Source: a virus. Taken from it: a stretch of DNA of 64,000 nt. This document shows, piece by piece, positions 1 through 64,000 of the stretch. The first letter of the stretch is position 1, and the number at the start of each line of letters is the position of its first letter. Under the pieces are notes generated by a model that searched no databases, was not told where the DNA came from, and worked only from the letters and a program-made list of their open reading frames with translations. The stretch lies in the IMG/VR virus record IMGVR_UViG_3300050120_000361, positions 1 to 64,000 of that record. One strand, written 5' to 3'. The position numbers and the translations under genes are program-made.

Positions 1-127
1 TTTCCTGCAGGTATACTATCGCTTCCGAGGTGTGCAGCATCTCCATGTCGGCTTGCGTGAACTTCTCCTTTGTTCCGTTCCAGTGCTGCCATATCGCCAA
101 AAGGCATATAAGCTTTGTCGTTTCCAT
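1..127 (-). CDS. Unknown protein, C-terminus beyond window
   Basis: The first 42 codons of a minus-strand gene run off the left edge of the window. The N-terminus begins METTKLICLLAIW and is followed by a polar stretch with an acidic helix. The start is the ATG at 125-127, preceded by an A/T-rich leader and a stem-loop at 155-178, the arrangement seen ahead of many genes here. No function can be assigned from this fragment. Confidence 0.5.
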   Translation of the reverse strand, partial: METTKLICLLAIWQHWNGTKEKFTQADMEMLHTSEAIVYLQE

Positions 128-154
128 AAATTAAATGTGTTTGATACCCATTAA

Positions 155-178
155 AGGCCGACACTCACGCGCCGGCCT
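155..178 (-). terminator. Stem-loop in intergenic leader
   Basis: AGGCCG and CGGCCT pair across a 12-nt loop between the gene at 197-496 and the partial gene at the edge. On the minus strand the stem is followed by TTTAATGGGTATCAAACACA, which resembles the leader motif repeated through 1-5.3 kb. It may terminate upstream transcription or protect the downstream 5' end. Confidence 0.5.
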
Positions 179-196
179 GCATTAATCAATTTTCGG

Positions 197-496
197 TTAC
201 CCCCACTGGACTACGTAACCGCATCTCGAGCAAGACCACCCGTGCGACCCGTTTGGCCTTTCGAAGTATTCGGGACTCACGTGCTCTGCCATGTCCGCGT
301 CATCGCCACAGCACTCGCGTATCTCATTCAATTGTTGCTGTGTGTTCATTTCAGGTATCGGCATGAAACTGTCCATGCCCCGGACCTTGTCGACATTGTT
401 AGCCGAAAGGAATTTGGCGAACTCCTGAAGCTCTTCATCCGTAGCTACTATCGCATGCTCCATTCCGCCGCGCCTTCCGTAACCCCTACTGCTCAT
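197..496 (-). CDS. Small protein with C-terminal CxxC
   Basis: A 99-residue acidic protein of unknown function. The N-terminus is Gly/Arg-rich (MSSRGYGRRGG). Cysteines lie at ECCGDD and near the end at CSRCGY, which could bind zinc with the earlier pair. Its start overlaps the end of the 224-aa gene at 486-1160 by 11 nt, so the two are probably translated from one message. Confidence 0.75.
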   Translation of the reverse strand: MSSRGYGRRGGMEHAIVATDEELQEFAKFLSANNVDKVRGMDSFMPIPEMNTQQQLNEIRECCGDDADMAEHVSPEYFERPNGSHGWSCSRCGYVVQWG

Positions 497-1160
497 CGCT
501 CGTTTCCCCCTTTCTGTGTATTGGGTGCTCAGGGTCGAATATCGGCTTCCACCACGCGAGCGGCATGCACTCGTTGGCCCATTTGAGCGCCGCCTTGTGG
601 GTGTTGCGCTCCCACATAGAAATCAGAAGGTTCGGGCAGTCATTGCGGCTGTCCCATTGGATGCTGTAGGCCGTGCGCGGGTCCTCGCCCTTCTGCTTGT
701 TCGCAAGCTCGGCCTCTATTTCTGTTATGGCGAGCCTCACGACAGCGGCGCACATGTCCTCGAAAAGCCCGCAAGCGTAAAGCCTTGCCTCGAGTTCCAT
801 ACGCACCGTTCTGCGCTGTTTGAGGATTGGATCCTTCTGTTCCGCACCGTCGCTGAAATGCGTCACCTTATCGAAGCCCTTGCAGGTCTCGTAGGCCTTG
901 ACGCATTCCTCAGCGGTTACGTAGTCTCCGAGCATTTCCATAACCCTTGAGCCTTCGCCGTCCCTGTGCGTCCACCTCGACAGGCCGAATGGCTTGTCCT
1001 CGTAAAGCGCGACGGACACCATGTAGGTTCCATCGATGTCAACTCCGGCGTCCGTCAGGTTGCCCTCGTCGAGCGGCGTAACCTCATTGGGGATTACCCC
1101 AATCTGCCAGAGCAGCCTCGCCACCCTGACCTCGTTCTTTAGTTCGTCTTCTATAAACAT
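486..1160 (-). CDS. Unknown soluble protein, 224 aa
   Basis: A 224-residue soluble protein with no motif I recognise. The middle is helical and rich in charged residues, and the C-terminal part contains several Trp residues. The start ATG is preceded by an A-rich stretch, the repeated leader (GGTAAGAAACAAAAATC) and a strong stem-loop at 1183-1209. That leader supports the chosen start and suggests this gene heads a unit with 197-496. Confidence 0.75.
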   Translation of the reverse strand: MFIEDELKNEVRVARLLWQIGVIPNEVTPLDEGNLTDAGVDIDGTYMVSVALYEDKPFGLSRWTHRDGEGSRVMEMLGDYVTAEECVKAYETCKGFDKVTHFSDGAEQKDPILKQRRTVRMELEARLYACGLFEDMCAAVVRLAITEIEAELANKQKGEDPRTAYSIQWDSRNDCPNLLISMWERNTHKAALKWANECMPLAWWKPIFDPEHPIHRKGETSDEQ

Positions 1161-1182
1161 GATTTTTGTTTCTTACCAATTA

Positions 1183-1209
1183 AAGCTCCACATCAATGAT
1201 GTGGAGCTT
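1183..1209 (-). terminator. Stem-loop with common leader
   Basis: AAGCTCCACATCA pairs perfectly with TGATGTGGAGCTT. It lies between the stop of 1223-1432 and the start of 486-1160. On the minus strand it is followed by TTTAATTGGTAAGAAACAAAAATCATG, the clearest example of the hairpin-leader-start arrangement. Confidence 0.7.
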
Positions 1210-1222
1210 GTTTCCATGCCTG

Positions 1223-1432
1223 TCAGGCGGACACGTACTCGGCGCTCTTTGCGGGGTCGCCGTAGAAGACTACCTGGTTCTTCAGGGAGTCCACTATCTG
1301 GACCACCTCATAGCCCACGCACGGAAGGGCCGCGAGCCCGGCGTCGACGGCCTTGTCGTGGCTGCTGTGGAAGTCCCCGAAGCCGCCCATAGGCTCTCCA
1401 GGGTTGAACTTGAATACCCAAAACCTTTTCAT
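1223..1432 (-). CDS. Unknown small protein, 69 aa
   Basis: A 69-residue protein that begins MKRFWVFKFN and resembles a small alpha/beta fold: a beta strand, a helix with SSHDKAVDAGLAA, then VVQIVDS. No family is recognised. Its ATG overlaps the stop of 1429-1827 (ATGA), so it is translationally coupled to that gene in a three-gene chain with 1824-2117. Confidence 0.75.
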   Translation of the reverse strand: MKRFWVFKFNPGEPMGGFGDFHSSHDKAVDAGLAALPCVGYEVVQIVDSLKNQVVFYGDPAKSAEYVSA

Positions 1433-1827
1433 AATTTCTTTTCGTTTATTGTTACAAGTCTACCAAGATTAACTCCTTTGTTAAGGTCTGCTGTCATGCC
1501 ACTCGTTACTGTGGTGTTACGCATTACCATTGCAACGCCGTATCTTTCAATTTCCTTGTAGTTAGCAATTCCAAAAAGTAGTACAGCAGTTGTCTTATCA
1601 GCGGCTTTGTCATAAGCTTCGCCAAAAGCCTTACAGAGCTTGGCGAGCTGTTCATCCACTTTGTCGCGAATGTGCGGTTTTGCGTACTTATTAAGCAGAA
1701 GCCATTCCTTGATTTTCCTGCTCTTATCGTCCTTGTTTAGCTCTTCCTTGAACTTTTCCTGGGCTTTATCCCAGTTAGCATCGGAAACCTTATGCTCCCT
1801 TCCGCTTATCAATATAATGTGGCTCAT
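1429..1827 (-). CDS. Unknown lysine-rich protein, 132 aa
   Basis: A 132-residue protein whose N-terminal two-thirds is highly charged and helical, with many Lys/Asp/Glu, and whose C-terminal part is more hydrophobic (AVLLFGIANYKEI). It overlaps its neighbours by ATGA at both ends, which marks it as the middle gene of a coupled trio. Codon use is more A/T-rich than in the next gene. No function can be named. Confidence 0.75.
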   Translation of the reverse strand: MSHIILISGREHKVSDANWDKAQEKFKEELNKDDKSRKIKEWLLLNKYAKPHIRDKVDEQLAKLCKAFGEAYDKAADKTTAVLLFGIANYKEIERYGVAMVMRNTTVTSGMTADLNKGVNLGRLVTINEKKL

Positions 1828-2117
1828 GACTCAAGCATTTTAATGTAACCCAAAGATAATGCTTTGTCGATAAGCGTGTCGCTTAGCATGTCCTTCACCT
1901 GCTCCTCAGTGGACCTTTTGAAGGTGTCCCTATGGTCCGTGTAGTCTCCGCCGTCCGGTGCGAGCCAAGCGAACTTGGTGCCCATAATCCCCTTAAAAGC
2001 CTCGTCAGACACGCACCACGCGCTCGAGGCGAAGCACCCCTTAACGGCAATTCCCAAGGCCTTATTATCCGTTGTCAGGACGAAGGGCTTGATGTCAATG
2101 ATTTCAAATTCTTTCAT
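1824..2117 (-). CDS. Unknown protein, 97 aa
   Basis: A 97-residue protein that begins MKEFEIIDIKPF, with an acidic, mixed alpha/beta composition. It is the first gene of the trio reading down to 1223. The start has the A-rich context AATAAAAATCATG and is preceded by the leader and the stem-loop at 2150-2173. Function unknown. Confidence 0.75.
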   Translation of the reverse strand: MKEFEIIDIKPFVLTTDNKALGIAVKGCFASSAWCVSDEAFKGIMGTKFAWLAPDGGDYTDHRDTFKRSTEEQVKDMLSDTLIDKALSLGYIKMLES

Positions 2118-2149
2118 GATTTTTATTGTTTTTGTTTCTTACCAATCAA

Positions 2150-2173
2150 AGCCCAAGCGTCTCCGCCCGGGCT
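2150..2173 (-). terminator. Stem-loop with common leader, copy 1 of 2
   Basis: AGCCC and GGGCT enclose CG/CG pairing around a short loop. The same 24-nt sequence recurs at 2729-2752 ahead of the next gene, so the element has been copied or strongly conserved. It is followed on the minus strand by TTTGATTGGTAAGAAACAAAA. Confidence 0.65.
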
Positions 2174-2192
2174 TTTTGCTATTGGCTCGCCT

Positions 2193-2702
2193 TCAGTCGA
2201 GTATCTCTCCGAACAGCCATTCGCGCAGCTCCATCATCAGGTACTTCATTCCAATGTATGTATCTGCATTGAATTTTTGGTTTCTGTCTGGGTAGGGAAG
2301 TGGCTCGTTCTCAAGTACTGATTTAACGTTCCGAGACGCTTCAGAGTCTGTTAATTCGACTCTTTGGTCCCTCTCTATTTCGCAGTGCCTCATTCTGAGG
2401 TCCAGCCACCCTTTCAGGATTGTGACTTCCTTGCGCTCGAGAAGTATCTCATTATTCGCGCCCCACCTTAGCTCCATGTTCATTATGGATAGCTTTGAAA
2501 GGAGCCTGGTCTCGTCGTAGTTGTTGCCGTCCTCAGTTTCAAGCTTGATGGCGTGTCCAGCAATGAACTGGAATATTGAGAATTCTGAAAAGGAGAAAAT
2601 AGCTCCCTGATTGAACCTTACGAGCCGCCTGTCCTCGACGAAATCGTTCTTTTGTGCAACGAACCCGGTTTCGGGTATGTTGGCATGATTGTGTTTTTCC
2701 AT
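2193..2702 (-). CDS. Unknown protein, 169 aa
   Basis: A 169-residue protein that begins MEKHNHANIPETGF. The frame stays open upstream to 2837, but that extension reads through the stem-loop and into the preceding gene. The ATG at 2702 follows the usual leader and is preferred. The protein is charged with scattered hydrophobic strands and carries LRMRHCEIERDQR. No family is recognised. Confidence 0.7.
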   Translation of the reverse strand: MEKHNHANIPETGFVAQKNDFVEDRRLVRFNQGAIFSFSEFSIFQFIAGHAIKLETEDGNNYDETRLLSKLSIMNMELRWGANNEILLERKEVTILKGWLDLRMRHCEIERDQRVELTDSEASRNVKSVLENEPLPYPDRNQKFNADTYIGMKYLMMELREWLFGEILD

Positions 2703-2728
2703 TTGTTTGTTTCTTTTATACCAATTAA

Positions 2729-2752
2729 AGCCCAAGCGTCTCCGCCCGGGCT
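2729..2752 (-). terminator. Stem-loop with common leader, copy 2 of 2
   Basis: This is identical to the stem-loop at 2150-2173. It lies between the stop of 2773-3135 and the start of 2193-2702 and is followed by TTTAATTGGTATAAAAGAAACA. The identical copy shows the element is duplicated as a unit. Confidence 0.65.
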
Positions 2753-2772
2753 TCTTAAGAAACGAAACAAGC

Positions 2773-3135
2773 TCATGAAAGCTCGTCCCCTTCCGCTTCA
2801 ATTTCCTTGAACAGTTCGGCGTACATATGCGATGCACCCTCTTCCATATCGTATATGTTCCCTATCTGTTCTGTATAGTACTCGGTGTCGCTGAAGTCCA
2901 CAACGCTTTCCTTCCTGAACGCGCAGTCCCTGTTTACTTCAATGAACATCCGCTTCATACTCTTCGCATGCTCGTATATTTCCAGCACAATTCCCAATTC
3001 CTCGGGAGTGGCCGTTGAGCCGAATATGCTCTCCAATCTTTTCTGTTTGTGGAGGCGCGTAAGCCCCTTCACATTCTCCGACATGATGACCGTCATGATG
3101 TCGTGCTGCTTGAGCGTAAGTCCCGTTATCTTCAT
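2773..3135 (-). CDS. Unknown helical protein, 120 aa
   Basis: A 120-residue, strongly helical and acidic protein that begins MKITGLTLKQHD. The N-terminal half has the charge pattern of a small helix-turn-helix bundle, but no DNA-binding motif is convincing. The C-terminal end (FKEIEAEGDELS) is acidic. A 10-bp stem-loop at 3166-3191 and the shared leader precede it. Confidence 0.75.
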   Translation of the reverse strand: MKITGLTLKQHDIMTVIMSENVKGLTRLHKQKRLESIFGSTATPEELGIVLEIYEHAKSMKRMFIEVNRDCAFRKESVVDFSDTEYYTEQIGNIYDMEEGASHMYAELFKEIEAEGDELS

Positions 3136-3165
3136 GTTCTTTCGTTTTGGTTTCCTACCAGTTCA

Positions 3166-3191
3166 GGCCCTGAGCGTTGAAGCTCAGGGCC
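3166..3191 (-). terminator. Perfect 10-bp stem-loop
   Basis: GGCCCTGAGC and GCTCAGGGCC pair perfectly across a 6-nt loop. On the minus strand the stem is followed by TGAACTGGTAGGAAACCAAAACG, a variant of the common leader. Confidence 0.7.
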
Positions 3192-3221
3192 ATTCCTGTC
3201 AATCATACATATCCGATAATG

Positions 3222-4001
3222 TCAATCGTTATGGGCAATCCTCTCGATTTCGGGGTACTCGTTAGCCGTTATCCTGATAACCACGTCCCCGCACATGACA
3301 ATGAAGTGGGTGCCCTTGCGCACCAGCTCGAGCTCCGTGGTCTGCTTGAGCTTCATAAGCTTGGCTACCCTGATGCCGTCGTAGTACGCGAAGGACGCCA
3401 TGTGGCTCTCGCCGTCGTCCTCGTACAGCCAGACGTCGATTGTCTTTGGCTTCGTCTCCTTCAGCTCGTTGCGCTCGTCCAGTGCTGTTATGGTCGTTCC
3501 GAGCATGATGTTGAGGTCCGTGAGGGTGTTCCTGAAGTCACCGCTCGGAACGGCGTTTATCCATCGCTCGAGCCTTTCGCCGAATGCCCTGAGGGTTTCA
3601 ATTCCTATGTCCGTGCGCTCGGCGTCGCTTCTTACCTTGTCGGCGATGCGCTTCACGTCCGCGTCCCTGAACCTTACGAACCACTCCATTGCGTCCTCAA
3701 GGTACTTCTTCCTGTCGGACAGTTTTACGAAGTGGTAGGCGTCCAGAGTCACCTTGTCACCCAAGTTGGCCTTTATCTTATCCGATATTAGCATGAAGCC
3801 GTTTATCGCTGATACGTCCACCTTCACGTGCATTACGCCCTTTTCATCGAGTTCTCCCCAGTCCCACATCACGAGCATCCTGTCGAGGATTGTGTCGTGG
3901 TGTATAACCATTTCGGAGTTCTCATTAAGCCACCGGCACATTTCGCCGGTGTTGGAGAGCACCAGCTTGAGCTGGTGCTCTGTAGGTCTTTTGAGTTCCA
4001 T
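3222..4001 (-). CDS. Unknown protein, 259 aa
   Basis: A 259-residue soluble protein with an acidic N-terminal half, a helical centre (residues about 100-170, RIADKVRSDAERTD) and a beta-rich C-terminal domain ending EYPEIERIAHND. It shows no catalytic signature I recognise. It stands alone, with the stem-loop and leader at 4029-4054 upstream, so it is probably its own translation unit. Confidence 0.8.
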   Translation of the reverse strand: MELKRPTEHQLKLVLSNTGEMCRWLNENSEMVIHHDTILDRMLVMWDWGELDEKGVMHVKVDVSAINGFMLISDKIKANLGDKVTLDAYHFVKLSDRKKYLEDAMEWFVRFRDADVKRIADKVRSDAERTDIGIETLRAFGERLERWINAVPSGDFRNTLTDLNIMLGTTITALDERNELKETKPKTIDVWLYEDDGESHMASFAYYDGIRVAKLMKLKQTTELELVRKGTHFIVMCGDVVIRITANEYPEIERIAHND

Positions 4002-4028
4002 ATACTTGTTTTCGTTTTACACCAATTC

Positions 4029-4054
4029 AAGCCCGCACGGAGACGTGCGGGCTT
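4029..4054 (-). terminator. Perfect stem-loop with leader
   Basis: AAGCCCGCAC and GTGCGGGCTT pair across GGAGAC. The minus strand continues TGAATTGGTGTAAAACGAAAACA before the start of 3222-4001, again matching the repeated leader. Confidence 0.7.
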
Positions 4055-4059
4055 TTAAA

Positions 4060-4488
4060 TTAGATTGTGTGCTGTTCCGTGAAGTCCTCAACGGCCTGCC
4101 ACACGGCCAGCGCGATTGACTCGGCCAGGTAGCCGCTCTCCACGTATTCCAAATTCTTTGGGTTGTCGACTCCCCAACTCCTTCCAAAGCCGGCGTAGCT
4201 TATGAAGTGCTCGCCTGGGGCTGTTGGGTGGTGCTCGAAGTTCACGTGGCATTCGGCGCTCACTGCTGGGACGCTTTTCCAGCAGTTCAGCTCGTATTCG
4301 GAGCCAGCGGTCTTGTTGCCCTTCACGAACATAATGAACTTTCTTGGATTGTCGCTTCCAATTGTGAACTCGAACGGTTTGGCGAACTTTCCCGATTTCC
4401 GGAGCTCTTCCACAGCTCCCTTGGCCGTCTTGGAGACATAGGCTATAAGCTTTTCCGCATCCTGTTTGGTTTTTTCTGCTTTGTCCAT
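4060..4488 (-). CDS. Unknown protein, 142 aa
   Basis: A 142-residue protein beginning MDKAEKTKQDAEK. It has an N-terminal charged helix (to about residue 35) and a beta-rich C-terminal part with several aromatic residues. An upstream in-frame ATG at 4512 would place the start inside the stem-loop, so the ATG at 4488, which follows the leader and an A-rich stretch, is preferred. Function unknown. Confidence 0.7.
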   Translation of the reverse strand: MDKAEKTKQDAEKLIAYVSKTAKGAVEELRKSGKFAKPFEFTIGSDNPRKFIMFVKGNKTAGSEYELNCWKSVPAVSAECHVNFEHHPTAPGEHFISYAGFGRSWGVDNPKNLEYVESGYLAESIALAVWQAVEDFTEQHTI

Positions 4489-4510
4489 AAGTGTTGTTTC
4501 TTTAACCGTC

Positions 4511-4540
4511 AAAGGCCCATCGGTTAACCGATGGGCCTTT
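4511..4540 (-). terminator. 30-bp perfect palindromic hairpin
   Basis: AAAGGCCCATCGG, TTAA and CCGATGGGCCTTT form a perfect 30-bp inverted repeat between 4544-4786 and 4060-4488. It is followed on the minus strand by GACGGTTAAAGAAACAACA. It has the shape of a bidirectional terminator and also fits the leader pattern. Confidence 0.75.
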
Positions 4541-4543
4541 TTA

Positions 4544-4786
4544 TTACCTTTCCCTGAATTTCACGTACTTATCGAGATGCACTCCTTTTGAAAGGTCCGA
4601 TATGAATTTTGTGGGTATTCCCGAAAGTTTGACAATCTTGGGCATCACGCCTATTTCAGACAGCTGCTTGGCATGCCTCAAACCGAACAGTATTACCTGT
4701 ATGGACTGTTCGTGGCGTTGGGCGTTGTTCCATGCGCCGTGGAGCTTCTCCGCAAGCGCCTGAATTTCCAATGGAATTACTTCCAT
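4544..4786 (-). CDS. Unknown protein, 80 aa
   Basis: An 80-residue protein beginning MEVIPLEIQALAEK, with an amphipathic N-terminal helix and a basic C-terminus (DKYVKFRER). The start ATG lies 2 nt after the stop of the 44-aa gene at 4789-4923, which suggests coupled translation. No family is recognised. Confidence 0.75.
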   Translation of the reverse strand: MEVIPLEIQALAEKLHGAWNNAQRHEQSIQVILFGLRHAKQLSEIGVMPKIVKLSGIPTKFISDLSKGVHLDKYVKFRER

Positions 4787-4788
4787 GG

Positions 4789-4923
4789 CTATTGAAGTCT
4801 TACGTGGTTTACTATCTCAACAGCTTCCATGCGCACAAGCGCCCTGTCTACGTCCTCAACCACCTTGTGCACAGGATAGTCGTCCTTGACTTCCACGCTA
4901 ATTTGAATTACAACCGTTTTCAT
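4789..4923 (-). CDS. Very small protein, 44 aa
   Basis: A 44-residue reading frame beginning MKTVVIQISVEVKDD and ending VEIVNHVRLQ. It has the strong A-rich start context (AAAATCATG after the common leader) and stops 2 nt before the next gene. The position, leader and beta-strand-like sequence support a real gene. Function unknown. Confidence 0.65.
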   Translation of the reverse strand: MKTVVIQISVEVKDDYPVHKVVEDVDRALVRMEAVEIVNHVRLQ

Positions 4924-4990
4924 GATTTTTATGTTTCGTTTTAACCGTCAAAGGCCCAATGCTTGCGCACCGAGCCTATTTTAAAATTCC

Positions 4991-5188
4991 TTAGTCTTTG
5001 TATTGTTCGAGTTTCTCCCTGAGCGCCGTGCGCCTCGCAAGGCTCTCAGACAGGGTAATGTTCGCCTTTATGCCGTCTTCTGAGGAAAGGTTTTCCTTCA
5101 TTTGGGCCTTGGTTTTCGTTATCGAAAGTGACAGCACATAGTGCATAAGGTCGATTTCTTCACTTTCCAATGGAATGCTTTTTGTCAT
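4991..5188 (-). CDS. Small helical protein, 65 aa
   Basis: A 65-residue, entirely helical, charged protein beginning MTKSIPLESEEIDL, with a heptad-like C-terminal half (ESLARRTALREKLEQ) that could form a coiled coil. The start context is CTAAAAATCATG after the leader at 5190-5221. Function unknown. Confidence 0.75.
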   Translation of the reverse strand: MTKSIPLESEEIDLMHYVLSLSITKTKAQMKENLSSEDGIKANITLSESLARRTALREKLEQYKD

Positions 5189-5210
5189 GATTTTTAGTGT
5201 TTCGTTTCTT

Positions 5211-5263
5211 ACCTATTAATGCCCGATACACTTGCGCGTACCAGGCCTACCTCATTAATAGGT
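5211..5263 (-). terminator. Long-range stem-loop spanning a stop codon
   Basis: ACCTATTAATG at 5211-5221 pairs perfectly with CATTAATAGGT at 5253-5263 across 31 nt. The distal arm contains the stop codon of 5255-5650. On the minus strand it is followed by AAGAAACGAAACACTAAAAATC, the usual leader. Confidence 0.55.
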
Positions 5264-5650
5264 CCGTTTGTGGTTTTCCTTGAGGTATGCTATGACCTCT
5301 TCGAAAGTGCCTATCAGGACGGGCATTTTGCGTAGGTTGTTCACGTCGCATGCGGAACTGTCTCCCGTATATGTTCCGATATAAACCTCAAAGCCTTTCG
5401 CGTATACGCAAATCTGTCCCTCATTTCCGCCAAGAGACACGTCTATTGAGTGTTCGGAAGTTCTTCCGACATCCTCGAAACCCTCATCGTAGAACTTTTT
5501 GCGAAGCTCATCCGTGAATTTTTTCGAAGCACCTGTGAGCTTTTCTATATTCTCTTTGGTATCGTATTGCGGATAGTATTCCCATGCGCGTCTTTCCTGC
5601 ATGCGGTTCCATCCATTTTCTCGACTTTCGTCAAATGGCACTACTTTCAT
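5255..5650 (-). CDS. Unknown protein, 131 aa
   Basis: A 131-residue protein beginning MKVVPFDESREN, with a helical charged N-terminal half and a C-terminal alpha/beta part (VLIGTFEEVIAYL). The frame is open back to 5770, but that region holds the promoter at 5678-5705 and part of the repeat array, so the ATG at 5650 is taken. It is the leftmost gene driven by a promoter with a CCGGTGCGC array behind it. Confidence 0.75.
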   Translation of the reverse strand: MKVVPFDESRENGWNRMQERRAWEYYPQYDTKENIEKLTGASKKFTDELRKKFYDEGFEDVGRTSEHSIDVSLGGNEGQICVYAKGFEVYIGTYTGDSSACDVNNLRKMPVLIGTFEEVIAYLKENHKRTY

Positions 5651-5677
5651 GATTTGTCTTGTTTTCTTATATTGTAC

Positions 5678-5705
5678 ATATCCCATAAACGTCCGTATTA
5701 TAGGG
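5678..5705 (-). promoter_or_regulatory. Putative phage promoter
   Basis: On the minus strand this reads CCCTATAA, 13 nt, GGGATAT, then GTACAATATAA and the start of 5255-5650 about 28 nt on. It matches the motif seen upstream of more than a dozen genes. Confidence 0.65.
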
Positions 5706-5737
5706 CATTCGTTACGTTTCGACAAGCGTCCGCCCAA

Positions 5738-6023
5738 GCGCACCGGTGCAACGGGCCTTTTTGACGGCACGCCTTGGCAAATGGCTTGGAATATCCCGAA
5801 AGTACCGTATTATTGCGTATTTTCCGGTGCGCCGGGTTGTTGCTCCCCATGGCTCGGGTGCGTCGAATTGAATGCCCGTAATGTATGGGTTTCAGTGGGA
5901 TATGCCATGTTTTGGGAACCTTTCAATTGTGCGCACCGGATATGGAGGCCATTCGGCCGTTATCCTTGGCAAATGCCTTTGCGGTTTTGTGGGAACCCCT
6001 TATTGTGGCATTGTCCGGTGCGC
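5738..6023. repeat. CCGGTGCGC array, composite element A
   Basis: Five copies of a 9-mer lie at fixed places: GCGCACCGG at 5738, CCGGTGCGC at 5824, a weak copy at 5855, GCGCACCGG at 5931 and CCGGTGCGC at 6015. Copies 1-2 and 4-5 form inverted pairs 86 and 84 bp apart. TTGGCAAAT lies near the middle of each pair. The element fills the gap between the terminator at 6046-6063 and the promoter at 5678-5705. The interior is not otherwise similar to elements B and C. Confidence 0.75.
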
Positions 6024-6045
6024 ATTGGCGGAACGGGCAATAGAA

Positions 6046-6063
6046 AAGTCCCAATTGGGACTT
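6046..6063 (-). terminator. Terminator after 6075-6227
   Basis: AAGTCCC, AATT and GGGACTT form an 18-bp palindrome followed on the minus strand by TTTTC, 12 nt after the stop of the 50-aa gene. Confidence 0.65.
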
Positions 6064-6074
6064 GAATGCGAATG

Positions 6075-6227
6075 CTATTTAACTGTCAAATGGAACACCG
6101 CCCTGCAAACCTCCTTGATATGGAACATGTCATGCTCGTGCAAATCAATGGACAAATAGCCGAATGTTAGGGAAACGATGATTTCGAAAAGGGATTTAGT
6201 TGTTTGTTTCTTGATTAGTTTCTGCAT
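6075..6227 (-). CDS. Small protein, 50 aa
   Basis: A 50-residue reading frame beginning MQKLIKKQTTKSLFEI. It has a basic N-terminus and a short hydrophobic centre (EIIVSLTFGYLSID) that is borderline for a membrane helix, then a His-containing tail. Its own promoter lies at 6277-6303 and its terminator at 6046-6063. That complete transcription unit is the main reason to believe it is real. Function unknown. Confidence 0.6.
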   Translation of the reverse strand: MQKLIKKQTTKSLFEIIVSLTFGYLSIDLHEHDMFHIKEVCRAVFHLTVK

Positions 6228-6276
6228 GACGTTTGGGTTTTAGTTTATGATAAATGATTGTTTTCTTATATCATTT

Positions 6277-6303
6277 ATATCCTGAAACTCCAAACATTAT
6301 AAG
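6277..6303 (-). promoter_or_regulatory. Putative phage promoter for 6075-6227
   Basis: The minus strand reads CTTATAAT, then AGGATATAAAT, about 50 nt before the ATG at 6227. The -10-like GATATAAAT is good; the distal box is a variant. Confidence 0.55.
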
Positions 6304-6354
6304 ATAATCGAGCATTATCCGCAATATATGCCCAATACCTTATTGCACAACTGC

Positions 6355-6448
6355 GCGCACCGGATACGGGACCAAAACAGGGGCTGTCCTTGACTAATGC
6401 CTTGCCAAACAGTTTGGCCTGCATTCTGACGATAAGTTTCCGGTGCGC
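6355..6448. repeat. CCGGTGCGC single inverted pair
   Basis: GCGCACCGG at 6355-6363 and CCGGTGCGC at 6440-6448 are inverted and 85 bp apart, with TTGACTAATGCC and TTGCCAAAC between. The unit lies between the terminator at 6470-6501 and the promoter at 6277-6303. It is the half-size version of the composite elements. Confidence 0.7.
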
Positions 6449-6469
6449 ATGCGGCCTATGGGCAAAATA

Positions 6470-6501
6470 AAAGGGTCACCGAACTCGCTTCGGGACCCTT
6501 T
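6470..6501 (-). terminator. Terminator after 6546-6926
   Basis: AAAGGGTC and GACCCTTT with an inner CCGAA/TTCGG stem form a near-perfect hairpin. The minus strand continues TATTTTGCC, giving a U-rich tail. Confidence 0.75.
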
Positions 6502-6545
6502 CAACCTAAACCTTATCACAATCTGCGGCGGTTGCCGCATTCTCT

Positions 6546-6926
6546 TTATGCTACGACCAATTCGGCTTTTGCGGCTTTGGCTTTCGCCTTTGAAGCGCGG
6601 CTTGCCTTGTTGCGGGCCAAACGTGCTTTCTTTTCTTCAGGAGTTTCAACTTTTGCAACTGTTTCGATAACTTCAACCTTGTGGGTTACGGGAACGATTT
6701 TCGCAAGCATTGCGTCCTTAACGCTGTTGGTTGCGGCTTCGATGAACAGGCCCTTGAAAACAGGCAGTTCGATAACGTCTTCTGAACCAGCTTCGATACG
6801 GTCAGCGATTTCGAATGCAACGTCTTTTTTGATGCTCAAACGTTTTGCGGTTGCAACTACGAAGTTTAATTTTGCGCCGAATGATTTAGTTGAATACAAT
6901 GCGGCTGATTTGAATGATGCTTTCAT
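6546..6926 (-). CDS. Basic Ala/Lys-rich protein, possibly nucleoid-associated
   Basis: A 126-residue protein beginning MKASFKSAALYSTK. Residues 1-95 could form a small alpha/beta domain. Residues about 95-126 are a low-complexity Lys/Ala/Arg tail (KASRASKAKAKAAKAE) like those of histone-like DNA-binding proteins. It has its own promoter (6980-7007) and strong terminator (6470-6501), and its codon choice (GCG/GCT, AAC/GAA) looks tuned for high expression. DNA packaging or binding to the nearby repeat arrays is an inference from composition and position. Confidence 0.75.
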   Translation of the reverse strand: MKASFKSAALYSTKSFGAKLNFVVATAKRLSIKKDVAFEIADRIEAGSEDVIELPVFKGLFIEAATNSVKDAMLAKIVPVTHKVEVIETVAKVETPEEKKARLARNKASRASKAKAKAAKAELVVA

Positions 6927-6979
6927 GATTTTAATTTTTTAAGTTTGTTTAAATAATTTGTTTGTTTCTTATGATAATT

Positions 6980-7007
6980 ATATCCTGAAAACCCAAACAA
7001 TATAGGG
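6980..7007 (-). promoter_or_regulatory. Putative phage promoter for 6546-6926
   Basis: The minus strand reads CCCTATAT, a spacer, AGGATATAATT and then ATAAGAAACAAAC before the ATG at 6926. The GATATAAT box is one of the best in the window. Confidence 0.7.
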
Positions 7008-7041
7008 AATACGGGAAAATAGTTCATATAGTTATGCTTAC

Positions 7042-7329
7042 GCGCACCGGTACATCATGAATTATTGGTTGTATGCAGGGCATTTGGCAACCAATCCCGA
7101 ATACATGGCCTTTTCTGTTCCCAATACCGGTGCGTACGGTTGCGTACCAATAAGGTACTGGTGCGCGCGGTTGTATCGATTATTCAATGGGAATATCGGG
7201 CATTGCATGGCAAACGGAAACCAATTGCGTTCCATGCGCACCAGACAGTCATTGAATATCTGCCATTGACAAGGCATTATGCCTGATGGTTCCAATACGG
7301 TCCCAATACGGTCAACAGTGCCGGTGCGC
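7042..7329. repeat. CCGGTGCGC array, composite element B
   Basis: The sites are GCGCACCGG 7042, CCGGTGCGT 7127, CTGGTGCGC 7158, GCGCACCAG 7236 and CCGGTGCGC 7321. Offsets are 0, 85, 116, 194 and 279, matching elements A and C to within 2 bp. Three of the five copies carry one mismatch. The element fills the space between the terminator at 7351-7372 and the promoter at 6980-7007. Short open frames on both strands here have no start signals and are not called. Confidence 0.75.
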
Positions 7330-7350
7330 GCGAACGGCCGTATACAGAAA

Positions 7351-7372
7351 AAGCCCGACTTTCGTCGGGCTT
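7351..7372 (-). terminator. Strong terminator after 7404-8165
   Basis: AAGCCCGAC, TTTC and GTCGGGCTT form a perfect 9-bp stem with a 4-nt loop, followed by TTTTTC on the minus strand. Confidence 0.85.
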
Positions 7373-7403
7373 AATCTTCATTAGTCAGTTAATTGTTTCT
7401 TTA

Positions 7404-8165
7404 TTACAACGCCTCGATTGCAACGGTTTGCTTAACCGAAAGAGGGATAAGGTATGCCTTCAATGAAGCGTTGCCGTCATTGGCATCCTTGAATTTGATT
7501 TTGGCCTCTTCGAAAGCCGCAACGGGAACGTCGTATATTTCGCCGTCGATTTGCAGCGGTTTTGTAACGACTTTGGTAGATAGCGGTTTGCGGGGTTTGT
7601 AGTAGGTTTTGGCGTAGCGTATACGGTCAATACCTGTTTGCATTTCGGCGATGATGTCAACCTCTTTGGCAAGTTCAACTTGCATGTAGACATCGGCAGC
7701 GTAGCCCTTAGCAGCGGCCTCGTCGTCAATCATTTTCTTGATTGCTGTACGGGCGGGCTTAACTTCCCACCATGAAGACAACAGCAACAGGAGAGGATTG
7801 ATTGATTGGCCTGCAATCTGAATGGTTGAGATAACCTTCAAACCGTCCAAAATCTTAGGCTCGCGCTCTTTGTCGTATTTGGACGATGCAACGGTCTCGT
7901 TGATATAGTCCAATGGGCTGTGAGCTTCCAACCATTCGCGGTCCGTGAACTGCGGAGTGTTTTCATCAACAACGTGCATTGACAAATTGCCTTGCGCGGC
8001 GTCTTCCAGGTCATTTCCAAGCTCGGGGTCAGCGGCGCCAGCGTTTGGCTGTTCGTTCTGAGCTCCTTCGTTTTGCTCGTTTTGTGCGCCTTCTTTGTTG
8101 GCTGCTACTGATTGGTTTTGTTGTGCTTTAGCGGCTTTTTCAGCGGCTCTGTTTTTGTTTGACAT
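7404..8165 (-). CDS. Abundant-type unknown protein, paralogue of 11584-12150
   Basis: A 253-residue protein. Residues 1-75 are low-complexity, Ala/Gln/Asn/Glu-rich, with a repeated GAQNEQ motif. The rest is a helical domain followed by a C-terminal module with IDGEIYDVPVAAFE. That module and the preceding segment (QVELAK...YYKPRK) align with the 188-aa protein at 11584-12150 (QTELAV...FYARRA, ISGDLYEVSADFL), so the two are probably paralogues. Two promoter motifs upstream and a strong terminator suggest high expression. The role is unknown; a structural or nucleic-acid-coating function is possible. Confidence 0.8.
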   Translation of the reverse strand: MSNKNRAAEKAAKAQQNQSVAANKEGAQNEQNEGAQNEQPNAGAADPELGNDLEDAAQGNLSMHVVDENTPQFTDREWLEAHSPLDYINETVASSKYDKEREPKILDGLKVISTIQIAGQSINPLLLLLSSWWEVKPARTAIKKMIDDEAAAKGYAADVYMQVELAKEVDIIAEMQTGIDRIRYAKTYYKPRKPLSTKVVTKPLQIDGEIYDVPVAAFEEAKIKFKDANDGNASLKAYLIPLSVKQTVAIEAL

Positions 8166-8206
8166 GACTTTAATTTTTGGATTGATTAATTTGTTTCTTA
8201 TTTACT

Positions 8207-8235
8207 GTATCCCAAAAATGATGGAATTATAAGGG
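8207..8235 (-). promoter_or_regulatory. Proximal putative promoter for 7404-8165
   Basis: The minus strand reads CCCTTATAAT, a spacer and GGGATACAGTA, ending about 40 nt before the ATG at 8165. Confidence 0.55.
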
Positions 8236-8299
8236 ATTTGGAAAGTTTTTTCGTTTTGTTTTCGTTTAGATGTTCAAATCCTCATCGCTTATATTATAT

Positions 8300-8326
8300 A
8301 TATCCCAAAAAACGTTATTATATAGG
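8300..8326 (-). promoter_or_regulatory. Distal putative promoter for 7404-8165
   Basis: The minus strand reads CCTATATAA, a spacer, GGGATATATATAATATAAG. Together with 8207-8235 it gives tandem promoters reading away from the array at 8370-8657. Confidence 0.6.
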
Positions 8327-8369
8327 AATATCGGAAACTTTGTGCTAATAGGCAGTTATGGACAGTCGC

Positions 8370-8657
8370 GCGCACCGGTTATTCGGCATATTTTAAGGTT
8401 GTGCAAGGCATTTATCCTCATGGCTTTCCTACACGGCATTCAATAAATAGTGTTCCGGTGCGCTTGGATGTTATAGTCTTTGCGGGCCGGTGCGCCGGGT
8501 TGAGCCTCCAAAACTGAAAAAGCCCCTGTTTCCCAAGCATTTTTGGCATACCGACAGCATCTATGCGCACCGGATATTATCCGATAATCCAGAAACCGTT
8601 GGCATTCATCAGGGCTTTAACAGTATTCGGAGGCTTCCGCAGGATTGTCCGGTGCGC
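8370..8657. repeat. CCGGTGCGC array, composite element C, between divergent promoters
   Basis: All five sites are exact 9-mers: GCGCACCGG 8370, CCGGTGCGC 8455, CCGGTGCGC 8487, GCGCACCGG 8565 and CCGGTGCGC 8649 (offsets 0, 85, 117, 195, 279). It is the best-preserved copy. It lies exactly between the minus-strand promoter at 8300-8326 and the plus-strand promoter at 8671-8702, where transcription diverges. This position suits a shared upstream regulatory region or an origin. Confidence 0.8.
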
Positions 8658-8670
8658 ACAGCACAACAAA

Positions 8671-8702
8671 CCCTATAAGTATTGGCGTCCAACGGATATA
8701 AT
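8671..8702 (+). promoter_or_regulatory. Putative phage promoter, plus strand
   Basis: CCCTATAA, 15 nt, GGATATAAT and then the ATG at 8723. It is the same motif as on the minus strand, reversed together with the direction of the genes. That is strong support that it is a promoter. Confidence 0.7.
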
Positions 8703-8722
8703 TTCTGTTAAAACTTACGAAC

Positions 8723-8947
8723 ATGCAACAGCACACAACCTCAGAACTAATCGACCATTTGGCCCATATCATATATGATTTGGGATGGCCCATAGTAATA
8801 CCAATAATCATACTCGCTCTGGTGCTGATGGCTCTGGTGCGCGTACTGAGATTGATATTCAAAATCCCTATATTAACATGGATTTTCGGATATATAATAT
8901 ACAAGAGAACATCAAACAAAGACAAACAACCAAAATGGAAACAATAA
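8723..8947 (+). CDS. Small membrane protein, 74 aa
   Basis: A 74-residue protein with a polar N-terminus (to about residue 20), one long or two short membrane segments (residues about 23-40 and 46-60, rich in Ile/Leu/Val) and a basic tail (KRTSNKDKQPKWKQ). It is the first gene of the only plus-strand operon. Its end overlaps the start of the next membrane-protein gene by 13 nt. Function unknown. Confidence 0.75.
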   Translation: MQQHTTSELIDHLAHIIYDLGWPIVIPIIILALVLMALVRVLRLIFKIPILTWIFGYIIYKRTSNKDKQPKWKQ

Positions 8948-9180
8948 CCAAAATCGTAGACGGTCTGAAAGGCCAGCCAATCTACATACAAGCAGCAGCA
9001 ATCCTTTTCGCATTAGCGTTGGGACTTTTCATCGGATTGCTGCCAAAAGTGATACTCGTTGACATCATGGGATTGCCGTTCAATCCACCAAAACTGAAAT
9101 TCTTAGGGGCCAACAGAGCCCCTAAAATTTTGCCTGTTCGGAGCGTGCGCACCAGCGCACGCTCCCAGAGCATCGTGTAA
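8935..9180 (+). CDS. Small membrane protein, 81 aa
   Basis: An 81-residue protein beginning METITKIVDGLKG, with one membrane helix at about residues 16-38 and a Pro-rich, basic C-terminal tail. The longer frame starting at 8785 would overlap almost all of the previous gene, so the ATG at 8935 is chosen. The last 25 codons run through two stem-loops (9103-9123 and 9139-9164), so the C-terminus may have been extended secondarily. Confidence 0.65.
   Translation: METITKIVDGLKGQPIYIQAAAILFALALGLFIGLLPKVILVDIMGLPFNPPKLKFLGANRAPKILPVRSVRTSARSQSIV
9103..9123 (+). terminator. Hairpin inside 3' end of 8935-9180
   Basis: TAGGGGC and GCCCCTA pair across 7 nt and are followed by AAAATTTTGCC, a terminator shape, although it lies within the reading frame. 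Confidence 0.5.
9139..9164. repeat. Perfect 10-bp inverted repeat overlapping a CCGGTGCGC-type site
   Basis: GGAGCGTGCG, CACCAG and CGCACGCTCC form a perfect hairpin. Its centre contains GCGCACCAG at 9147, the left end of the unit at 9147-9238. Confidence 0.6.
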
Positions 9181-9238
9181 TTAAATTGCCTTGGCAAACG
9201 CCCGCAAATACGGCAATAATTGGAAATGCCCGGTGCGC
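9147..9238. repeat. CCGGTGCGC single inverted pair
   Basis: GCGCACCAG at 9147 and CCGGTGCGC at 9230 are inverted and 83 bp apart, with CCTTGGCAAACGCC between. The pair ends 15 bp before the plus-strand promoter at 9254-9281, so here too the array is directly upstream of a promoter. Confidence 0.65.
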
Positions 9239-9253
9239 GTGAATGTCTTAAAT

Positions 9254-9281
9254 CCCTATCTTTTCGGCTTGCATGGGATAT
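9254..9281 (+). promoter_or_regulatory. Putative phage promoter for 9307 operon
   Basis: CCCTATC, 14 nt, GGGATATAGG, followed by AACTAAGAAACATACAATAAC and the ATG at 9307. Confidence 0.65.
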
Positions 9282-9306
9282 AGGAAACTAAGAAACATAC
9301 AATAAC

Positions 9307-9582
9307 ATGGAAGACAACACGAAAACAGACAGCACCGAGCAAAAAGCTCAGGTGGAAATTGGGCCAATGCCCACGCTGCACGAGGACATGGTGCTCACTT
9401 GGCAGGAGGCCGACATGCTCGCCGCTTTCAGGCTGATGGGACTTACCCCAGAAACGGTGGTAGTCCTCATAAGGGGCACGATTGACATACTGTCAATAAG
9501 GACGGGCGGAACGGAGCAAATCAGGCTTCTTACCCAAAAGGAGAACCTCAGCTCACTGTTGAACCTTTTAACGGTAAAATAA
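9307..9582 (+). CDS. Unknown protein, 91 aa
   Basis: A 91-residue protein with an acidic, disordered N-terminus (to about residue 25) followed by a helical domain (LTWQEADMLAAFRLMGL, then LIRGTIDIL). Its stop and the next start share a base (TAATG), so it is coupled to 9582-9998. Function unknown. Confidence 0.8.
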   Translation: MEDNTKTDSTEQKAQVEIGPMPTLHEDMVLTWQEADMLAAFRLMGLTPETVVVLIRGTIDILSIRTGGTEQIRLLTQKENLSSLLNLLTVK

Positions 9583-9998
9583 TGGAAAAGGTAAGAATAT
9601 CAAAGCACAAGACCCTCGGCTACATTGAAGTACAATTCGAGTTCGATGAGGAGAACGCCACGGGCAAGGAGGCCATAGTAAGGGGCATATCACAGCCTGG
9701 AAGCTACACCGTGAAGCAGAAGGACTACAAATCCTCTGAAATTGAGGTTGACTGCTGGGACGGGGTGTATGAAAAGGGCGTTGTGGCGCATCTCGCCAAG
9801 GGGCTCCTGCTGCTCGCCGTGGACCCAAATGACGGCATGATTGAGCACCTGCACCTGATGAACGTCAGGGCGATAAGGTGTCCAGCGAAGGGCGAGCGAA
9901 TACTGATTGAGTGGATTAACTACGCGCACATCGAGCAGAACCGCAAGACGTACGCCACGGACATCTGCATAGTCAACGAAACCCTCTGGAATGACTAA
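9582..9998 (+). CDS. Unknown protein, 138 aa
   Basis: A 138-residue alpha/beta protein beginning MEKVRISKHKTLGY, acidic overall, with alternating strand-like segments and a Trp near the C-terminus. It is the second gene of the plus-strand unit. A possible 19-codon frame at 9991-10050 follows with an 8-nt overlap but is too short to call. Function unknown. Confidence 0.8.
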   Translation: MEKVRISKHKTLGYIEVQFEFDEENATGKEAIVRGISQPGSYTVKQKDYKSSEIEVDCWDGVYEKGVVAHLAKGLLLLAVDPNDGMIEHLHLMNVRAIRCPAKGERILIEWINYAHIEQNRKTYATDICIVNETLWND

Positions 9999-10079
9999 AA
10001 TTGTGAAAATGACGGTAGACGCGATAGTCGTGGTCATACGTACGCTTTAAGACATGTTTTCTTATGTGTTGTCAAATGC

Positions 10080-10102
10080 CTGCTGGTTAAAATCAGCGGG
10101 CT
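10080..10102 (+). terminator. Stem-loop with common leader, plus strand
   Basis: GCTG and CAGC with flanking GC pairs form a hairpin, followed by TTTGTCCGTTAAAAAACAAACCATTAAAATG. It is the same hairpin-leader-start plan as ahead of the 1-5 kb minus-strand genes, here in the plus orientation. Confidence 0.6.
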
Positions 10103-10129
10103 TTGTCCGTTAAAAAACAAACCATTAAA

Positions 10130-10651
10130 ATGAAAAAGACAAGACCATCGCACTTCACGAATTACCCGTGGAGCAGCGTAAAGCAGAAATCCGAATGGGA
10201 GTCGATAGCGCAGAACATCATGAGAGTGATGTCAGAGCACGGCAACGACTTCTCGATAGGCCTCAGCCTGGAACAGTACACCGCCTACAGGGAAAAGGAG
10301 GGCGGTTCGGTGCGCATCTCCCAAGAGAGTTTTGATGAACTTATGGAGTACTGCAAAAGCGCTGAAACGGCTAAGCTGTTCAGTAAGGACTGGAAAGACG
10401 GCGTGCACATGGAAGTATTCGGCAACGACGAAAAGACCTCCAATGAAGACCATAACTCTCGCGAGATAAGCGTTGTAATGACTGTTGGGAACCGCGGGCT
10501 CATTGAAGCCGCCTTGAACCATTACTGGAACGACGCCAACGCCAACCTGCAGCGCAGCGACCTGGGCGACCTTGAGCGCTTTATGTACGAAAAGACCAAG
10601 ACATCCACAAAGGAATTGCTAATGGTTATTGACCTAAACTGGTACCTGTAA
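10130..10651 (+). CDS. Unknown protein, 173 aa
   Basis: A 173-residue soluble protein beginning MKKTRPSHFTNYPW. The frame extends upstream through the leader via a TTG, but the ATG at 10130 sits right after the A-rich leader and is preferred. The protein is mostly helical, with a strand-rich part around residues 120-135 (REISVVMTVGNRG). It ends 4 nt before the next gene. Function unknown. Confidence 0.75.
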   Translation: MKKTRPSHFTNYPWSSVKQKSEWESIAQNIMRVMSEHGNDFSIGLSLEQYTAYREKEGGSVRISQESFDELMEYCKSAETAKLFSKDWKDGVHMEVFGNDEKTSNEDHNSREISVVMTVGNRGLIEAALNHYWNDANANLQRSDLGDLERFMYEKTKTSTKELLMVIDLNWYL

Positions 10652-10655
10652 ACAT

Positions 10656-11372
10656 ATGGAACTTTCAAAGAAAGAACAGGACCTGATGCTCAGAGCATTG
10701 GGTTTCCTCCGCAAGGCAATGGCGTGTTCGGAAGAGCAGGAAGACCTGGAAAACGAAAAGGCCCTGGCATCGATGATGGTTTCCGTTAAGGAGGCGCCAA
10801 CCTACGAGAGCACCTCGCGCTACCAGATAGCATCCTTCAAGGAGGACAAGCAACTGATGGTGATGCTCCACAGGGACCTGCTCGCGGCTCTGAAGCCTAT
10901 TGACAGGAAGTACGGCGTTAGGATAACTGGCGGAACGCTCAGGTATGAGGACAAGGGTTTCGGATTGCGCCTGCAGTGCGTGATACCAGCAGGGAGCATG
11001 GAACAGCTCGTAGCGGGGCTCCGCGAGGGCGACCAGTTCAAGCGCAAGGGCACCATATTCACGGTAACATCGATAGACCATCAAACAAAAAAGGTTTCGG
11101 CAATCACCGAGCGCAGGAAGCGGTACCTTGTAAGGTTCGACCAGCTGATGCAGATGATTAAGGTTGAGCGTTTCGCCGGCGGCGCGATGGCCTTTAAGGA
11201 GCTTCAGACATTCGTCAACGTTTCAGAGGCAACCAGGGATGTTGACCAATTGGACTTCGCGAACCTGCCCGTCGGGGACGGAAACGGTGAGATTGTCGTT
11301 GACGAGCCGCTAAAGAAGAAGCTCCTGATTAATGGCAAGCTTTGGAACGTGGACGACATAGAGGTTATCTGA
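10656..11372 (+). CDS. Unknown protein, 238 aa
   Basis: A 238-residue protein, helical in the first 50 residues and beta-rich after that. Residues 130-165 contain GTIFTVTSIDHQTKKV, which looks like a small beta-barrel. The last residues (LLINGKLWNVDDIEVI) faintly resemble the C-terminal module of 7404-8165 and 11584-12150. It is the last gene of the plus-strand operon and is followed by TGA-TAA and a strong terminator. Confidence 0.8.
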   Translation: MELSKKEQDLMLRALGFLRKAMACSEEQEDLENEKALASMMVSVKEAPTYESTSRYQIASFKEDKQLMVMLHRDLLAALKPIDRKYGVRITGGTLRYEDKGFGLRLQCVIPAGSMEQLVAGLREGDQFKRKGTIFTVTSIDHQTKKVSAITERRKRYLVRFDQLMQMIKVERFAGGAMAFKELQTFVNVSEATRDVDQLDFANLPVGDGNGEIVVDEPLKKKLLINGKLWNVDDIEVI

Positions 11373-11396
11373 TAATTCAGACCAAATGAAAACGCT

Positions 11397-11426
11397 AGGG
11401 CCCGACGGAAATCCGTCGGGCCCTTT
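11397..11426 (+). terminator. Strong terminator of plus-strand operon
   Basis: AGGGCCCGACGG, AAAT and CCGTCGGGCCCT form a perfect 12-bp stem followed by TTTACG. It closes the 9307-11372 unit where it meets the convergent minus-strand genes. Confidence 0.9.
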
Positions 11427-11494
11427 ACGTCTTGTTTAAATGCTGTAAACCAATTCTGATGAAGCCGTACAATTACATCACCAGTTAAGGTAAG

Positions 11495-11513
11495 GGGAAC
11501 CCTCGCGGTTCCC
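11495..11513. repeat. Small hairpin in convergent intergenic region
   Basis: GGGAACC and GGTTCCC pair across CTCGC. It lies between two terminators; a 9-codon frame just before it is not called. Nothing else is seen in 11427-11516. Confidence 0.4.
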
Positions 11514-11516
11514 ACC

Positions 11517-11552
11517 CAAAAAAGCCCTGTGGAATTTCCACAGGGCTTTTTA
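11517..11552 (-). terminator. Strong terminator after 11584-12150
   Basis: AAAAAGCCCTGTGG and CCACAGGGCTTTTT form a perfect stem with a 5-nt loop. The minus strand continues with a run of T. Confidence 0.9.
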
Positions 11553-11583
11553 TCATTCCGATTGAACGGGGCAGGTGGGGAGG

Positions 11584-12150
11584 TTACAATACCTCTACGC
11601 CTTCGTTCTTTTTGGTGTTCGGGTCTGCTAACAATGCAGCGCGTTTCGAAGCTGCGTCCATACCTGACAGTGATGCCAAGAAGTCTGCCGATACTTCGTA
11701 AAGGTCGCCGCTGATGCTTACCTGGATCAGTTTTGTTTTCGCGGTTGTTGCGCGACGGGCGTAGAATGATTTTACGTTGTTCAGCGTTGAAGCCGCTTTC
11801 TGCAAGCCATTGATAACTGCCAATTCTGTTTGGAAGTCGCCGTCGATGTAATTTTTGAACTCTTCCGAACCGCCGAAGCTTTCGATAACCGAAGCCTTAA
11901 CCGGAGCTGAAGCGTCTTTGTCATGCCATACCGGCACCAGGCTCAATACCTTCGCGAAGTTAGCGCTAACGCCGAACTCGTTGATTTTGGCAACTGCAGC
12001 TGTAAGGCCGGCAATTTCTTCAGGGGTTAATTCTTTCGGCTCTTTTGAGCTTTTCTTGGTTTCAGTACCTTCAGCCGGTGCTGTTGAAGTTTCCAAATCG
12101 GAAACGTTTAATTCCTGGTCTTCAGCAGGAGATTGTGCGTCGTTTGACAT
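11584..12150 (-). CDS. Abundant-type unknown protein, paralogue of 7404-8165
   Basis: A 188-residue protein. Residues 1-45 are disordered, acidic and Ser/Thr/Glu-rich. A helical domain follows (TPEEIAGLTAAVAKINEFG), then a C-terminal module with ISGDLYEVSADFL. It aligns with the larger protein at 7404-8165 over its last 90 residues. It is downstream of the 104-aa gene at 12210-12524, which shares the C-terminal module, and is closed by a strong terminator. Evenly chosen codons suggest high expression. Function unknown. Confidence 0.8.
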   Translation of the reverse strand: MSNDAQSPAEDQELNVSDLETSTAPAEGTETKKSSKEPKELTPEEIAGLTAAVAKINEFGVSANFAKVLSLVPVWHDKDASAPVKASVIESFGGSEEFKNYIDGDFQTELAVINGLQKAASTLNNVKSFYARRATTAKTKLIQVSISGDLYEVSADFLASLSGMDAASKRAALLADPNTKKNEGVEVL

Positions 12151-12209
12151 GTTATTGGTGTTTAATGATTAATTAATTATTTTTGTTATCTCTTGTTATT
12201 CGGTATTTC

Positions 12210-12524
12210 CTATATCTCAAGGACTGGTGGGGCCGAGGCTATTATCTCATCGATGAGCTTTTGCTTGCTCTTCTCCGACTTCATCTCCTTCAGCCTCTCG
12301 TACATCACCAGGCTTATCGTGTAGTGTCTGCCCTTGAGGGTGACGGCTATGCTTCCTGTTGGCGTGCGTGGCTTCTTAGCCTTTTCCTCTTTGACTCGAG
12401 CAGTCTGTTCGGCAAGTTTTTGTTCGAGCTCGTTGAACTGGTCTATGTCGAGGTTGTTCCAATCAACCTGTGAAAAGTCGATTATTTCGGTTTCCTTTTG
12501 ACCTTGCGCATTTACGTTGCTCAT
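12210..12524 (-). CDS. Unknown protein sharing the C-terminal module
   Basis: A 104-residue protein with a helical, acidic then basic N-terminal half (FNELEQKLAEQTARVKEEKAKK) and a C-terminal module VTLKGRHYTISLVMYERL. That module matches the IxGxxYxV(S/P) pattern of 7404-8165 and 11584-12150. A textbook Shine-Dalgarno (AAGGAGG, 7 nt before ATG) precedes the start, unlike most genes here. The promoter is at 12577-12606. Function unknown. Confidence 0.75.
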   Translation of the reverse strand: MSNVNAQGQKETEIIDFSQVDWNNLDIDQFNELEQKLAEQTARVKEEKAKKPRTPTGSIAVTLKGRHYTISLVMYERLKEMKSEKSKQKLIDEIIASAPPVLEI

Positions 12525-12576
12525 ATACAGGCCTCCTTACTTTCTCATGTTTTAATATGTTTTTCTCTTATGATTA

Positions 12577-12606
12577 TATTATCCTTGAAAAGGAATTAAT
12601 ATAGGG
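12577..12606 (-). promoter_or_regulatory. Putative phage promoter for 12210-12524
   Basis: The minus strand reads CCCTATATTAA, a spacer and AAGGATAATATAAT. Both boxes are recognisable. The motif lies about 50 nt ahead of the start. Confidence 0.55.
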
Positions 12607-12690
12607 AGAATAGGGCAAAATGGCAAACTATTTTAAAATTGTCTTTGGACTGGATTTGCGTGGTATCGGGTCGGATATAGGCCGGACAGT

Positions 12691-12984
12691 TTATCCTCTG
12701 CTCGGCCTTGGCATGCCCAGCCTTCCGCACATTTCGTCAATGGTCTTGCTCTCAGACGATGCAGGCATGTAGTCGACGCACAGGACGCCCTCATGCGCCA
12801 CGTAGCCGAACTCCACCACTATCCACTTGGCCCTTTCGAAAATTCGCTCACCATAGGAGTAGTCGTAATCGTGCCGTAAAGCGTTGAATTTGGCTTTCCA
12901 CTCCTCGTTCAGGAATGCTCCCGTCTTTTGGTGCATGCCCCTTTCTTCCAGGGCTGTTTTGTCAGACTCTTCGGTATTTTCCAT
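12691..12984 (-). CDS. Unknown protein, 97 aa
   Basis: A 97-residue protein beginning MENTEESDKTALEE, with a charged helical N-terminus and a strand-rich centre (AKWIVVEFGYVAHEGVLCVDY). It starts 4 nt after the end of 12989-13267 and is the last gene of a run that begins at 14649. Function unknown. Confidence 0.75.
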   Translation of the reverse strand: MENTEESDKTALEERGMHQKTGAFLNEEWKAKFNALRHDYDYSYGERIFERAKWIVVEFGYVAHEGVLCVDYMPASSESKTIDEMCGRLGMPRPSRG

Positions 12985-12988
12985 GATA

Positions 12989-13267
12989 TTATTGCTGCTG
13001 GGTTGCTATCTTTTTCTGGTCCTGCTCGTGCTGCCAAGACATGTTGTTCTCAACCGTTCCGTATATGTGCAGTTCCATGAACAGGTCATACTCCTCCTTG
13101 GTTATCTCCTGCCACGATATGATGCTGTACCTGTAGTTGCTGCCGTCGTTCATTTCCTTAACGGCCCTGAACGGGTGCTTGTCCTTGCTGACGCAAGACA
13201 GAACCGCCATGTGCGGCGGTTCGTAGTACTGGGCCGCCGAGTAGAAGTAGTGTTTGGTTCTCGCCAT
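12989..13267 (-). CDS. Unknown protein, 92 aa
   Basis: A 92-residue protein beginning MARTKHYFYSAAQYY, with aromatic-rich strands in the first half and a helical, Gln-rich C-terminus (DQKKIATQQQ). It lies 4 nt downstream of the radical-SAM-like gene and 4 nt upstream of 12691-12984, so it is surely co-transcribed. Function unknown. Confidence 0.75.
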   Translation of the reverse strand: MARTKHYFYSAAQYYEPPHMAVLSCVSKDKHPFRAVKEMNDGSNYRYSIISWQEITKEEYDLFMELHIYGTVENNMSWQHEQDQKKIATQQQ

Positions 13268-13271
13268 TGTC

Positions 13272-14123
13272 TTATTGTCTAAATGGGCAAAGTAAACAGG
13301 CGTTTTGACACCTTATCGGGTTCGTGGCGGAAATCACGTTCACTATCGGCTTCCACCTGTTGTTGTTCTCGTATGTTATCAGTTTAGTTATGGTGCCGTC
13401 CCTTTCCGTCCATGAGTTGTTCAGGCCGAACGGAAGCAGTTCGCGCACGCCAATCAGGCTTTCTTCGCCCTTGTCGACCGTCAGTATGGCCTCATACTTC
13501 TTGAGGAGCTTGTAGTAGTCGCGCGTGAAGGACTCGGTCTTTATCAGGTAAGGCATTATTCCCTTGGTTGAGGGGCGCTTGTTTATGTTGTTGTTTGCCA
13601 CCATGTACTTGGTGGCACCCTTCTTCTTGAGGTATTCGGGCTGCGGCTTGTCGTCGGCGTACCTGTAGGAAAGCAGCTGGACCCGAAGGTTCCTGAGCCT
13701 GAGTATCTTGAACTCCGTGAAGACGCGCAGGAGCAGCTCAAGAGCCCTGAGCCCGTTGTCGTTGGACAGGACAGGGTTCACGAAAACCAGCACCTGCTTG
13801 GCCGGGAACCCTCCCCTTATGAGCTTTGCGAGCTGGAAGAACGTCTCCTTTACCGATGGGATGTTCGGCTCGAGCGTGGTTTTGCCCATGCCCGTAATGT
13901 TGACGTGCAGGTATATGCGGGCCTGCTCCCTTATGCAGAACTCCACGAAATCATCGCTGAGCCTCTTGGTGAGTATCACGTTTATCTCCGTAAGCTGGGG
14001 GACCCATGCAAAATTGACATTGCATGGGTCCCCAGACTTCCAGTAGGATATTGTTGGCCTGTCGCGCCACTCCCTTATGTTGGGGAGTTCGTTACGCTGC
14101 CTTAGTTCGCTGAGTGTCGCCAA
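13272..14123 (-). CDS. DUF1848-like putative radical SAM protein
   Basis: A 283-residue protein. The middle (IYLHVNITGMGKTTLEPNIP, then a helix and VLVFVNPVLS) resembles the TIM-barrel part of DUF1848-type proteins. The last residues carry Cys272, Cys276 and Cys279 in a C-x3-C-x2-C arrangement, the iron-sulfur motif of radical SAM enzymes. In DUF1848 proteins this motif is also at the C-terminus. The substrate is unknown; such proteins are thought to act on DNA or other large substrates, by inference only. It overlaps 14092-14649 by 32 nt. Confidence 0.55.
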   Translation of the reverse strand: MATLSELRQRNELPNIREWRDRPTISYWKSGDPCNVNFAWVPQLTEINVILTKRLSDDFVEFCIREQARIYLHVNITGMGKTTLEPNIPSVKETFFQLAKLIRGGFPAKQVLVFVNPVLSNDNGLRALELLLRVFTEFKILRLRNLRVQLLSYRYADDKPQPEYLKKKGATKYMVANNNINKRPSTKGIMPYLIKTESFTRDYYKLLKKYEAILTVDKGEESLIGVRELLPFGLNNSWTERDGTITKLITYENNNRWKPIVNVISATNPIRCQNACLLCPFRQ

Positions 14124-14649
14124 TGCTTATATGGTTAATGTGCTTCAACTCCTCAAAAGAGCGCACGGTTTCAATGCAGCTCTGCTTTATGTGCTCCGGG
14201 TGGAAGGCGGATATGAACTCGAGCACGCCCGTAAGCGCCGTGGGGTTGAAGTGCTTGACGTCCTCGCCGTTCTCCTCAATTCCCCACACGTTGCTTTCAG
14301 CAAGGTATGACAGCACCACCGGCGTGTCCCCGCGCGTGGTGAGCATCAGCTTGGGCATGTCCTTCTGCCTGATGCCTGCTGCGGCAAGCGCCTTTGTGTC
14401 CCTTCCCATCCTGAACATCGTGGCAAGGAACACCTGGTATGGCGTTAGCTTGTCGATGTCGTTGAGGTCGATTTCCTCAATTTTGTTGTTTTTCATTTCT
14501 TCAAAGTTTTTGAACGCCTCGCACAGGTGATGTCTTTTGTGCGTTCGTATTTCCTTACGTGGGCCGCTTTTCACGTCAGGAAATACGAGAGGCTTGTTTT
14601 GGTTACGGCCTTTCCTCTTTCTTTCATCGGTTCGGTTATGGTACCCCAT
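14092..14649 (-). CDS. Unknown basic protein, 185 aa
   Basis: A 185-residue protein with a very basic N-terminal 45 residues (DERKRKGRNQNK, then RTHKRHH) and a helical remainder (SIGDTQRTKAA at the end). The basic start suggests nucleic-acid contact. It is the first gene of the run ending at 12691 and has the promoter at 14681-14707. Its 3' end overlaps the radical-SAM-like gene by 32 nt, which suggests joint function. No family is recognised. Confidence 0.75.
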   Translation of the reverse strand: MGYHNRTDERKRKGRNQNKPLVFPDVKSGPRKEIRTHKRHHLCEAFKNFEEMKNNKIEEIDLNDIDKLTPYQVFLATMFRMGRDTKALAAAGIRQKDMPKLMLTTRGDTPVVLSYLAESNVWGIEENGEDVKHFNPTALTGVLEFISAFHPEHIKQSCIETVRSFEELKHINHISIGDTQRTKAA

Positions 14650-14680
14650 GGTAGTAAAATATTTAACTGTGATGTAAATT

Positions 14681-14707
14681 ATATCCTATGGCTTTGGATT
14701 GTATAGG
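14681..14707 (-). promoter_or_regulatory. Putative phage promoter for 14092-14649
   Basis: The minus strand reads CCTATACAA, a spacer and AGGATATAATTTAC, ending about 30 nt before the ATG at 14649. Confidence 0.6.
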
Positions 14708-14755
14708 CTATCAGTTCGGTTTCGAGAAAACTATTTAACTGACTGCTTTGAAGAG

Positions 14756-14989
14756 TTAGCGCCTGTTTTTTGGCTTGAGCAACTCGAGGTCCACTGGCCT
14801 GAAGCCGAGGAAGTAGTCCATTTCAGGCATGAAGACGAAGACCTTGCCCTCTTTTTCGGGACCCATCACGGTTCCCGTCAGGCCAACGAAATACTCGTGC
14901 CCGTCGCCAATTGCTTTGTGGTGCTGTCCGTCGGAAACTGAAACAATTTCGACTTCGTCGCCTTCCTGGTATTCTGGTTCATTACTCAT
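14756..14989 (-). CDS. Small KOW/SH3-like protein, 77 aa
   Basis: A 77-residue protein with YQEGDEVEIVSVSDG, LTGTVMGPEKEGKVFV and FRPVDLELLKP, the rhythm of an SH3-like or KOW beta-barrel as in many small phage proteins. It is acidic in the first half. It overlaps the end of 14982-15158 by 8 nt and is the last of a four-gene cluster. A protein- or RNA-binding role is only a guess. Confidence 0.65.
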   Translation of the reverse strand: MSNEPEYQEGDEVEIVSVSDGQHHKAIGDGHEYFVGLTGTVMGPEKEGKVFVFMPEMDYFLGFRPVDLELLKPKNRR

Positions 14990-15158
14990 TGTCTTTGATT
15001 TTTATGGTTCTTTTGCGGGAGCGTATCTCCGATACGAGCCTGTCCCTTGCGGACTTGCCTGCGGAGTAGGCGTACCATATTATGTACGCTGTAACGCTGA
15101 AACCAGTAAATGCTATAGCTATAGCCCAGAACTTCAGTGCTCCCATAAGCCTAAACAT
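14982..15158 (-). CDS. Small membrane protein, 58 aa
   Basis: A 58-residue protein beginning MFRLMGALKFWAIA, with a single membrane helix at about residues 8-33 and a basic cytoplasmic-type tail (RSRKRTIKIKDNE). Its start overlaps the stop of 15151-15489 by 8 nt and its stop overlaps the start of 14756-14989 by 8 nt. Those tight overlaps support a real gene. Confidence 0.7.
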   Translation of the reverse strand: MFRLMGALKFWAIAIAFTGFSVTAYIIWYAYSAGKSARDRLVSEIRSRKRTIKIKDNE

Positions 15159-15489
15159 TTGGGACGCGTTCGGGTATCAAGTCCTTGCGGGACAATTGCC
15201 TGTGCATTTCGAAGAGCGCCGTCTTTAGCGACGAAATCACCATAGGAGCTTCAGGGTGCCGGGGGCTCCTTGAGTCTGGGAAGTTCGTGCGGTACTGCAC
15301 AACCCACAGCGCCCCGCCGCCGTCTATTGAAATCGAAAGCCCGAATGGCTCGCAATGGTAAAGCTTTTTTGGAAGCCTCTCGAGCAGTTCCTCTATGGTG
15401 AATTTCCTTTCGACTTCGCGCTGAGTCTTGATGCGCACGATGCCCGTTTCAGCTACTTCCTGCGCCTTTGTCTTCTTTTCAGTTTCCAT
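15151..15489 (-). CDS. Unknown protein, 112 aa
   Basis: A 112-residue protein with a charged N-terminal helix (METEKKTKAQEVAE) and a compact domain with GLSISIDGGGALWVVQYR, then a helix (SSLKTALFEMHRQL). The 5' end overlaps the previous membrane-protein gene by 11 nt. A purine-rich stretch (GGAGGACAGGAA) precedes the start. Function unknown. Confidence 0.75.
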   Translation of the reverse strand: METEKKTKAQEVAETGIVRIKTQREVERKFTIEELLERLPKKLYHCEPFGLSISIDGGGALWVVQYRTNFPDSRSPRHPEAPMVISSLKTALFEMHRQLSRKDLIPERVPNV

Positions 15490-15703
15490 TTCCTGTCCTC
15501 CGCTTCGCTGTCCATAGTATTCTGGCTATTCTCCATAGCCCGAGAAGCAGGCCTGCCGAGCCGAGCAATGTCGCCCCGCCGAGGCATGCGTTGGAAAGCA
15601 CGCCAAACCACCAAAGCATTAACAGCGCCCCGGACGCGAGCAGAAGCACTACCGCGAAAACCCCCTCGCCTCCGTAGTTCAGTTCATTCTTGTCTATTTT
15701 CAT
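15479..15703 (-). CDS. Small membrane protein, two helices
   Basis: A 74-residue protein with membrane segments at about residues 14-34 and 41-60 (Leu/Gly/Ala-rich) and a basic C-terminus (ARILWTAKRRTGNGN). It is the first gene after the promoter at 15731-15758 and begins with an AAAAATCATG start context. Function unknown. Confidence 0.7.
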   Translation of the reverse strand: MKIDKNELNYGGEGVFAVVLLLASGALLMLWWFGVLSNACLGGATLLGSAGLLLGLWRIARILWTAKRRTGNGN

Positions 15704-15730
15704 GATTTTTATGATTTATCGTTGCTCCAC

Positions 15731-15758
15731 ATATCCCATGGGATATGGTGTTATAGGG
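15731..15758 (-). promoter_or_regulatory. Putative phage promoter for 15479-15703
   Basis: The minus strand reads CCCTATAA, 13 nt, GGGATAT, and the ATG follows 28 nt later. The proximal part is also a palindrome, ATATCCCATGGGATAT. Confidence 0.65.
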
Positions 15759-15951
15759 CATCATTGCCCGTGCGTTTATCCCAAGGTAGTGAGCTTGTAA
15801 GCAACGTCAAAGCGCAAAAGGACAGTACGAATATTGCGGTATTGGTCTGAACATCATTAAATGGCGTCCAATCCCTTGAGTAGTGGAAGTACCACAGCAG
15901 CAGTATGTCAAGCAGTCACCCTACGCCAAAACCAAATGAATTCCATTTCAT
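15751..15951 (-). pseudogene. Membrane-protein frame broken by TGA at codon 12
   Basis: From the ATG at 15951, three nt after the stop of the helicase gene, a 66-codon frame runs to a TAA at 15751-15753, interrupted only by a TGA at 15916-15918. With the TGA read as Trp the product would be a small protein with two hydrophobic segments (LLDILLLWYF and FVLSFCALTLL). A single TGG-to-TGA change would explain it; programmed read-through is less likely. The remaining 15704-15953 holds only the promoter. Confidence 0.5.
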
Positions 15952-15953
15952 GT

Positions 15954-17906
15954 TCAGAGCTTTAGGAATGTCACGCGCTTGGTTATGAAGTCCTGCGTCT
16001 TGAATATGAGCTTCTCCAATGAGGAGTCGAGCAGGTATGTTACAGACCAGTCCTCTACGAAGCGGTTGGTACGGCCAATGGCCTGAACCAGCTTCTCAAG
16101 CGTCTGCCTCTCGTACCAGAAAGCGAACCTGTCCATCTTCTTTTTTGTGTATTCCGTCAGGCCTGAGTAAGGCGCCTTGACCACGATGTTGAAGCGCCCC
16201 ATGTCACCAGAAAGGTCGAGGCCCTCGTACAGGGACGGCCCTACGATGACGTACGGCGGAGAAGACAGGTCCTTCATCCTGCGCACAGCCTCCTCCTTCT
16301 CGGCGGAGTTCGTGTAGAACAGGTACCTGTGCGGGTGGGTTACGGCGCCGGCCCGGTACACGGCCTCCTTGAGCTTTTCAGCTATCTGGAATGTTGACGT
16401 GTGTATGATGCCCTTCTCCTTTGGGTGCCTCTTCTCAGCAACCTTAATGGCGTCCAGGAGGACTGAGTGTATGTTCTCATTGAACTTAGAGTAGTTGAGG
16501 TAGCCTGACTTGGTCAGGTATATCGGCGACTTGTCGAAGTTGAAGTTGGACGCGAGCCTGAAGCCGGAGTACTCCTCCTTCTTCATGCCCATCAGCAGAG
16601 CGAACTCGTCCACGTTTCCGAGCGTGGCGCTCATGAACACCGCGCGGTCAACCTTTGTCAGGAAGTGCTTCCTGCACATCTCGGCCTCGTTCATGTCGTA
16701 CACGGTGTGCCTGAAAGTCTTGTACGAGCCGCCCTCGATTATGCTGTTCGTCACGAACTCGCTTTCTATGAAAAGGTCGTCAGGCCTAAGCGCGAGCTCG
16801 TCCAGGTACTTGATGTCAGGCATGCCCTTCATCTCCTCCACGATCTTCTTCACCTCCTTGTCGAACATCTGCTTGAAGGTCTCGTTCTTGGCCTTCATCT
16901 CCGTGTTCAGCGCTGCGAGCCACTTGACCAGGAGCAGGTAGTTGTCAACGTGCTCGCGTATGTCGTCCAGCGTGGGCCTGTCCATACTGAACAGCTTGAA
17001 GGCGGCCATCAGGGGCTCCCTGCCCTCCTTGAGCATCGCGCCGGCCGCGTTCTTGAAGTTTATCTCGACCTGCTGGAATATCTTGTATATCCTGTTCATG
17101 CCCCACTGCGTGAGGGCCAGGTTGAAGTGGCTGAGCACTATGTCAGGAACCAGGTGGGCCTCATCGCATATCGTTAGCGGCCTGATGCCGAAGTACGGGT
17201 TCTGCTTCATCTTCATTATGTTGATGAAGTACGCGTAGTTAAGCACGGCGCAGCCGGCCTCCGAGGTCTGGAACCTCTTCTGTATGTACGGGCACGTGTC
17301 GTAGCAGCCGAGCGCCATTATGTCTGGGCGCTTCATTCCCAGACAGTACCTGTCAGGGTACTTCACTGGAACCTTCTCCTCCTCGGTCAGGAGCGTGCAA
17401 AGGTAGTTGGACGTGCCCTTAAGCATTGAGAACCAGCGGTGCATGTCGAACTTGTCGAAGTCCTGCTCGAGCTGTTCCTGCAGGGCCTTGGAACTCGTCA
17501 GGAAGTAGGAGTGCCCGCTGAAGTTCCGCAGGTATGCTCCCTCGCCGTCTATGGGGTCAACGCCCTCCATCACCCAGTCAAGGTAGGCCGTGCAGTAGTG
17601 TATCATGTCGCCTATTATCGACTTGCCCGTGCCGGTGGGTGCCGACAGCAGAACGTAAGGCTTCTTCTCAATGTAGAGCGACTTCAGCACGCTGTAGAGA
17701 GTTATTATGAGGGTCTCATCCTTCCTGAAGAGCGGGTTGAAGTTGAGGCATGTACCCAATGCGACCCTGATATGGCTGTCCATTTCAGCCGCGTTCGGGA
17801 ACAGCACCTGTTCGTGCTGGCTTGGCTCCTCCTCAGGAGCTGGGATTATAGCTGTCTCTCCAAGGGGGTCTTCATCGTCCCAGTCAAGGTCTCCGTATTC
17901 AATCAT
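15954..17906 (-). CDS. XPD/DinG-type superfamily 2 DNA helicase
   Basis: A 650-residue helicase. Residues 89-96 are the Walker A loop (APTGTGKS), DEAH is at 248-251, a motif with SATL is at about 432 and QAIGRTNR, the arginine-finger motif VI, is near 615. Between Walker A and DEAH, cysteines at 170 (in NYLC), 188, 201 and 205 match the iron-sulfur-cluster domain of XPD/DinG helicases. It would unwind DNA 5' to 3' during repair or replication. The acidic N-terminal 40 residues are extra. It overlaps 17903-18367 by ATGA. Confidence 0.85.
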   Translation of the reverse strand: MIEYGDLDWDDEDPLGETAIIPAPEEEPSQHEQVLFPNAAEMDSHIRVALGTCLNFNPLFRKDETLIITLYSVLKSLYIEKKPYVLLSAPTGTGKSIIGDMIHYCTAYLDWVMEGVDPIDGEGAYLRNFSGHSYFLTSSKALQEQLEQDFDKFDMHRWFSMLKGTSNYLCTLLTEEEKVPVKYPDRYCLGMKRPDIMALGCYDTCPYIQKRFQTSEAGCAVLNYAYFINIMKMKQNPYFGIRPLTICDEAHLVPDIVLSHFNLALTQWGMNRIYKIFQQVEINFKNAAGAMLKEGREPLMAAFKLFSMDRPTLDDIREHVDNYLLLVKWLAALNTEMKAKNETFKQMFDKEVKKIVEEMKGMPDIKYLDELALRPDDLFIESEFVTNSIIEGGSYKTFRHTVYDMNEAEMCRKHFLTKVDRAVFMSATLGNVDEFALLMGMKKEEYSGFRLASNFNFDKSPIYLTKSGYLNYSKFNENIHSVLLDAIKVAEKRHPKEKGIIHTSTFQIAEKLKEAVYRAGAVTHPHRYLFYTNSAEKEEAVRRMKDLSSPPYVIVGPSLYEGLDLSGDMGRFNIVVKAPYSGLTEYTKKKMDRFAFWYERQTLEKLVQAIGRTNRFVEDWSVTYLLDSSLEKLIFKTQDFITKRVTFLKL

Positions 17907-18367
17907 CTCTTGTTTGCTAATTTGTTGTAGTAGTAGTGCCTTTCGATTATCAGCTCAATGTACCTGCACACCGTGTCAAAATCGAGCATGGTGTCATCCT
18001 CGTCGTAAAGCACGTCCTTGACGTCCGGATGGCGCATAACGGTCACGTACTCCAAAGGCTCGCATATCTCAAGCAGACGTTCAGTTATGGGTTCAAATGC
18101 CTTGTGGTCGTCAAGCTCATTGTCTTCAAAGCCCGTATTGGCCCCGTAGTACCAGTCTACCGTGAACCCGATAGCATTGTCCTCCGGGAACACGAGTATG
18201 GTCAAATCGTTTTTGAAGCAGTCGTAGGTCAGCATCGCCCTGTCAGTGCCGGTTATGCCGACGGCTATCTGCTTTTTGCCATCGTGCAGCACGGCCTTTT
18301 CCATCAGGAAAGTGAACATGTCCTGCAGCACAGGACTGAGCGTGGTTATGTCTATATTGTTTTCCAT
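17903..18367 (-). CDS. Unknown acidic protein, 154 aa
   Basis: A 154-residue, strongly acidic protein with strands and helices (KQIAVGITGTDRAMLTYD, then FVVDWYYG-like segments) and a Tyr/His-rich end (IERHYYYNKLANKR). It overlaps the helicase start by ATGA, so it may work with it, but no motif is recognised. Confidence 0.8.
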   Translation of the reverse strand: MENNIDITTLSPVLQDMFTFLMEKAVLHDGKKQIAVGITGTDRAMLTYDCFKNDLTILVFPEDNAIGFTVDWYYGANTGFEDNELDDHKAFEPITERLLEICEPLEYVTVMRHPDVKDVLYDEDDTMLDFDTVCRYIELIIERHYYYNKLANKR

Positions 18368-18378
18368 TCAAATTTGGC

Positions 18379-19116
18379 TTAAAAGTTCCCGTAACAGAAC
18401 AGGTTAATCACGAATTTTTCGGCGTCCTCCATGCGCACCACAGAGCCGTACAGCTTGTCGTACTCGAGGAACCTAACATTGTCAAGCGAGCGGTTCTCGT
18501 TGAGGTCGGACGACAACACCTTGAATATGGTGTAGTTGAATGACACGCTGTTGTTCTGGCTGAACTTGATTATGTACTCGAAGCGGTTGTACATCTTCTG
18601 CATGAAGACCTGCTGGTTCTCAAGCTTTCCGCCGATCTTGGACTTGTATGGGATGAGGAAGTACGAGTTGGTCAGTAGGTCATGGTACTTCGGCTTCTCA
18701 ATCATGTTCACTATGTTCCTGATGAGCTGGTTGGGAACGTCGTTGTAGCCCAGGCACACGCGGTTGTACATCTGCAGGTACTGGAAGAAGCACGTCTCCA
18801 CCTCGAGCATGTTCCTGTTGATGGACTGCATTATCTTCATCTCCTCTGGGCCCATTGGCTTCAAGGCGTGCACGAGCATTTCGTTCCTTTCCACCATAAG
18901 CTTTACAAAGCCCATGATGATTATGCTGTCCGAATTGAATATGAGGTCCGACTTGATGTTGAGCTGGTTGGGCGCTGCGACGCGGGAGTAAGGCCCGTAT
19001 ATGACGTCGTTGAGGCGGTCGCTTATCTGCAGCTGGAAGTTGTTGAATGCGCTCAGAGGGCTCTCTATCTCCCTGAATGCCTTGTCGAGTACTGGTGATT
19101 GGTTGTTGGCGCTCAT
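18379..19116 (-). CDS. Unknown helical protein, 245 aa
   Basis: A 245-residue protein starting MSANNQSPVLDKAF, mostly helical, with many Asn, Met and Tyr residues and no obvious catalytic motif. An upstream in-frame ATG at 19134 lies within the preceding small gene, so the ATG at 19116 is preferred. It ends 12 nt before 17903-18367 and belongs to the helicase transcription unit. Confidence 0.75.
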   Translation of the reverse strand: MSANNQSPVLDKAFREIESPLSAFNNFQLQISDRLNDVIYGPYSRVAAPNQLNIKSDLIFNSDSIIIMGFVKLMVERNEMLVHALKPMGPEEMKIMQSINRNMLEVETCFFQYLQMYNRVCLGYNDVPNQLIRNIVNMIEKPKYHDLLTNSYFLIPYKSKIGGKLENQQVFMQKMYNRFEYIIKFSQNNSVSFNYTIFKVLSSDLNENRSLDNVRFLEYDKLYGSVVRMEDAEKFVINLFCYGNF

Positions 19117-19120
19117 GTCT

Positions 19121-19237
19121 CTATATCTTTTCAACTACCTTGAGAATTTCAGAACAGTGCGGTTTCTTGCGGAACAGTCCAGCTACGACTTTCAGTATCG
19201 AAAGGAGTCTGAACCTTATGGATTGGGGCCTTCTCAT
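19121..19237 (-). CDS. Very small basic protein, 38 aa
   Basis: A 38-residue frame beginning MRRPQSIRFRLLSI with about ten basic residues and one amphipathic helix. It occupies the gap between 19263-19670 and 18379-19116 and ends 4 nt before the latter's ATG. The spacing is suggestive, but there is no further support. Confidence 0.45.
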   Translation of the reverse strand: MRRPQSIRFRLLSILKVVAGLFRKKPHCSEILKVVEKI

Positions 19238-19262
19238 GCTATTTGCGTTTATCTTGTTATCG

Positions 19263-19670
19263 TTAATTTTTGGTTTCTGGTGGTGCGGGGTTTTCCGCCT
19301 TTTCCTTGCTGAGCCTGTAGTACTCGTTCCAGTAAGCCACCTTCTCGTTTATCAGGGGTATGAACTTGGTCTCGAACGTGTCTTCGTACCAGCTGGTGGT
19401 GTTTATTATCGCGGACATCTGCATCATTTCGAACGCCTCGTCCTGGTCGAGGCCTCCCTTGTATGGGAAGTCCCCGTGGTTTGTCACGCCGTAGGAGCCT
19501 ACGCTCATGCTGCCGCCGTTGCAGTACAGCAGGTAGGCGTAGCGCACCCACCGCTCAACAGTCGGGTTCTCCAGGGGCATGTGTGGCTGTTGGTGGTGCT
19601 TGTGGCTTCCGTGCAGTTGGTTGTCAATTAGGGTTGTCATCCAAACCGTAAGTGGTGATGTTTCAGGCAT
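19263..19670 (-). CDS. Unknown protein, 135 aa
   Basis: A 135-residue protein with a His-rich N-terminal stretch (GSHKHHQQPHMP, residues about 21-32), a compact aromatic-rich centre and a Pro-rich tail (NPAPPETKN). The His cluster might bind metal. It overlaps 19663-20094 by 8 nt. Function unknown. Confidence 0.75.
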   Translation of the reverse strand: MPETSPLTVWMTTLIDNQLHGSHKHHQQPHMPLENPTVERWVRYAYLLYCNGGSMSVGSYGVTNHGDFPYKGGLDQDEAFEMMQMSAIINTTSWYEDTFETKFIPLINEKVAYWNEYYRLSKEKAENPAPPETKN

Positions 19671-20094
19671 TGTCGTTTGGGTTTTTCTTTACCATAAAAT
19701 CGAATTTGTTTCCCTTCATCATCGGGTTGCTTCCGCAGAATGCTATAGTACCTATGTGGTAGTCGGACGCTGACCAGCTGAAGTAGCCCTGGCGCCTCTC
19801 GATAAAGGCCTCCGTTCCCTGCAGGTCCACCCTGTCGTTAACGTGGAGCATTATGCCGAATGACTGGTTGTCAGGGAATATAGGTATGAGCATCCCGGTG
19901 GGCTCGCACATGGTGTGCGGAAGCACCTCAACGTAGCTTTCTATTTCGAGCATGTTTATCTTTGAGCGCATGAAGTACCAGGCCTCCCCTATGTATATCG
20001 GATAGCCGAAGCACCAGTGCCCTTCAACGCTAACCGCCTTCCATGGGGCTGTATTCGGTCCGTCAATGAATTTCAGGTTGTTCCTCATTATCAA
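19663..20094 (-). CDS. Possible YopX-like phage protein, 143 aa
   Basis: A 143-residue beta-rich protein. The order of a Trp/Gly-rich opening (HWCFGYPIYIGEAWYF), a central EPTGM and a VNDRV segment is reminiscent of YopX-type phage proteins, whose function is unknown. The resemblance is weak and other beta-barrel folds are possible. It overlaps both neighbours (32 nt with 20063-21100), so it is part of a coupled series. Confidence 0.55.
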   Translation of the reverse strand: MIMRNNLKFIDGPNTAPWKAVSVEGHWCFGYPIYIGEAWYFMRSKINMLEIESYVEVLPHTMCEPTGMLIPIFPDNQSFGIMLHVNDRVDLQGTEAFIERRQGYFSWSASDYHIGTIAFCGSNPMMKGNKFDFMVKKNPNDNA

Positions 20095-21100
20095 GTATGT
20101 TTTTAATGTCAGCGCCCATAGTAAGCCTCCTCTGAAGCTCGGTTAGGAAACCGCGCATCGCGTCAGACTCGCCTATGTTCATCTCCCCTTCGAAAGTGTT
20201 CCTTATCATGTTGAGCCCCTTGCCAAAGTCCCTGTAAACCGCGAGAACCATAAGGTACAGGGCGTGCGCCGGCTGCTGGTTGTCATCCGTTTTGGGTATG
20301 CCGGCAATCCAAAGCCTCTTGGCCCTGTGGTCGACTTCCGCCCTGAGCTGGTTGTTAAACCAAATGGTGTTCACTCCGTTTCGCGCGTTCAGCAGCAGCA
20401 CCCCATTGTCGGCAATATCCACGTAGTGGGAAAGAAGTGGCTCGTTTCGGTGCCTCCACTGCAGGTTTGGCACATTCAGCACAAGGCCTTTCTTCCAAAC
20501 CAGGTCAATGCCCAAACGCCACATGTCCTCGCGGAACTGCCTGTACGATGTGACGGGCAGGTCGTAGGTGTGCACTGTTGGCTTCTTGCCCATTCCAGCG
20601 TTCACCAGAACCTCCCAGGCCATTGGCCTGTTCAGGTAGGGCGCGCAATACTTTATGATGTGCTGAGTGGCGCCGTACTCGTCGGTCACGTTCCAAACTC
20701 CCTGCTTGTCAAGGACAACGTTTTCGTAGTACTGCTCAATAGCCTCCCTGTTGAAGCTCTCGTCCACGTCATGCCGCGAAGGATGCCACCTATCGCAGTC
20801 GTAAAACCACCCGATGGTTTCCTTCTGTTTGGAGTGCCTGGCCACATCGTCTTCGTGTATTGTACGCCAATTGTCCTTGGAGTCAAGGACCTTAACACGC
20901 ACGGCGCACTCCGCGAAGTAGCATATTGACTCGTTGGCCGGAACCACGATGTGCTTCTCCCAATGCCTTTTGGATATTGCCGCGTCTGAATTGTGCTCCT
21001 TTTCGAACTTGTCCCACAATTCTTGCTCGTACCGCTTGCTGAATGGGTTGACGTACATGACCTTGCCGTATACGTACTGCAGTATGTGGTTGTTAAGCAT
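20063..21100 (-). CDS. Unknown protein, 345 aa
   Basis: A 345-residue protein rich in Trp, Tyr and His, with charged helical segments at both ends. The centre (YDLPVTSYRQFREDMWRLGIDL, then WRHRNEPLLSHYVDI) gives no recognised motif. The start ATG lies 5 nt after the stop of 21106-22080. It sits between a winged-helix-like gene and a YopX-like gene, a context that gives no clear role. Confidence 0.75.
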   Translation of the reverse strand: MLNNHILQYVYGKVMYVNPFSKRYEQELWDKFEKEHNSDAAISKRHWEKHIVVPANESICYFAECAVRVKVLDSKDNWRTIHEDDVARHSKQKETIGWFYDCDRWHPSRHDVDESFNREAIEQYYENVVLDKQGVWNVTDEYGATQHIIKYCAPYLNRPMAWEVLVNAGMGKKPTVHTYDLPVTSYRQFREDMWRLGIDLVWKKGLVLNVPNLQWRHRNEPLLSHYVDIADNGVLLLNARNGVNTIWFNNQLRAEVDHRAKRLWIAGIPKTDDNQQPAHALYLMVLAVYRDFGKGLNMIRNTFEGEMNIGESDAMRGFLTELQRRLTMGADIKNILDNEEQPEIH

Positions 21101-21105
21101 TGACG

Positions 21106-22080
21106 TCAGTCGGCCATCTCAACCAGTATGTCCGAAACGGATACCAGGCTCTGCGCGTAACCCTGGAACAGCTCGCGGAGCTTGTCTATGCCCTCGGACG
21201 CGTCAAGGAACTCCTGCACGTCAAACTTGGTGGTGGTTCCAGCGTTGGTGAACCTGTAGAAGGTCAGTTCGAAACGTCCCTTAATGGCGGTTATCTTGGC
21301 GTAGTTGATGCTCTCTCCGTCTGAGGAGTAGGGTATGCCGTTCCCGCTGAATATGAAGTCGGAGAAGTTGAATATCCGGTTCAGGCCTATCTTGTTGTAG
21401 TCGCGCTCCTCCTTGGATTTGGTAAGCTCGGCAATCATTTCCTTTGTGGAGATTTCCGACCTTACGGTGAATTCCCTGAACTCGACGTACTCGCCCTCGT
21501 TGCCGCCATCAATGGTGAGCCTGTCGCGGAATATCACGGTAACGTCCGTTGCGTCGTCGCCCACAACGTTTATCTTCAGCAGGATGTTCTCAGACCACGG
21601 AAGTATCTTGTTGACCAGCTGCTTGTAAGCCGGGTTCTGCTGCAGGCGGGACTTCTTCTCCTTGAGGACGGACTCGCGTATCAGGTCCAAAAGGGTTGAC
21701 TTGTTGCTGGATGGGAGCTGCACATTCCATATAATGCGCCTTATATCAAAGTCTATTGGGAACTCGTACCATGCCCCGCGGGACACGAGAAGCTTGGAAT
21801 TCTCAGGATTTTTGTGGTCCACCTGGCGTATAACCGTTATTGGAAGCATTATGTTTCCGTCGAGTATCACCTTGTCGCCCTCTGGCGGTGTCTCGTAGTA
21901 GTACTCGCGCGTTCCCGTATTGAACTTGATAACGCCCTTGGCGAGCAGGGTCTCCACTATATCGTTGAGCGTCTTTTCGGAAACTGACATGTTCGCCTTC
22001 AAGGCGTCAAAGGTCCGAAAGCCTTCGTTGAATTTTGACAAGAATGTGGCCTCAAGAGAGGTCAAGGATTTGACTTCCAT
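21106..22080 (-). CDS. Protein with N-terminal winged-helix-like domain
   Basis: A 324-residue protein. Residues about 5-70 (LTSLEATFLSKFNEG, then LNDIVETLLAKGVIKFN and EYYYETP) have the helix-helix-wing pattern of a winged helix-turn-helix domain. The rest is alpha/beta with many charged residues and ends in an acidic helix. It could be a DNA-binding regulatory or replication protein; that is inferred from the N-terminus only. Confidence 0.65.
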   Translation of the reverse strand: MEVKSLTSLEATFLSKFNEGFRTFDALKANMSVSEKTLNDIVETLLAKGVIKFNTGTREYYYETPPEGDKVILDGNIMLPITVIRQVDHKNPENSKLLVSRGAWYEFPIDFDIRRIIWNVQLPSSNKSTLLDLIRESVLKEKKSRLQQNPAYKQLVNKILPWSENILLKINVVGDDATDVTVIFRDRLTIDGGNEGEYVEFREFTVRSEISTKEMIAELTKSKEERDYNKIGLNRIFNFSDFIFSGNGIPYSSDGESINYAKITAIKGRFELTFYRFTNAGTTTKFDVQEFLDASEGIDKLRELFQGYAQSLVSVSDILVEMAD

Positions 22081-22111
22081 TAGTTTATATTAATTAGTAC
22101 GTTTAAGATTT

Positions 22112-22399
22112 TTAATTCAAGTTGATGTCCATGAACTCTTCCATGAACATCCTGCTCAGTCTCTTGCGCTTGGGTTGCGCTTTGGAGGCGGGCTTCTCCT
22201 GCCCCTTTATGGATAGGGCTTTGATGTTGGTCAGGTCGTCCCAAGGTATCTCTTCAGTGGTGGCGAGTTCGGTGACTATGGACACGTAGCCCGTCTTGGC
22301 GTGCATGTAGGTGCGCCCGATTACGTACAGGCCGTCGTAGTACGCGGTTACCCAGATGTCGTTCACGAATTTCACCTTTCCTGGGCTTTGTGCGTTCAT
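22112..22399 (-). CDS. Unknown protein, 95 aa
   Basis: A 95-residue protein with a strand-rich first half (IWVTAYYDGLYVIGRTY) and a Lys-rich stretch (KAQPKRKRLSRMF) near residue 75. It is the first gene after the promoter at 22428-22454. Function unknown. Confidence 0.75.
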   Translation of the reverse strand: MNAQSPGKVKFVNDIWVTAYYDGLYVIGRTYMHAKTGYVSIVTELATTEEIPWDDLTNIKALSIKGQEKPASKAQPKRKRLSRMFMEEFMDINLN

Positions 22400-22427
22400 G
22401 GCTGTTTTGTTTTATTCGATAGATAAC

Positions 22428-22454
22428 ATATCCTGCGGAGCGGATATTTATAGG
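22428..22454 (-). promoter_or_regulatory. Putative phage promoter for 22112-22399
   Basis: The minus strand reads CCTATAA, about 14 nt, AGGATATGTTATC and the ATG about 30 nt later. ATATCC and GGATAT also form an inverted repeat inside it. Confidence 0.6.
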
Positions 22455-22516
22455 CTTTCTAACGCAACTCGCACGATTATTTCTAACATGCGGGCCGCGT
22501 CAGTTTTATGGCGCAT
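22448..22516 (-). CDS. Possible 22-codon peptide
   Basis: A frame beginning MRHKTDAARML follows the ligase stop by 4 nt and ends with a TAA that is part of the promoter at 22428-22454. It may be only an incidental open stretch. Confidence 0.25.
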   Translation of the reverse strand: MRHKTDAARMLEIIVRVALESL

Positions 22517-22520
22517 GGTA

Positions 22521-24377
22521 TCAGGCCTCGCCTTTCAGGCCCTGTTCGTAGGTCAGTATTCTGAGGTTGTATTTCCGAGCACGATTTAATTTGCTGCTGT
22601 TTGAGCTCAGGGTGTCAACGAAAAGCACCTTCGTGTCCTTCGTCAGGGAGACGTGCACCGAGTTCGGGTACTGCTGCTTCAGCTTGGCAGCGAACTCCCC
22701 CTTGGTCATGCCAGGCGGGGTTCCCGTCATTTCGAATGTTAGGCTGCTGTCGTCAATCTTTATGGGACGCACGACCCTGACTCCGTATGTAACCAAAAGC
22801 TTCATAGCGTCGTTTATGCGCTTGAAGCCCTCTCCCCGGCACACCATATTCAGCACGTTCTTGTCTATGCCCGCAACCGACTGCGACTTGTCTCCGAGTA
22901 TTATGTTCGCAAACGTCCTGCTCAGGACCTTGCCGCAGCCGTTGAACTGTAGCAGGTTTATGAGCATGTCCAGGGTGAGTGTCCTGGTCTGGTAGAATAT
23001 GTCGAACTTGTCCCACACCTTGCCGCCGCCAAGAACCAGCCTTATTGCGGGCTTGTTCGCAGTGTCGAAAAGCTTGATTATGTCGTAGTCCACTATGGCT
23101 CCAATCTGCATCGCAAGGGTCTCGCCTATCCCGTCTATCTGTAGCAGTTTCAGGCCGAGAACGAACTTGTAGCTCGTGGACACCTCCATGTTAACGGCGT
23201 ACATGTGCTTTCCGGAGATGTAGTACTCGACATCGGGCATTGGTATGTTGTCAGAGCGCTTAAGGACCTTGTCCACTACAGGTATTATGTCCCCCGACTT
23301 GGTTATAAGGACCTCGGCTCCGATGCCTATGTGCAGCACCTTCAAATTGTTGTAGTTGTATGCGGTCGCGCGGGAAGGGTAGGAGCCGTCAAGCAGCACT
23401 GGGTCGTAAAGCACCACAGGGGTAAGGGCTCCAGACTTCTTTTGGGTATATATTATGTCCTTTATGGTGACCTTTGCCGATGGCGCCTTGAACTTAACGG
23501 CAATCATGTTCTTGACGTAGTTGTCCTTAATCTCCTGCTTCTCAGCCGGATAGCCCACCACCACCCCGTCCGTCTGGTATGGGAAATCGTCTGATTTGAA
23601 GAACTGGTGGGCCGCCTCTATGCCGTATATCTCCTGCTCGTTGTTGAAGGCCTTCCAGATGTTCTGCCTGTTGGACCCGTCAAGTGGCTGAAGCGGCGAT
23701 ATCCCGTCAGTGCACGGCATGAACTTCAGGTCGTTCGGGTCACGCTTCAGGACGCCAGGAACCGCGTTGCGCGCGTTGACGTAAGGGTGTATGTTGCCAG
23801 ACTCTTCTGACCACTTCTCGAGGAAAAGCCTCTTGGGCAGCACGAGCTCCCCGTGTATCAGCAGCGTGCCGATGTTCCAGTCCTTTTCAGAGAACTGAAA
23901 GTCCTTGTGGAACATGAGTATGTCCGTGACGTCAAGCCCGCCCCGCGTTATAATCATTTTCGGCTGGTAGTAGCCGTTTATGGGCGGGTCGAGAAACACC
24001 TTAATGGCGATGCCGTCCAGCTTGGGCCCGTACATCAGACCCACTCGCCTGTCAAGGAATTTAAGCAATACCAGGACGCTCGCGCGGCTCTCGTACTTCT
24101 CCTTCTTGAGGGAAACCATCTGCGATACCGCCTCAGTGGCTGGAACCAGTCCGCCCTCAGACCATATGGTGGTTGTCAGCCATTTGGTCAGCTCCGGCAC
24201 GTTCAGCGAGAGGAGCTCGGAGTGCAGCTGCTCGAACTGCTCGTCGCTCATCAGCGGCTCATCCTCGGACTCGCCCTTGGATATGTCGTAGTAGGACTGG
24301 TTTGCGTCAAGCCAAAGGCTGAACTTTTCCTTGTCTTCATGGGATAGCCCCAACGCGTCAATGGCTTCAGTCGTCAT
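22521..24377 (-). CDS. ligA: NAD+-dependent DNA ligase
   Basis: A 618-residue LigA-type ligase, slightly shorter than bacterial LigA. Residues 30-55 match the NAD-binding Ia region (YY...SDEQF). The nucleotidyl lysine is Lys119 in GPKLDG. HIHPYVNARNAV and TDGVVV are the later nucleotidyltransferase motifs, then an OB-fold and helix-hairpin-helix region (LLQIDGIGETLA, LLQFNGCGKVL) and a C-terminal BRCT-like segment from about 540 (FEMTGTPPGMTKGEF). The four-cysteine zinc finger usually found between OB fold and HhH is missing. It seals nicks using NAD+. It overlaps 24367-24750 by 11 nt. Confidence 0.9.
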   Translation of the reverse strand: MTTEAIDALGLSHEDKEKFSLWLDANQSYYDISKGESEDEPLMSDEQFEQLHSELLSLNVPELTKWLTTTIWSEGGLVPATEAVSQMVSLKKEKYESRASVLVLLKFLDRRVGLMYGPKLDGIAIKVFLDPPINGYYQPKMIITRGGLDVTDILMFHKDFQFSEKDWNIGTLLIHGELVLPKRLFLEKWSEESGNIHPYVNARNAVPGVLKRDPNDLKFMPCTDGISPLQPLDGSNRQNIWKAFNNEQEIYGIEAAHQFFKSDDFPYQTDGVVVGYPAEKQEIKDNYVKNMIAVKFKAPSAKVTIKDIIYTQKKSGALTPVVLYDPVLLDGSYPSRATAYNYNNLKVLHIGIGAEVLITKSGDIIPVVDKVLKRSDNIPMPDVEYYISGKHMYAVNMEVSTSYKFVLGLKLLQIDGIGETLAMQIGAIVDYDIIKLFDTANKPAIRLVLGGGKVWDKFDIFYQTRTLTLDMLINLLQFNGCGKVLSRTFANIILGDKSQSVAGIDKNVLNMVCRGEGFKRINDAMKLLVTYGVRVVRPIKIDDSSLTFEMTGTPPGMTKGEFAAKLKQQYPNSVHVSLTKDTKVLFVDTLSSNSSKLNRARKYNLRILTYEQGLKGEA

Positions 24378-24750
24378 CTCTCTTGAATTTTATGTTTATC
24401 CTGAAATCTCCCTGAGGCATGCGCAATTCGTAGATTTCGCGCTCAATGTCTATAAGGGATATTATGTCGTTTGACCACCATCCACCCAATTCACCTGGGT
24501 GGTTCTTAAGCTGCTCGTCGTGCCATGAGGCACGGAGGCTGAGCGTGGTTTTGCTCTTCTTTATATCGAGCCCGTATCCCAAATCGCCCTCCTTCTCAAC
24601 CGTGACTACGACCTCGTAGTCGCCGGCCGGTATGCATGATAGCTCCAGCGCGTGCTGTATGTCCACGCGCTCATCGGCGCCGGCGTACCTTATGTCGCTT
24701 CCCTCGATGCGGCACTTTATCTCGAACTCGGTTTCGTTTTCCACTTTCAT
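24367..24750 (-). CDS. Unknown protein, 127 aa
   Basis: A 127-residue, acidic beta-rich protein (EFEIKCRIEGSDIRY, then EVVVTVEKEGDLGYG) ending in RINIKFKRDDD. The strand pattern suggests an immunoglobulin-like or jelly-roll fold. Its 3' end overlaps the ligase start by 11 nt, so expression is coupled, but a role in ligation is not evident. Confidence 0.75.
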   Translation of the reverse strand: MKVENETEFEIKCRIEGSDIRYAGADERVDIQHALELSCIPAGDYEVVVTVEKEGDLGYGLDIKKSKTTLSLRASWHDEQLKNHPGELGGWWSNDIISLIDIEREIYELRMPQGDFRINIKFKRDDD

Positions 24751-24753
24751 CGA

Positions 24754-24891
24754 CTATTCCCCCATAGGTATTTTGTTGGAATTGCCTGGTGCCGCGGTTG
24801 TCGTCTTTCTGACTATTCCGCAGGAGCACAGCCACATAGCGGCCAGGAATGCGACGAGCAGTATCAGTTTGGTCCTGTTTCCTATTCTCAT
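24754..24891 (-). CDS. Small lipoprotein, 45 aa
   Basis: A 45-residue protein starting MRIGNRTKLILLVAF, with a basic tip, a hydrophobic core (residues 9-21) and a Cys at 24 in LCSC. It resembles a lipoprotein signal peptide, which leaves a short mature chain (about 22 residues, Thr/Pro-rich). The longer frame to 24942 would run through the promoter, so the ATG at 24891 is taken. An outer spanin component is possible but unproven. Confidence 0.6.
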   Translation of the reverse strand: MRIGNRTKLILLVAFLAAMWLCSCGIVRKTTTAAPGNSNKIPMGE

Positions 24892-24911
24892 AATATATTT
24901 GTTTATTGTGC

Positions 24912-24939
24912 ATATCCCATGGAATGTCGCCGCAAAGGG
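24912..24939 (-). promoter_or_regulatory. Putative promoter, variant distal box
   Basis: The minus strand reads CCCTTTGC, 13 nt, GGGATATGCAC, then an A/T-rich run before the ATG at 24891. The spacing is kept while the first box deviates. Confidence 0.45.
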
Positions 24940-24967
24940 CAACTTATTGGAATTGGCAATAATTTAA

Positions 24968-25333
24968 TTAAAGCTTTGGCTTTGGCTTGCCCTCAGGCCA
25001 CAGGGAGTGGCTGGTGGCGCAGTGGAACAGGTAAGGCTCAAGTATCGGCACGTCCCAAATGGCCTGTACCCTGTTGCACTGATGGGCCGTCATGTCCAAT
25101 TGCCCGCAGTTCCATGCTATGCAGAGTATCTGGCAGTCGCGGAACTTCTGAAACCCCTGCTGGTCGGACTGTATCAGCTGGTCGGCGTACTGGTTCACCA
25201 TTACCGGGTACCAGCCCGACTTGAACTTGATTGCTCCTATCTTGGTTTCTGTGCGGAACTCTACAGCCACCATGGGGTGCTGAAGCTCAACCGGGCGCTT
25301 GTCGGCTATTTTGATGTTGTTCTCTATGCGCAT
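24968..25333 (-). CDS. Unknown protein, 121 aa
   Basis: A 121-residue protein. Central strands (IGAIKFKSGWYPVMV) are followed by a Cys-rich part (DCQILCIAWNCGQLDMTAHQCN) with four Cys and a His that could bind a metal. It ends in WPEGKPKPKL. It is downstream of the DHH gene with a 13-nt gap. Function unknown. Confidence 0.75.
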   Translation of the reverse strand: MRIENNIKIADKRPVELQHPMVAVEFRTETKIGAIKFKSGWYPVMVNQYADQLIQSDQQGFQKFRDCQILCIAWNCGQLDMTAHQCNRVQAIWDVPILEPYLFHCATSHSLWPEGKPKPKL

Positions 25334-25346
25334 GTCGTTATTGTTG

Positions 25347-26657
25347 TTATGGCCTGTTATTGTTATTGAAAAGAAGCATGAACCTGTCCAGACCTATCCT
25401 GCACCCGGCGGAGCCTTCGTGCCCGCCGCCGTTGTCGAGTCCCACATTTGAAGCGAGTTCGGCGCAGTTGATGTTCCCGCCTATGTCCCTGAACGACAGC
25501 TTGACGACCCTTTTGATGAAGTCTATCTTGTAGGACATGAGCACTTCGGAGGCGGGCATCCAGTCGTGCAAGTGCATACTCGCCATTCGGTCCGTGTCGG
25601 TCTTGAGCTCGCGTATGAACTGCGAGTTGTAGTGGTCCGCCTGGCCCTGACAAGTAACGCAGTGCACCGGATTTCCCTTTGGCCCGACGCCAGGAAGTAT
25701 CACCATGGTGTAGTCCTTGTTACGGGCGGCCTTCTGCTTGTCGCGCAGGTAGCGCCATCCGACGTTGGTTTTGTCAACCCAGTTGGGCTCCCACGCGCCG
25801 AGCACAGCCTCGTGGCTCTTCCACTTGATGTCCTTCCAATTGCCCGCGTTCCTGCCGAAGAAGCAGTCGTAAACGAACTGCATGTTGAAGTCCGAGCGCT
25901 CCAGCCCGTAGAACCACTCATTGAACGCCAAAGGGTCCATTGAGCGCTGCGCCCAGCTCTCATCTCTTTGGGCTGCGGGTATTGCCGACCATTCGGCGTA
26001 CCACCCCCAAGTGTCGAACCTGCTCACCATGTCCACTATTGGTTGGAAGTACTTCTGCGTGAGCCACCGGTCGAGCCCCTCGCGTATCGCGCTTCTCATC
26101 TTGCGCTTCGGCAGCAGGTTCCGTATGCGCCCTATCACGTTACCGTCCATGTTAAGCCGGTCTATGAGCGGGTCAATCCAGAACCTCATCTCGTAAAGGG
26201 AGTTGTGGTATATCTTGGCGCCGCTCTCGTCCGAACAGAACCACCACTTAACGTGGTCTGAAGGCCAGTCCTCGGTATCCTTCATCGCCTCCGTCATGTC
26301 CCCAATCAGCTGCTGCCACCCCTTGTAGACGAATGGGTGGTGGTCGAAAACCTCCACTACCGGGTGCCATGGGCCATTGTCCAGGCGTAACGTCTGTCCC
26401 TTCATTGAGAAGGTCTTTTCAATCCAATCAAGGGGCGGAGTAACGTCTATGAACTGGTAGTGGTCGTAGGGTTCGGCTATGATGTCAAGCCACTTGTCCT
26501 GTTTGGGGTCGGTGCCGTAGTTGTACCCGACGTGCTCCGCGTCGAAGTCCAATTCCTTGGACACTATCTCCAACGCCTTTTTTGCGATAGCGCCCGACAT
26601 CAGCCCGTCCATGTCCGCGCTGTGGTGCACCACGAGCATTCTGTATCTTCTGTTCAT
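25347..26657 (-). CDS. DHH-family phosphoesterase
   Basis: A 436-residue DHH/DHHA1 protein. Motif I is HHSADMDG (Asp15, Asp17), with Asp71 as motif II, the DHH triad at 105-107 (VFDHHPF), and the DHHA1-type GGGH at 410-413 with EGSAG. The family hydrolyses phosphodiester bonds in small RNAs or DNA ends, or in cyclic dinucleotides (NrnA, RecJ, GdpP). The 300-residue insert between the DHH and GGGH motifs is unusual. Here it might recycle oligonucleotides or remove cyclic-nucleotide signals. It is next to a degenerate relative, 26688-27734. Confidence 0.8.
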   Translation of the reverse strand: MNRRYRMLVVHHSADMDGLMSGAIAKKALEIVSKELDFDAEHVGYNYGTDPKQDKWLDIIAEPYDHYQFIDVTPPLDWIEKTFSMKGQTLRLDNGPWHPVVEVFDHHPFVYKGWQQLIGDMTEAMKDTEDWPSDHVKWWFCSDESGAKIYHNSLYEMRFWIDPLIDRLNMDGNVIGRIRNLLPKRKMRSAIREGLDRWLTQKYFQPIVDMVSRFDTWGWYAEWSAIPAAQRDESWAQRSMDPLAFNEWFYGLERSDFNMQFVYDCFFGRNAGNWKDIKWKSHEAVLGAWEPNWVDKTNVGWRYLRDKQKAARNKDYTMVILPGVGPKGNPVHCVTCQGQADHYNSQFIRELKTDTDRMASMHLHDWMPASEVLMSYKIDFIKRVVKLSFRDIGGNINCAELASNVGLDNGGGHEGSAGCRIGLDRFMLLFNNNNRP

Positions 26658-26687
26658 TGTTATCCTGTGTTATCGGTAAATTACTGT

Positions 26688-27734
26688 TTAGTCCTGAACC
26701 CTTACGGTTCCCTCGAAGAACGCCTCTGTTGTCACAGTAAGGCTGAATGTGCCGTCCTGGCCCTGTACCATGTCCGGGTACGGGCCGCCAACGAGTGTGT
26801 CGTACCATCCCTCCTTGTACGCTGTCATGGAGGCTATCGCGTCCTGTCCGACAAGGTCGGTGAGCGCCTGCTGATTGCGCTCAAGTATCGGAGGTATGAG
26901 GAAATCTATCGGCTTCAGAGTTATCTTTATGAGGTGGTGGTCATCCTCGTCATTGGCGGGCACCGCATCCCAATACTCAACGAATGTCGTGTTGTCGTTT
27001 GAGAAGTATGGGGACAGGTAGTTCTGTGTGAGGTGCCTGTCAACAGCCTGCAATTGGTTCGCCTGCACCTGAAGCCTGTAGATTTGGTACAGGACCGGGG
27101 TTTCGATACCTATCGGCACCTGCGCCGCTACCGAGCCCGCGAATATCGCGGAGGCGTCCGCGAGTGCGTTGGCGGACGCCCATGAGCCGAGGAGCTGGGA
27201 CTTGAGGTCCTGTCCAGTGGTAGAGTAACCGGTCTTGACGATTTCGTTCAGGTATTGGAACGTGTACCTCAGGTCCTCTCTCGTCACGTCGTTCAGGTAC
27301 ATGGAGCACCACAGCTCGAAATGGTCAACGAGCGCGAGGACTGTAACGAGCTGGCGGTAGAAGGAAACTGAGTCCGCCTCAGTCAGCAGCCATCCGCTGA
27401 ACACCTTCGCAACTGTCATCGCCTCGCCCATTGGCACTATCACAGCCCCGAGGTTTTGCTGCCAATTGGGCGGCGCGTACGCGAACAGTATGACCGACTT
27501 CTGGTTGGCTAGAAGCGTTGTCAACGATGCCTGGTTAGGCGGAAGCTCAAAGAAGATGTACCTGTCGTACGCGTTAGCGGTCTGCGGGTCTATCGGGAGC
27601 TCGGTGAGGTTCCTGCCGTCGTACGGTATGAACACGTCTCCCGTCAAGGAAAGGTACCCCATGTAGTTCTTGTACAGGAACGTGCACAGAAGGCTGTCGA
27701 TGCTGTTCGCGTCGTAGTAGATTATTGTTTTCAT
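26688..27734 (-). CDS. Degenerate DHH-like protein
   Basis: A 348-residue protein whose N-terminus follows the same plan as the DHH protein downstream: IIYYDANSIDSLLCTFL for HHSADMDGLMSGAI, YDRYIFFELPP for YDHYQFIDVTP, and a strand ending in FAYAPP where the DHH triad should be. The metal-binding residues are mostly lost and no GGGH is seen. It is probably a non-catalytic partner or a duplicated copy with a new role. The N-terminal comparison is mine; no homology search was run. Confidence 0.65.
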   Translation of the reverse strand: MKTIIYYDANSIDSLLCTFLYKNYMGYLSLTGDVFIPYDGRNLTELPIDPQTANAYDRYIFFELPPNQASLTTLLANQKSVILFAYAPPNWQQNLGAVIVPMGEAMTVAKVFSGWLLTEADSVSFYRQLVTVLALVDHFELWCSMYLNDVTREDLRYTFQYLNEIVKTGYSTTGQDLKSQLLGSWASANALADASAIFAGSVAAQVPIGIETPVLYQIYRLQVQANQLQAVDRHLTQNYLSPYFSNDNTTFVEYWDAVPANDEDDHHLIKITLKPIDFLIPPILERNQQALTDLVGQDAIASMTAYKEGWYDTLVGGPYPDMVQGQDGTFSLTVTTEAFFEGTVRVQD

Positions 27735-27756
27735 TTATTGACTGTTTTATGGGTTT

Positions 27757-28116
27757 CTAATCTTGATTAGTCATTGCATCGAATTCGGTCTGAAGCCTGC
27801 CATTGTCGAATGCCTTGAATATGGGGCTTGTCTTCATGCGTTGAGCGTCCTTTTCGTCGTACTCGAAAACAACGAACGGTTCCTTTATGACTTCGGATAT
27901 TGGCGTATGTATGAACCAGTAGGCCGCTGTGATTTCCCACTTGCGCCTGGCCTTCGCCCTTGACTTCAGAGTGCCGCCGTACACCTCGCCCTTAATGGTG
28001 CAGGAGTGCCCGTGCTTCTTGGCGAACCAGAACACAGTTTCCTTCACGGTTCCTTTGGGCGGGTCGCCGATTTCGTGGGCAGGCTGTATAGGCCTCTGCG
28101 GGGTGTTGTATCTCAT
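27757..28116 (-). CDS. Unknown basic protein, 119 aa
   Basis: A 119-residue protein beginning MRYNTPQRPIQPAH, with a basic helical centre (GTLKSRAKARRKWEITAAYW) and a C-terminal acidic part. The open frame continues to 28218 inside the previous membrane-protein gene, so the ATG at 28116, which overlaps that gene's stop by ATGA, is used. Function unknown. Confidence 0.75.
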   Translation of the reverse strand: MRYNTPQRPIQPAHEIGDPPKGTVKETVFWFAKKHGHSCTIKGEVYGGTLKSRAKARRKWEITAAYWFIHTPISEVIKEPFVVFEYDEKDAQRMKTSPIFKAFDNGRLQTEFDAMTNQD

Positions 28117-28535
28117 AATATATGTTTTTTCCTTGATTTGGCGTAAGTCCTGAACATCCTGTATGTGGCAGAGCATCCGGCTATTATAATCGGCGAGCCT
28201 ATCGCGAAGTAGTGCCAATCCCTCAGGCCCATTACAACCGTAAGCCCCACGGCGAAGAACAGTCCGAAGAAAGCCACGAAAGACAGCCCAATCACTGCGC
28301 CCATGCCGAAGCCGAGAAGCCTCTCATTAGGAGCTGAAAGGTCGTTGAACCATTGGGGCCTGATTGAGTACACGAGACCGAATACGAAGCACGCGAGCAA
28401 GAGCATCCCAATAGGCATGAACTGGAACCTGCCCCTGGCTATTTGCGTCGCGCACACGACCGTCATTGGCGCAGAGGCCGCGAGTATCAGAAACGGCAGT
28501 ATTGTCCGCAGCTTGTCAAGTCTTGATTTCTTCAT
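28113..28535 (-). CDS. Multi-pass membrane protein, 140 aa
   Basis: A 140-residue protein with about four membrane segments (residues about 11-29, 40-58, 75-99 and 107-124), positive residues at both ends and several Gly-Phe-Gly patterns. The start at 28535 follows a stem-loop at 28562-28585. No family is recognised; it is one of many small membrane proteins in this genome. Confidence 0.75.
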   Translation of the reverse strand: MKKSRLDKLRTILPFLILAASAPMTVVCATQIARGRFQFMPIGMLLLACFVFGLVYSIRPQWFNDLSAPNERLLGFGMGAVIGLSFVAFFGLFFAVGLTVVMGLRDWHYFAIGSPIIIAGCSATYRMFRTYAKSRKKHIL

Positions 28536-28561
28536 CTATGTCAGTCGTGTATTCACGGATT

Positions 28562-28585
28562 TAGCCCGCACGTTTCCGCGCAGGC
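28562..28585 (-). terminator. Stem-loop after 28620-30698
   Basis: AGCCCGCACG and CGCGCAGGCCT pair with two mismatches across TTTC. It separates the repeat-protein gene from the membrane-protein gene downstream. Confidence 0.5.
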
Positions 28586-28619
28586 CTTGTCCGTCCTTAT
28601 TGGGTCAGTCAACCAATTC

Positions 28620-30698
28620 CTATTGTTCTACCAGTCCTACCACGGAAGTGTACCCGTTCTCCCACTCCCGCTGCTGGTCTGGGTGCTGGTACGGGTTGAA
28701 CGCTATCCCGTTCTGTCCGTCCTCAACACCCTTGTTGAATGCTATGTCCTTGTACCTCTGGCCGTTCTTCTCGCCTATCCCCCACCCCTGCAGCCATATA
28801 GAGTGCTTGAGCGGCTCCAAAACAACATTGAACGGGTTCTCGTCATCGGTTATGTAGCCCTCTATGCCGGCCTCTATGATCTTCTCCTTCTCGCCGGGCT
28901 CCATTATCAATAGCTCGTCCTTTGCCCTCTCCTCAGCCAGCTGCCAGCCGTCGGCCCACAGCTCGAACTCTTCGGTTGACTTCGCCCTGTCATACGGGTT
29001 CTCGTTCTTGTTGGCGAGAGACTGCACGTAGGCGGTGAAGCCCTCGCACTCAGGGGGCTGAAGGTCCGACAGGCCCATAGTCCTCCTGACGCCCTTTTTA
29101 GGCAGCGTGTCCTCGGCGCGCAGAAGGGAGCATTCGTATATGAAGCCCTGGTCCCATGCCGCGGATGGAGTAAGCAGCCCCTTGCCCAAATCGTCGGTAT
29201 TGCCGAAAGGGTTCTGGTCGAGCGAGCCTCCGTGCTGCTTCCATATCCTGCCGCCCTCGAAGTGCCAGTTCATCTTGTCCTGGTAGCGGGCGTTCCTGCA
29301 GAGCTCTGACTTTGACGCGAGCAGCCACCCCTCCTCCCAGGCCTTAGCGGCCTCGTCGCTCGTGTATGGGTTGTCATCCAAGTCCTTACCCTCCGAGTAG
29401 GCGCCGTGCCCGGTGTGGAAGGCGTTCTCCTGGAACTGCGTGCGGTTGCCGGACTCCTGCTTGGTGTATGCCGCCAGGAACTCGTTGTGCCTGTCTTCCC
29501 AGCCGCGCGTCCATATAGCTATCCGCTCATCCCCGTCCAATGGGCATTCTGTGAGCTGCATTCCTTCAGCGTACTGCCTGCGCCCCATCTCGTACAGTGA
29601 GCTTTCGATAGGCCTTTCGCGCTTGGACTCCGTTTCCCTGCACACCGCATCTGCGGACTTCCAGCCAAGGTCCCACTCGCCCACGAAGCCTATGGCCTTT
29701 ATGGTTTTCATGAAGTCCTTGGCGTAAACCGTGTTCTCTACGAGGTGCGGGTTCGAGCACCTGCGCATGTCGTTGAAGCGGGCCTCGTATCCTGCCTGGA
29801 ACTGCTCAGGCGCGTCCTTTTCGTACACTGGAACCTCGCCAATCACCTTCTTCTCCATTGAGTCGAAACGCTCGGATATGTCCTTGTCGAAAAGTGAACG
29901 CTTTCCCCACCCGGCATTCCACGACTGCCATACGAATGTGTCCAAATCGGACTTGAAAGGCTCGTCACCGACACCGAATGGATTATCCGCTTTTGTAAGC
30001 CCCCTGTCGTACGCCCTCTTGCCCATGTCCCCACAAATAGTGCCAATCTCCCCAGCGGTTTTGTCATTGATGGCGTTCCACATATTCCTAAGCTGTCTGA
30101 GGGTCTTTATCTCCGAATTCGAGAAGGTGAACTCGATGCTGTCGGCGTCAACAAGCCCGATAAGAGGCGTTGCCTTTTTGGACATGAACTCCTTTTCCAT
30201 GGCGGAATTGTTGGCCACGTGCCATCCGTCAGCCCAGTTGGTGGCTGCGTTGTCCTTGGCGTCCGGCGTAACTATCCACGGATTGTCGGTAAGCGCCTTG
30301 CCGGCAACGAACGCCCGCTGGCCCTCATTGTACTGGTTCCCATTGTCCCACCCGATCGACCACATCTTCTGCATCATGCCAGGCCCGAATGGGTTCTTGA
30401 ACTTGTCAATGCCCGTAATAACGGCATCCTTCCAGCCACGAGCCTTGGCCTCGGCGTACTTCTCCTCATTCGCGTTGCGAGGGTTCTCGATGTCAAGCAC
30501 CACCTGACGCTCAACCACATCCGGCTGTATGCTTCCAGCTATCTGGTTCAGAATGTCCTGCTTTGAGTGCTCCATTATGCCGAGTATCTCGTATGGAGTG
30601 AACCCGTCGTTGCGGCGCTTGATGCTCATTGCGCCCTCGCCGTCCTCAACGCTCATGGTGTACACGCGCTTTTTGCTGTCCTTGTTTTCTTTGTCCAT
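28620..30698 (-). CDS. Ten-repeat RMF-like protein
   Basis: A 692-residue protein made largely of a repeated module of about 35-50 residues. Each module has a helix with G...Y..G, then (D/E/K)NP(Y/F) and a helix ending in W..GW. I see ten: residues 86-120, 125-163, 224-267, 299-348, 370-404, 427-463, 479-522, 551-589, 607-643 and 653-685. The module resembles ribosome modulation factor (RMF) and related single-module proteins. RMF is a 55-residue factor that binds the 30S subunit to form dormant ribosomes. An array of ten is unusual. A role in ribosome binding is inferred. Residues 1-85 are not repeated. Confidence 0.75.
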   Translation of the reverse strand: MDKENKDSKKRVYTMSVEDGEGAMSIKRRNDGFTPYEILGIMEHSKQDILNQIAGSIQPDVVERQVVLDIENPRNANEEKYAEAKARGWKDAVITGIDKFKNPFGPGMMQKMWSIGWDNGNQYNEGQRAFVAGKALTDNPWIVTPDAKDNAATNWADGWHVANNSAMEKEFMSKKATPLIGLVDADSIEFTFSNSEIKTLRQLRNMWNAINDKTAGEIGTICGDMGKRAYDRGLTKADNPFGVGDEPFKSDLDTFVWQSWNAGWGKRSLFDKDISERFDSMEKKVIGEVPVYEKDAPEQFQAGYEARFNDMRRCSNPHLVENTVYAKDFMKTIKAIGFVGEWDLGWKSADAVCRETESKRERPIESSLYEMGRRQYAEGMQLTECPLDGDERIAIWTRGWEDRHNEFLAAYTKQESGNRTQFQENAFHTGHGAYSEGKDLDDNPYTSDEAAKAWEEGWLLASKSELCRNARYQDKMNWHFEGGRIWKQHGGSLDQNPFGNTDDLGKGLLTPSAAWDQGFIYECSLLRAEDTLPKKGVRRTMGLSDLQPPECEGFTAYVQSLANKNENPYDRAKSTEEFELWADGWQLAEERAKDELLIMEPGEKEKIIEAGIEGYITDDENPFNVVLEPLKHSIWLQGWGIGEKNGQRYKDIAFNKGVEDGQNGIAFNPYQHPDQQREWENGYTSVVGLVEQ

Positions 30699-30724
30699 TT
30701 TGACTGACTGTTACTTTATGGTTT

Positions 30725-31255
30725 TTACTTTATCTCTGGAATGTTCACGACCTGCAGAACCTCTGTTCCCATGCGGTGGAGAAACGCACGCGGTGAGTAG
30801 TACCCTATGTCGAATTTGGTCTCATGCTTCTCGATGAACAGGAGCCGGTGTATGCCGACATGGGCAGTCATCTTTGAGCACTGCAGGCACGGCGCGTATG
30901 ACACGTACATTGTCATGTTGTCCAAGTTGCCCCTGTTCTGCATCTTCATGTAGTGAATGGCGGCCTGCTCCTCGGCGTGTATAACGTAGGGTATCGAAAG
31001 CTGGTCGTCCACGTCGTCCTCGCACCTCTGCACGCCCAGGCTGTCGAACATTTTATTGTACCCTATCGACAGCATGACGCCGGTCTTGTGGTCGCCTATT
31101 ATGGCGCCAACCTTCTTCTTGACGGCGGGCGAGAGCATGCGTATCGCGTTCAGCTGCGTTACGAGAAGCTGCTCCTTTACGGTCAGTTTCAAATAGTCTA
31201 TCCTTTTTGTGTCTATGAAGTACTTCTCTCTGTCGAAGCTGAGCTCTTCCGCCAT
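30725..31255 (-). CDS. dCMP deaminase
   Basis: A 176-residue zinc-dependent deaminase beginning MAEELSFDREKYF. The catalytic HAEEQA is at about residue 93 and PCLQC at about 123, the usual zinc ligands. It converts dCMP to dUMP, feeding thymidylate synthase. The open frame extends far upstream but crosses the promoter at 31285-31311, so the ATG at 31255 is used. It ends near the start of the RMF-repeat gene (26 nt). Confidence 0.9.
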   Translation of the reverse strand: MAEELSFDREKYFIDTKRIDYLKLTVKEQLLVTQLNAIRMLSPAVKKKVGAIIGDHKTGVMLSIGYNKMFDSLGVQRCEDDVDDQLSIPYVIHAEEQAAIHYMKMQNRGNLDNMTMYVSYAPCLQCSKMTAHVGIHRLLFIEKHETKFDIGYYSPRAFLHRMGTEVLQVVNIPEIK

Positions 31256-31284
31256 GTTCAATCGTGTTTTTTGTTGTAAATGAA

Positions 31285-31311
31285 ATATCCCGCAGACCAT
31301 GTAGTTATAGG
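31285..31311 (-). promoter_or_regulatory. Putative phage promoter overlapping a hairpin
   Basis: The minus strand reads CCTATAA, spacer, GGGATATTTC, then the ATG at 31255. The same bases lie within the inverted repeat at 31289-31319, so terminator and promoter overlap. Confidence 0.6.
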
Positions 31312-31319
31312 TCTGCGGG
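31289..31319 (-). terminator. Perfect 10-bp hairpin overlapping promoter
   Basis: CCCGCAGACC and GGTCTGCGGG pair across 11 nt downstream of 31354-31737. The hairpin loop contains the distal promoter box. Confidence 0.6.
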
Positions 31320-31353
31320 ACAGTTTCGGCCCTAAAGTTGCTAACGCCGGGCG

Positions 31354-31737
31354 CTACTTGGCGTTTATCAGCGCCAAAATGTACTTCTGCTTCTGCGCGG
31401 TATCGGCCCTCAAAAGCTTTATCTCGTGCAGCAGAGGCTCCTTGCCGGACTGTTTCAATATCCTGCGGAGTTCCATGTTCTCGCGCTTCAGGCCCGCAAC
31501 CACGACGGAGCGCAGCACGTATGTAGGAAAGAATACCGTGTCCCTGCCGTAGAACACTATGGAAACCTTGCTTGAAGTGTCTCCTCCAGAAATCTCCTGC
31601 TTGTAGGCGTAGTCGATAACCGATTGTGTCAATTGTCGCTGACAGTTCCAGCGCTCGTACCACCCTGTCAGCAGGATGAGGGTTACGGTCCATGCCATTA
31701 CGACTATTTTCTGCTGTTTGTTGAGGTTCAGTTTCAT
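31354..31737 (-). CDS. Membrane-anchored coiled-coil protein, 127 aa
   Basis: A 127-residue protein with a short basic N-terminus, a membrane helix at about residues 10-26 and a long outside part with a coiled-coil-like end (LKRENMELRRILKQ). The shape fits an inner-membrane spanin, but distance from the endolysin and lack of a partner leave this open. It overlaps 31734-32150 by ATGA. Confidence 0.65.
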   Translation of the reverse strand: MKLNLNKQQKIVVMAWTVTLILLTGWYERWNCQRQLTQSVIDYAYKQEISGGDTSSKVSIVFYGRDTVFFPTYVLRSVVVAGLKRENMELRRILKQSGKEPLLHEIKLLRADTAQKQKYILALINAK

Positions 31738-32150
31738 GGCTGTGTTTGGTTTGATGGGTTTGCCTGGCTTTCAAGCGAAGACAGTTGCGGAAGTATGTCG
31801 TTGAGGCACTCCCTCAACAGGCTCATTAGCTCGTACATTTTCAAGTTGGCCGGCGAATGGTCACTGTACTGGTACACCTTGAACATCTGCTCCTCAAGGT
31901 TTTTCTGGTATTCGGCCAACTGCTCGTGACTGAACTTCTGGTGCAGGAACCTGAGGTCGTCGTGGTGCAGCTGCAGCAGGGACATGTCGCTGCCATCCAA
32001 TTTGGGCGTGAAAGTGGCGAACATGTTCCAGGCGTCCCCGTTCACTGCAACGGCCTGACACAGTATCCCCTTGTCCCGCCTCTCGTCACCGAGCACCTCG
32101 AGTAGGCCGTCTATGGTGTGGAACGGCTCCGTCCTATCAGTCCTTGGCAT
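31734..32150 (-). CDS. Unknown protein, 138 aa
   Basis: A 138-residue helical protein beginning MPRTDRTEPFHTID. It has acidic and Gln-rich segments (EQLAEYQKNLEEQMF) and ends NPSNQTQP. Its start overlaps the end of 32137-32457 by 14 nt and its end overlaps 31354-31737 by ATGA. Function unknown. Confidence 0.75.
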   Translation of the reverse strand: MPRTDRTEPFHTIDGLLEVLGDERRDKGILCQAVAVNGDAWNMFATFTPKLDGSDMSLLQLHHDDLRFLHQKFSHEQLAEYQKNLEEQMFKVYQYSDHSPANLKMYELMSLLRECLNDILPQLSSLESQANPSNQTQP

Positions 32151-32457
32151 GCTGGGGCTTGTTGCGTATGTCCCTTGACGGATAGTATGTCTCGAATTGG
32201 AACGTGCCGCGCGAGAAGCGCTTGGTTTGAACGTGCGTTGGTACCATGGCGAACTCGTAAAGCTCCTCCTTTGTCATGAGGTCCAACAGCTCCTTGCTCG
32301 CCTTGAAGTGCACTACCTTGCTCGTTTCCCAGTATATTGTCAATTCGCCCCCCTCGAGCGTTTTCACTGCGAGTGACTGGTTGTCCTCGCGCTGCAGCAG
32401 GTTGCGTATCAGTGAGCCCTTTTTGGGCATTTCTTTCAATTGTCTTGTGACAGCCAT
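32137..32457 (-). CDS. Unknown protein, 106 aa
   Basis: A 106-residue basic protein with a helical first third, strands (LTIYWETSKVVHFK) and an aromatic-rich end. It is the first gene of a series reading down to 31354 and lies after the terminator at 32506-32534. Function unknown. Confidence 0.75.
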   Translation of the reverse strand: MAVTRQLKEMPKKGSLIRNLLQREDNQSLAVKTLEGGELTIYWETSKVVHFKASKELLDLMTKEELYEFAMVPTHVQTKRFSRGTFQFETYYPSRDIRNKPQHAKD

Positions 32458-32505
32458 AATCTTATATTATTGTTTTGTTATTATTCCTTTGGTAATCAAC
32501 GAGTA

Positions 32506-32534
32506 AAGGGCGGCAACCTAAATCACCGCCCTTT
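32506..32534 (-). terminator. Terminator after endolysin gene
   Basis: AAAGGGCGG and CCGCCCTTT pair across 11 nt, 26 nt after the stop of 32560-33144. Confidence 0.7.
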
Positions 32535-32559
32535 TGGTAGAAGCCGAACTGCGAGGCCT

Positions 32560-33144
32560 TTACGCCGCCTTGGCGTATGTCTTAAGTCTGGATGTCCACA
32601 CCTTTCCGTATATAGGCCAGTCCTTGTCGCGCTTGTAGTGCACGAGGCGCTGGTCGTTTATCGTGCCGTACAGCTTCTCCTGGTCGCACCTCGCCTGGGC
32701 CTGAAGCGTCTTGGGCCCGATGCCGCCGTCCGAAACTACCGTGCCGGAACCCAAAAGGATGTTTATCGAGTCCTGCAGGATGTGCGCCGCCATTCCCGTG
32801 CCCTGGTTGACCCCGCAGTCGTAGAGGTTGTCAGCCACCTGGTTGTCGGTAACCTGAGACAGGAGGTTCACGTTCCAGAAATTGGCCATATAGAACCCGC
32901 TCACCAGCTGGACAACCACTGGGTTTCCGCGGAGCTCAAGGTTTATGTTGTGGGTGTCCGCCTGCGTGGCGCCATTGTTGAATTTCGCCATCGCGGCGCG
33001 CACGTACGGCCACCCGCCCCATTTGGGCCAGAACGTGCTGGCTATGCCTGCGTATGTTAGGCCGCCGTGGTCTTGAGGATCATTGGTAAATCCGCCTTCG
33101 TTTATGGCGGTAAGGTGGTCCGCCTCGTTGAAATTTCCGTTCAT
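32560..33144 (-). CDS. GH108-type endolysin
   Basis: A 194-residue lysozyme of the glycosyl hydrolase 108 type. The conserved start EGG (catalytic Glu16) is followed by DPQDHGGLTYAGIA, and a C-terminal peptidoglycan-binding-like region has GIGPKTLQAQ. The enzyme cuts the glycan backbone of the cell wall at lysis. It lacks a signal peptide, so it would need a holin. The 39-aa membrane protein upstream (33225-33344) is one candidate. Confidence 0.85.
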   Translation of the reverse strand: MNGNFNEADHLTAINEGGFTNDPQDHGGLTYAGIASTFWPKWGGWPYVRAAMAKFNNGATQADTHNINLELRGNPVVVQLVSGFYMANFWNVNLLSQVTDNQVADNLYDCGVNQGTGMAAHILQDSINILLGSGTVVSDGGIGPKTLQAQARCDQEKLYGTINDQRLVHYKRDKDWPIYGKVWTSRLKTYAKAA

Positions 33145-33224
33145 AATGTAATGATTTGATTTTCATTACATATCCGGAAAATTACCGCGGATTTAAGAAG
33201 TCCTCAATGGCCTATCGGCTCGTC

Positions 33225-33344
33225 CTAGTCCTCTGTCACGATGAACGGAAGGCACAGCAGGAACAATACGATTATAGCGCAATAGCCGACCATTGGCCGG
33301 TTCGTGTTCCCCCAATGGATTGCCTTATCAATGGCCTTCATCAT
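33225..33344 (-). CDS. Small membrane protein, 39 aa, possible holin
   Basis: A 39-residue frame beginning MMKAIDKAIHWGN with one C-terminal hydrophobic helix (residues about 19-36, IIVLFLLCLPFIV). Its start overlaps the end of 33328-33639 by 17 nt. The position directly upstream of the endolysin suggests a holin, but at 39 residues with one helix this is tentative. A weak promoter-like stretch lies at 33172-33200. Confidence 0.5.
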   Translation of the reverse strand: MMKAIDKAIHWGNTNRPMVGYCAIIVLFLLCLPFIVTED

Positions 33345-33639
33345 CCGCTACTTGCTTGTAGATTTCGCCCTGGGGCAGTCCCATGCAAAGCTTATCCACA
33401 TAGGCTATGGAGTCCTTCAGGGATTTTGGCTTTTCACGTCTTGGGTCGTGGTGGAAGGACTTTATCGCCATCAGCCTTCCGTCCCTTTTCCATATGGCCT
33501 TTATTTGCTCGTCCTTTTCAGGTCCAAGCGACTCTATTAGCATGGAATTCACGAGCTCGGCCACCATGCTCAGTTCATGCTTGCTTAGCTTGTTGAGCCA
33601 TTTCTCGAATGACTCAAAGTTTTGTGGTGTATTTTCCAT
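33328..33639 (-). CDS. Unknown protein, 103 aa
   Basis: A 103-residue helical, charged protein beginning MENTPQNFESFEKW, with an amphipathic first half. No family is recognised. It is separated by 4 nt from the start of 33644-33943. Confidence 0.75.
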   Translation of the reverse strand: MENTPQNFESFEKWLNKLSKHELSMVAELVNSMLIESLGPEKDEQIKAIWKRDGRLMAIKSFHHDPRREKPKSLKDSIAYVDKLCMGLPQGEIYKQVADDEGH

Positions 33640-33643
33640 AATG

Positions 33644-33943
33644 TCAAACTGATGTCAGCGGTGTCGTGATGCCTCCCCACGGGGAGCTGTTCGTGGCGAC
33701 GCACCGAGTTAGTTTCAGCTTCAGACCGTGCAGCAGGTTCACGGAGGCTACCGCCTGTTTTGCGTGCCCTACGGCGTCGTCCATTGTATCGACGCCCTGC
33801 CGCCAGCAGCAGTTGAATGGAAGCGTGAGCTCCCTGTCGTTGTTCTTCCACGCCTTGTGGTAATCGTGCTTCTCGACAAGGCAGTCTATAACCTTGTCCA
33901 AATGGGTGTTGTCGTTCAGTTCAATCGCGAGTACCGGGTACAT
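33644..33943 (-). CDS. Unknown protein, 99 aa
   Basis: A 99-residue alpha/beta protein beginning MYPVLAIELNDNTH, with two adjacent Cys (NCCW) and a His-rich helix region. Its 5' end overlaps the end of 33921-34211 by 23 nt. Function unknown. Confidence 0.75.
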   Translation of the reverse strand: MYPVLAIELNDNTHLDKVIDCLVEKHDYHKAWKNNDRELTLPFNCCWRQGVDTMDDAVGHAKQAVASVNLLHGLKLKLTRCVATNSSPWGGITTPLTSV

Positions 33944-34211
33944 GTCCTTTTTCCTTTAGTTTTTCGTGTATCTTTTCGTATGCGTCCGGCAGAAGGCCGT
34001 TCAGAATGAACTCCCTCTCATCGGCGCTGTGCCTTGGGAAGGCCTCCTGCACCTTCATGCCGTCTTCGGCGAAGGCCTTTATTCTGTCCGTGTCGGCCGC
34101 CGGCATATCCATTTGGAATGGGCCGTTGCCGAACAAATCGTTTCTGGTGACCCTCATCATTTCACCTCTGTTTGGGTCCGTGAAGAATTCGAATGTCGTC
34201 GTAGCGTTCAT
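33921..34211 (-). CDS. Unknown protein, 96 aa
   Basis: A 96-residue protein beginning MNATTTFEFFTDPN, with an acidic centre and a basic C-terminal end (KIHEKLKEKGHVPGTRD). A further in-frame ATG lies at 34232, but 34211 has the A-rich leader (AAGAAAAACC). Function unknown. Confidence 0.75.
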   Translation of the reverse strand: MNATTTFEFFTDPNRGEMMRVTRNDLFGNGPFQMDMPAADTDRIKAFAEDGMKVQEAFPRHSADEREFILNGLLPDAYEKIHEKLKEKGHVPGTRD

Positions 34212-34232
34212 GGTTTTTCTTGTTTGTGTCAA

Positions 34233-34580
34233 TCATCTTTCGAGAGGCTCGTAAGTAGGTATGCCGAGTTCCTCAAGCTCTGTAAGCAGCAGTTCATCGG
34301 CATTGCTTTCCTCGGTTTGGCCGACGCTTGCGGTCTTCCGAAAGCGCCAAGTAGCGAACGCCGGTTCCTGTGTCCTGTTTATTATTTTGAAGTATATCGG
34401 TATGTTGCGTATTTCCTCGAGAAGCACCCCAGTTACTATGTTGTCGTTGTGGTACACTTCCCTGACTGTATACTCCTGTCCCTTGACCACCCATTGCTGG
34501 TAGGCGTGCAGGAATTCGAGTATGAACTCGCTTTTTACCGATTGGTCCACGCAGATGACTCTTTCGCCTATTTCAAACAT
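34233..34580 (-). CDS. Small SH3-like protein, 115 aa
   Basis: A 115-residue protein. MFEIGERVICVDQS, GQEYTVREVYHNDN and TGVLLEEIRN recall the small beta-barrel proteins common in phages, with a conserved late RFR. An acidic helical tail follows. It overlaps 34568-34804 by 13 nt. Function unknown. Confidence 0.7.
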   Translation of the reverse strand: MFEIGERVICVDQSVKSEFILEFLHAYQQWVVKGQEYTVREVYHNDNIVTGVLLEEIRNIPIYFKIINRTQEPAFATWRFRKTASVGQTEESNADELLLTELEELGIPTYEPLER

Positions 34581-34804
34581 GTTTTAATGACTTTACGTTT
34601 CCTAACCAAAAGTGTAATGACACCAATCAATAAGTACAGCGGTCCCAGTAAAAAGCTAAAGAGAATATATGCAACCCACCAAAATGGTTTCCGATTTTCA
34701 TAGTGTTCTGGTCGGGTTTTTCTTAAAATGAAGTATGCTGCTACGCCTTGTATTGCCCATAGCAAACGAGCAATTTCCACATTATCTTTAATTAGTTGTA
34801 TCAT
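34568..34804 (-). CDS. Small membrane protein, 78 aa
   Basis: A 78-residue protein with a helix at about 12-28 and a strong membrane segment at about 42-67, followed by a basic tail (RKRKVIKTCLK). A and T are more frequent than in the neighbours, so it may have been acquired separately. Function unknown. Confidence 0.7.
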   Translation of the reverse strand: MIQLIKDNVEIARLLWAIQGVAAYFILRKTRPEHYENRKPFWWVAYILFSFLLGPLYLLIGVITLLVRKRKVIKTCLK

Positions 34805-34821
34805 TTGTTTTCCATTGATTT

Positions 34822-34932
34822 TTATCGTGTTTTCCTTATGGCCTTGACGGCCCGCCAGACCGTTCTCCTGTCGGTTCGGTGCTCCCTGACCGTCATGTCC
34901 ACCGATTTGCTTATGCCGTTTCCCATCTCCAT
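34822..34932 (-). CDS. Very small basic protein, 36 aa
   Basis: A 36-residue frame beginning MEMGNGISKSVDMTVREHR, with nine Arg/Lys, mostly in the second half. The pattern DRRTVWRAVKAIRK is compatible with a single DNA-binding helix. It starts immediately after the TAG of 34933-35061. The adjoining stop and start support a real coupled pair. Confidence 0.5.
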   Translation of the reverse strand: MEMGNGISKSVDMTVREHRTDRRTVWRAVKAIRKTR

Positions 34933-35061
34933 CTACGCGGCAACCGAGTAGAAATACTTCGAATACCTGAAATACTTAGGCGATATGAAGCCCGTGCCTA
35001 TGAGGTATTCGAGCGTACCGTCCTGTTCCGCATTCAGCAGAACCTCCTTCTTCTCAAGCAT
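34933..35061 (-). CDS. Very small protein, 42 aa
   Basis: A 42-residue frame beginning MLEKKEVLLNAEQDG and ending in a Tyr-rich stretch (KYFRYSKYFYSVAA). It starts 6 nt after the stop of the XRE regulator gene, and its own stop is followed directly by the ATG of 34822-34932. Function unknown. Confidence 0.55.
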   Translation of the reverse strand: MLEKKEVLLNAEQDGTLEYLIGTGFISPKYFRYSKYFYSVAA

Positions 35062-35066
35062 GTCAG

Positions 35067-35405
35067 TCAGAGTCTGGGTGAGAGAACGAGCCGCCCATTT
35101 TCATTAAAAAGAATACGGCGCAACCCCAGAAAATACCAACTTATCTGCATCAGCATCTTCTCGTTCGACTCCCTCCTGCTTTCGGGAAGGTCGCTTATCT
35201 CCATGGAGTGCACTCGAAGCAGCGCCTGAGTTATTCCGAGCACCTCGCACATATTCTTGATGGTTCCTGGGTGCGGCCTGACCTTGTTTGACTCTATGTG
35301 AGAGAGCGCCGTCTGCGTTATACCAACCGCCCTGGCGAACTCAACCTGTCCGATGCCCAAGCCGCTCGCCCTGCGAAGGTCTTTTACGGCCTTTCCGAGG
35401 TTCAT
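35067..35405 (-). CDS. XRE-family helix-turn-helix regulator
   Basis: A 112-residue protein beginning MNLGKAVKDLRR. Residues 5-58 are a Cro/CI-type helix-turn-helix: VEFARAVGITQTALSHIESNK, then a helix. It should bind DNA as a dimer and regulate phage or host promoters. The C-terminal 50 residues are not recognised. The ATG overlaps the stop of 35402-36073 (ATGA). The longer frame to 35471 would lie inside that gene. Confidence 0.85.
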   Translation of the reverse strand: MNLGKAVKDLRRASGLGIGQVEFARAVGITQTALSHIESNKVRPHPGTIKNMCEVLGITQALLRVHSMEISDLPESRRESNEKMLMQISWYFLGLRRILFNENGRLVLSPRL

Positions 35406-36073
35406 GGCTTGCTCCCCTTCCAAACGAATATCCTGTTCAGGGACTGGTCCGCCGCGCGCGTTATAAGCCATGGGAATTGTAGTTCCTCGTGAGGAAGCTT
35501 GAGTAGGGGCTCGTTCCTGTGGGTCTTCAGGTTGCCGACCATCACGTACATCTTAAGCAGCTTCAGGAAGCCCATGGTGTCCGGTCCGTAGACGTTCCCG
35601 CTCTGGGTGGCGTCATCGAACCTGTGGGTTATGAAGCACCCGAAAGCAGTGTCCGAGGCGTAGTGCCTGATGGCCTCGGTCGCCTCCATCTTCACGACGT
35701 CTTCGGGGTACTCGGTTGGCGGCTGCTTAAGAGCGAGCATGTACATTCGGTACTCGAGAGAGTCGTGCATCTTTGAGTCGGTTATGGGGAACCCGAGGTC
35801 CCTGCCTATGGCGCCGTTTCCGCAACCTATTTCGACCCTTCGGCCCACGCAGCAGTTGGACACCCAGTCGGAAAGCTCCCTTGTGGGCACCACGTACATC
35901 CCGTGCTTCCACATGAAGGTCTGCACGGCGTCCAATCCCCAATCATTCCAGAAAGCCGCTGACCTTACGATTAGCTTGTTGCCGTTCAGGAACTGCTTCT
36001 CCATTTTCATGAGAGTTTCCTGGGACACTCCTCCGAGACGGGTCCCCTGCGGCGCCTTTACAGTTTCATGCAT
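35402..36073 (-). CDS. Putative SAM-dependent methyltransferase
   Basis: A 223-residue protein with a motif-I-like loop RVEIGCGNGAIG (about residues 79-90) and a later strand with AFGCFITHRF in the place of motif IV. The substrate is not shown. It overlaps the 2OG-oxygenase-like gene upstream, and a Shine-Dalgarno (AGGAGG) lies 4 nt before the ATG at 36073, which is why that start is chosen over 36088. The pairing with an oxygenase suggests stepwise modification of one substrate. Confidence 0.6.
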   Translation of the reverse strand: MHETVKAPQGTRLGGVSQETLMKMEKQFLNGNKLIVRSAAFWNDWGLDAVQTFMWKHGMYVVPTRELSDWVSNCCVGRRVEIGCGNGAIGRDLGFPITDSKMHDSLEYRMYMLALKQPPTEYPEDVVKMEATEAIRHYASDTAFGCFITHRFDDATQSGNVYGPDTMGFLKLLKMYVMVGNLKTHRNEPLLKLPHEELQFPWLITRAADQSLNRIFVWKGSKP

Positions 36074-36786
36074 GACGCCTCCTTCCATGGGAACACGTGG
36101 TTGGGGTGCAGGTTGATGCGGAGCAGCTGCCTGTTGCAGTGGAACCCGGGCGCAATCCCCTCGTGGATGCCCAGCGCGTTGACGTAGTAGACGGTGTTCG
36201 CGTCCATTGGAACCATCTCCAATCCGTCAAGCGATACCTGCGAGCAGTCCCCGCCAGGCAGTATGTTCCCCTCGAACCGTCCGCGCCAGCCGTTGCATGC
36301 GTAGACGTTGGAGAGCATCAGCATTCCGCCGTGCGTCTCGTCTTTTGAAGCTCCTGGGTAGTGGTCATGTCCCGGATGCCTACGGTGCCCGTGTCCTGAC
36401 CCTAAGTCATGCACGCCCTTGACAGGCACGTGGTCTGGATGAGCTGTTGGCACAACAGCCCTGTGGTACGGCATGCCGTCAGTGTGTCGGCCGCTTCCAG
36501 CGCCGTCGTGTGCCGTCGCGCCTTCATGCCAGTTGTAGTCCACGTGCACTCCCGGCCTGCGATGCACTTGGTTCGGCTTGAGCCACTTCTCGTCGATTGT
36601 TACGTAGGCCGTTATCTCCCGCTCGGGGAGCTGGCGCGCTATTTGCTGCAGCGCGACCGACCAGTCCGCGAAAGCGATGGGCAGGACCAGCTGGTCCATC
36701 CTTACCTTCTCCATGTATAGGAGCCTGTCGCCCCTGAACGGGGGCATGTCCACCGCGTACGGCAGACCCTGTATCACGCTTTCCAT
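36058..36786 (-). CDS. 2OG/Fe(II) oxygenase-like protein with His-rich insert
   Basis: A 242-residue protein. HVD at 81-83, a His at 208 (GIHEG) and Arg219/Arg223 (NRQLLRIN) give the H-x-D...H...R layout of Fe(II)/2-oxoglutarate oxygenases such as phytanoyl-CoA hydroxylase relatives. Between the first and second strands, residues about 87-152 are a His/Gly-rich insert with about 15 His, which would bind metal. The substrate is unknown; phage oxygenases of this fold modify DNA bases. It overlaps the methyltransferase-like gene by 16 nt. Confidence 0.55.
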   Translation of the reverse strand: MESVIQGLPYAVDMPPFRGDRLLYMEKVRMDQLVLPIAFADWSVALQQIARQLPEREITAYVTIDEKWLKPNQVHRRPGVHVDYNWHEGATAHDGAGSGRHTDGMPYHRAVVPTAHPDHVPVKGVHDLGSGHGHRRHPGHDHYPGASKDETHGGMLMLSNVYACNGWRGRFEGNILPGGDCSQVSLDGLEMVPMDANTVYYVNALGIHEGIAPGFHCNRQLLRINLHPNHVFPWKEASCMKL

Positions 36787-36789
36787 GTC

Positions 36790-36936
36790 CTATCTGAAGG
36801 CGTTATCGAAAATGTTTGGTGTCTTCGGCTGTGGCGGGACCTGCTGCTTGGGCGCGAATAGGGCCGTTGTGAACTCCTTTGATGCTGGCTGCTTGATGCG
36901 GGGCCTCTTGGCTTTTTGATTGTTCTGGTTTATCAT
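36790..36936 (-). CDS. Small basic protein, 48 aa
   Basis: A 48-residue protein beginning MINQNNQKAKRPRIKQ, basic at the N-terminus and Pro/Gln-rich later, ending NIFDNAFR. It is probably disordered. The start has the AAAAATCATG context, and it ends 3 nt before the ATG of 36058-36786. Function unknown. Confidence 0.6.
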   Translation of the reverse strand: MINQNNQKAKRPRIKQPASKEFTTALFAPKQQVPPQPKTPNIFDNAFR

Positions 36937-36958
36937 GATTTTTGGATTTGTTTTCTGT

Positions 36959-37537
36959 TTACTTCCTTAGGTTCCGCAGGTCTTCGACAATGGATGCCAG
37001 CAGAGATATGCGCATGTCGTCCAGTTCCTCGAAATCGAACTCGTTGTGCCTCTGCTCCTTTGTCTTCTGCGCTATTTCCAGAGCGGTCTTGTACTTCAGC
37101 AGGTCCCTGTCTATCAGGGCCTGCATAGGATAGTAGTCGAACAGGGCCCAGCACAGGCACTTGAAGCGCCACGAGCCCTTCACGGCCGCGTACTGCATAA
37201 GGGAGTGCACCATCACCATTCCCTCTGTTCCCGAGTACAGCTTCGAATAGTCCTCGGCGGTGATGGGGCGCTCGTCCCCGTATATCGCGAGCCTGGTGCT
37301 GATGTCATTTGCGCATTGGTGCCAAAGCTCCCAAGTAACTAATGAGTCTTTGTCCCATTTCTGCATTCCCTCGCTGCCGTGGGCTATCCCGTATATGACC
37401 TCTATCTGGTACCGCAGGCAAGACTGCAGCTCCCCGTTCCCGAACATGAAGTGCATTAGAGACGCCTTGTCCCTGTTGGTCATAAGGTCGCTATTAGCGT
37501 TTGTATGCTCAGAGTAGTTGTATATTGTTTCTTCCAT
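36959..37537 (-). CDS. Unknown helical protein, 192 aa
   Basis: A 192-residue all-helical protein with an Asn/Tyr-rich start, several Cys (CLRYQ, CAND, KCLCW) and an acidic helical end (DFEELDDMRISLLASIV). It is followed by the 2OG-oxygenase run. Function unknown. Confidence 0.75.
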   Translation of the reverse strand: MEETIYNYSEHTNANSDLMTNRDKASLMHFMFGNGELQSCLRYQIEVIYGIAHGSEGMQKWDKDSLVTWELWHQCANDISTRLAIYGDERPITAEDYSKLYSGTEGMVMVHSLMQYAAVKGSWRFKCLCWALFDYYPMQALIDRDLLKYKTALEIAQKTKEQRHNEFDFEELDDMRISLLASIVEDLRNLRK

Positions 37538-37538
37538 A

Positions 37539-37775
37539 TCAGTTTTGTATTGTCTCCATTATGCCGTATTTCTGTACCATCTTCTCATAGCACCCTCGGC
37601 CGATAAGCGCCGTTTTCTCATCGGTTCTATCGGCCTTCCTGAACCAGGGGTTTTCAGTGTGCACCACTATTCGCAGAGCCTCCTGTCCGGAAACTATCTT
37701 TTGCTTGCAGCGTTCGCAGTGCCTTCCATCAGGAACTTTGGCGTTATTGTCTGGGTCTAAGTAGTACCAATCCAT
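37539..37775 (-). CDS. Small zinc-binding-type protein, 78 aa
   Basis: A 78-residue protein beginning MDWYYLDPDNNAK. HCERCKQKIVSG supplies a C-x-x-C with a His just before it, and a later Cys (GRGCYEK) could complete a zinc site. The open frame continues to 37808 through a stem-loop, so the ATG at 37775 is used. It ends 2 nt before the ATG of 36959-37537. Confidence 0.7.
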   Translation of the reverse strand: MDWYYLDPDNNAKVPDGRHCERCKQKIVSGQEALRIVVHTENPWFRKADRTDEKTALIGRGCYEKMVQKYGIMETIQN

Positions 37776-37799
37776 GTTCGCAATTTGGTTAAATGAAAA

Positions 37800-37832
37800 C
37801 GCCCGCAACTACCAAACGATAGTATGCGGGCG
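37800..37832 (-). terminator. Terminator-type hairpin after 37907-38491
   Basis: CGCCCGCA and TGCGGGCG pair across about 17 nt, followed by TTTTC on the minus strand. A weak promoter-like sequence (GGATATATG) lies at 37857-37885. Confidence 0.6.
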
Positions 37833-37906
37833 CATGTCAGTATTTGGTTACATTACATATATCCTATGGGAATATGCCGTATTGGATAACCGGCCGAATT
37901 CGGGCA

Positions 37907-38491
37907 TTATTTTTGGGCGTCCAGCTTGTCCATGATTGCCTTAAGGCCCTGCAGTGTCGCGACGCTCACATCTGTCAGCTTGTTCGGAACGGCTGGGAAG
38001 TGGAGCGGCACTGTGGACGCGATGTACTTCATGTTGTGCTCGATGTATATGTCCTCGGGCGTGAAGCCGAAGACCCCGTCGCCGTTGGTCCCGTAGCTTC
38101 CGTCCTCAGCGGGCGAGGGGAGCACCCCGTACCCTCCGCCGGAGCCGCCGTACACGAGCTGCATGGTATTCGTAAGCTGGCTGTTGACGGATGAGACCTT
38201 GTTTATCTGGTAGTACCCCACAGGCACACGGTCCCCCTCTATGAACACGTACATGTAGAACACCACGCCGCGGTCGTTCATCAGCAGGAAGCGCTTTATA
38301 AGGTTCTCCCGCTCGAGCGACCACTTAACGTTTGGAGGAGGCTGCGTCCTGTTCAGGGAGCGCTGGTTCAGCTCCGTATGGGCCTGCTCATCCTTGGCCG
38401 AGGTGTTCGATGGCCTGTCGTCGCAGCCCTCCGAGGACATCAGTGCGAATAGCCCGATGCATGCTATTATTGTCAGTAGTCTGGTTTTCAT
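37907..38491 (-). CDS. Lipoprotein, 194 aa
   Basis: A 194-residue protein with a signal peptide (MKTRLLTIIACIGLF) ending at Cys23 in SSEGC, a lipobox. The mature part is a soluble domain with a Gly-rich loop (YGGSGGGYG). It would be anchored in the outer or inner membrane facing the periplasm. Similar lipoproteins with an RSLNRTQPPP-type start occur in phages and hosts, but no function is known to me. It is adjacent to a second membrane-anchored gene. Confidence 0.75.
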   Translation of the reverse strand: MKTRLLTIIACIGLFALMSSEGCDDRPSNTSAKDEQAHTELNQRSLNRTQPPPNVKWSLERENLIKRFLLMNDRGVVFYMYVFIEGDRVPVGYYQINKVSSVNSQLTNTMQLVYGGSGGGYGVLPSPAEDGSYGTNGDGVFGFTPEDIYIEHNMKYIASTVPLHFPAVPNKLTDVSVATLQGLKAIMDKLDAQK

Positions 38492-38503
38492 TTCCTTATG
38501 TTT

Positions 38504-38881
38504 TTACGGTGTTTGTGTGCAAATGGTGTTTGGGTCCAATTGGTACGGAAGGTCCTTGCGCTTCCACAGGCTTTTGCGGAACTTGTGCGTGTTTGCGTTG
38601 TATTCGCTGACAACCTTTGACAGGTTCATCTCAAGGGCGGATATGCGGTCCTCGTTGGAGAAGTTCGCGTCGCTCGTCTTCTTCGCCTTAAGCACCTGTA
38701 TGTTCTGGCATATCTTCTGGCAGGCGGCGTACTCGTCCTCGAACTCCTCGTACGAGCTTATAACGTTTTCGGTGCTGACGGTGGCGTCGAACAGGCCCAC
38801 TCCGGTATTGCATGACCGTATCACGAGTCCTGCGAATATCAGGCCGACAACAATTCCTATTATCTGTAGCGTGGTTTTCAT
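38504..38881 (-). CDS. Membrane-anchored protein, 125 aa
   Basis: A 125-residue protein with an N-terminal membrane helix (residues about 6-23) and a soluble helical domain, YEEFEDEYAACQKICQNI. A later segment reads SLWKRKDLPYQLDPN. The pattern recalls small phage lipoprotein-like proteins of unknown function. It overlaps 38878-39660 by ATGA and ends 12 nt before the lipoprotein start. Confidence 0.7.
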   Translation of the reverse strand: MKTTLQIIGIVVGLIFAGLVIRSCNTGVGLFDATVSTENVISSYEEFEDEYAACQKICQNIQVLKAKKTSDANFSNEDRISALEMNLSKVVSEYNANTHKFRKSLWKRKDLPYQLDPNTICTQTP

Positions 38882-39660
38882 ATCGATGTCTCTCCTCCCC
38901 TTCTTCTGTTATTGGTTTTCGGCGCGTTTGCCTGTTTCGGCTTGGCGGCATCGCCGTCCGCCTGCTTCTTACTGCGCGGCTGCTGTGCTCTTTTCTTTGC
39001 TGGAACCGCAGGGTCCTTGGGGTCTCCCTTGGCTTTAACGAACTTCGACACCTTAGCTGGGTCGGCCGCACCCGGGTGGGTGTCCGAGCGCTTGTCGCGA
39101 GCTATCTGCGAGGCCATAGCCTCGGCCGTCATCTGCGGCTTGTCGGAACCGAGTATCTGCTTTGCCTGCTCGCGCTTGTCCTGAGCGTGAGCGACCTCCT
39201 TCTTGCCGCGCTCCCCAGGCTCGTTCCTGTAGTTTCCGTCGTGGTAGAAGCGCATGTCGGCCGTAACTTTGGTAAGGTCAACGATTATCGGAGGTATGGT
39301 CCACCACTGGTAGTCCAGTCCGGCCATCTGCAGCGGGTTGATTGTCACCACGTCCTGTGTTACAAGGGTCTTGGTGAACCTGTGCGCTTCCCACACGCTC
39401 AGCGGGTAGTGCTGGCGCAGTATCTCGCGCTCCAGCTGGTACGGCAGGCAGTCGGCTGACTTCACTATCAGGTGCCATGTCGTGGCACTGCTCAGGCCGT
39501 GCCACCTCTTCTTGCGCACTCCCCTGTAGAGTTCAAGCCTGTTGCGGCTCGTCATTGTCTGAATTTCCTCCACTTTGTAGTGGACCGGCTTCAGCTTCTT
39601 CCAGGCGGCCGTCTTCTCGTCCTCGGACAGCTGACGCTCCTGTTGTCTTTCATTGCTCAT
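38878..39660 (-). CDS. Protein with long basic disordered tail, 260 aa
   Basis: A 260-residue protein. Residues about 1-160 form a folded, charged region with several Trp. Residues 170-260 are low-complexity, Lys/Ala/Pro-rich (RSKKQADGDAAKPKQAN), like nucleic-acid-binding tails. It is the first of a four-gene unit with the two membrane-anchored genes downstream. Function unknown. Confidence 0.75.
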   Translation of the reverse strand: MSNERQQERQLSEDEKTAAWKKLKPVHYKVEEIQTMTSRNRLELYRGVRKKRWHGLSSATTWHLIVKSADCLPYQLEREILRQHYPLSVWEAHRFTKTLVTQDVVTINPLQMAGLDYQWWTIPPIIVDLTKVTADMRFYHDGNYRNEPGERGKKEVAHAQDKREQAKQILGSDKPQMTAEAMASQIARDKRSDTHPGAADPAKVSKFVKAKGDPKDPAVPAKKRAQQPRSKKQADGDAAKPKQANAPKTNNRRRGGETSI

Positions 39661-39696
39661 TGGCTTTTCGTTTTTGGTTTCTATTTATCGGTTAAT

Positions 39697-39906
39697 TTAT
39701 TCGTATCCGTCGTAGCCTTCCCAGTTTAGGGAGGTGTTGTTTGCCCGCTGCTCAACCGCGAATGTCCTGATGCGGTGCACGCGCTGTGCGTGCGTCTCGC
39801 CGGCGTGCTCCGCCTTCTTGGCCTTAGACTTCGCGCGGTTCCTGTTGGCGCCGTTGGGTCTGTGCTTATTCCTGCTGCCGGCCATGCTTTTCGGTATCGG
39901 TTTCAT
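39697..39906 (-). CDS. Very basic small protein, 69 aa
   Basis: A 69-residue protein with a strongly basic N-terminal 45 residues (KHRPNGANRNRAKSKAKK), probably disordered and nucleic-acid-binding. An alternative start at 39885 (MAGSRNKH) would remove seven residues. Either way it overlaps the end of 39866-40228 in another frame. Confidence 0.65.
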   Translation of the reverse strand: MKPIPKSMAGSRNKHRPNGANRNRAKSKAKKAEHAGETHAQRVHRIRTFAVEQRANNTSLNWEGYDGYE

Positions 39907-40228
39907 TGCCTTCCCTGTGGCTCAAAAGGGCCTCTTTTATCTCACGGATTGGAGTCACCATGTCATCAGATTTCTCCCAAGCCCTAACCACATTCCTGAG
40001 AAGGGATATGCACTTCAGGTGGGCGCCCACGCCATTGGTCTTGGAATTGGACCAGGTTACCATTACCCCGTAATTGACCGTCTGCCTTGTTGCAATGTCC
40101 GTGTCGCTCATTTGGTCGATGCGGGTTTCAAGCAGTATCGGAGTAATTGTGTGGACGCGCTTTTCGGGGTTGTCGAGCTGCCATTCGGCAAGCTCATCGT
40201 CTGTTTCGAATTGTTGGAAGTGTATCAT
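39866..40228 (-). CDS. Unknown acidic protein, 120 aa
   Basis: A 120-residue acidic protein beginning MIHFQQFETDDELA, with a beta-rich centre (NYGVMVTWSNSKTNG) and a charged helical end. It overlaps the start of the basic 69-aa gene by 41 nt. Function unknown. Confidence 0.7.
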   Translation of the reverse strand: MIHFQQFETDDELAEWQLDNPEKRVHTITPILLETRIDQMSDTDIATRQTVNYGVMVTWSNSKTNGVGAHLKCISLLRNVVRAWEKSDDMVTPIREIKEALLSHREGNETDTEKHGRQQE

Positions 40229-40238
40229 TTCTGTGTTG

Positions 40239-40802
40239 TTATTTCAATAGGTGCTTTGATGGGTCGACGCGGAAGTCCCAGCCCCATTGGAGCATGGACT
40301 GACAGGCGCGCGGGTACAGTTCCCGAGCGTTTCCCATGGGTTCGCCGCGCCTTTCCATCTTATTGGCCAGCCCTTTCCATTGCCTGCTGACGAATGAACG
40401 GAACCTGTCTATCTGCCTCGCGTCGTCGTATGTGCGCCTGCCCGAATGGTAGTTGATGTACCACTGGTACCAGCCGTAAGGGTCCATTGGGTCGAGCAGT
40501 CCCTTGTCGCGCCACCAAAAGAAATCTAAACCAGCCCTTATGTGAAAGTGGTTCACTTTCTTGAAGTCTGGGCAGTTCCTCAGGTTCGGCCACGAAAGTA
40601 TTTCTGGGGTTTTGTCCGCCTGCCTGTCGAATTCCGTATTAGGAATAGCCTGCTCGTAAAAGTACCCGCCCCCAAAGACGCCCATAAGAGCCATCTCTTC
40701 AGGGGTGTGGCATGTGCTGAAGTATTCGCTGTACTTGTTCATATTTTGCTTATACCTGTAAAAGCCGGCGAAAGTTTCCGCCGGCTTGTTTTTGATTTTC
40801 AT
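40239..40802 (-). CDS. Unknown protein, 187 aa
   Basis: A 187-residue protein rich in Trp, Tyr and Phe (FFWWRDKG, YGWYQWYINYH). The ATG at 40802 has the AAAAATCC start context and the usual distance from the promoter at 40832-40858. A second ATG at 40742 follows a stem-loop and leader-like sequence and could start a product 20 residues shorter, so the start is uncertain. Function unknown. Confidence 0.7.
   Translation of the reverse strand: MKIKNKPAETFAGFYRYKQNMNKYSEYFSTCHTPEEMALMGVFGGGYFYEQAIPNTEFDRQADKTPEILSWPNLRNCPDFKKVNHFHIRAGLDFFWWRDKGLLDPMDPYGWYQWYINYHSGRRTYDDARQIDRFRSFVSRQWKGLANKMERRGEPMGNARELYPRACQSMLQWGWDFRVDPSKHLLK
40764..40786 (-). repeat. Stem-loop within first codons of 40239-40802
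   Basis: GCCGGCG and CGCCGGC pair around AAAGTTTC. On the minus strand TTTTACAGGTATAAGCAAAATATG follows, similar to the common leader. It leaves an alternative start at 40742 possible. Confidence 0.5.
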
Positions 40803-40831
40803 GGATTTTTAAATTTGTTTATGAAATCCAC

Positions 40832-40858
40832 TATCCCGTGGGATGTTCCGTTATAGGG
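40832..40858 (-). promoter_or_regulatory. Putative phage promoter for 40239-40802
   Basis: The minus strand reads CCCTATAA, 13 nt, GGGATAGTGG, and the ATG at 40802 follows. ATCCCGTGGGAT inside is a palindrome. Confidence 0.6.
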
Positions 40859-40874
40859 TATCGGATAATGTGCG

Positions 40875-41546
40875 TCACTTCCGCCTGTGCTTGGGAACCC
40901 GCTGGACCTCAACCTCCGCCGGCCTGGAACGGTCGAGGTCCTCCTGCATCGTGGCGCGTATGGACTCCTCGTACTGCAGCTGCGTCCTGCCGGCAAGCTC
41001 CCTGTTTATGAAGGTGTTGACGACCGTGACGTTCTTGCCGTGCTTGTTTCCCAGCAGGAAGCCGCCGTCGACCACTCCGAACACCTCTTCCTCCTCGTTC
41101 CTGAGCAGCTTGAACACGACCTCGGCGTTAGCGTCGAAGAAGGCCTCAATCATGTCCATTGGCTGGACTATGCCCTTTCCGAGCCGTTCGTTCCATCGCT
41201 TGACCGCGTGGCTGTTGACCACTATGAACCCCTCCCTGAAGTCCTTGGCGGAGTTCACGGATATGGCCCGTATGCCCTTGGAGGTGTAGAAGTACACGAG
41301 CATGGTGCACCAGACGGCCTTGTCCCGCCCGGGCACCTTGTCTATCAGTATCATCCAGGTGTTCTTCCGCTTCGTCTTAATCATGAAGCGCCTCTTCCAC
41401 GTCTGGGAGTTGGGCACCTTGGCCTTCTGGCGGGCCCTGAGGTACTCGTCCTGCAGTCGCGACAGGGTGCTCGAGGTCCTTATCACCTCGGCGTCGGCCC
41501 GCGCCTCAGCGCACGCCTGGTCGAGAGTCATCGTCTCCAGTATCAT
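40875..41546 (-). CDS. Unknown basic protein, 223 aa
   Basis: A 223-residue protein beginning MILETMTLDQACAE. The first half has a basic stretch (KRRFMIKTKRKN), and the centre has VVNSHAVKRWNERL, a SHA-x-R-W-x-E-R pattern seen in some small toxin- or nuclease-like proteins. The last 30 residues are basic. The frame is open to 41624, but the ATG at 41546 overlaps the previous stop by ATGA. No family is assigned. Confidence 0.7.
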   Translation of the reverse strand: MILETMTLDQACAEARADAEVIRTSSTLSRLQDEYLRARQKAKVPNSQTWKRRFMIKTKRKNTWMILIDKVPGRDKAVWCTMLVYFYTSKGIRAISVNSAKDFREGFIVVNSHAVKRWNERLGKGIVQPMDMIEAFFDANAEVVFKLLRNEEEEVFGVVDGGFLLGNKHGKNVTVVNTFINRELAGRTQLQYEESIRATMQEDLDRSRPAEVEVQRVPKHRRK

Positions 41547-41731
41547 TTCCTGGGCCCTTTCCAAACGAACCAGATTGCGAACAGGACGCAGGCGAGCACT
41601 ATGCCAAGTCCGACCTTCCACCAAAAGGGTATGTCAAGGGTCATGCAGTACGCCAGCATGTGAGCAGCTACAATGGCGTTTCCGGTCACTGCGTACTTTA
41701 TGGGGGAATTGTTAGGGTATAGCTTGTTCAT
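41543..41731 (-). CDS. Small membrane protein, 62 aa
   Basis: A 62-residue protein with membrane segments at about residues 15-30 and 36-57 and a short basic end (VWKGPRK). It overlaps the next gene by ATGA and starts 7 nt after the fused nuclease gene. Function unknown. Confidence 0.7.
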   Translation of the reverse strand: MNKLYPNNSPIKYAVTGNAIVAAHMLAYCMTLDIPFWWKVGLGIVLACVLFAIWFVWKGPRK

Positions 41732-41738
41732 GTCCTTA

Positions 41739-44700
41739 TCAGTTTATGTCTATGTACATGGAACCCTTTTCTGAGGGGATTACTTGAAACGCATGAGTCT
41801 CGAACATCTGCTCGAGGTTGTGGTCTATTACAAAGAGGTTCTTGGACTCAAAGCGGTTCAGAAGCGTTATGAACATCTCCTGATAATTCACTATATTCTC
41901 CTTTTTAGAGAGTTCTTTGCCGCTGTTGAGCTGACCCGAGAGCTCGTCTATGAATATGCATGAAACACTGTTCTTGACATTCAGGGTGGATATGGCGTAT
42001 ATTAGCGCAAGTCCCTGGAATGCTGTTTCCATGCCTGATACGAGCTGAACCGGCCTGAATACGGCGTGGCCGTCTTTCATCTCCACCATGTAAAGCTCGC
42101 CGCTCTCGTCCCAGAACAGTTTGAAGCTGAGCCCCTCAAGCAGCAGGTTGAGCGTGTTGTTCAAAAAGCTCCTGTAGTAGTTGAACACTATGTCCTTAAA
42201 GTCCCGCTTGATGAGCTTCTCGTATATCGCAAAAACCATGGACTTGCGCTGCCACTCCACGTACTCTCTGATGAGCTTCTCATTGGACTCTATCTTGAGT
42301 TCGTGCCTTTGGAGCGCGAGGCTGTGCTGCGCCCGTTGCGTGTTCATGACCGACATTGACTCGTTTTCGTCTCGCTCATTCCTTTCTTGCTCGTCAAGCC
42401 CGGCCACCGCCTCATCCCACATAGGCTCCTTAAGCCTCAGGTTTTCAAGAGTGGATGCCTCCAAAGCGTGTGTCTGCTTCAGCTGGTCAATGCTACGGTT
42501 GTGCTCATCGACAGTGAGGTTGTGCCGGCGCACGGCGTCCAAGGCTTCGTTGTGCGTCTTTAGCCTGTCGCCGTATGACTTCAAATCCTTTGAGTACTTT
42601 TCCGTGGCTTCGGTTGCCGCCCTGACTATTTTCTCAATGCCCTGGTACAGCAGGGCCATCTTGTCTGATGAGTCCTTTGCGCCTTTGGTCCACATATCCA
42701 ATTTGGCCTTGGCACCGGCCTGCTCATCGAACACCAGCAGTGTGGCGTCCTTTCGCAGGGTCACCTCCCGAAGCGCGGCGAGCTTGGTAAGCCTTGCGGT
42801 AATCACGTCCAATTCGATGTACAGGTTCTCATCGGCGCTGTAGTCCTTCTTCTGCTCCTTAGCGGCTTCGGCCGTTGTTTTGAGCCTGTTCCACTTGTCC
42901 CTTGCAGTCACGGTCGCGACAGCCAATGGGCGTATCGCGTCATTGTAGGACGCGTGCTCAGCAAGCACTGTATTCCAGTCGCTTTCAGCCGAGGCCACGC
43001 TTGCAAGTATTCCGTAGGTGTCGACATGCGTCTTCGCCGCTGCGGCGAGGCTTTGCTGCTTTTCCAGTTCAGGAGTGATTTGCGTCAACTCTATCACTAT
43101 CGCCTCATTGTCGTCCTTTAGCCGCTGCTTGAGAACCTCCCAATGCCCGGCATCCCCTGATATTGGTTTATTGCAGGTGGGGCATATGCCCGACTCGAGC
43201 TGATTTTTGTTGGAAGACAGCCTGTCGCTGAGCGCTTTCTGCCTGTCCTTGATTTCCTGGACCTTCTCATTGAATGTCTTTTCCTTGGCCTGCAGGACTT
43301 CGTGCGTTTCCCTCACCGCATCGAGGTAAGCGCCACCTGCGGTGTCAAGCTCTATTTTTGCGGTTGCCGCTGCATTGGCGTAGTCCTGTTCGATGCGCCA
43401 GTACTCCTTTGTAACCTCCTCCCAGCCTCCGTCAATTTCCGCTTGTGTCTGCTTCTCGAGGATGTCCCACATGGCGGCTATGTCATCAGCGTATGCTTCA
43501 TTTACCGTCTTCAGCGCGCCTATTTCATCAGCAAGTATTTCAATCTCTTCCTTATCAGCTTCTTTGGTGTCAGGCTCAATTGGCTCGGTTTCAGTGAATA
43601 TCGGCTCTTCCCGCTTTTCCCTGCTTTCGAATGAGTCCACGGCCGCCTTGGCGTTATCCACCTTGACCTGCTGCTCCTTAATGAGCGTTGGCACGTTGCC
43701 CAATTCGAGCTTTTTCTGGTGGCCCTCGGCTATTGCCCGCCTTATGTGATTGAGCCTGTTTTCTGTGAATGCCTTGGAGTCGTCGAGCAGCTCAATTTTG
43801 TTCTGGGCGGCGTTCCTGTCGGCAATCGCCATTATTATCTCCTCCTTGAGCTGGGTCATGTTCACCTTTGGCTTAACGAGGTCGTAGTATGACTTGACCG
43901 ACGCGAGGTTGCCTTCAAGCACCTGCAGGTAGTCTACGCCTATGTAGTTCAGGACCATTTGGGTCAGCTCCGCGGGCGGCATGTTCAGCATCGACAGTAT
44001 CTTCGCCTGGTTCAGTATCATTATGGTATTCGGAACCTCACCGAACCATCTGTCCAATAGCTGCTGGGCCTCGTCGCCTATCTTCTCCACTGGCTCCGCG
44101 CCCTCCTTGTGAACCTGAAGCTTCAGGTTCCGCGTCACGCCGCTCACGTACTGCTTCCAATTCAGGGAGCGCTTCATCTCGTCTGTGGTGTTCTGCTTCC
44201 ACGCGCGCTGCGCCCAGCGTATCGCGTGCACCTTTGTGCCGTTTGCGCGGAATATGAGCCTTACCATTATGGTGTCAATCTCCGGAAGCTTGTCGTTGAA
44301 CAGGTGCAGTGAGTTCTGAACCTTCTTGGCCTTCGGCATGCCCTCCATTATCTCGTCCTTCAGCACCCACCGCAGCATATTGTACATGGTGGTCTTGCCT
44401 ATTCCATTGGTGCCGGTTATGCGTGTCAGTCCTGGTATGTTCAGCTTTATCTTGTTTTTGCCGAGGGCCATGAAGCAGTTGCACTCGATGCTCTCGAGCT
44501 CGTTCACGTAGTTTGAGGTCTTGGTCAATGAGTTCGAGAGTTGCTCAGAGAACAATTGCCTTATCTCGGCCAGTATCTCATTGACGTCCTCCTCCTCAAC
44601 GAACTCCTTCTCAATCGTTTTCTTGTGTCCTTCGAGCACCTTGACGAACAGTGCGTGCAGCTTGGCCTCATCGAGTACCATCTCATCCATGGTTTCTTCA

Positions 44701-45827
44701 GGCTCTTCACCCTCTCCTTCCGTAACGGCCTCAGTAGGTTGGACTTCGCTTTGGTTCATTACGAACTTGTCGTACTGGCAGTTAACTGAAACGGTTCCCA
44801 TCCGCTGCGAGCCGAGCTCGTGCGTCACGCGTATCAGTTCGAGCTCGTGCTTTGAGTAGGTGCTCGAGAGCTTGAACTTTATGAACGTGTTGCACGTTCC
44901 CCAAACGCTGTCGAGCCTGAGCACCGCGAGAACCTGCTGCAGCCAGTTCTCAGAAACCGATGAGGTAGTCATGTCGAACGTCACGTAGCTTATCAGGTTT
45001 GTAAGCGGCTCATCCCTTACGGTCCATGAGCCGTTCTCGATGTCTATTATCTTGACTACCTTTTGGTCGCCTACCGCCAGTCCGGGCTTGTTGCGGACCT
45101 TGGCGAATGTGCCCTCGGAGTGGTCGCGCTGTATAGGCGAGCCTGGATATATGAAGGTTTTGGACTTGTCGATGCTCTGGACCGTCCAGTTCACGTGAAT
45201 GTCCCCTGCGAGGGTAAGCGTGGAGAGGAAGTCCTCAACGGACGCGAGCCTCTCGTACCTGTCCTTCTTTACCGGAAGCTTTGTGGCGTCAACGTACTCC
45301 CGCAGAATGTCGTGGTACACGCATATGTTGAAGGTGTAGGGGTCTATGCCTTCCGCCTTGATGTTAGCCCCGTTTGACGGCCCGTCCTCCAAAGAGTAGG
45401 AAATCCATCCGAGCCCTTCAACCCGTGACCTGTAGTACCGCTGCTCCTTCAGGTAGGTCACCTTCTTGCTGAGCTCGGGCTCAAGCTTGTCTATGAACGA
45501 CTTGAACGTGTCAACGGCGTTGTGCCCCTTCTCGGCCTCAAGCGCCTTCCGCATGTCGTGAAGGTCGTGGTTGCCGTTCATTACGCAAATCTCAACCAGG
45601 GTGGGTATCGCAAGGCATTCTGACAGGTGGTTGTATATCGCCTTCTTCTCAGCGTCATTCGAGGCCGCATACTCCGTAAGGTCGCCGGCCAGCAGGTATA
45701 CCTCAACGCCCTCGCGAACGATAATGTCCCGTATCTCCGCAAGCACAGAGGCGTACGGCTTGGTCAGGTCCCGCTCGCGCAGCTTGACCTGGATGTCTGC
45801 TGTGTGCAGTATTCTTGTTTTCAGCAT
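41739..45827 (-). CDS. SbcD-SbcC (Mre11-Rad50) fusion nuclease-ATPase
   Basis: A 1362-residue protein joining two repair subunits. Residues 1-360 are a Mre11/SbcD phosphoesterase: motif I DIQ at 11-13 (usual His replaced by Gln), GD at 48-49, GNHD at 85-88, His172 and GDIH at 208-211. After an acidic linker (about 360-440), residues 440-1362 are a Rad50/SbcC ATPase: Walker A GTNGIGKT (472-479), two coiled-coil halves around a CPTC zinc hook at about 880, a signature LVSGMETAF near 1264, Walker B CIFIDE near 1291 and an H-loop IDHN near 1336. It processes DNA ends. Confidence 0.9.
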   Translation of the reverse strand: MLKTRILHTADIQVKLRERDLTKPYASVLAEIRDIIVREGVEVYLLAGDLTEYAASNDAEKKAIYNHLSECLAIPTLVEICVMNGNHDLHDMRKALEAEKGHNAVDTFKSFIDKLEPELSKKVTYLKEQRYYRSRVEGLGWISYSLEDGPSNGANIKAEGIDPYTFNICVYHDILREYVDATKLPVKKDRYERLASVEDFLSTLTLAGDIHVNWTVQSIDKSKTFIYPGSPIQRDHSEGTFAKVRNKPGLAVGDQKVVKIIDIENGSWTVRDEPLTNLISYVTFDMTTSSVSENWLQQVLAVLRLDSVWGTCNTFIKFKLSSTYSKHELELIRVTHELGSQRMGTVSVNCQYDKFVMNQSEVQPTEAVTEGEGEEPEETMDEMVLDEAKLHALFVKVLEGHKKTIEKEFVEEEDVNEILAEIRQLFSEQLSNSLTKTSNYVNELESIECNCFMALGKNKIKLNIPGLTRITGTNGIGKTTMYNMLRWVLKDEIMEGMPKAKKVQNSLHLFNDKLPEIDTIMVRLIFRANGTKVHAIRWAQRAWKQNTTDEMKRSLNWKQYVSGVTRNLKLQVHKEGAEPVEKIGDEAQQLLDRWFGEVPNTIMILNQAKILSMLNMPPAELTQMVLNYIGVDYLQVLEGNLASVKSYYDLVKPKVNMTQLKEEIIMAIADRNAAQNKIELLDDSKAFTENRLNHIRRAIAEGHQKKLELGNVPTLIKEQQVKVDNAKAAVDSFESREKREEPIFTETEPIEPDTKEADKEEIEILADEIGALKTVNEAYADDIAAMWDILEKQTQAEIDGGWEEVTKEYWRIEQDYANAAATAKIELDTAGGAYLDAVRETHEVLQAKEKTFNEKVQEIKDRQKALSDRLSSNKNQLESGICPTCNKPISGDAGHWEVLKQRLKDDNEAIVIELTQITPELEKQQSLAAAAKTHVDTYGILASVASAESDWNTVLAEHASYNDAIRPLAVATVTARDKWNRLKTTAEAAKEQKKDYSADENLYIELDVITARLTKLAALREVTLRKDATLLVFDEQAGAKAKLDMWTKGAKDSSDKMALLYQGIEKIVRAATEATEKYSKDLKSYGDRLKTHNEALDAVRRHNLTVDEHNRSIDQLKQTHALEASTLENLRLKEPMWDEAVAGLDEQERNERDENESMSVMNTQRAQHSLALQRHELKIESNEKLIREYVEWQRKSMVFAIYEKLIKRDFKDIVFNYYRSFLNNTLNLLLEGLSFKLFWDESGELYMVEMKDGHAVFRPVQLVSGMETAFQGLALIYAISTLNVKNSVSCIFIDELSGQLNSGKELSKKENIVNYQEMFITLLNRFESKNLFVIDHNLEQMFETHAFQVIPSEKGSMYIDIN

Positions 45828-46111
45828 TTTATGAGTGGTTTAGCTTTTTCGTATTTGTCCGCGTACAGATGCGGTAGGTTGTACTCGAATGTCTTGAACG
45901 ACTCGAGTATTTTCCACTTATCAGTGAGCGACACTATGTCGCCGTACATTATGCACAAATCCCTTCCACTATCAGATAGTGGAAGGGCGGTTAGTTTGAT
46001 GCGCTTTTCGTAGTTGGTTTCGGTTACGGCTTCCGCCGTGAAATCCAGTATATGCCCCGTGGGGAAGACGGCTATGGCCTCACGAGCCTGAAGCGTGAGT
46101 ATCGTTATCAT
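45821..46111 (-). CDS. Unknown protein, 96 aa
   Basis: A 96-residue protein with an N-terminal strand-rich part (ITILTLQAREAIAVFP), a hairpin-encoding palindrome in the middle and a basic end. It overlaps the fused nuclease gene start by 7 nt and 46108-46335 by ATGA. Function unknown. Confidence 0.75.
   Translation of the reverse strand: MITILTLQAREAIAVFPTGHILDFTAEAVTETNYEKRIKLTALPLSDSGRDLCIMYGDIVSLTDKWKILESFKTFEYNLPHLYADKYEKAKPLIKC
45961..45987. repeat. 27-bp palindrome inside a gene
   Basis: CCCTTCCACTATC, A and GATAGTGGAAGGG form a perfect palindrome with a 1-nt centre within 45821-46111. It encodes ALPLSDSGR on the minus strand. A site for a dimeric DNA-binding protein or a cleaved hairpin is possible. 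Confidence 0.6.
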
Positions 46112-46335
46112 GGCTTAATCAGTGTATCGAACTTTGAGGCGGCTTCAGTCCTTATATGGGCGAGTATCTCCTTACCCCTATCGGACAGGCACCGCATTGT
46201 TGGATTAAATGCATGGTCCAACAGGCCCCTGTTATGCATTGACCTAAGGTCGCTTTCGAGCATTAGTGGAGGCATCTCACTGTTCTCCTCGAGCCACAGC
46301 ATTGCTATAAGCTCGGCATTGGTCATATCCCTCAT
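46108..46335 (-). CDS. Small winged-helix-like protein, 75 aa
   Basis: A 75-residue helical protein beginning MRDMTNAELIAML. The pattern of an N-terminal helix, a second helix (LESDLRSMHNRGLL) and a C-terminal MRCLSDRGKEILAHI resembles small winged-helix proteins. It is between 45821-46111 and the MazG-like gene with ATGA overlaps on both sides. DNA binding is possible but not shown. Confidence 0.55.
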   Translation of the reverse strand: MRDMTNAELIAMLWLEENSEMPPLMLESDLRSMHNRGLLDHAFNPTMRCLSDRGKEILAHIRTEAASKFDTLIKP

Positions 46336-46892
46336 ATGCTTCCAAAGTTTGGTATCTCCCTGTTGTAGTTTTCAAGCTTGGTGAGCTTTTCGTTCATGAT
46401 TATCTCGGCCTGCGTGTCGCTGAACCTGAAAAGGGCGCACAGCCTGTAGATATGGCACCTTACCTCCATGATGCCCTCGGCCATCGGGCCGAAGTCCTTT
46501 GTCGACTTGCGCTTTGTCACAAACTGCACGAGCATGCGCGCGAGTGCCGTGAAAGAGGAGACCGAGTTGAAGGTTCCGGAACTGTGCTCCCAATGCCCGT
46601 GCATCTCAATCTCCTTATCGATTTCCATGCGGTCCTTTATCAGTATGTCCTTTTCAGGGCTGCCGTGCCTTTCCTGCATAGCGGCGATAACGAGCATCAC
46701 GTCGCAGAGTTCCACGCAAACGTCATGGACTTGCTTGCGCCTGCCTACCTTAACGTCCGCGAACTTCAGGTACTTAAGAAGCTCCTCGGACAGTTCGAGA
46801 AGCTCCTCGGACGCCTTCATCAGCAGGTACTGGTCCGAGTGCTTGGAAGTTGCGTTCAGGAGGCGCTGCTTGACTGTACTGCTGAGTATCAT
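46332..46892 (-). CDS. MazG-like all-alpha NTP pyrophosphohydrolase
   Basis: A 186-residue protein beginning MILSSTVKQRLL. KASEELLELSEELLK and ELCDVMLVI form the E-x2-E...E-x2-D metal-binding pattern of MazG/HisE-type NTP pyrophosphatases. Such enzymes hydrolyse (d)NTPs to monophosphates; in phages they may adjust the nucleotide pool or remove damaged nucleotides. The C-terminal 100 residues are extra and unknown. The start at 46892 overlaps 46889-47149 by ATGA; the longer frame to 47072 is not used. Confidence 0.75.
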   Translation of the reverse strand: MILSSTVKQRLLNATSKHSDQYLLMKASEELLELSEELLKYLKFADVKVGRRKQVHDVCVELCDVMLVIAAMQERHGSPEKDILIKDRMEIDKEIEMHGHWEHSSGTFNSVSSFTALARMLVQFVTKRKSTKDFGPMAEGIMEVRCHIYRLCALFRFSDTQAEIIMNEKLTKLENYNREIPNFGSI

Positions 46893-47149
46893 TCGCCTTC
46901 TCCTTCCGCCTTCTTCTTGGCCTTTTCGTACTTCTTCTTGGTGTACGACACGACCCCGCGAAGGCTGCTGAACGTCATTCGGAACGGTATCCAGATGGGG
47001 CATGTAAGCAGGGTGTACTTCACTATTATTACCACAAGCCACCAAACGGCCGGCAGTATCAGGAACATCCACCAGTGGTTGAAGCCGGTGATGTCATCCT
47101 TGACGCCTTCGAGCATGTACTGAAGGTAGTCGGTTAGCAGTTTCTCCAT
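46889..47149 (-). CDS. Membrane protein with basic tail, 86 aa
   Basis: An 86-residue protein with an aromatic-rich membrane segment at about residues 26-50 and a Lys/Glu-rich helical tail (KKKYEKAKKKAEGEGE). It lies between the DHFR gene (4 nt) and the MazG-like gene (ATGA). It may anchor enzymes of the cluster at the membrane, but that is a guess. Confidence 0.7.
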   Translation of the reverse strand: MEKLLTDYLQYMLEGVKDDITGFNHWWMFLILPAVWWLVVIIVKYTLLTCPIWIPFRMTFSSLRGVVSYTKKKYEKAKKKAEGEGE

Positions 47150-47153
47150 AGCG

Positions 47154-47975
47154 TTACATTTTCGTTGGCGGTACGATGCGTCTCCAGTGCGTTATGTCCT
47201 TGTTGTCGTACGCCCAGCCCGTGTTGTTCCAGGTCTGGTACTGCTGCTTCTTGCAGCCCGCGCGGTAAACCTCGTACTTTCCGTACTCCTTAGGCTTATC
47301 GTCTACCATCCTTACCCATCCTTTGTCCTCAAGGCTTGCCGGCGCAGTGCTGGCAGTCTCGACATCGGCCACAGGGTCGCACCGAAGAAGGTCCACGAAG
47401 CGGTACCCGTGTATGTTGCCCTCTGATGGCTGGTGGACCTCCTCGTTCAGTTCACGCCAGCCGTAGGGCCAGTCAGGCATTCCAGGAAATATTACGTACT
47501 CATTGTCTCCATGCGCATAAACCGTGGTGGCAATAACTGTCATGTGGAACACATCTATTACGTCCATTTCCAGAAACTTGGACCATATCTCAGAGCCTCC
47601 TATTACGTATGCGGTCATTGCCCTTTCATTGCCCTCCTGCATCAGCGCCCCAGCGAACAGCTGCGAGGCTATCTGCAAAGCACGCTCAGGGCTGTTCACG
47701 AGTATGGTCTCCCCATCAACCTGGTACCCCACGCGACGTGAAATCACTATGTTGTACCTGTCCTTCAGCGCTTTGCTGCCCATGCTCTCATAGGTCTTGC
47801 TGCCCATTATGACTATATTGCCCGTGGTTAACGCTTTGAAGCGGGCCATATCCGCCTTTTGCGTGCCGAATTTCCACGGCAACCGGCCGTTAATTCCCAC
47901 CACATTGTCGGCAGTTGTTGCCCCTATGCCGTGCACCGCCATTTTCGGCACCGCCCTGTTCTCATTCTCAATCAT
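47154..47975 (-). CDS. Dihydrofolate reductase fused to DUF551
   Basis: A 273-residue fusion. Residues about 10-180 are DHFR: IGATTADNVVGINGRLPW, a strand with NIVIMGSKTYESM, then VIGGSEIW. It reduces dihydrofolate made by thymidylate synthase. The C-terminal part from about 218 (GWVRMVDDKPKEYGKYEVYRA, ending DITHWRRIVPP) matches the DUF551 pattern, a small domain common in phages. The start at 47975 (MIENENRAVPK) is preferred to 48017. DHFR fused to DUF551 is unusual to my knowledge. Confidence 0.85.
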   Translation of the reverse strand: MIENENRAVPKMAVHGIGATTADNVVGINGRLPWKFGTQKADMARFKALTTGNIVIMGSKTYESMGSKALKDRYNIVISRRVGYQVDGETILVNSPERALQIASQLFAGALMQEGNERAMTAYVIGGSEIWSKFLEMDVIDVFHMTVIATTVYAHGDNEYVIFPGMPDWPYGWRELNEEVHQPSEGNIHGYRFVDLLRCDPVADVETASTAPASLEDKGWVRMVDDKPKEYGKYEVYRAGCKKQQYQTWNNTGWAYDNKDITHWRRIVPPTKM

Positions 47976-48021
47976 TGTCAGTGAATTTAGTGTAACTAAT
48001 TTTTGGTGTGGAAACAAAAAA

Positions 48022-48048
48022 GGGCCCCACAGATTGCTCTCGGGACCC
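48022..48048 (-). terminator. Terminator after 48092-48310
   Basis: GGGCCCC and GGGACCC pair with one mismatch; the minus strand ends in TTTTTTG. Confidence 0.7.
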
Positions 48049-48091
48049 GTTTCTCTGGTTAAACAAATCGGTTCAATCCTAAAACCGAAGG

Positions 48092-48310
48092 TTAGTCTTC
48101 TGAAGCCGTGTCGGCGTCTTCGTCTTCGTCTTCGGCGTCAGACGGGTCTGCGTCATCCTCGGTCAAATCCTCATCGGCCGGTTCGGCGTCAGACAAATCG
48201 TCATCGGATGTTGCGGCTTCGTCTCCGCCAGTTGTTTCTTCAGCTGCTTCGCTGGTTCCAGTTGTTTCTTCGTTTTCGTCGAATTGCTCTTCGCCTTGGT
48301 TGATGTTCAT
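48092..48310 (-). CDS. Highly acidic protein without basic residues
   Basis: A 72-residue protein in which 33 residues are Asp or Glu and there is no Lys, Arg or His. It consists of an N-terminal Glu/Thr/Gly-rich part and an Asp/Glu-rich second half (EDEDEDADTASED). It has its own promoter (48362-48390) and terminator. Such composition is typical of DNA-mimic inhibitors (anti-restriction or anti-nucleoid proteins) but also of chaperone-like acidic tails. No homologue is recognised. Confidence 0.75.
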   Translation of the reverse strand: MNINQGEEQFDENEETTGTSEAAEETTGGDEAATSDDDLSDAEPADEDLTEDDADPSDAEDEDEDADTASED

Positions 48311-48361
48311 CGCTTTTGGATTTTGTTGTTTATGGTTTTTGTTAGTTACTTATTAGTATTC

Positions 48362-48390
48362 ATATCCCATTGGGCTTTACGGTTATAGGG
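48362..48390 (-). promoter_or_regulatory. Putative phage promoter for 48092-48310
   Basis: The minus strand reads CCCTATAA, 14 nt, GGGATATGAATAC, with the ATG about 50 nt on. It separates the acidic gene from the dUTPase. Confidence 0.65.
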
Positions 48391-48406
48391 CGGCGGACCG
48401 CAAATT

Positions 48407-49327
48407 TTAATACCCTCCCGGCCTGTTCTGACGCTCTATGTTGTGCGCGTTCTTGCTGAAATACATATTCACAATGTCCTGCATTCCCATTCCCATAACC
48501 TTAGCCATTTTGAGCAGTGCCACAAGGGCCTCGCACCACACGGAATGTATTTCCTGCTCCTCAACGAATGTTCTTTCGCCCATTGGTGAGCCATTTATAA
48601 AGTCGAACAATATCAAATACTGCTGCTGCCACTCCTTCTGCCTGTTGTCAATGTATGTCAGCAACATCGCATTGTTGCTTCGGTACGACTCCCACGGCGC
48701 ACCCTTGCCTATGTGGGCATACATCGAAAGCGACCAAGCGGGCATGCCCGTACCTCCAAAACGTGGCGCGCCCTTGACCGTTGAGCCGTAGGCCATCCAG
48801 ATGTCCCTTCCCTCTATTCCGAAAGCGTGCCCAACGTTGAAGTGAAAGTGCAGCAGGTCTATCAGTTCAAACCAAGCCTCAAGCCTGTCAGTATCCGTAA
48901 GATGCGAAAAGCCGTCGGCCTGCGCCTTTTTGTGGTCTGATTTCCATGTCTTCCAGAAAGCCATGCCCCACTTGGACATTCCGCCAAGGGCTGTATACAA
49001 TTCTCTGATTTCGTCCTGTTGAGCGTTCCAGTTCCAATTCACGAATTCCATCAGCTTATTCTCATCCGCTTGCAAGGAGTCAAAGTCTATTTTGTAAACG
49101 TCTCGCTGCACCTCGTATTGAAGCTGGTATATTGCTCCCAAACCGTCTCTGCCACTACGGGCGAGTTCAGACCATTTGTCAATTACTTGCAGGCCGGCGC
49201 ACGACTGAAAGTTCGCTGCTATGCCCTTTTCCGTTTCAAGCGTGAATTCTTCTGATTTAAAAGCATCCGGCATCCCGTCCATCATTTGGACCAGCCTGTC
49301 ATCATCCATGTTTTTTCTTTCTTCCAT
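48407..49327 (-). CDS. Dimeric-type dUTPase
   Basis: A 306-residue all-alpha dUTPase of the dimeric (MazG-related) kind. WNWNAQQDEIREL (Glu106, Glu109) and ELIDLLHFHFNVG (Glu154, Asp157) are the metal-binding motifs, and the C-terminal NAHNIERQNRPGGY is the typical tail. It converts dUTP to dUMP, the substrate of thymidylate synthase at 49332-50288 (4-nt gap). It is longer than bacterial relatives by an insert near residues 180-230. Confidence 0.85.
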   Translation of the reverse strand: MEERKNMDDDRLVQMMDGMPDAFKSEEFTLETEKGIAANFQSCAGLQVIDKWSELARSGRDGLGAIYQLQYEVQRDVYKIDFDSLQADENKLMEFVNWNWNAQQDEIRELYTALGGMSKWGMAFWKTWKSDHKKAQADGFSHLTDTDRLEAWFELIDLLHFHFNVGHAFGIEGRDIWMAYGSTVKGAPRFGGTGMPAWSLSMYAHIGKGAPWESYRSNNAMLLTYIDNRQKEWQQQYLILFDFINGSPMGERTFVEEQEIHSVWCEALVALLKMAKVMGMGMQDIVNMYFSKNAHNIERQNRPGGY

Positions 49328-49331
49328 AATA

Positions 49332-50288
49332 TCAAACGGCTATTTTCGCTGGTATGTGCGGGTATGACTTGTAGTCGTAAATCTTGAGGTCTTGCAGGCC
49401 GTTTTCGAGCATGTCGTCCAGCCAGTGGTCTACCTCGAAGTCCCTGCGCGTGTAGGACGGCGCTATGAACAGGCTCGTCTTCCTCCCTATGAGCCTTTCC
49501 GGGTCGTTAACCCAATTGTCGAGGTACTTCCGCACGGCCTCCTCGTGGTTGAGGTACATGTGGTAGTCGGCTATCTGATAGTGTATGTGGCCGCACGGTA
49601 TGCCCACCATTTCGGATATTGCCCTGAAGAACATCGTGAAAAGCACGAAGTCGTACGGTATTCCCAGAAAGCTGTCGCCGCTTCGCTGCGTGACGTGCAT
49701 GTCCATCATAGGCGCGTCAGTCTCCTGGTCCAGATACACGCCCACCTGGTACATTAGGTGGCACGGCGGAAGCTTCTGCAGGTGGAGTTCCGTAGGGTTC
49801 CACAGGCTCATCATGTGGCGCCTGCTGTCCGGGTTGTTGCGTATGGAGTTTATCAGGTCTGAGAACTGGTCCTTTCCGCCGAAGTCGCGCATCTGCTTCC
49901 CGTATATAGGGCCCAACTGACCGTTCTCGTCCGCCCAGTCGTCCCAGTAGTGCACGTTGCGCTCGTGCAGGAACTGCAAGTCCGTGCGGCCCTTCATCAT
50001 CCAGAAAGCCTCAATGAATATCTTCTCTCCGTGTATCTTCTTGCCGTTCAGCATTGGAAGCGCCCCCTCGCGCACGTCGAGTCGGAAGTGCTGCCCCTGA
50101 ACCTTAATGGTTCCCGTTCCCGTGCGGTCCGCCGAGGGCCTTCCGTAGTTGAGCAGGTTGACGAGCGATGCCGCGTACTGCGCCTCGAAGTTCTCTTGAA
50201 ACAGCGTATCGTATCGGTCGGACTGCTGTATGAGGTATTGACCCATTTTGTGGGTTTCAAACCATTTTAGGTTTTTGCTGTTTTCCAT
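49332..50288 (-). CDS. thyA: Thymidylate synthase
   Basis: A 318-residue ThyA-type enzyme. The catalytic cysteine is in PPCH (about residue 174), with RRHMMSLWNP just before, QRSGDSFLGIPYD after, and PHIPAKIAV at the end. It methylates dUMP to dTMP with methylene-tetrahydrofolate, which the DHFR downstream then helps regenerate. The N-terminal 40 residues are an addition relative to bacterial ThyA. It begins 10 nt after the ancestral end (50298) of the upstream gene. Confidence 0.95.
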   Translation of the reverse strand: MENSKNLKWFETHKMGQYLIQQSDRYDTLFQENFEAQYAASLVNLLNYGRPSADRTGTGTIKVQGQHFRLDVREGALPMLNGKKIHGEKIFIEAFWMMKGRTDLQFLHERNVHYWDDWADENGQLGPIYGKQMRDFGGKDQFSDLINSIRNNPDSRRHMMSLWNPTELHLQKLPPCHLMYQVGVYLDQETDAPMMDMHVTQRSGDSFLGIPYDFVLFTMFFRAISEMVGIPCGHIHYQIADYHMYLNHEEAVRKYLDNWVNDPERLIGRKTSLFIAPSYTRRDFEVDHWLDDMLENGLQDLKIYDYKSYPHIPAKIAV

Positions 50289-50297
50289 CAGGTATGG

Positions 50298-50395
50298 TTA
50301 TGAGGGCCTCGTGAATTTCATGGCCGGTCTTTCTATCCTGCAGAAATGCGTGGGTATAAAAGGGTGCAATTGCTTGTTCTTCCTGTAAGTGTCGT
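50298..50395 (-). pseudogene. Out-of-frame former C-terminus of 50396-50863
   Basis: A tandem 14-nt duplication near 50400-50430 shifts the frame of 50396-50863 and ends it in TGA. If one copy is removed the frame continues for about 30 codons (LNDTYRKNKQLHP and on) to a TAA at 50298-50300, just before thyA. The tight junction with thyA supports this being the original end. Confidence 0.55.
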
Positions 50396-50863
50396 TCAGA
50401 ACCGTGTCGCCGGAACCGTGTCGCCGGAACCGTGCTCGCTTTCGAAGCGGAACCCTTTCTTGTCTATGCCCATTAGCTTGCCAACCGTGAACAGCTCCGT
50501 TGTCCTGTCTTCATGGTCCCCATCCTCTTCGAGGAACATCGCCAAAAAGACGCGCTCTTCGAATTCTGGCCTGTTGCTGCTGTCGAGTTTAATCCATTCC
50601 ATATTTTTAATCATTGATGCCATATCCCATTTGTGTTTTCTGTAGGTGCCCCTGCCGACCTTTCCCCATATCGGAAGCCAAACCTTTTCGCAGAACTGCA
50701 TGCAATCGGCGCACAGGTAAAGTTCGGGGTCTCCCAGGCATGCTGGCACGACCTTTACCTGTGCGCAGTGGCAGTGCGATTTGGCCACGCTCATTCCGTT
50801 GTGCGGGTTCTCGGGGTTCAGGGCCTCTATCCCGAAATTTGGCTTATTGTCCCTGTTCCCCAT
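50396..50863 (-). CDS. Cys-rich protein truncated by a frameshift
   Basis: A 155-residue protein with HCHCAQVK and CADCMQFC, four or more Cys/His that could form a zinc site in the first 60 residues. The second half is acidic and ends abruptly after GDTVPATRF because of the 14-nt tandem duplication. A GGGATAT and a downstream ATG at about 50600 might allow an internal start. The 5' end overlaps 50844-51278 by 20 nt. Function unknown. Confidence 0.65.
   Translation of the reverse strand: MGNRDNKPNFGIEALNPENPHNGMSVAKSHCHCAQVKVVPACLGDPELYLCADCMQFCEKVWLPIWGKVGRGTYRKHKWDMASMIKNMEWIKLDSSNRPEFEERVFLAMFLEEDGDHEDRTTELFTVGKLMGIDKKGFRFESEHGSGDTVPATRF
50399..50431. repeat. 14-nt tandem duplication
   Basis: GAACCGTGTCGCCG occurs twice in a row, followed by a partial third copy. 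As 14 is not a multiple of three, adding or losing a copy moves the frame of 50396-50863. Confidence 0.75.
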
Positions 50864-51278
50864 TTGGAAATAGTTTGCTGTTCAACATGTCTGTAGCGGC
50901 CCTTATGGTTGAGAGCTCGTGGTACGAGAACACCGTGGCGCCCTTGAAGCTTATCTGGTTTATCGTGCACCCTCCAAACAGCAGTGGTTTGCCGTCAACT
51001 TCGGAAGTGCCGTACATTGCGGCCATGAAAAGGTGCGAGAGCATGCTGTCCTCTACGGTCATGTCCACGGTTATGCGCTGCCCCTTCATGAAACTGGTCC
51101 TTCCGAACATGTCCCTGACGTGCGGGTGGTTCAGCTGCTCTATGAGGTGCCCGCGCGACATGAAGTTAGAGAACAGTTTGAGGTGGTCGCTTATCGCCTT
51201 TTCGTTGTATTCGAGCACCCTTCCGTCAATCTCCAATGGTTCAGGCAGTTCCTGATCCTCTCTGTTTGTTTCCGCCAT
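50844..51278 (-). CDS. Unknown protein, 144 aa
   Basis: A 144-residue protein with an acidic start, a helical centre (DHLKLFSNFMSRGHLIEQL) and a C-terminal part with FGGCTINQISFKG. The first base of its start overlaps the stop region of 51278-51943. Function unknown. Confidence 0.8.
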   Translation of the reverse strand: MAETNREDQELPEPLEIDGRVLEYNEKAISDHLKLFSNFMSRGHLIEQLNHPHVRDMFGRTSFMKGQRITVDMTVEDSMLSHLFMAAMYGTSEVDGKPLLFGGCTINQISFKGATVFSYHELSTIRAATDMLNSKLFPNGEQGQ

Positions 51279-51943
51279 TATTTCTTGTTTTTGTACTTAC
51301 TTCTTGATGCTGCCCGGCGCTCGGCGCGCGTTGGCTGTACTGCTGGTTGTTTTTCATTGCCTGTCGGTGAACTGACTACAACCGTACCGAATGCCGCGCT
51401 CTTGACCGTTATATTGTTTGTGTTTTCGTTTATGATGTCAGAGCCTGTGCGCTCGTCAACCAGGACGTGCGAGTGGTCGTGGCCCGGCAGGCGGCGCACT
51501 ACTTGCATCCTGCCACTGTTCTCGGCCCAGGCCAGATAATCCGGCTCCGCAACGTAACCGTTGTCCAGGCGGCTCCAAACAGCCGTCATCGGCAGGCTTT
51601 TCTGGTCCTTTGTGTCTGGGCCCTCCATCCAAAGCTGCTTGGCCCAGTCCCTGCGCGACATTGTGTTAGACGCCATGTAGGCGTGCCCAACGCCAACAAT
51701 ACCAAAATCCCTGAGCGGGTTCGGTCCTCCTATGGCAAATGGTCCGCACCCTGGCTGCATTGGCGGGTTCTCCGGGTCCCAGCCCGGTCCCTTGACGCGT
51801 GGGTCGTCTCCAGGCCCCTTTGGCCAGCGGTCCAGTGCCCGCATGAGCCTCATGGCGCGCAGCCGCGCCTCAACAGCCTCTATAAGCTCAGGCGACCATT
51901 CGCCTATTGACTCGTACAATTCCTGTTCCTTTTCCGTGAGCAT
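51278..51943 (-). CDS. Unknown protein, 221 aa
   Basis: A 221-residue protein. Residues about 40-75 are Pro/Gly-rich (WPKGPGDDP, GWDPENPP), the middle contains GVGHAYMASNT, and the last 20 residues are basic (RAERRAASRSKYKNKK). It may be partly disordered. No motif is recognised. It shares a base with the start of the next gene. Confidence 0.75.
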   Translation of the reverse strand: MLTEKEQELYESIGEWSPELIEAVEARLRAMRLMRALDRWPKGPGDDPRVKGPGWDPENPPMQPGCGPFAIGGPNPLRDFGIVGVGHAYMASNTMSRRDWAKQLWMEGPDTKDQKSLPMTAVWSRLDNGYVAEPDYLAWAENSGRMQVVRRLPGHDHSHVLVDERTGSDIINENTNNITVKSAAFGTVVVSSPTGNEKQPAVQPTRAERRAASRSKYKNKK

Positions 51944-51983
51944 GGTATGGCTATCCTCCGTTTACGTGCCTTCATCAGGCGTT

Positions 51984-53603
51984 TTAATCCTCGATCGCTT
52001 TCCAGTAGGATTTGCGCTTGCCGAGCGTTAGCCTGTTCTGACGCTCAAGACCTGTGGACATTATCAGCTTGGGGTCGTTGGTCATTAGGTTGGTGAAGCG
52101 CATGCCCTCCTCGTTGTTCAGCTTGTTCGGGTTGAGCGTGCCTGAAACAACCACGTCTATTATGTCGTTCTTTGATATTTCGTGCGCAGCTATCACGTCG
52201 AACATGTGCGTTATTACCGGAACGCAGTAGTTGGAGTAGTGCTTCACCAGCGATGCCCGGCCAATATCCTCAATGGCCCAGATGTCCTTCTCCACGCCGA
52301 AGACGCAGTACCCGCGCTCTATCAGGTAACGTGCCGCATTGGCCTTTCCGAGAACCTTCTCAACGGTGCGTATCACGCGGTTGTCAGTCATGAAGTCCTC
52401 GACAATCCTCACGTTCGCGAAGTGCCCTTTGAAGCTCACCCTGGTGAGCGTGCCGTAATCGTTCATGCGCCGGATGCACACTATGTCCCTGTAGGTCGTG
52501 TCGAGCATTGTGGTCAGAAGCGATTTGAGCACGTTCCTGTCGTACTCGTACTGCGAAGGGACCTTCCAGCGGGCCCAGTCTATTTGCGCCCTTATGGATG
52601 GCACCAGGTGCTCCTCGGCTATGAAGCACTCGTGGCTGTTGGCGAGGTAGTCCTTTCCTATCACGCCGTTTGTGGAGTGCACCCGTATCGTGAACTTTGA
52701 GGTGTATATGTAGAACTCGCGCGGGAACACGTATATGGAGTACTGACCCCTGTCGCCGTTGAACATCTGCACCAGGCACTTGTCAAGGGCCTCGTACAGC
52801 CGGTTCTTCATTGCCTCGGTCTCCTTCCACCAGGCGTGCAAGGTGTCGAGCTGCTGCTCCGATATGGCCACGGATGTCTTGGTGAATTTGGCGCAGGCCT
52901 GCGCGAGCTTCCTGTTTGATGTCGTGTCGGAAACCCATGTGGCCCTGAAGCCGAATGTGCCGCAGCGAAGCGCTGAGTATTCCATGAACTTGGCGAAAGC
53001 GGGCAGCTTGTAGAGTATGGGCCATGCGGACTGTAACAGTGACATGCCGTTCTTCGGCTTTGTCATCCTGCCAACAACCCCGCTTCCCCAGCCGTAACCC
53101 AGCTCAAATGGGGTGCTCTGCGGGCCGCTCATGGCGGCGCACCATATCCTGGTCGGTGTCATCTCCAGTTCCCAAACAACCTTATCGAGCCCCTTATTCA
53201 CCAGCGCCTCTTCCACGCGCACGTAGTGCAGGAACACCATGGTGCAGTACGCCATTATGCGGTCGTACTGGCGCAGGTTGCACATGAGCATGTTCTCGAA
53301 CGTGGCGTAGAGCTCCCGAAGGTCGCCTCTCACGTAGGCGTCCTTTTCCGCATCGGTTATTGTCGCGTTTATGAAGGGCTTTACCCGGAGATAGTCCGTG
53401 TCTTCAAACAGTAGTGGATTGTTCGTTATTAGCGATGACCACCTCCAGTCAAAGCCCTCTACCTTGTCGAAGTTGCTGGCGATGAAGTCGCCTACGTTCT
53501 TTACGTATTTCGTGTTTTCGAGGCTTGAGGACTCGAAAATAGAGCGCATGCTGATGACCTTTTCGCGGTCGGTCAGCAAGGCCTCCTTCTCATTTGACAT
53601 CAA
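51984..53603 (-). CDS. Unknown large protein, 539 aa
   Basis: A 539-residue protein, mixed alpha/beta, with no recognised motif. Notable segments are ATFENMLMCNLRQYD, GYGWGSGVVGRM and a C-terminal HEISKNDIIDVVVSGTLNPNK. The start is MM (53603 or 53600), overlapping the BCS1-like gene by 14 nt. Its size and coupling to an AAA ATPase suggest a substrate or partner of it. Confidence 0.75.
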   Translation of the reverse strand: MMSNEKEALLTDREKVISMRSIFESSSLENTKYVKNVGDFIASNFDKVEGFDWRWSSLITNNPLLFEDTDYLRVKPFINATITDAEKDAYVRGDLRELYATFENMLMCNLRQYDRIMAYCTMVFLHYVRVEEALVNKGLDKVVWELEMTPTRIWCAAMSGPQSTPFELGYGWGSGVVGRMTKPKNGMSLLQSAWPILYKLPAFAKFMEYSALRCGTFGFRATWVSDTTSNRKLAQACAKFTKTSVAISEQQLDTLHAWWKETEAMKNRLYEALDKCLVQMFNGDRGQYSIYVFPREFYIYTSKFTIRVHSTNGVIGKDYLANSHECFIAEEHLVPSIRAQIDWARWKVPSQYEYDRNVLKSLLTTMLDTTYRDIVCIRRMNDYGTLTRVSFKGHFANVRIVEDFMTDNRVIRTVEKVLGKANAARYLIERGYCVFGVEKDIWAIEDIGRASLVKHYSNYCVPVITHMFDVIAAHEISKNDIIDVVVSGTLNPNKLNNEEGMRFTNLMTNDPKLIMSTGLERQNRLTLGKRKSYWKAIED

Positions 53604-54930
53604 TTCCCTCCACGCTTCTTGGGTTCACCTGTATGCCACTACGCGTCATCACCTCATCCATTGCGGCGGTCTGGTCGTCCCTGTTGTCCATGCAGATGTT
53701 CTGCACGTCGGACATTGAGATGCCCGCAGGGAAGGCCTGCTCGCTGAAGTACTGCTGCAGGTACTCCTCATTGCGCCCGTTTCCGTAGAACAGTGCGAAG
53801 TACTTCTCGATTGTCCTTTCGTCGGGGTTCTTGACGGTCAGGTGGTAGTCCATCCTGCCCGCCCGTATCAGTGCCGGGTCGAGCTCGGACTTGCGGTTCG
53901 TCGTGAATATTACAATCATGCCTGGCTTGTGCATGGCGCCCGATATGCTGTTGAGTACAGCCGAAAAGGACAGTTCGGACTTCTTGTTCCTTATCTCCCT
54001 GCCATTAAAGAACGTGTCGATGTCCTCCACCAGGAGTATCGCGTTTTCGCCTATGTTCTTCACTGCCATCTTCAAAGACATGTTGCCGTTCAGTTCGTTA
54101 AAGTCTATGGTGTACACGTCCCTGTTAAGGTGCGAGGCGAGCGCCAATGCCAATGTGGTTTTACCGTTTCCTGGGTCTCCGTCGAATATGTAGCCGCGCG
54201 TGTATGGTATGCCCATTCTCTCATACCAATCCCTGTCGCCCGCAAACCTCTGCATGTCAGCGAGCAGGTCGGTGACCGTGTCGTCGGTCATCACCACCTT
54301 GTCGAGAGGCTTCACGTCTATCTTGTTGGCGAGGTAGTACCATCCGCCGTAGTCGGCAGCGTACACGCGCACCGAGTTGGGGTTCTGCTTCTTGTTGGTT
54401 GCCTCAACTATTGTTTCCAGAAGCTCGTTTATCTCCTTCTTGGCTCGGACGCCTATTATCGTGTACTCGTTGAAGAACATGCTGAGCACACTGTTGGTGT
54501 TCGTGAGCCTTTCCTTGTTCTTGAAGATATAGACCCGCTTGCCGTTAAGGCGTATCACGAACTTGCCCTGGTTCTGCCTGTAGAACACCCTCCGCGCCTT
54601 CTCCACCTCCTTGCCGCTGTCACCCTCCTTGGGCAGCGCGGACTTGTCAACATGGTTTCCGAAAGCCTCGTACTCCTGGGTCGTCGCCACCACGTTGCGG
54701 TACTTTACGGAGTGGTTGGCGTAGAACCAGTTCTCAAAGTCGAAGTACAGCGGGTCGGTCTGGTTGATGTTGACCCGGTACATTACCAGGCCCTCGACCT
54801 TCCAGTAAATGGCCTGCGGGACAGTCCTCAAATAGTACAGTATGGAACCCATCGAGCCAGCGAGCGCGGCCGCGGAAAAGAACTGATTGGTCTCAAGCTG
54901 GTGCCTGACCCATAGCCATATTTCATGCAC
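53590..54930 (-). CDS. BCS1-like AAA+ ATPase
   Basis: A 446-residue protein. Residues about 17-35 are a membrane or hydrophobic segment (FFSAAALAGSMGSILYYL), then a BCS1-like domain to about 190, then an AAA+ domain: Walker A GDPGNGKTT at about 250, Walker B ILLVEDID at about 300, sensor FTTNR, and PALIRAGRMD with the arginine finger. In eukaryotes BCS1 moves a folded protein across a membrane; in phages its role is unknown. It may remodel the adjacent 539-aa protein. Confidence 0.85.
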   Translation of the reverse strand: MHEIWLWVRHQLETNQFFSAAALAGSMGSILYYLRTVPQAIYWKVEGLVMYRVNINQTDPLYFDFENWFYANHSVKYRNVVATTQEYEAFGNHVDKSALPKEGDSGKEVEKARRVFYRQNQGKFVIRLNGKRVYIFKNKERLTNTNSVLSMFFNEYTIIGVRAKKEINELLETIVEATNKKQNPNSVRVYAADYGGWYYLANKIDVKPLDKVVMTDDTVTDLLADMQRFAGDRDWYERMGIPYTRGYIFDGDPGNGKTTLALALASHLNRDVYTIDFNELNGNMSLKMAVKNIGENAILLVEDIDTFFNGREIRNKKSELSFSAVLNSISGAMHKPGMIVIFTTNRKSELDPALIRAGRMDYHLTVKNPDERTIEKYFALFYGNGRNEEYLQQYFSEQAFPAGISMSDVQNICMDNRDDQTAAMDEVMTRSGIQVNPRSVEGIDVK

Positions 54931-55246
54931 GTTGAGTCCCTCCCATATTTGTTTGAAACTCGTGGTACAGGTAGTCTATCGGGTGCTCCGAAACCACGAG
55001 GGTTGTCATGAACCCGTTAACGCCTCCAAAGACCTTGGCCTCGCTCGGGAACCTGCCGAGTATCCGGTCTGGAAGGGATGTCATGCACAGCTCAAACCAG
55101 TGTATTTTCGGAAATGAGTTGGTTTCAACCATTCCGTCCTCCCCGCAGGTGCGCGGCCCGTACTTGTCCGGCCAGAACGCCTCAATCATCTCAGCGAGTT
55201 TGGCCCGCTGGTGCGGCGTTGTTTGCATTGTGAAATCTATCGGCAT
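54923..55246 (-). CDS. Unknown protein, 107 aa
   Basis: A 107-residue protein beginning MPIDFTMQTTPHQ, alpha/beta, with Cys34 and Cys54 and a Pro-rich stretch. A second possible start is the Met at residue 7. It overlaps the AAA ATPase start by 8 nt. Function unknown. Confidence 0.75.
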   Translation of the reverse strand: MPIDFTMQTTPHQRAKLAEMIEAFWPDKYGPRTCGEDGMVETNSFPKIHWFELCMTSLPDRILGRFPSEAKVFGGVNGFMTTLVVSEHPIDYLYHEFQTNMGGTQRA

Positions 55247-55250
55247 ATCA

Positions 55251-55778
55251 TTACTTTTTAAGCGTTTCCCTGAACCAAGAAATGAACCCCCAATTGGCTA
55301 TTCCAATTCCAATTCCAGGCTCTTCCGCTTTCACACGACCGAGCCTGTTGGCAATTTCATCATGCACTGGGAGTACGATTTCCTTACCGTCATAGCCCTG
55401 CCTGCCCTCTCGGGTCTTCTGCGCCCACCGGTCCTTCATTTCCTCGATGAATATGTCCATGTAGTCGAATGTAGTGAAAAGGTCGATGCGTTGCCTGGTG
55501 CTTAGGTCTTCAAGCCTGTTTTCTGCGTGCGCGTTCGAAGCCCTTTCGAGCGTTTCGCCGTGCCTTGTCATGGTGATGTAGTCGGCGCCGCACGCTATGG
55601 TCAGGAACTTGTCCACTGCCTCGCGCTGGTTCGGCGTCATGCCGTCATAGGTCCGCTCAATCATGGTCTCTATAACTTCCCCATTCTGCTCTGCCTTTTC
55701 GCGGAGCCTTAACGCCATTTGGTGCGGGAGTGTTAGCGGCTGCTGAAGCCTTTGCTGCATTGTTTTGTCGTTGCTCAT
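55251..55778 (-). CDS. Unknown helical protein, 175 aa
   Basis: A 175-residue helical protein beginning MSNDKTMQQRLQQ, with charged helices and a C-terminal glycine-rich end (GIGIGIANWGF). It is overlapped at its 5' end by 122 nt of 55657-56157 in another frame. The A-rich start context (CAAGAATATG) favours this start over a later Met. Function unknown. Confidence 0.7.
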   Translation of the reverse strand: MSNDKTMQQRLQQPLTLPHQMALRLREKAEQNGEVIETMIERTYDGMTPNQREAVDKFLTIACGADYITMTRHGETLERASNAHAENRLEDLSTRQRIDLFTTFDYMDIFIEEMKDRWAQKTREGRQGYDGKEIVLPVHDEIANRLGRVKAEEPGIGIGIANWGFISWFRETLKK

Positions 55779-56157
55779 ATTCTTGTGTTTTCTCGTGGTA
55801 GTTGTCCAATTCCCCGTTCAGGGCGCGCATCTGGAAGTCTCGCGCTATCGCCTTCTTGTCAGCTCCGGAACCGATGTCCATCTGTATGTACTTGCATACG
55901 GCCTCTGAGGTGTTCACGCCGAGTACAGAATGCACTGTGAACCAGCTCCTGGCCCCTCCCTGGGTCTTGACCTTTTCTGGAACGTTCAGCAGAACGAACC
56001 ATCCGACGTCTGGGACCCTGAAGCAGTAGTGCCTTCTGCCGTATTTGCAGAACTGTACCGTTATCGGCAGAGGCTTGACCTTGCCGCCGTGCACGTGGCT
56101 TTTGCCGCCCTTTCCAGAAGCGGCTTTGGGTATTACAGGGGTGCTGTATCTACTCAT
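55657..56157 (-). CDS. Unknown protein, 166 aa
   Basis: A 166-residue protein with a basic, Gly/Lys-rich N-terminus (KAASGKGGKSHVHGGK), a compact centre (RRHYCFRVPDVGWFVLLN) and a low-complexity C-terminus (NNAAKASAAANTPAP), which is the part overlapping 55251-55778. Disordered tails like this are often variable, which fits the long overlap. Function unknown. Confidence 0.7.
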   Translation of the reverse strand: MSRYSTPVIPKAASGKGGKSHVHGGKVKPLPITVQFCKYGRRHYCFRVPDVGWFVLLNVPEKVKTQGGARSWFTVHSVLGVNTSEAVCKYIQMDIGSGADKKAIARDFQMRALNGELDNYHEKTQEYEQRQNNAAKASAAANTPAPNGVKAPRKGRAEWGSYRDHD

Positions 56158-56185
56158 TTCCTTATGTTAATTGTGTGTTTTGGTT

Positions 56186-56617
56186 TCAGTATATCTCCTC
56201 TGAAGTCAGTGGGTCGCCCTCCTTCCACCAGAGTATTTGCCCGCACCTGTACGCGAGCACCGCGGCCTCCTCCCTGCTGAGGAAGATGTTCTTGCTGGTG
56301 ACGAAGCCCTGTATTATGCGCCTCGGGCCTGTAAGCCTGGCGAGATTAACAATATCCCCCGATGGCATGCGCACTTCAGAGGGGCCAAGGCCGCCGCTAA
56401 GGGCCGACTTTGTGGCGTAGCAGTTGTCGTGCCTCTTTCCCGTTATCACGAACCCAGACTTGATATTGAACGGCTGTCCCCAATGCTCGTGGCCGTCATC
56501 GAACCAGATAGCGGACATCGCGACGTACTCGCGCCAGATGAGCACCCAGCGCCACCTGAGCCTGAACCTTTTGAAGCCTTTGAAGCCTTTCGCTATGTGG
56601 TGTATGTTCTTTCTCAT
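56186..56617 (-). CDS. Unknown basic protein, 143 aa
   Basis: A 143-residue protein beginning MRKNIHHIAKGFKGFKRFR. It has a basic first third with Trp-rich WRWVLIWREY, then an alpha/beta part (GFVTSKNIFLSREEAAVLAY). The start at 56617 overlaps the previous stop by ATGA. Function unknown. Confidence 0.75.
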   Translation of the reverse strand: MRKNIHHIAKGFKGFKRFRLRWRWVLIWREYVAMSAIWFDDGHEHWGQPFNIKSGFVITGKRHDNCYATKSALSGGLGPSEVRMPSGDIVNLARLTGPRRIIQGFVTSKNIFLSREEAAVLAYRCGQILWWKEGDPLTSEEIY

Positions 56618-56853
56618 CTGTTGAAGTATCTTAATTCCTTGCCGCACCTTAGGCAGGTTAGGCCCTTGTCGTCGCTTAGGAAATTGCGCTTGGTTCCTGC
56701 AATAACGTATTCCTTATCCAGCTTGAACTCAATGCCATTGGATATTCTGTGACTTATGGCGCATATCACCGCTATCCCGTCAATTGTTACAGTTGCCGGC
56801 AATGGGTCCAAATGGCTGCCGATTTCGCACCGACACAATTCGTTTTCTTTCAT
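56614..56853 (-). CDS. Small zinc-ribbon-type protein, 79 aa
   Basis: A 79-residue protein beginning MKENELCRCEIGSH. CxC near the start and CLRCG at the end (TCLRCGKELRYF) give the cysteine pairs of a zinc ribbon. The frame is open to 57027 inside the nucleotidyltransferase gene, but the ATG at 56853 overlaps that gene's stop region (ATGA). Function unknown. Confidence 0.7.
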   Translation of the reverse strand: MKENELCRCEIGSHLDPLPATVTIDGIAVICAISHRISNGIEFKLDKEYVIAGTKRNFLSDDKGLTCLRCGKELRYFNR

Positions 56854-57284
56854 ATAGATTTGTAGATGTTCCTGCGCATGGCGTCCATCGCCTCGATGTC
56901 CCTGACGCGCTTTTCGGGGGATTTTGTCAGTCCGGTCCTGGCAACGTGCTCGAGCACCCACTGTATCTGGTGCGGGAGCTGCACGTTGCACCCGAGCCAG
57001 TGGTCCCAGTAACGGGATATTTTCCACTCGGGGTCCACAACCATCACGTCGACCTTCCAGTCCCGGATATGCATAGGCTCGTGCACCCTGACGGTGAATT
57101 CGGGGAATTCGAGGATGTTGACGAGCTTTCCGCCGTGCCTCCTCACTATGAGGTCCAGGTCATTCGGCACCCGCTCAAGGAAGCCGAGATGGTGCAGAGC
57201 CGCCGACCCTCCTAGAACGAACTCGGGGCAAAGGACACGCAGGTCCTGCAGCACCTTTAATACGCCCGTATCGGATGAAATCAA
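56850..57284 (-). CDS. Nucleotidyltransferase-fold protein
   Basis: A 144-residue protein with GGSAALHHLGFLERVPNDLDLIV (residues 25-47), the G-S-x10-D-x-D signature of minimal and AbiEii-type nucleotidyltransferases, and a later acidic VDVMVVD. Such enzymes transfer NMP groups to tRNA, proteins or other molecules. No partner antitoxin-type gene is seen. A role in changing host tRNA or in anti-defence is a guess. Confidence 0.7.
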   Translation of the reverse strand: MISSDTGVLKVLQDLRVLCPEFVLGGSAALHHLGFLERVPNDLDLIVRRHGGKLVNILEFPEFTVRVHEPMHIRDWKVDVMVVDPEWKISRYWDHWLGCNVQLPHQIQWVLEHVARTGLTKSPEKRVRDIEAMDAMRRNIYKSI

Positions 57285-57757
57285 GCGTTCGCGGCCCTTC
57301 TAAGCTCCTCGCCGTTCAATAGCATGAAAGCGTATATGGCGGACACGTCCGCGGTGGGGCTCTCGCACAGTTTCCAAACCGCCTTATAGTCAGAGTATTT
57401 GGGAACCCTGTTCCCTGTTGTGGCGAATGCGAGCACGGCCGCGTTGTATATTCCGGGAAAGGTCTGCACCATTGCCATCCAATTGATTTCCTCCATTGTG
57501 GTCATATTGGTCGGTACGAGGTGGTTTCCCTGGTCTTTCTTCATTGGTATGAAGAACAGAACGTCAGAGGCGTCAATTGTCGCCATTCCAGTCTTGCCCT
57601 TGGGCTCGAGGCACAGGCAGTCGCCTTCCGGGTTCCGCTCAATCACCTGCACCAGCTTGCCTTCAAAGGCCTCATTGCCAGGCATGCAGTGGCTAGTCTT
57701 GCTCATTATCGGGTTTGCTATCATGGCGTGCCCTGTCTCCTTGTCATTTCCAAACAT
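57281..57757 (-). CDS. Unknown protein, 158 aa
   Basis: A 158-residue protein with SH3-like strands in the middle (KLVQVIERNPEGDCLCLEP) and a helical C-terminal half ending in LNGEELRRAANA. A later start at MSKTSHCMPG is possible. It overlaps the nucleotidyltransferase start by ATGA. Function unknown. Confidence 0.75.
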   Translation of the reverse strand: MFGNDKETGHAMIANPIMSKTSHCMPGNEAFEGKLVQVIERNPEGDCLCLEPKGKTGMATIDASDVLFFIPMKKDQGNHLVPTNMTTMEEINWMAMVQTFPGIYNAAVLAFATTGNRVPKYSDYKAVWKLCESPTADVSAIYAFMLLNGEELRRAANA

Positions 57758-57758
57758 T

Positions 57759-57983
57759 TTATTGCTCCTTGAGTACTGGGTTATTGTATATGTTGTCCTC
57801 TGTCACTATGTGGACTGCTGACGGGTTCAGGAGGACGTTTCCCTGTATGGTGCTGAATATCACCGCCTTGCCGTTGTTCCTTATCAGGTCTCCCATAAGG
57901 TCATGGAAGTTGTTCCTGCCGATTTCCTGTATCTCCTGGTTCGGCTGCATCGCGAAGTACTTGGTTTTTTCTGACATGTTCAA
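57759..57983 (-). CDS. Unknown protein, 74 aa
   Basis: A 74-residue alpha/beta protein beginning MNMSEKTKYFAMQPN, with GKAVIFSTIQGNVLLNPS in the centre. Its end is 1 nt from the start of 57281-57757 and it overlaps the next gene by ATGA. Function unknown. Confidence 0.75.
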   Translation of the reverse strand: MNMSEKTKYFAMQPNQEIQEIGRNNFHDLMGDLIRNNGKAVIFSTIQGNVLLNPSAVHIVTEDNIYNNPVLKEQ

Positions 57984-58720
57984 TCGGTTATTTCAACAGT
58001 GTAATTAATAAGTGCTATGTAAACATTATCGGTTATAAAGCCTTTCCATTTTTCAGCAAGCTCTTTCAGCTTAGTCTCCTTTTGCTCCTTATACCAAAGA
58101 AAGGCTTCTTCGGGTGTCGCGCACAGTGGCCCAAAAATCTTCTTGCCGTTATTGTCTAAAAGCTGTCCCCTGTAATATTTACCGTTAAGCATTACTCCAA
58201 TAGGTAAAACACCCCTTGCGCCATCGCTTTTGCAGAAGAAGTTGTTTATCTCCTTCGGCACGAAGCAGCACCTGAGCGGATGGTATGCCTTGTTGCCTTT
58301 TACGAGAATGTCCTTGTCCAGCTCCCAACCCTCAACGTAGTTCTCTTCGAACCAGTCGCCGAAAACCTGGAAATCAGCCCATCCCTTGAATACTGCTGTT
58401 TCAGCGTATGTCGGATTTCTTCCATGCAGCTTCTTGTCCATTACCCTCCTAATCATTGCCTGCCAAACAACATACTTTACGCAGGGTTTTTGGTCAACAT
58501 TGCATTTGTGCTTTCCTATACCCAAATAGCCAAAACCGTATATGTTCGGTATGTATGGGTTCCTGACCTTTCCACCAAGCAGGTTGCTGTACGACACCTT
58601 TTCAACCACGTGGCCGTCGTCAAACCTTACGGTTGCATCGTGCGGCCCCTTGTATTCTATTATCTCAAGAAACATGCCATTACCCATTTGCATTCGCTTT
58701 CCAGTAAAGTCTCTTGCCAT
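57980..58720 (-). CDS. HNH/AP2-like phage protein
   Basis: A 246-residue protein. The N-terminal 60 residues are strand-rich; the middle (VWQAMIRRVMDK, WADFQVFGDWFEENY, ELDKDILVKGNKAYHP) matches a common phage/host family in which the HNH-type core is degenerate, and the end carries an AP2-like GKYYRGQLLD. Such proteins are usually homing endonucleases or their DNA-binding remnants. It has more A/T-rich codons than its neighbours, so it was probably acquired. Confidence 0.7.
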   Translation of the reverse strand: MARDFTGKRMQMGNGMFLEIIEYKGPHDATVRFDDGHVVEKVSYSNLLGGKVRNPYIPNIYGFGYLGIGKHKCNVDQKPCVKYVVWQAMIRRVMDKKLHGRNPTYAETAVFKGWADFQVFGDWFEENYVEGWELDKDILVKGNKAYHPLRCCFVPKEINNFFCKSDGARGVLPIGVMLNGKYYRGQLLDNNGKKIFGPLCATPEEAFLWYKEQKETKLKELAEKWKGFITDNVYIALINYTVEITD

Positions 58721-58721
58721 A

Positions 58722-59342
58722 TTAGTCTGTCTTGAAGTGCGTGAACTCGTTGTGCTCGAACATTACCATTACCCTGAGGTGCTCCGCGTTCGGCAGGTGA
58801 TCGAGCGCGACTATCAGGTCCGAGGCCTTAAGCGGGTAGCTGTCGGACTGGCCGAACAGCCAAAGCACGGGTTCCTTCCACAGGTAGGCTTCCAAGTCGA
58901 ATGACTGATGCACGTCGCGTGGCGTGTTCTTCATGGCGTTTTCGCACTGGTAGGAGTAGAAGCCGCCACCGAGCACCGCCCAACCTTCGGCCTCTGGAAA
59001 CAGCACGGAGTACTCATCGACTATTGCCTTGTGCGGCATGCGCCTGTTGGCGAACTGCCATGAGTACCGGTTCCCAGGGCCTCGAAGCACCACGTACTTA
59101 AGTGCTATGCACGGGTAAGTTGAAACCCTTTCCATGTAGCGCCTTTCCATGCCTGTTGGGGACGCGTTTTCAAGCGCTGTCCGCTCATCAAGAGTTATCA
59201 ACTGGCTCGCTTCCTGTATGTTTGAGTATTGGAGCAGTGACATTCCGGCACTCTTTATCTGGTAGAGGCCGTAGTCCAAATGCGTCATGTGCGTGTTGTC
59301 GCTGAAGTACACGAATTCAGGGTCTGTGTATATCACGTTCAT
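58722..59342 (-). CDS. Unknown protein, 206 aa
   Basis: A 206-residue protein beginning MNVIYTDPEFVYFSD, aromatic-rich, with mixed alpha/beta segments and a late strand-helix (ASDLIVALDHLPNAEHLRVMV). The ATG at 59342 overlaps 59339-59608 by ATGA and is preferred over the upstream Met at 59420. Function unknown. Confidence 0.75.
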   Translation of the reverse strand: MNVIYTDPEFVYFSDNTHMTHLDYGLYQIKSAGMSLLQYSNIQEASQLITLDERTALENASPTGMERRYMERVSTYPCIALKYVVLRGPGNRYSWQFANRRMPHKAIVDEYSVLFPEAEGWAVLGGGFYSYQCENAMKNTPRDVHQSFDLEAYLWKEPVLWLFGQSDSYPLKASDLIVALDHLPNAEHLRVMVMFEHNEFTHFKTD

Positions 59343-59608
59343 ATCTTTCCGTATTTGTGGAGCATTACGATAATTCCTATTGCTATTTCGATGTGTATTA
59401 TCCAAAAGTACCATCCCCACTGTATGAGCAGTGGCGTGGCACCTTCGGCGAATTCAGCGAGCGTGTGCTTGTGCCGCTTCCACGGGTGTTCCGGCCTCAT
59501 CCACGGAAAGCACGCGGCGTATATTAGCCATGGTATGAGCACGGCCACTTGGCGCCAGAAGCTTGAAGGGCCGTTCGGGCCGTCCAATAGTTCAAGGTTG
59601 TTCCCCAT
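59339..59608 (-). CDS. Membrane protein, 89 aa
   Basis: An 89-residue protein beginning MGNNLELLDG, with two membrane segments (about 18-35 and 60-83) around a His/Lys-containing loop (WKRHKHTL). The open frame to 59833 runs through the next gene, so the ATG at 59608 is used. Function unknown. Confidence 0.7.
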   Translation of the reverse strand: MGNNLELLDGPNGPSSFWRQVAVLIPWLIYAACFPWMRPEHPWKRHKHTLAEFAEGATPLLIQWGWYFWIIHIEIAIGIIVMLHKYGKI

Positions 59609-59619
59609 ATCAGTATCTT

Positions 59620-59931
59620 TTAATGTCGGTTCTGGCCAATGAGCTGTTTGAATGCCCAGAACCTGATGCGCTTTGCGGCTGGCCTGTTCGCCCAATGGAT
59701 GTTGAGAACCAATTGGAAGCAAAGCAGTACGACGCCAAGCCTCCACCAAGTGGTGGCGTGAGTTTTTGCGGATTGGTCTCGCACTATAAAAACAGCGGGC
59801 ATTGACAATCCAAAGCATGTCGTGAATGACCACTCGAACTTCAGGTCGAGTTCAGGATTGTCTGATGCCTTCAGCACAACAAGCGCCGAAACGAAAAAGG
59901 CGAATGCCGCAAAGTCTATGGCGTATATCAT
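59620..59931 (-). CDS. Membrane protein, 103 aa
   Basis: A 103-residue protein with about three hydrophobic segments (residues 4-21, 36-50 and 64-80) and a basic C-terminal end (AAKRIRFWAFKQL). It overlaps 59928-60185 by ATGA and starts the pair of small membrane genes. Function unknown. Confidence 0.7.
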   Translation of the reverse strand: MIYAIDFAAFAFFVSALVVLKASDNPELDLKFEWSFTTCFGLSMPAVFIVRDQSAKTHATTWWRLGVVLLCFQLVLNIHWANRPAAKRIRFWAFKQLIGQNRH

Positions 59932-60185
59932 GGCTTTGACGTGTTTGGGTACGGCGCGTAAGGCCCAACGGACCTTGAATTGTAGTGCTGCTTCTGCAGA
60001 CCGTCAATAATTTCCTGGTAGCCCATCTCCAAATGGATTATGACGCTTTCCACGTGGCTGTTGAGCGTGCCCTCATCCATTACTCCTGATGTCTCTTCGG
60101 GAAAGAACTGGTAGCCCGTGTTTTCTATGCTTTCTATCAGCTTGACCATTTCAGGTAATGGCTGGTAACCGAATTTTGCTTTCAT
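59928..60185 (-). CDS. Unknown protein, 85 aa
   Basis: An 85-residue acidic, helical protein beginning MKAKFGYQPLPEMVK, ending in a Pro-rich tail (YAPYPNTSKP). It shares a base with the start of 60185-60409 (TAATG). Function unknown. Confidence 0.75.
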   Translation of the reverse strand: MKAKFGYQPLPEMVKLIESIENTGYQFFPEETSGVMDEGTLNSHVESVIIHLEMGYQEIIDGLQKQHYNSRSVGPYAPYPNTSKP

Positions 60186-60409
60186 TAGTTGTCGAAGGTT
60201 ATTTCGTGTATTGTCAGGCCGAAGCGGCCCTCGGCATCGTACTCAACGGAAGGCTTGCCCAAGTCCCAATCGGAACTGTCGCCTGAGCCCTTTGCGGAAC
60301 GGCACTCCTCGCTTTCGAGGAAGGCCTTTTCGAATGCGCCGCTTTCGAAGAACATCGCAACGGCGTTCGCGCCAATTTTGCTAAGTCCTGTAATCTTTAT
60401 GTCTGCCAT
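60185..60409 (-). CDS. Unknown protein, 74 aa
   Basis: A 74-residue acidic protein beginning MADIKITGLSKIG, with a helix (AFEKAFLESEECR) and a strand-rich end. The ATG at 60409 follows the promoter at 60431-60457; the frame to 60460 would include it. Function unknown. Confidence 0.7.
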   Translation of the reverse strand: MADIKITGLSKIGANAVAMFFESGAFEKAFLESEECRSAKGSGDSSDWDLGKPSVEYDAEGRFGLTIHEITFDN

Positions 60410-60430
60410 AATAGTTGTGGTTTTATACGC

Positions 60431-60457
60431 TATCCCGTAAGCGCGTGCAGTTATAGG
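60431..60457 (-). promoter_or_regulatory. Putative phage promoter for 60185-60409
   Basis: The minus strand reads GCCTATAA, about 14 nt, GGGATAGCG, and the ATG at 60409 is 22 nt on. It begins the operon reading down from here. Confidence 0.6.
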
Positions 60458-60470
60458 CATTCAGGACAAA

Positions 60471-63400
60471 TCAGAACTGCTGTATGGCGAGCACGATGTG
60501 CTTCTGCTTCAGCTTGTTCTGCCTGTTGTCTATCAGCTCATGGCTCAGCTTGAACATGTTCGCGACTATGCCGTCGATGCTCCGCCTGTTCAGGACCTGC
60601 GCGCTGTCCGTTTCGGGCAGCCTGTTGTAGGTGAACCTTATGCCGTTCTTTCCCGAGGACTTGGTAGCAAGGTCGGCCAGCATCTCCTGCAGCCCGTCGC
60701 GTATCTTGTCGAAGCCGTACTTGGTGTTCACCCTGATGCCAAGGCTGTCGATGTACTCGTTGGTCCAAGCGTCAATAATGGCCTGGTGGGTCTCGTAGCC
60801 TATCCGGAAATCCTTGCGGGACTCGAACCTGTCCACGAGGTCGTACATCTTGCCGAGCGCCTGCGTTATCGGCTCCGCGAGCTCATTGGCCTCCGAACTG
60901 TCTATCAGCTTAAGCAGGTTGATGGCCCGGTTGAAGTTCTTAATCTTCAGTATCCCGTCGTCGCCCACGTACGAGTATATTATCTCGAGCGCCTTGACCA
61001 TTGAGTACTTGCGCACCATGTAGTGGGCAGAACGGTATATCTTGTCAAGCGCTTCCCGCGAACGGACCACTACCTGCTGCGGCGTGGCGAAAAGGTCGAA
61101 TATCACCGCCACGTGGCAAGGCTCTGGATTGCCCTCGGAGTCAAGCCGAGTGAGCTCCCTGTCCTCTATCACCTTGTCTGCGTGCTTGCCCACCCACTCG
61201 ACCACGTTGGAGAACTCGAGCCCGTGCTCGTTCACGTGCACGTCGCCCCTGACGAGGTCCACGTATGTGCCGACCAGCAGGTTGTGCTTGCGCACCTTCT
61301 CCTCCTTGGCCGCCTCTATGCCCATCTTCTTGAGGGTCTCCTTCTCGCTTTCAGACAGCCCCTCGTACTCGGTGCTCACAGAGACCTTGTAGCCGTACTT
61401 GGCCAGCTCGCGCGCGACCTTTATCGGGTGCTGCATGCACTCCGAGTACTTGTTCTCAAATGAGACCAGCTCGTACTCCTCGAGGTTGAACACTATCTTG
61501 CCGTTGAGCAGCGAGAAGCCTGGGGTTACTATGCGGTGCAGGACCGGGTCGTAAGTGGCTATGAACTCGGTCTTGGCGGAAGCGATGGCCTTGTCGTCTA
61601 TGAAGAACATCTGGTCCTCGTCGGTTATCTTCAGAAGCAGGTCGGGCTCGTTCATCAGGGAGTCGTTTATCGTGCCGTCCATCTTCGTGGTGGTTATGCA
61701 GTATATCGACCTGATGCCCATCCTGCGTATGCGCGCGTTGAACTGCTCAATCTCATAGCCGCTGAAAGCCCCGAGGTATATTGAGGCGAACTTGCACTCA
61801 TCGTTGATGTCAACCCCCACGCTCAGGTAGTTGGAGCAGAATATGATCTCGTAGTCCCCCACTGTGTTGTCCACGTTGATGAGCCTGCATATCTCCTGTT
61901 CGGTGTTCGAGCGCTTGTAGTAGCCGTACTTTACGGGCCGCTGCAGCAGGTATGAAACCATTCCAATTATCTTCTCTGAGTATATCTCGCCCTTGTTGGT
62001 GGGTATCATCAGCTTGTAGCCCTCCCGCAGGAGCTCCACCGCCTTCGCGGCAAGCCTCGTAACTGAGTCCAATGTGTCCCCGCACACCATGAACTCCATA
62101 AGCTTCTCGTGGCTTGGCTTGGTCATGCGTATCACGTTTGCAACCTGACTGAAGAAGCTCAGCTCCCCGGTCTCAGTGCCGGTGAGCATTACCAGTTTTG
62201 CGGCGAAAGGGTCGTTGGACGATATGAAGAACAGTTCCTTCATCTTCTTAATCACATTGGACGTTGCCTCTATGCGGTATGCGGAAGTGAACAGCAGGTG
62301 GCTCTCGTCTATCAGTATGTAGTCGAACATCCTGCTCAGCTTCTCGTAGTTCGACCTGCTGAACTTGTCGAAAGTGGTCACAGCGTTCCTGCCGTACTGT
62401 ATGTCCTTTATGTCCTGTGAGCCGTAGAAGGTGTCAAACATCTCCGTTATCGAGGCGTCATTGACCACCTTGTTCTTTATCACGCTTATGTACGGAAGCA
62501 CCAGCAGTATGCGCTTCCCGTCGCGCGCCATCTGCTTTATCCATTCGGTCTTACCGCTGCCGGGTGGGGACAGGACTATGTTCACCCTGTCGCCGACAAC
62601 GAGCTTGTAAAGCTGCTCCTTGTAGTCTGAAATGTACTCGTGCTCGGACATTATGAACATCGGCACCAGCACGTCGTTCTTCAGGCTCTTCATTATCTTT
62701 TCGGAGAAGTTCCGCCTGAAGTCGTTGTCCACCTTTTCGGCGACCTCGGGCTCTATGGACTTTATGATGCCTGACCGCTTGAGTATTTCAAGGCCGTATT
62801 TGGTGGGCTCCTTGCGGTTCGACATGGCGCAGGAGTAGAACGAGTTTATTTCGCCCTTGTTCTTGAGCTGCTCGGAGTTCAGTATAATGTGCGCTATGGG
62901 CAGTCCGTTCTTACCGAAAAGGGCCGCGAGCGTGTTGCATACGTTGTACCTTATGTTGTAGTCTATCTTTCCGGTAATGTGGACTATCGCGGAAAGGTCC
63001 CCTCCGAGCGCGACGAATTTGGACAGGTCGACCTTCTCCTCGCGCTTCCTCAAATGCTCCACGGGCTCCTCGACCACGAGCTCCTCGTTCAGGCGGGTGG
63101 TCAGCCGCGTGGTTCGCATCAGCACCCTGTCAATTGTCTTTTGGCTTTCATACCCGTCAGGCGTCTGGCCGAGCGCGAGCGAGCAGTGCAGGTCCATGAA
63201 GTTATGGTTTATCAGCGGCATTGGGTCGTAGGCGAGGCGTATGCCCGCGGTTATCCTCGCAACTACGTTGTCCATGTACCTGTTCTCAAACACCTGCTTT
63301 CCGTCGCCGTCCCTGTAGTCGAAGGAAATCCCATTACCGTTTATGTTGTGCAGGCGCCACAGGGCCTCGTGTATGTTGCTCGACTTGACGTGGTAGTTCA

Positions 63401-63986
63401 CCTGGTGCCAGTACTGTGAAACGTACTCGTTGTCGCTGTCCATGGTGTAGACGTGGTGCGGCGGGGTGGACTTGGTGTATATGTGCAGTCCGTTCCCAGA
63501 TGCGGACTTGCATATCCAAAGGTACCAGTGGAACTCGCACATCATGGCGTGAAGGGCTGTCTTCAGGAGTTCAAGGTCACCACCCATCTTCTTCCAGTCC
63601 TTCAAGTCCAAATCGAAAACCTGCATGCCGTTCCACTTGTGGTAGTCAGTCATAGCAGGCCTGAAGCCGTCATATGTCATGTATATCTGCTGCCTTTCGG
63701 CCTTCGACTGTTCCGACACGTCCACGTTAGTTATCTCGAGAAGCAGTTCCCCAAGCGTCCGCGTGCGGTACACGTGCTCCGCAGTCATGTTGTTGACGTA
63801 CATTGTCTCGTGGCAGGTGACGCTGTTGTTGGTTATGAAGGCCTTTGAGAAGAGCACTCCGAGCATCCTGTTAGAGATTATCTGCTGGTACACGAGCCCC
63901 TGCAGCGCCGAAAGCGCGCCTGTGACCGGAAGGAACTCATTGACTATGTTCTTGGCTGTGTCCCCGGAAGCTACCTTATTGAACAT
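60471..63986 (-). CDS. AEP primase fused to superfamily 2 helicase
   Basis: A 1171-residue protein. Residues about 110-240 resemble BT4734-like archaeo-eukaryotic primases: VFDLDLKD near 124, SASGNGLHIY near 164 and SFDYRDGDG further on. Residues about 450-770 are a helicase: Walker A SPPGSGKTEW near 475, ILIDESHLL near 560, MLTGTET, and QFNARIRRMG near 752, in the style of UL9-type origin-binding helicases. The C-terminal 400 residues are unknown. It is probably the phage replication initiator or primase-helicase. No mutation of key residues is seen. Confidence 0.8.
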   Translation of the reverse strand: MFNKVASGDTAKNIVNEFLPVTGALSALQGLVYQQIISNRMLGVLFSKAFITNNSVTCHETMYVNNMTAEHVYRTRTLGELLLEITNVDVSEQSKAERQQIYMTYDGFRPAMTDYHKWNGMQVFDLDLKDWKKMGGDLELLKTALHAMMCEFHWYLWICKSASGNGLHIYTKSTPPHHVYTMDSDNEYVSQYWHQVNYHVKSSNIHEALWRLHNINGNGISFDYRDGDGKQVFENRYMDNVVARITAGIRLAYDPMPLINHNFMDLHCSLALGQTPDGYESQKTIDRVLMRTTRLTTRLNEELVVEEPVEHLRKREEKVDLSKFVALGGDLSAIVHITGKIDYNIRYNVCNTLAALFGKNGLPIAHIILNSEQLKNKGEINSFYSCAMSNRKEPTKYGLEILKRSGIIKSIEPEVAEKVDNDFRRNFSEKIMKSLKNDVLVPMFIMSEHEYISDYKEQLYKLVVGDRVNIVLSPPGSGKTEWIKQMARDGKRILLVLPYISVIKNKVVNDASITEMFDTFYGSQDIKDIQYGRNAVTTFDKFSRSNYEKLSRMFDYILIDESHLLFTSAYRIEATSNVIKKMKELFFISSNDPFAAKLVMLTGTETGELSFFSQVANVIRMTKPSHEKLMEFMVCGDTLDSVTRLAAKAVELLREGYKLMIPTNKGEIYSEKIIGMVSYLLQRPVKYGYYKRSNTEQEICRLINVDNTVGDYEIIFCSNYLSVGVDINDECKFASIYLGAFSGYEIEQFNARIRRMGIRSIYCITTTKMDGTINDSLMNEPDLLLKITDEDQMFFIDDKAIASAKTEFIATYDPVLHRIVTPGFSLLNGKIVFNLEEYELVSFENKYSECMQHPIKVARELAKYGYKVSVSTEYEGLSESEKETLKKMGIEAAKEEKVRKHNLLVGTYVDLVRGDVHVNEHGLEFSNVVEWVGKHADKVIEDRELTRLDSEGNPEPCHVAVIFDLFATPQQVVVRSREALDKIYRSAHYMVRKYSMVKALEIIYSYVGDDGILKIKNFNRAINLLKLIDSSEANELAEPITQALGKMYDLVDRFESRKDFRIGYETHQAIIDAWTNEYIDSLGIRVNTKYGFDKIRDGLQEMLADLATKSSGKNGIRFTYNRLPETDSAQVLNRRSIDGIVANMFKLSHELIDNRQNKLKQKHIVLAIQQF

Positions 63987-64000
63987 TATGGCCGAGAGCC
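63986..64000 (-). CDS. Last codons of an upstream gene
   Basis: Four codons (GSRP) and a TAA that shares a base with the primase-helicase ATG (TAATG). The gene itself lies beyond the window. Confidence 0.3.
   Translation of the reverse strand, partial: GSRP

Follow-up and report, generated by a model that had tools for sequence, protein, structure and literature searches.

What recognises a series of short inverted repeats that are held at a nearly constant distance while the DNA between them is free to vary? The question arises from a window of 64,000 nucleotides (positions 1 to 64,000 of IMG/VR record IMGVR_UViG_3300050120_000361), which is part of a 208.5-kb virus record (G000). A preliminary description of its positions 5738-9238 listed eight inverted pairs of a 9-mer and offered two options, either a protein complex over about eight helical turns or an RNA with a 9-bp closing stem. 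Few systems are known in which sequence-specific multi-site complexes obey a strict geometry, and most of these are plasmids and temperate phages. Our literature search, which covered part of the literature, found no earlier description of the present element, and in jumbo phages it may mark a so far unstudied locus with a control or landmark function.

Eight arm pairs in one island

We confirmed eight inverted arm pairs between 5738 and 9238, with start-to-start distances of 86, 84, 85, 85, 85, 85, 84 and 83 bp. Thirteen of the 16 arms are exact copies, and the arms at 7127 (CCGGTGCGT) and at 7236 and 9147 (both GCGCACCAG) are each one base off. The window holds 14 exact 9-mers against 0.65 expected. 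Inward pairs at 80-90 bp with at most one mismatch per arm occurred eight times, compared with a mean of 0.05 and a maximum of 1 in 60 dinucleotide shuffles. The same count found no outward or direct arm pairs at this spacing in the window, and when arms were placed at random in the zone at most three of the eight paired up. Across the whole 208.5-kb genome every exact arm copy is confined to 5738-9238, and no comparable cluster was found outside it. The interiors of the window units have a median pairwise identity of 36%, apart from a significant central motif. The preliminary description was thus right about the pairs, their spacing of 83-86 bp and the interiors, which it called unalike apart from a central block; it had overlooked extra outer arms, a pairing of units at 193-195 bp, and the fact that the central block is off-centre and polar.

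The geometry is conserved in distant relatives

The helicase encoded at 15954-17906 is closest to those of PAU, PTm1, pT24 and MA9V, jumbo phages of Bacteroidetes hosts or similar. A search with this helicase gave a first relative, the 68-kb contig IMGVR_UViG_3300028549_004336 (G001, G+C 27%), whose counterpart of gene d (7404-8165, minus strand, a 253-aa protein) is 41% identical. Gene d as a single query retrieved no relatives; an alignment of the two sequences retrieved three further contigs, 3300002026_000017 (G002, L043), 3300000553_000014 (G003, L045) and 3300028734_000021 (G004, L046). Gene d, the search anchor, is common to all five element-bearing phages, each of which has 7-10 units around it. 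In total 42 units were collected from five genomes of 23-52% G+C, with a motif derived from the first genomes, by which diverged units may be missed. In each genome the arms are restricted to one island.

Neither gene d nor an arm cluster was present in six further large phage records, one uncultured and five cultured; the more distant cultured relatives PAU, PTm1, pT24 and MA9V-1/2 are without both. A nucleotide search of phages gave no match, and gene d was not found in GTDB species genomes. Scanning viral contigs for exact arms gave 13 matches, all single and G+C-rich, which we attribute to chance.

The spacing was 84 bp in 14 units, 85 in 14, 86 in six, 87 in five, 88 in two and 83 in one. 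The arm is GCGCACCGG in the phage of 52% G+C. Three relatives have ACGCACCAG or ACGTACCAG with TAAA after it, and the remaining one has ACACACCAG; that is, the arm sequence shifts together within each genome while the spacing stays at 83-88 bp. Neither of the departures that the preliminary description had said to look for, free drift of the spacing and loss of arms, was found within the gene-d clade. The geometry is conserved across large phages for which no cultured member was found, and with 7-10 natural copies per genome both spacing and polarity can be read directly. Since the arms have changed genome-wide and the geometry has stayed, the co-evolution of a DNA-binding protein with all of its sites becomes testable.

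Median identity of the interiors is 36-46% across units. They share a central dyad of the CAAG...CTTG type (consensus ttttCaAGacAtATgtCtTG), which scored 406 in a constrained motif search against 146-166 in shuffled interiors; other motif searches agree on its position for the clear cases. In most units 42±1 bp separate the dyad centre from one arm edge, a few units deviating by up to 3 bp, and ~52 bp separate it from the opposite edge; being off-centre, the dyad makes the unit polar. Many units have arms in the same orientation 27-32 bp outside them, and some gaps hold two tandem units. A variant unit at L043 9044-9155 has a spacing of 103 bp. Readings as integron attC sites or transposon ends were dropped, as the geometry is too rigid and the central dyad is conserved.

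Lambda-type attP also combines arm-type and core-type sites at fixed spacing. The units could be attP-type recombination sites, a core dyad with arm sites for a two-domain recombinase that swaps or duplicates the small island genes. The arm-core-arm plan with outer direct arms does resemble the sites of heterobivalent integrases, near-identical duplicated units occur in the islands (in L045, in L043 and at G001 44124/44240), and the small island genes differ from phage to phage. Ordinary homologous recombination can yield such duplications, however, and recombination at such sites requires matching cores, whereas the interiors here, centres included, vary among the units of a single genome. 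Unlike lambda-type attP, the units are present in many copies; their orientation is not uniform, and the 208.5-kb genome has no match to Phage_integrase (PF00589). We consider recombination quite unlikely.

Left and right arm bases vary independently

The two options of the preliminary description, protein and RNA, differ in what they predict for the arms, and it had proposed compensatory changes as the test. Within each genome the bases of left and right arms at variable positions are independent, with no excess of matched states, and 24 of 378 arm positions cannot pair. These results reject a stem formed by base pairing, whether in RNA or as a cruciform. In favour of a small RNA with the 9-bp arms as its closing stem, these arms form inverted repeats and most units close when folded as single strands; such an RNA is nevertheless a highly improbable reading, given that single, unpaired outer arms carry the same sequence, that Rfam gave no match at the gathering threshold, and that the units sit beyond terminators, outside the inferred transcripts. 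Arm independence, together with the unpaired outer arms of the same sequence, leads us to infer that the arms are recognised as double-stranded DNA by a protein, the pairing alternative having been tested and failed. The protein option is further supported by the retention of arms and spacing around a free interior in four distant relatives, and by the fixed 31-bp offsets of single unpaired arms.

Most units beside a promoter-like pair have their short side toward it

A promoter-like pair, CCTATA-N15-GGATAT, almost always 27 bp in length, recurs across the unit from the gene-end side. In the window, unit 1 (5738-5832; arms 5738-5746 and 5824-5832, central dyad 5774-5787) has its short side to the left, toward a leftward pair at 5678-5704, 34 bp away, and a degenerate outer arm with two mismatches lies by it at 5855-5863. 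Its distal partner, at 193 bp, is unit 2 (5931-6023; arms 5931-5939 and 6015-6023, dyad 5966-5979). Unit 3 (6355-6448; arms 6355-6363 and 6440-6448, dyad 6390-6403) faces a leftward pair at 6277-6303 (CTTATA-N15-GGATAT, 52 bp away). Unit 4 (7042-7135; arms 7042-7050 and 7127-7135, dyad 7077-7090) faces the leftward pair at 6980-7006, 36 bp away, and has an outer arm at 7158-7166, 31 bp from its right arm, and a distal partner at 194 bp, unit 5 (7236-7329; arms 7236-7244 and 7321-7329, dyad 7271-7284). On the other side of gene d, unit 6 (8370-8463; arms 8370-8378 and 8455-8463, dyad 8405-8418) faces the leftward pair at 8300-8326, 44 bp away, and has an outer arm at 8487-8495, 32 bp from its right arm. 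Its distal partner at 195 bp, unit 7 (8565-8657; arms 8565-8573 and 8649-8657, a weak dyad at about 8599-8612), is also 15 bp from a rightward promoter at 8672-8699. Units 1 to 7, the outer arms of units 4 and 6, and the leftward pairs are all assigned to the minus strand. Unit 8 (9147-9238, plus strand; arms 9147-9155 and 9230-9238, dyad 9191-9204) is reversed in polarity and faces a rightward pair at 9255-9281 (CCTATC-N15-GGATAT, plus strand, 17 bp away).

The short side points toward the promoter in 16 of 19 promoter-unit pairs (about p=0.002, sign test by hand), a statistic that treats promoters as independent where some are duplicates (L043), and for which polarity is called from a near-palindromic motif with a log-likelihood ratio below 3 for 8565, 9147, G001 43096, L045 9555 and L046 9286. 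The three promoter-facing units of wrong polarity are 8565, G001 43214 and L043 9469. The nearest arm, with outer arms counted, lies 33-38 bp upstream of the CCTATA box in about 13 of the 19. Promoters and terminators here are sequence calls rather than mapped transcripts; a sigma-70 promoter scan gave nothing useful in the AT-rich relatives.

Given the constant spacing, the third site at a set distance and the polarity toward promoters, we favour, with moderate confidence, the reading that the units are looped or wrapped regulatory nucleoprotein complexes controlling the promoters of the island around gene d. Each would be a platform on which a DNA-binding protein or complex docks at three sites: two asymmetric arm sites of about 9-13 bp, which point inward 83-88 bp apart (about eight helical turns), and a central dyad whose distances to the two outer edges are 42 and ~52 bp, or about four and about five turns. 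A protein bound at the centre would bend or wrap the DNA so that the arms meet, giving a closed polar complex of ~94 bp. The extra arms 27-32 bp outside would extend this complex, and many gaps would carry two. Such complexes would most likely regulate transcription of the small island of early-arm genes, by activation or by repression through looping, because the short side usually points to the promoter, whose CCTATA box in most cases has its nearest arm 33-38 bp upstream.

Looped operators and upstream enhancers, such as those of lac, gal, AraC and phage repressors, likewise have two sites upstream of a promoter that are separated by a whole number of turns of free sequence. The units share with them the paired sites, the whole-turn spacing (fixed at 83-88 bp in 42 units, around free sequence) and the position upstream of a promoter, relative to which their place and orientation are mostly constant, with units in convergent gaps as exceptions. 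They differ from lac, gal and AraC loops in a third, off-centre dyad at fixed distance, in being repeated across an island, and in occurring also where no promoter is seen. Indeed, groups of units lie between two terminators with no visible promoter in the convergent gaps L046 8022-8305, G001 43949-44333 and L045 8477-8569, and for this reason promoter control is not the whole story. The three units of wrong polarity also speak against it, and so does the lack of units at promoters of this class in other parts of the genomes.

The gene-end side of the units allows another explanation. In most gene-end gaps the stop codon is followed by a terminator-like hairpin (some of these read by eye), and about 13-27 bp beyond it comes the first arm; in the window such hairpins are found on the minus strand at 6046-6063, separating unit 2 from the gene that ends at 6075, and at 7351-7372, separating unit 5 from the gene d end. 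The complexes could thus be roadblocks or insulators, reinforcing the terminators and keeping every small transcription unit apart in a separate loop. Each inner transcription unit of the window is flanked by units on both sides, and convergent gaps are covered as well, as this explanation would have it. It does not predict the polarity relative to promoters or the distance of 33-38 bp, and compact intergenic DNA alone would put units near terminators; we regard it as unlikely.

Two details of unit 8 were also noted. Its left arm is inside a perfect 11-bp hairpin, GGAGCGTGCGC-ACCA-GCGCACGCTCC (window 9136-9165), and the reading frame 8936-9180 passes through a terminator into the unit. At L046 8325-8453 a promoter-like site is followed ~90 bases on by a terminator, with no clear gene; this is possibly a tiny RNA or peptide gene in the island.

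The island lies at the junction of two genome arms

In all five phages the order of orthologues puts the island where two converging arms meet, one of structural genes and one of replication genes, close to the peak of cumulative GC skew. The contig ends of the 208.5-kb record fall within this junction, a sign that its genome may be circularly permuted. The junction position is not accounted for by simple promoter control. It is what might be seen if the island, of which there is one per genome, were a platform of genome architecture, a centromere-like, replication-terminus or packaging-initiation locus where many complexes on one spot pair, anchor or process phage DNA and adjacency to promoters is secondary. 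Convergent gaps filled with units as well as promoter gaps agree with such a platform.

Plasmid partition sites offer a precedent. P1 parS has ParB A-boxes and B-boxes around an IHF bend, with a total size below 100 bp. The units may follow a similar asymmetric plan: they have inverted arms around an off-centre dyad, and a bend at the centre would bring the sites together; they are unlike it in numbering 7-10 per phage, in having a central dyad instead of an IHF site and rigid four- and five-turn offsets, and in adjoining promoters and terminators. The inverted repeats of P1 parS are of two kinds and lie asymmetrically around the bend, and pSM19035 parS sites overlap promoters (PMC5016525). 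In pSM19035 parS1-3 and R1 parC, centromere sites also serve as operators, and there, as here, a single locus holds more than one site that overlaps or flanks resident-gene promoters (PMC5016525), although those sites are short direct or inverted iterons in tandem, in contrast to the closed 94-bp units with a free interior described here.

Against an architectural platform, polarity and arm distance follow the promoters, and partition is not a known need of lytic phages. Moreover, neither ParB_N (PF02195) nor HU/IHF (PF00216) had a match in the five records, four of which are fragments, making absences weak outside the window's own genome; a bending protein could be encoded by the host. We hold the platform to be a possible but doubtful explanation, kept in view because a wider role in genome architecture is supported by the units in convergent gaps and by the position at the junction. 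Regulation of the island promoters is still the reading that we prefer. A combination of the two can be proposed tentatively, in which the polar three-site complex would be a previously undescribed class in a Bacteroidetes-type jumbo phage lineage, which would regulate genes and also mark the arm junction as a landmark of the genome (a terminus, or a site of anchoring or packaging), and which would have been kept through a halving of G+C.

Island proteins and other genes

Pfam and PHROGs searches with the island proteins, gene d included, gave no match, and the predicted fold of gene d (mean pLDDT 70) had no significant structural match. Gene d shares a C-terminal domain of ~50 aa with a conserved 188-aa early-arm protein (11584-12150) and, by eye, with a 104-aa protein (12210-12524). 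A lysine-rich island protein at L046 8676-9143 contains two copies of this domain.

Outside the island, one 1362-aa reading frame of the window (41739-45827) has matches to a metallophosphoesterase family as well as to an SbcC-like one, and may be a fusion of SbcD and SbcC. At G000 173942-178757 (L023) DNA polymerase is encoded in two separate pieces, of 510 and 423 aa, that flank another gene, and orthologues of both pieces and of the intervening gene are in the same order in G001 and G002. An HNH endonuclease gene lies between structural genes at G000 196885-197829 (L024), and its homologue is found elsewhere in G002.
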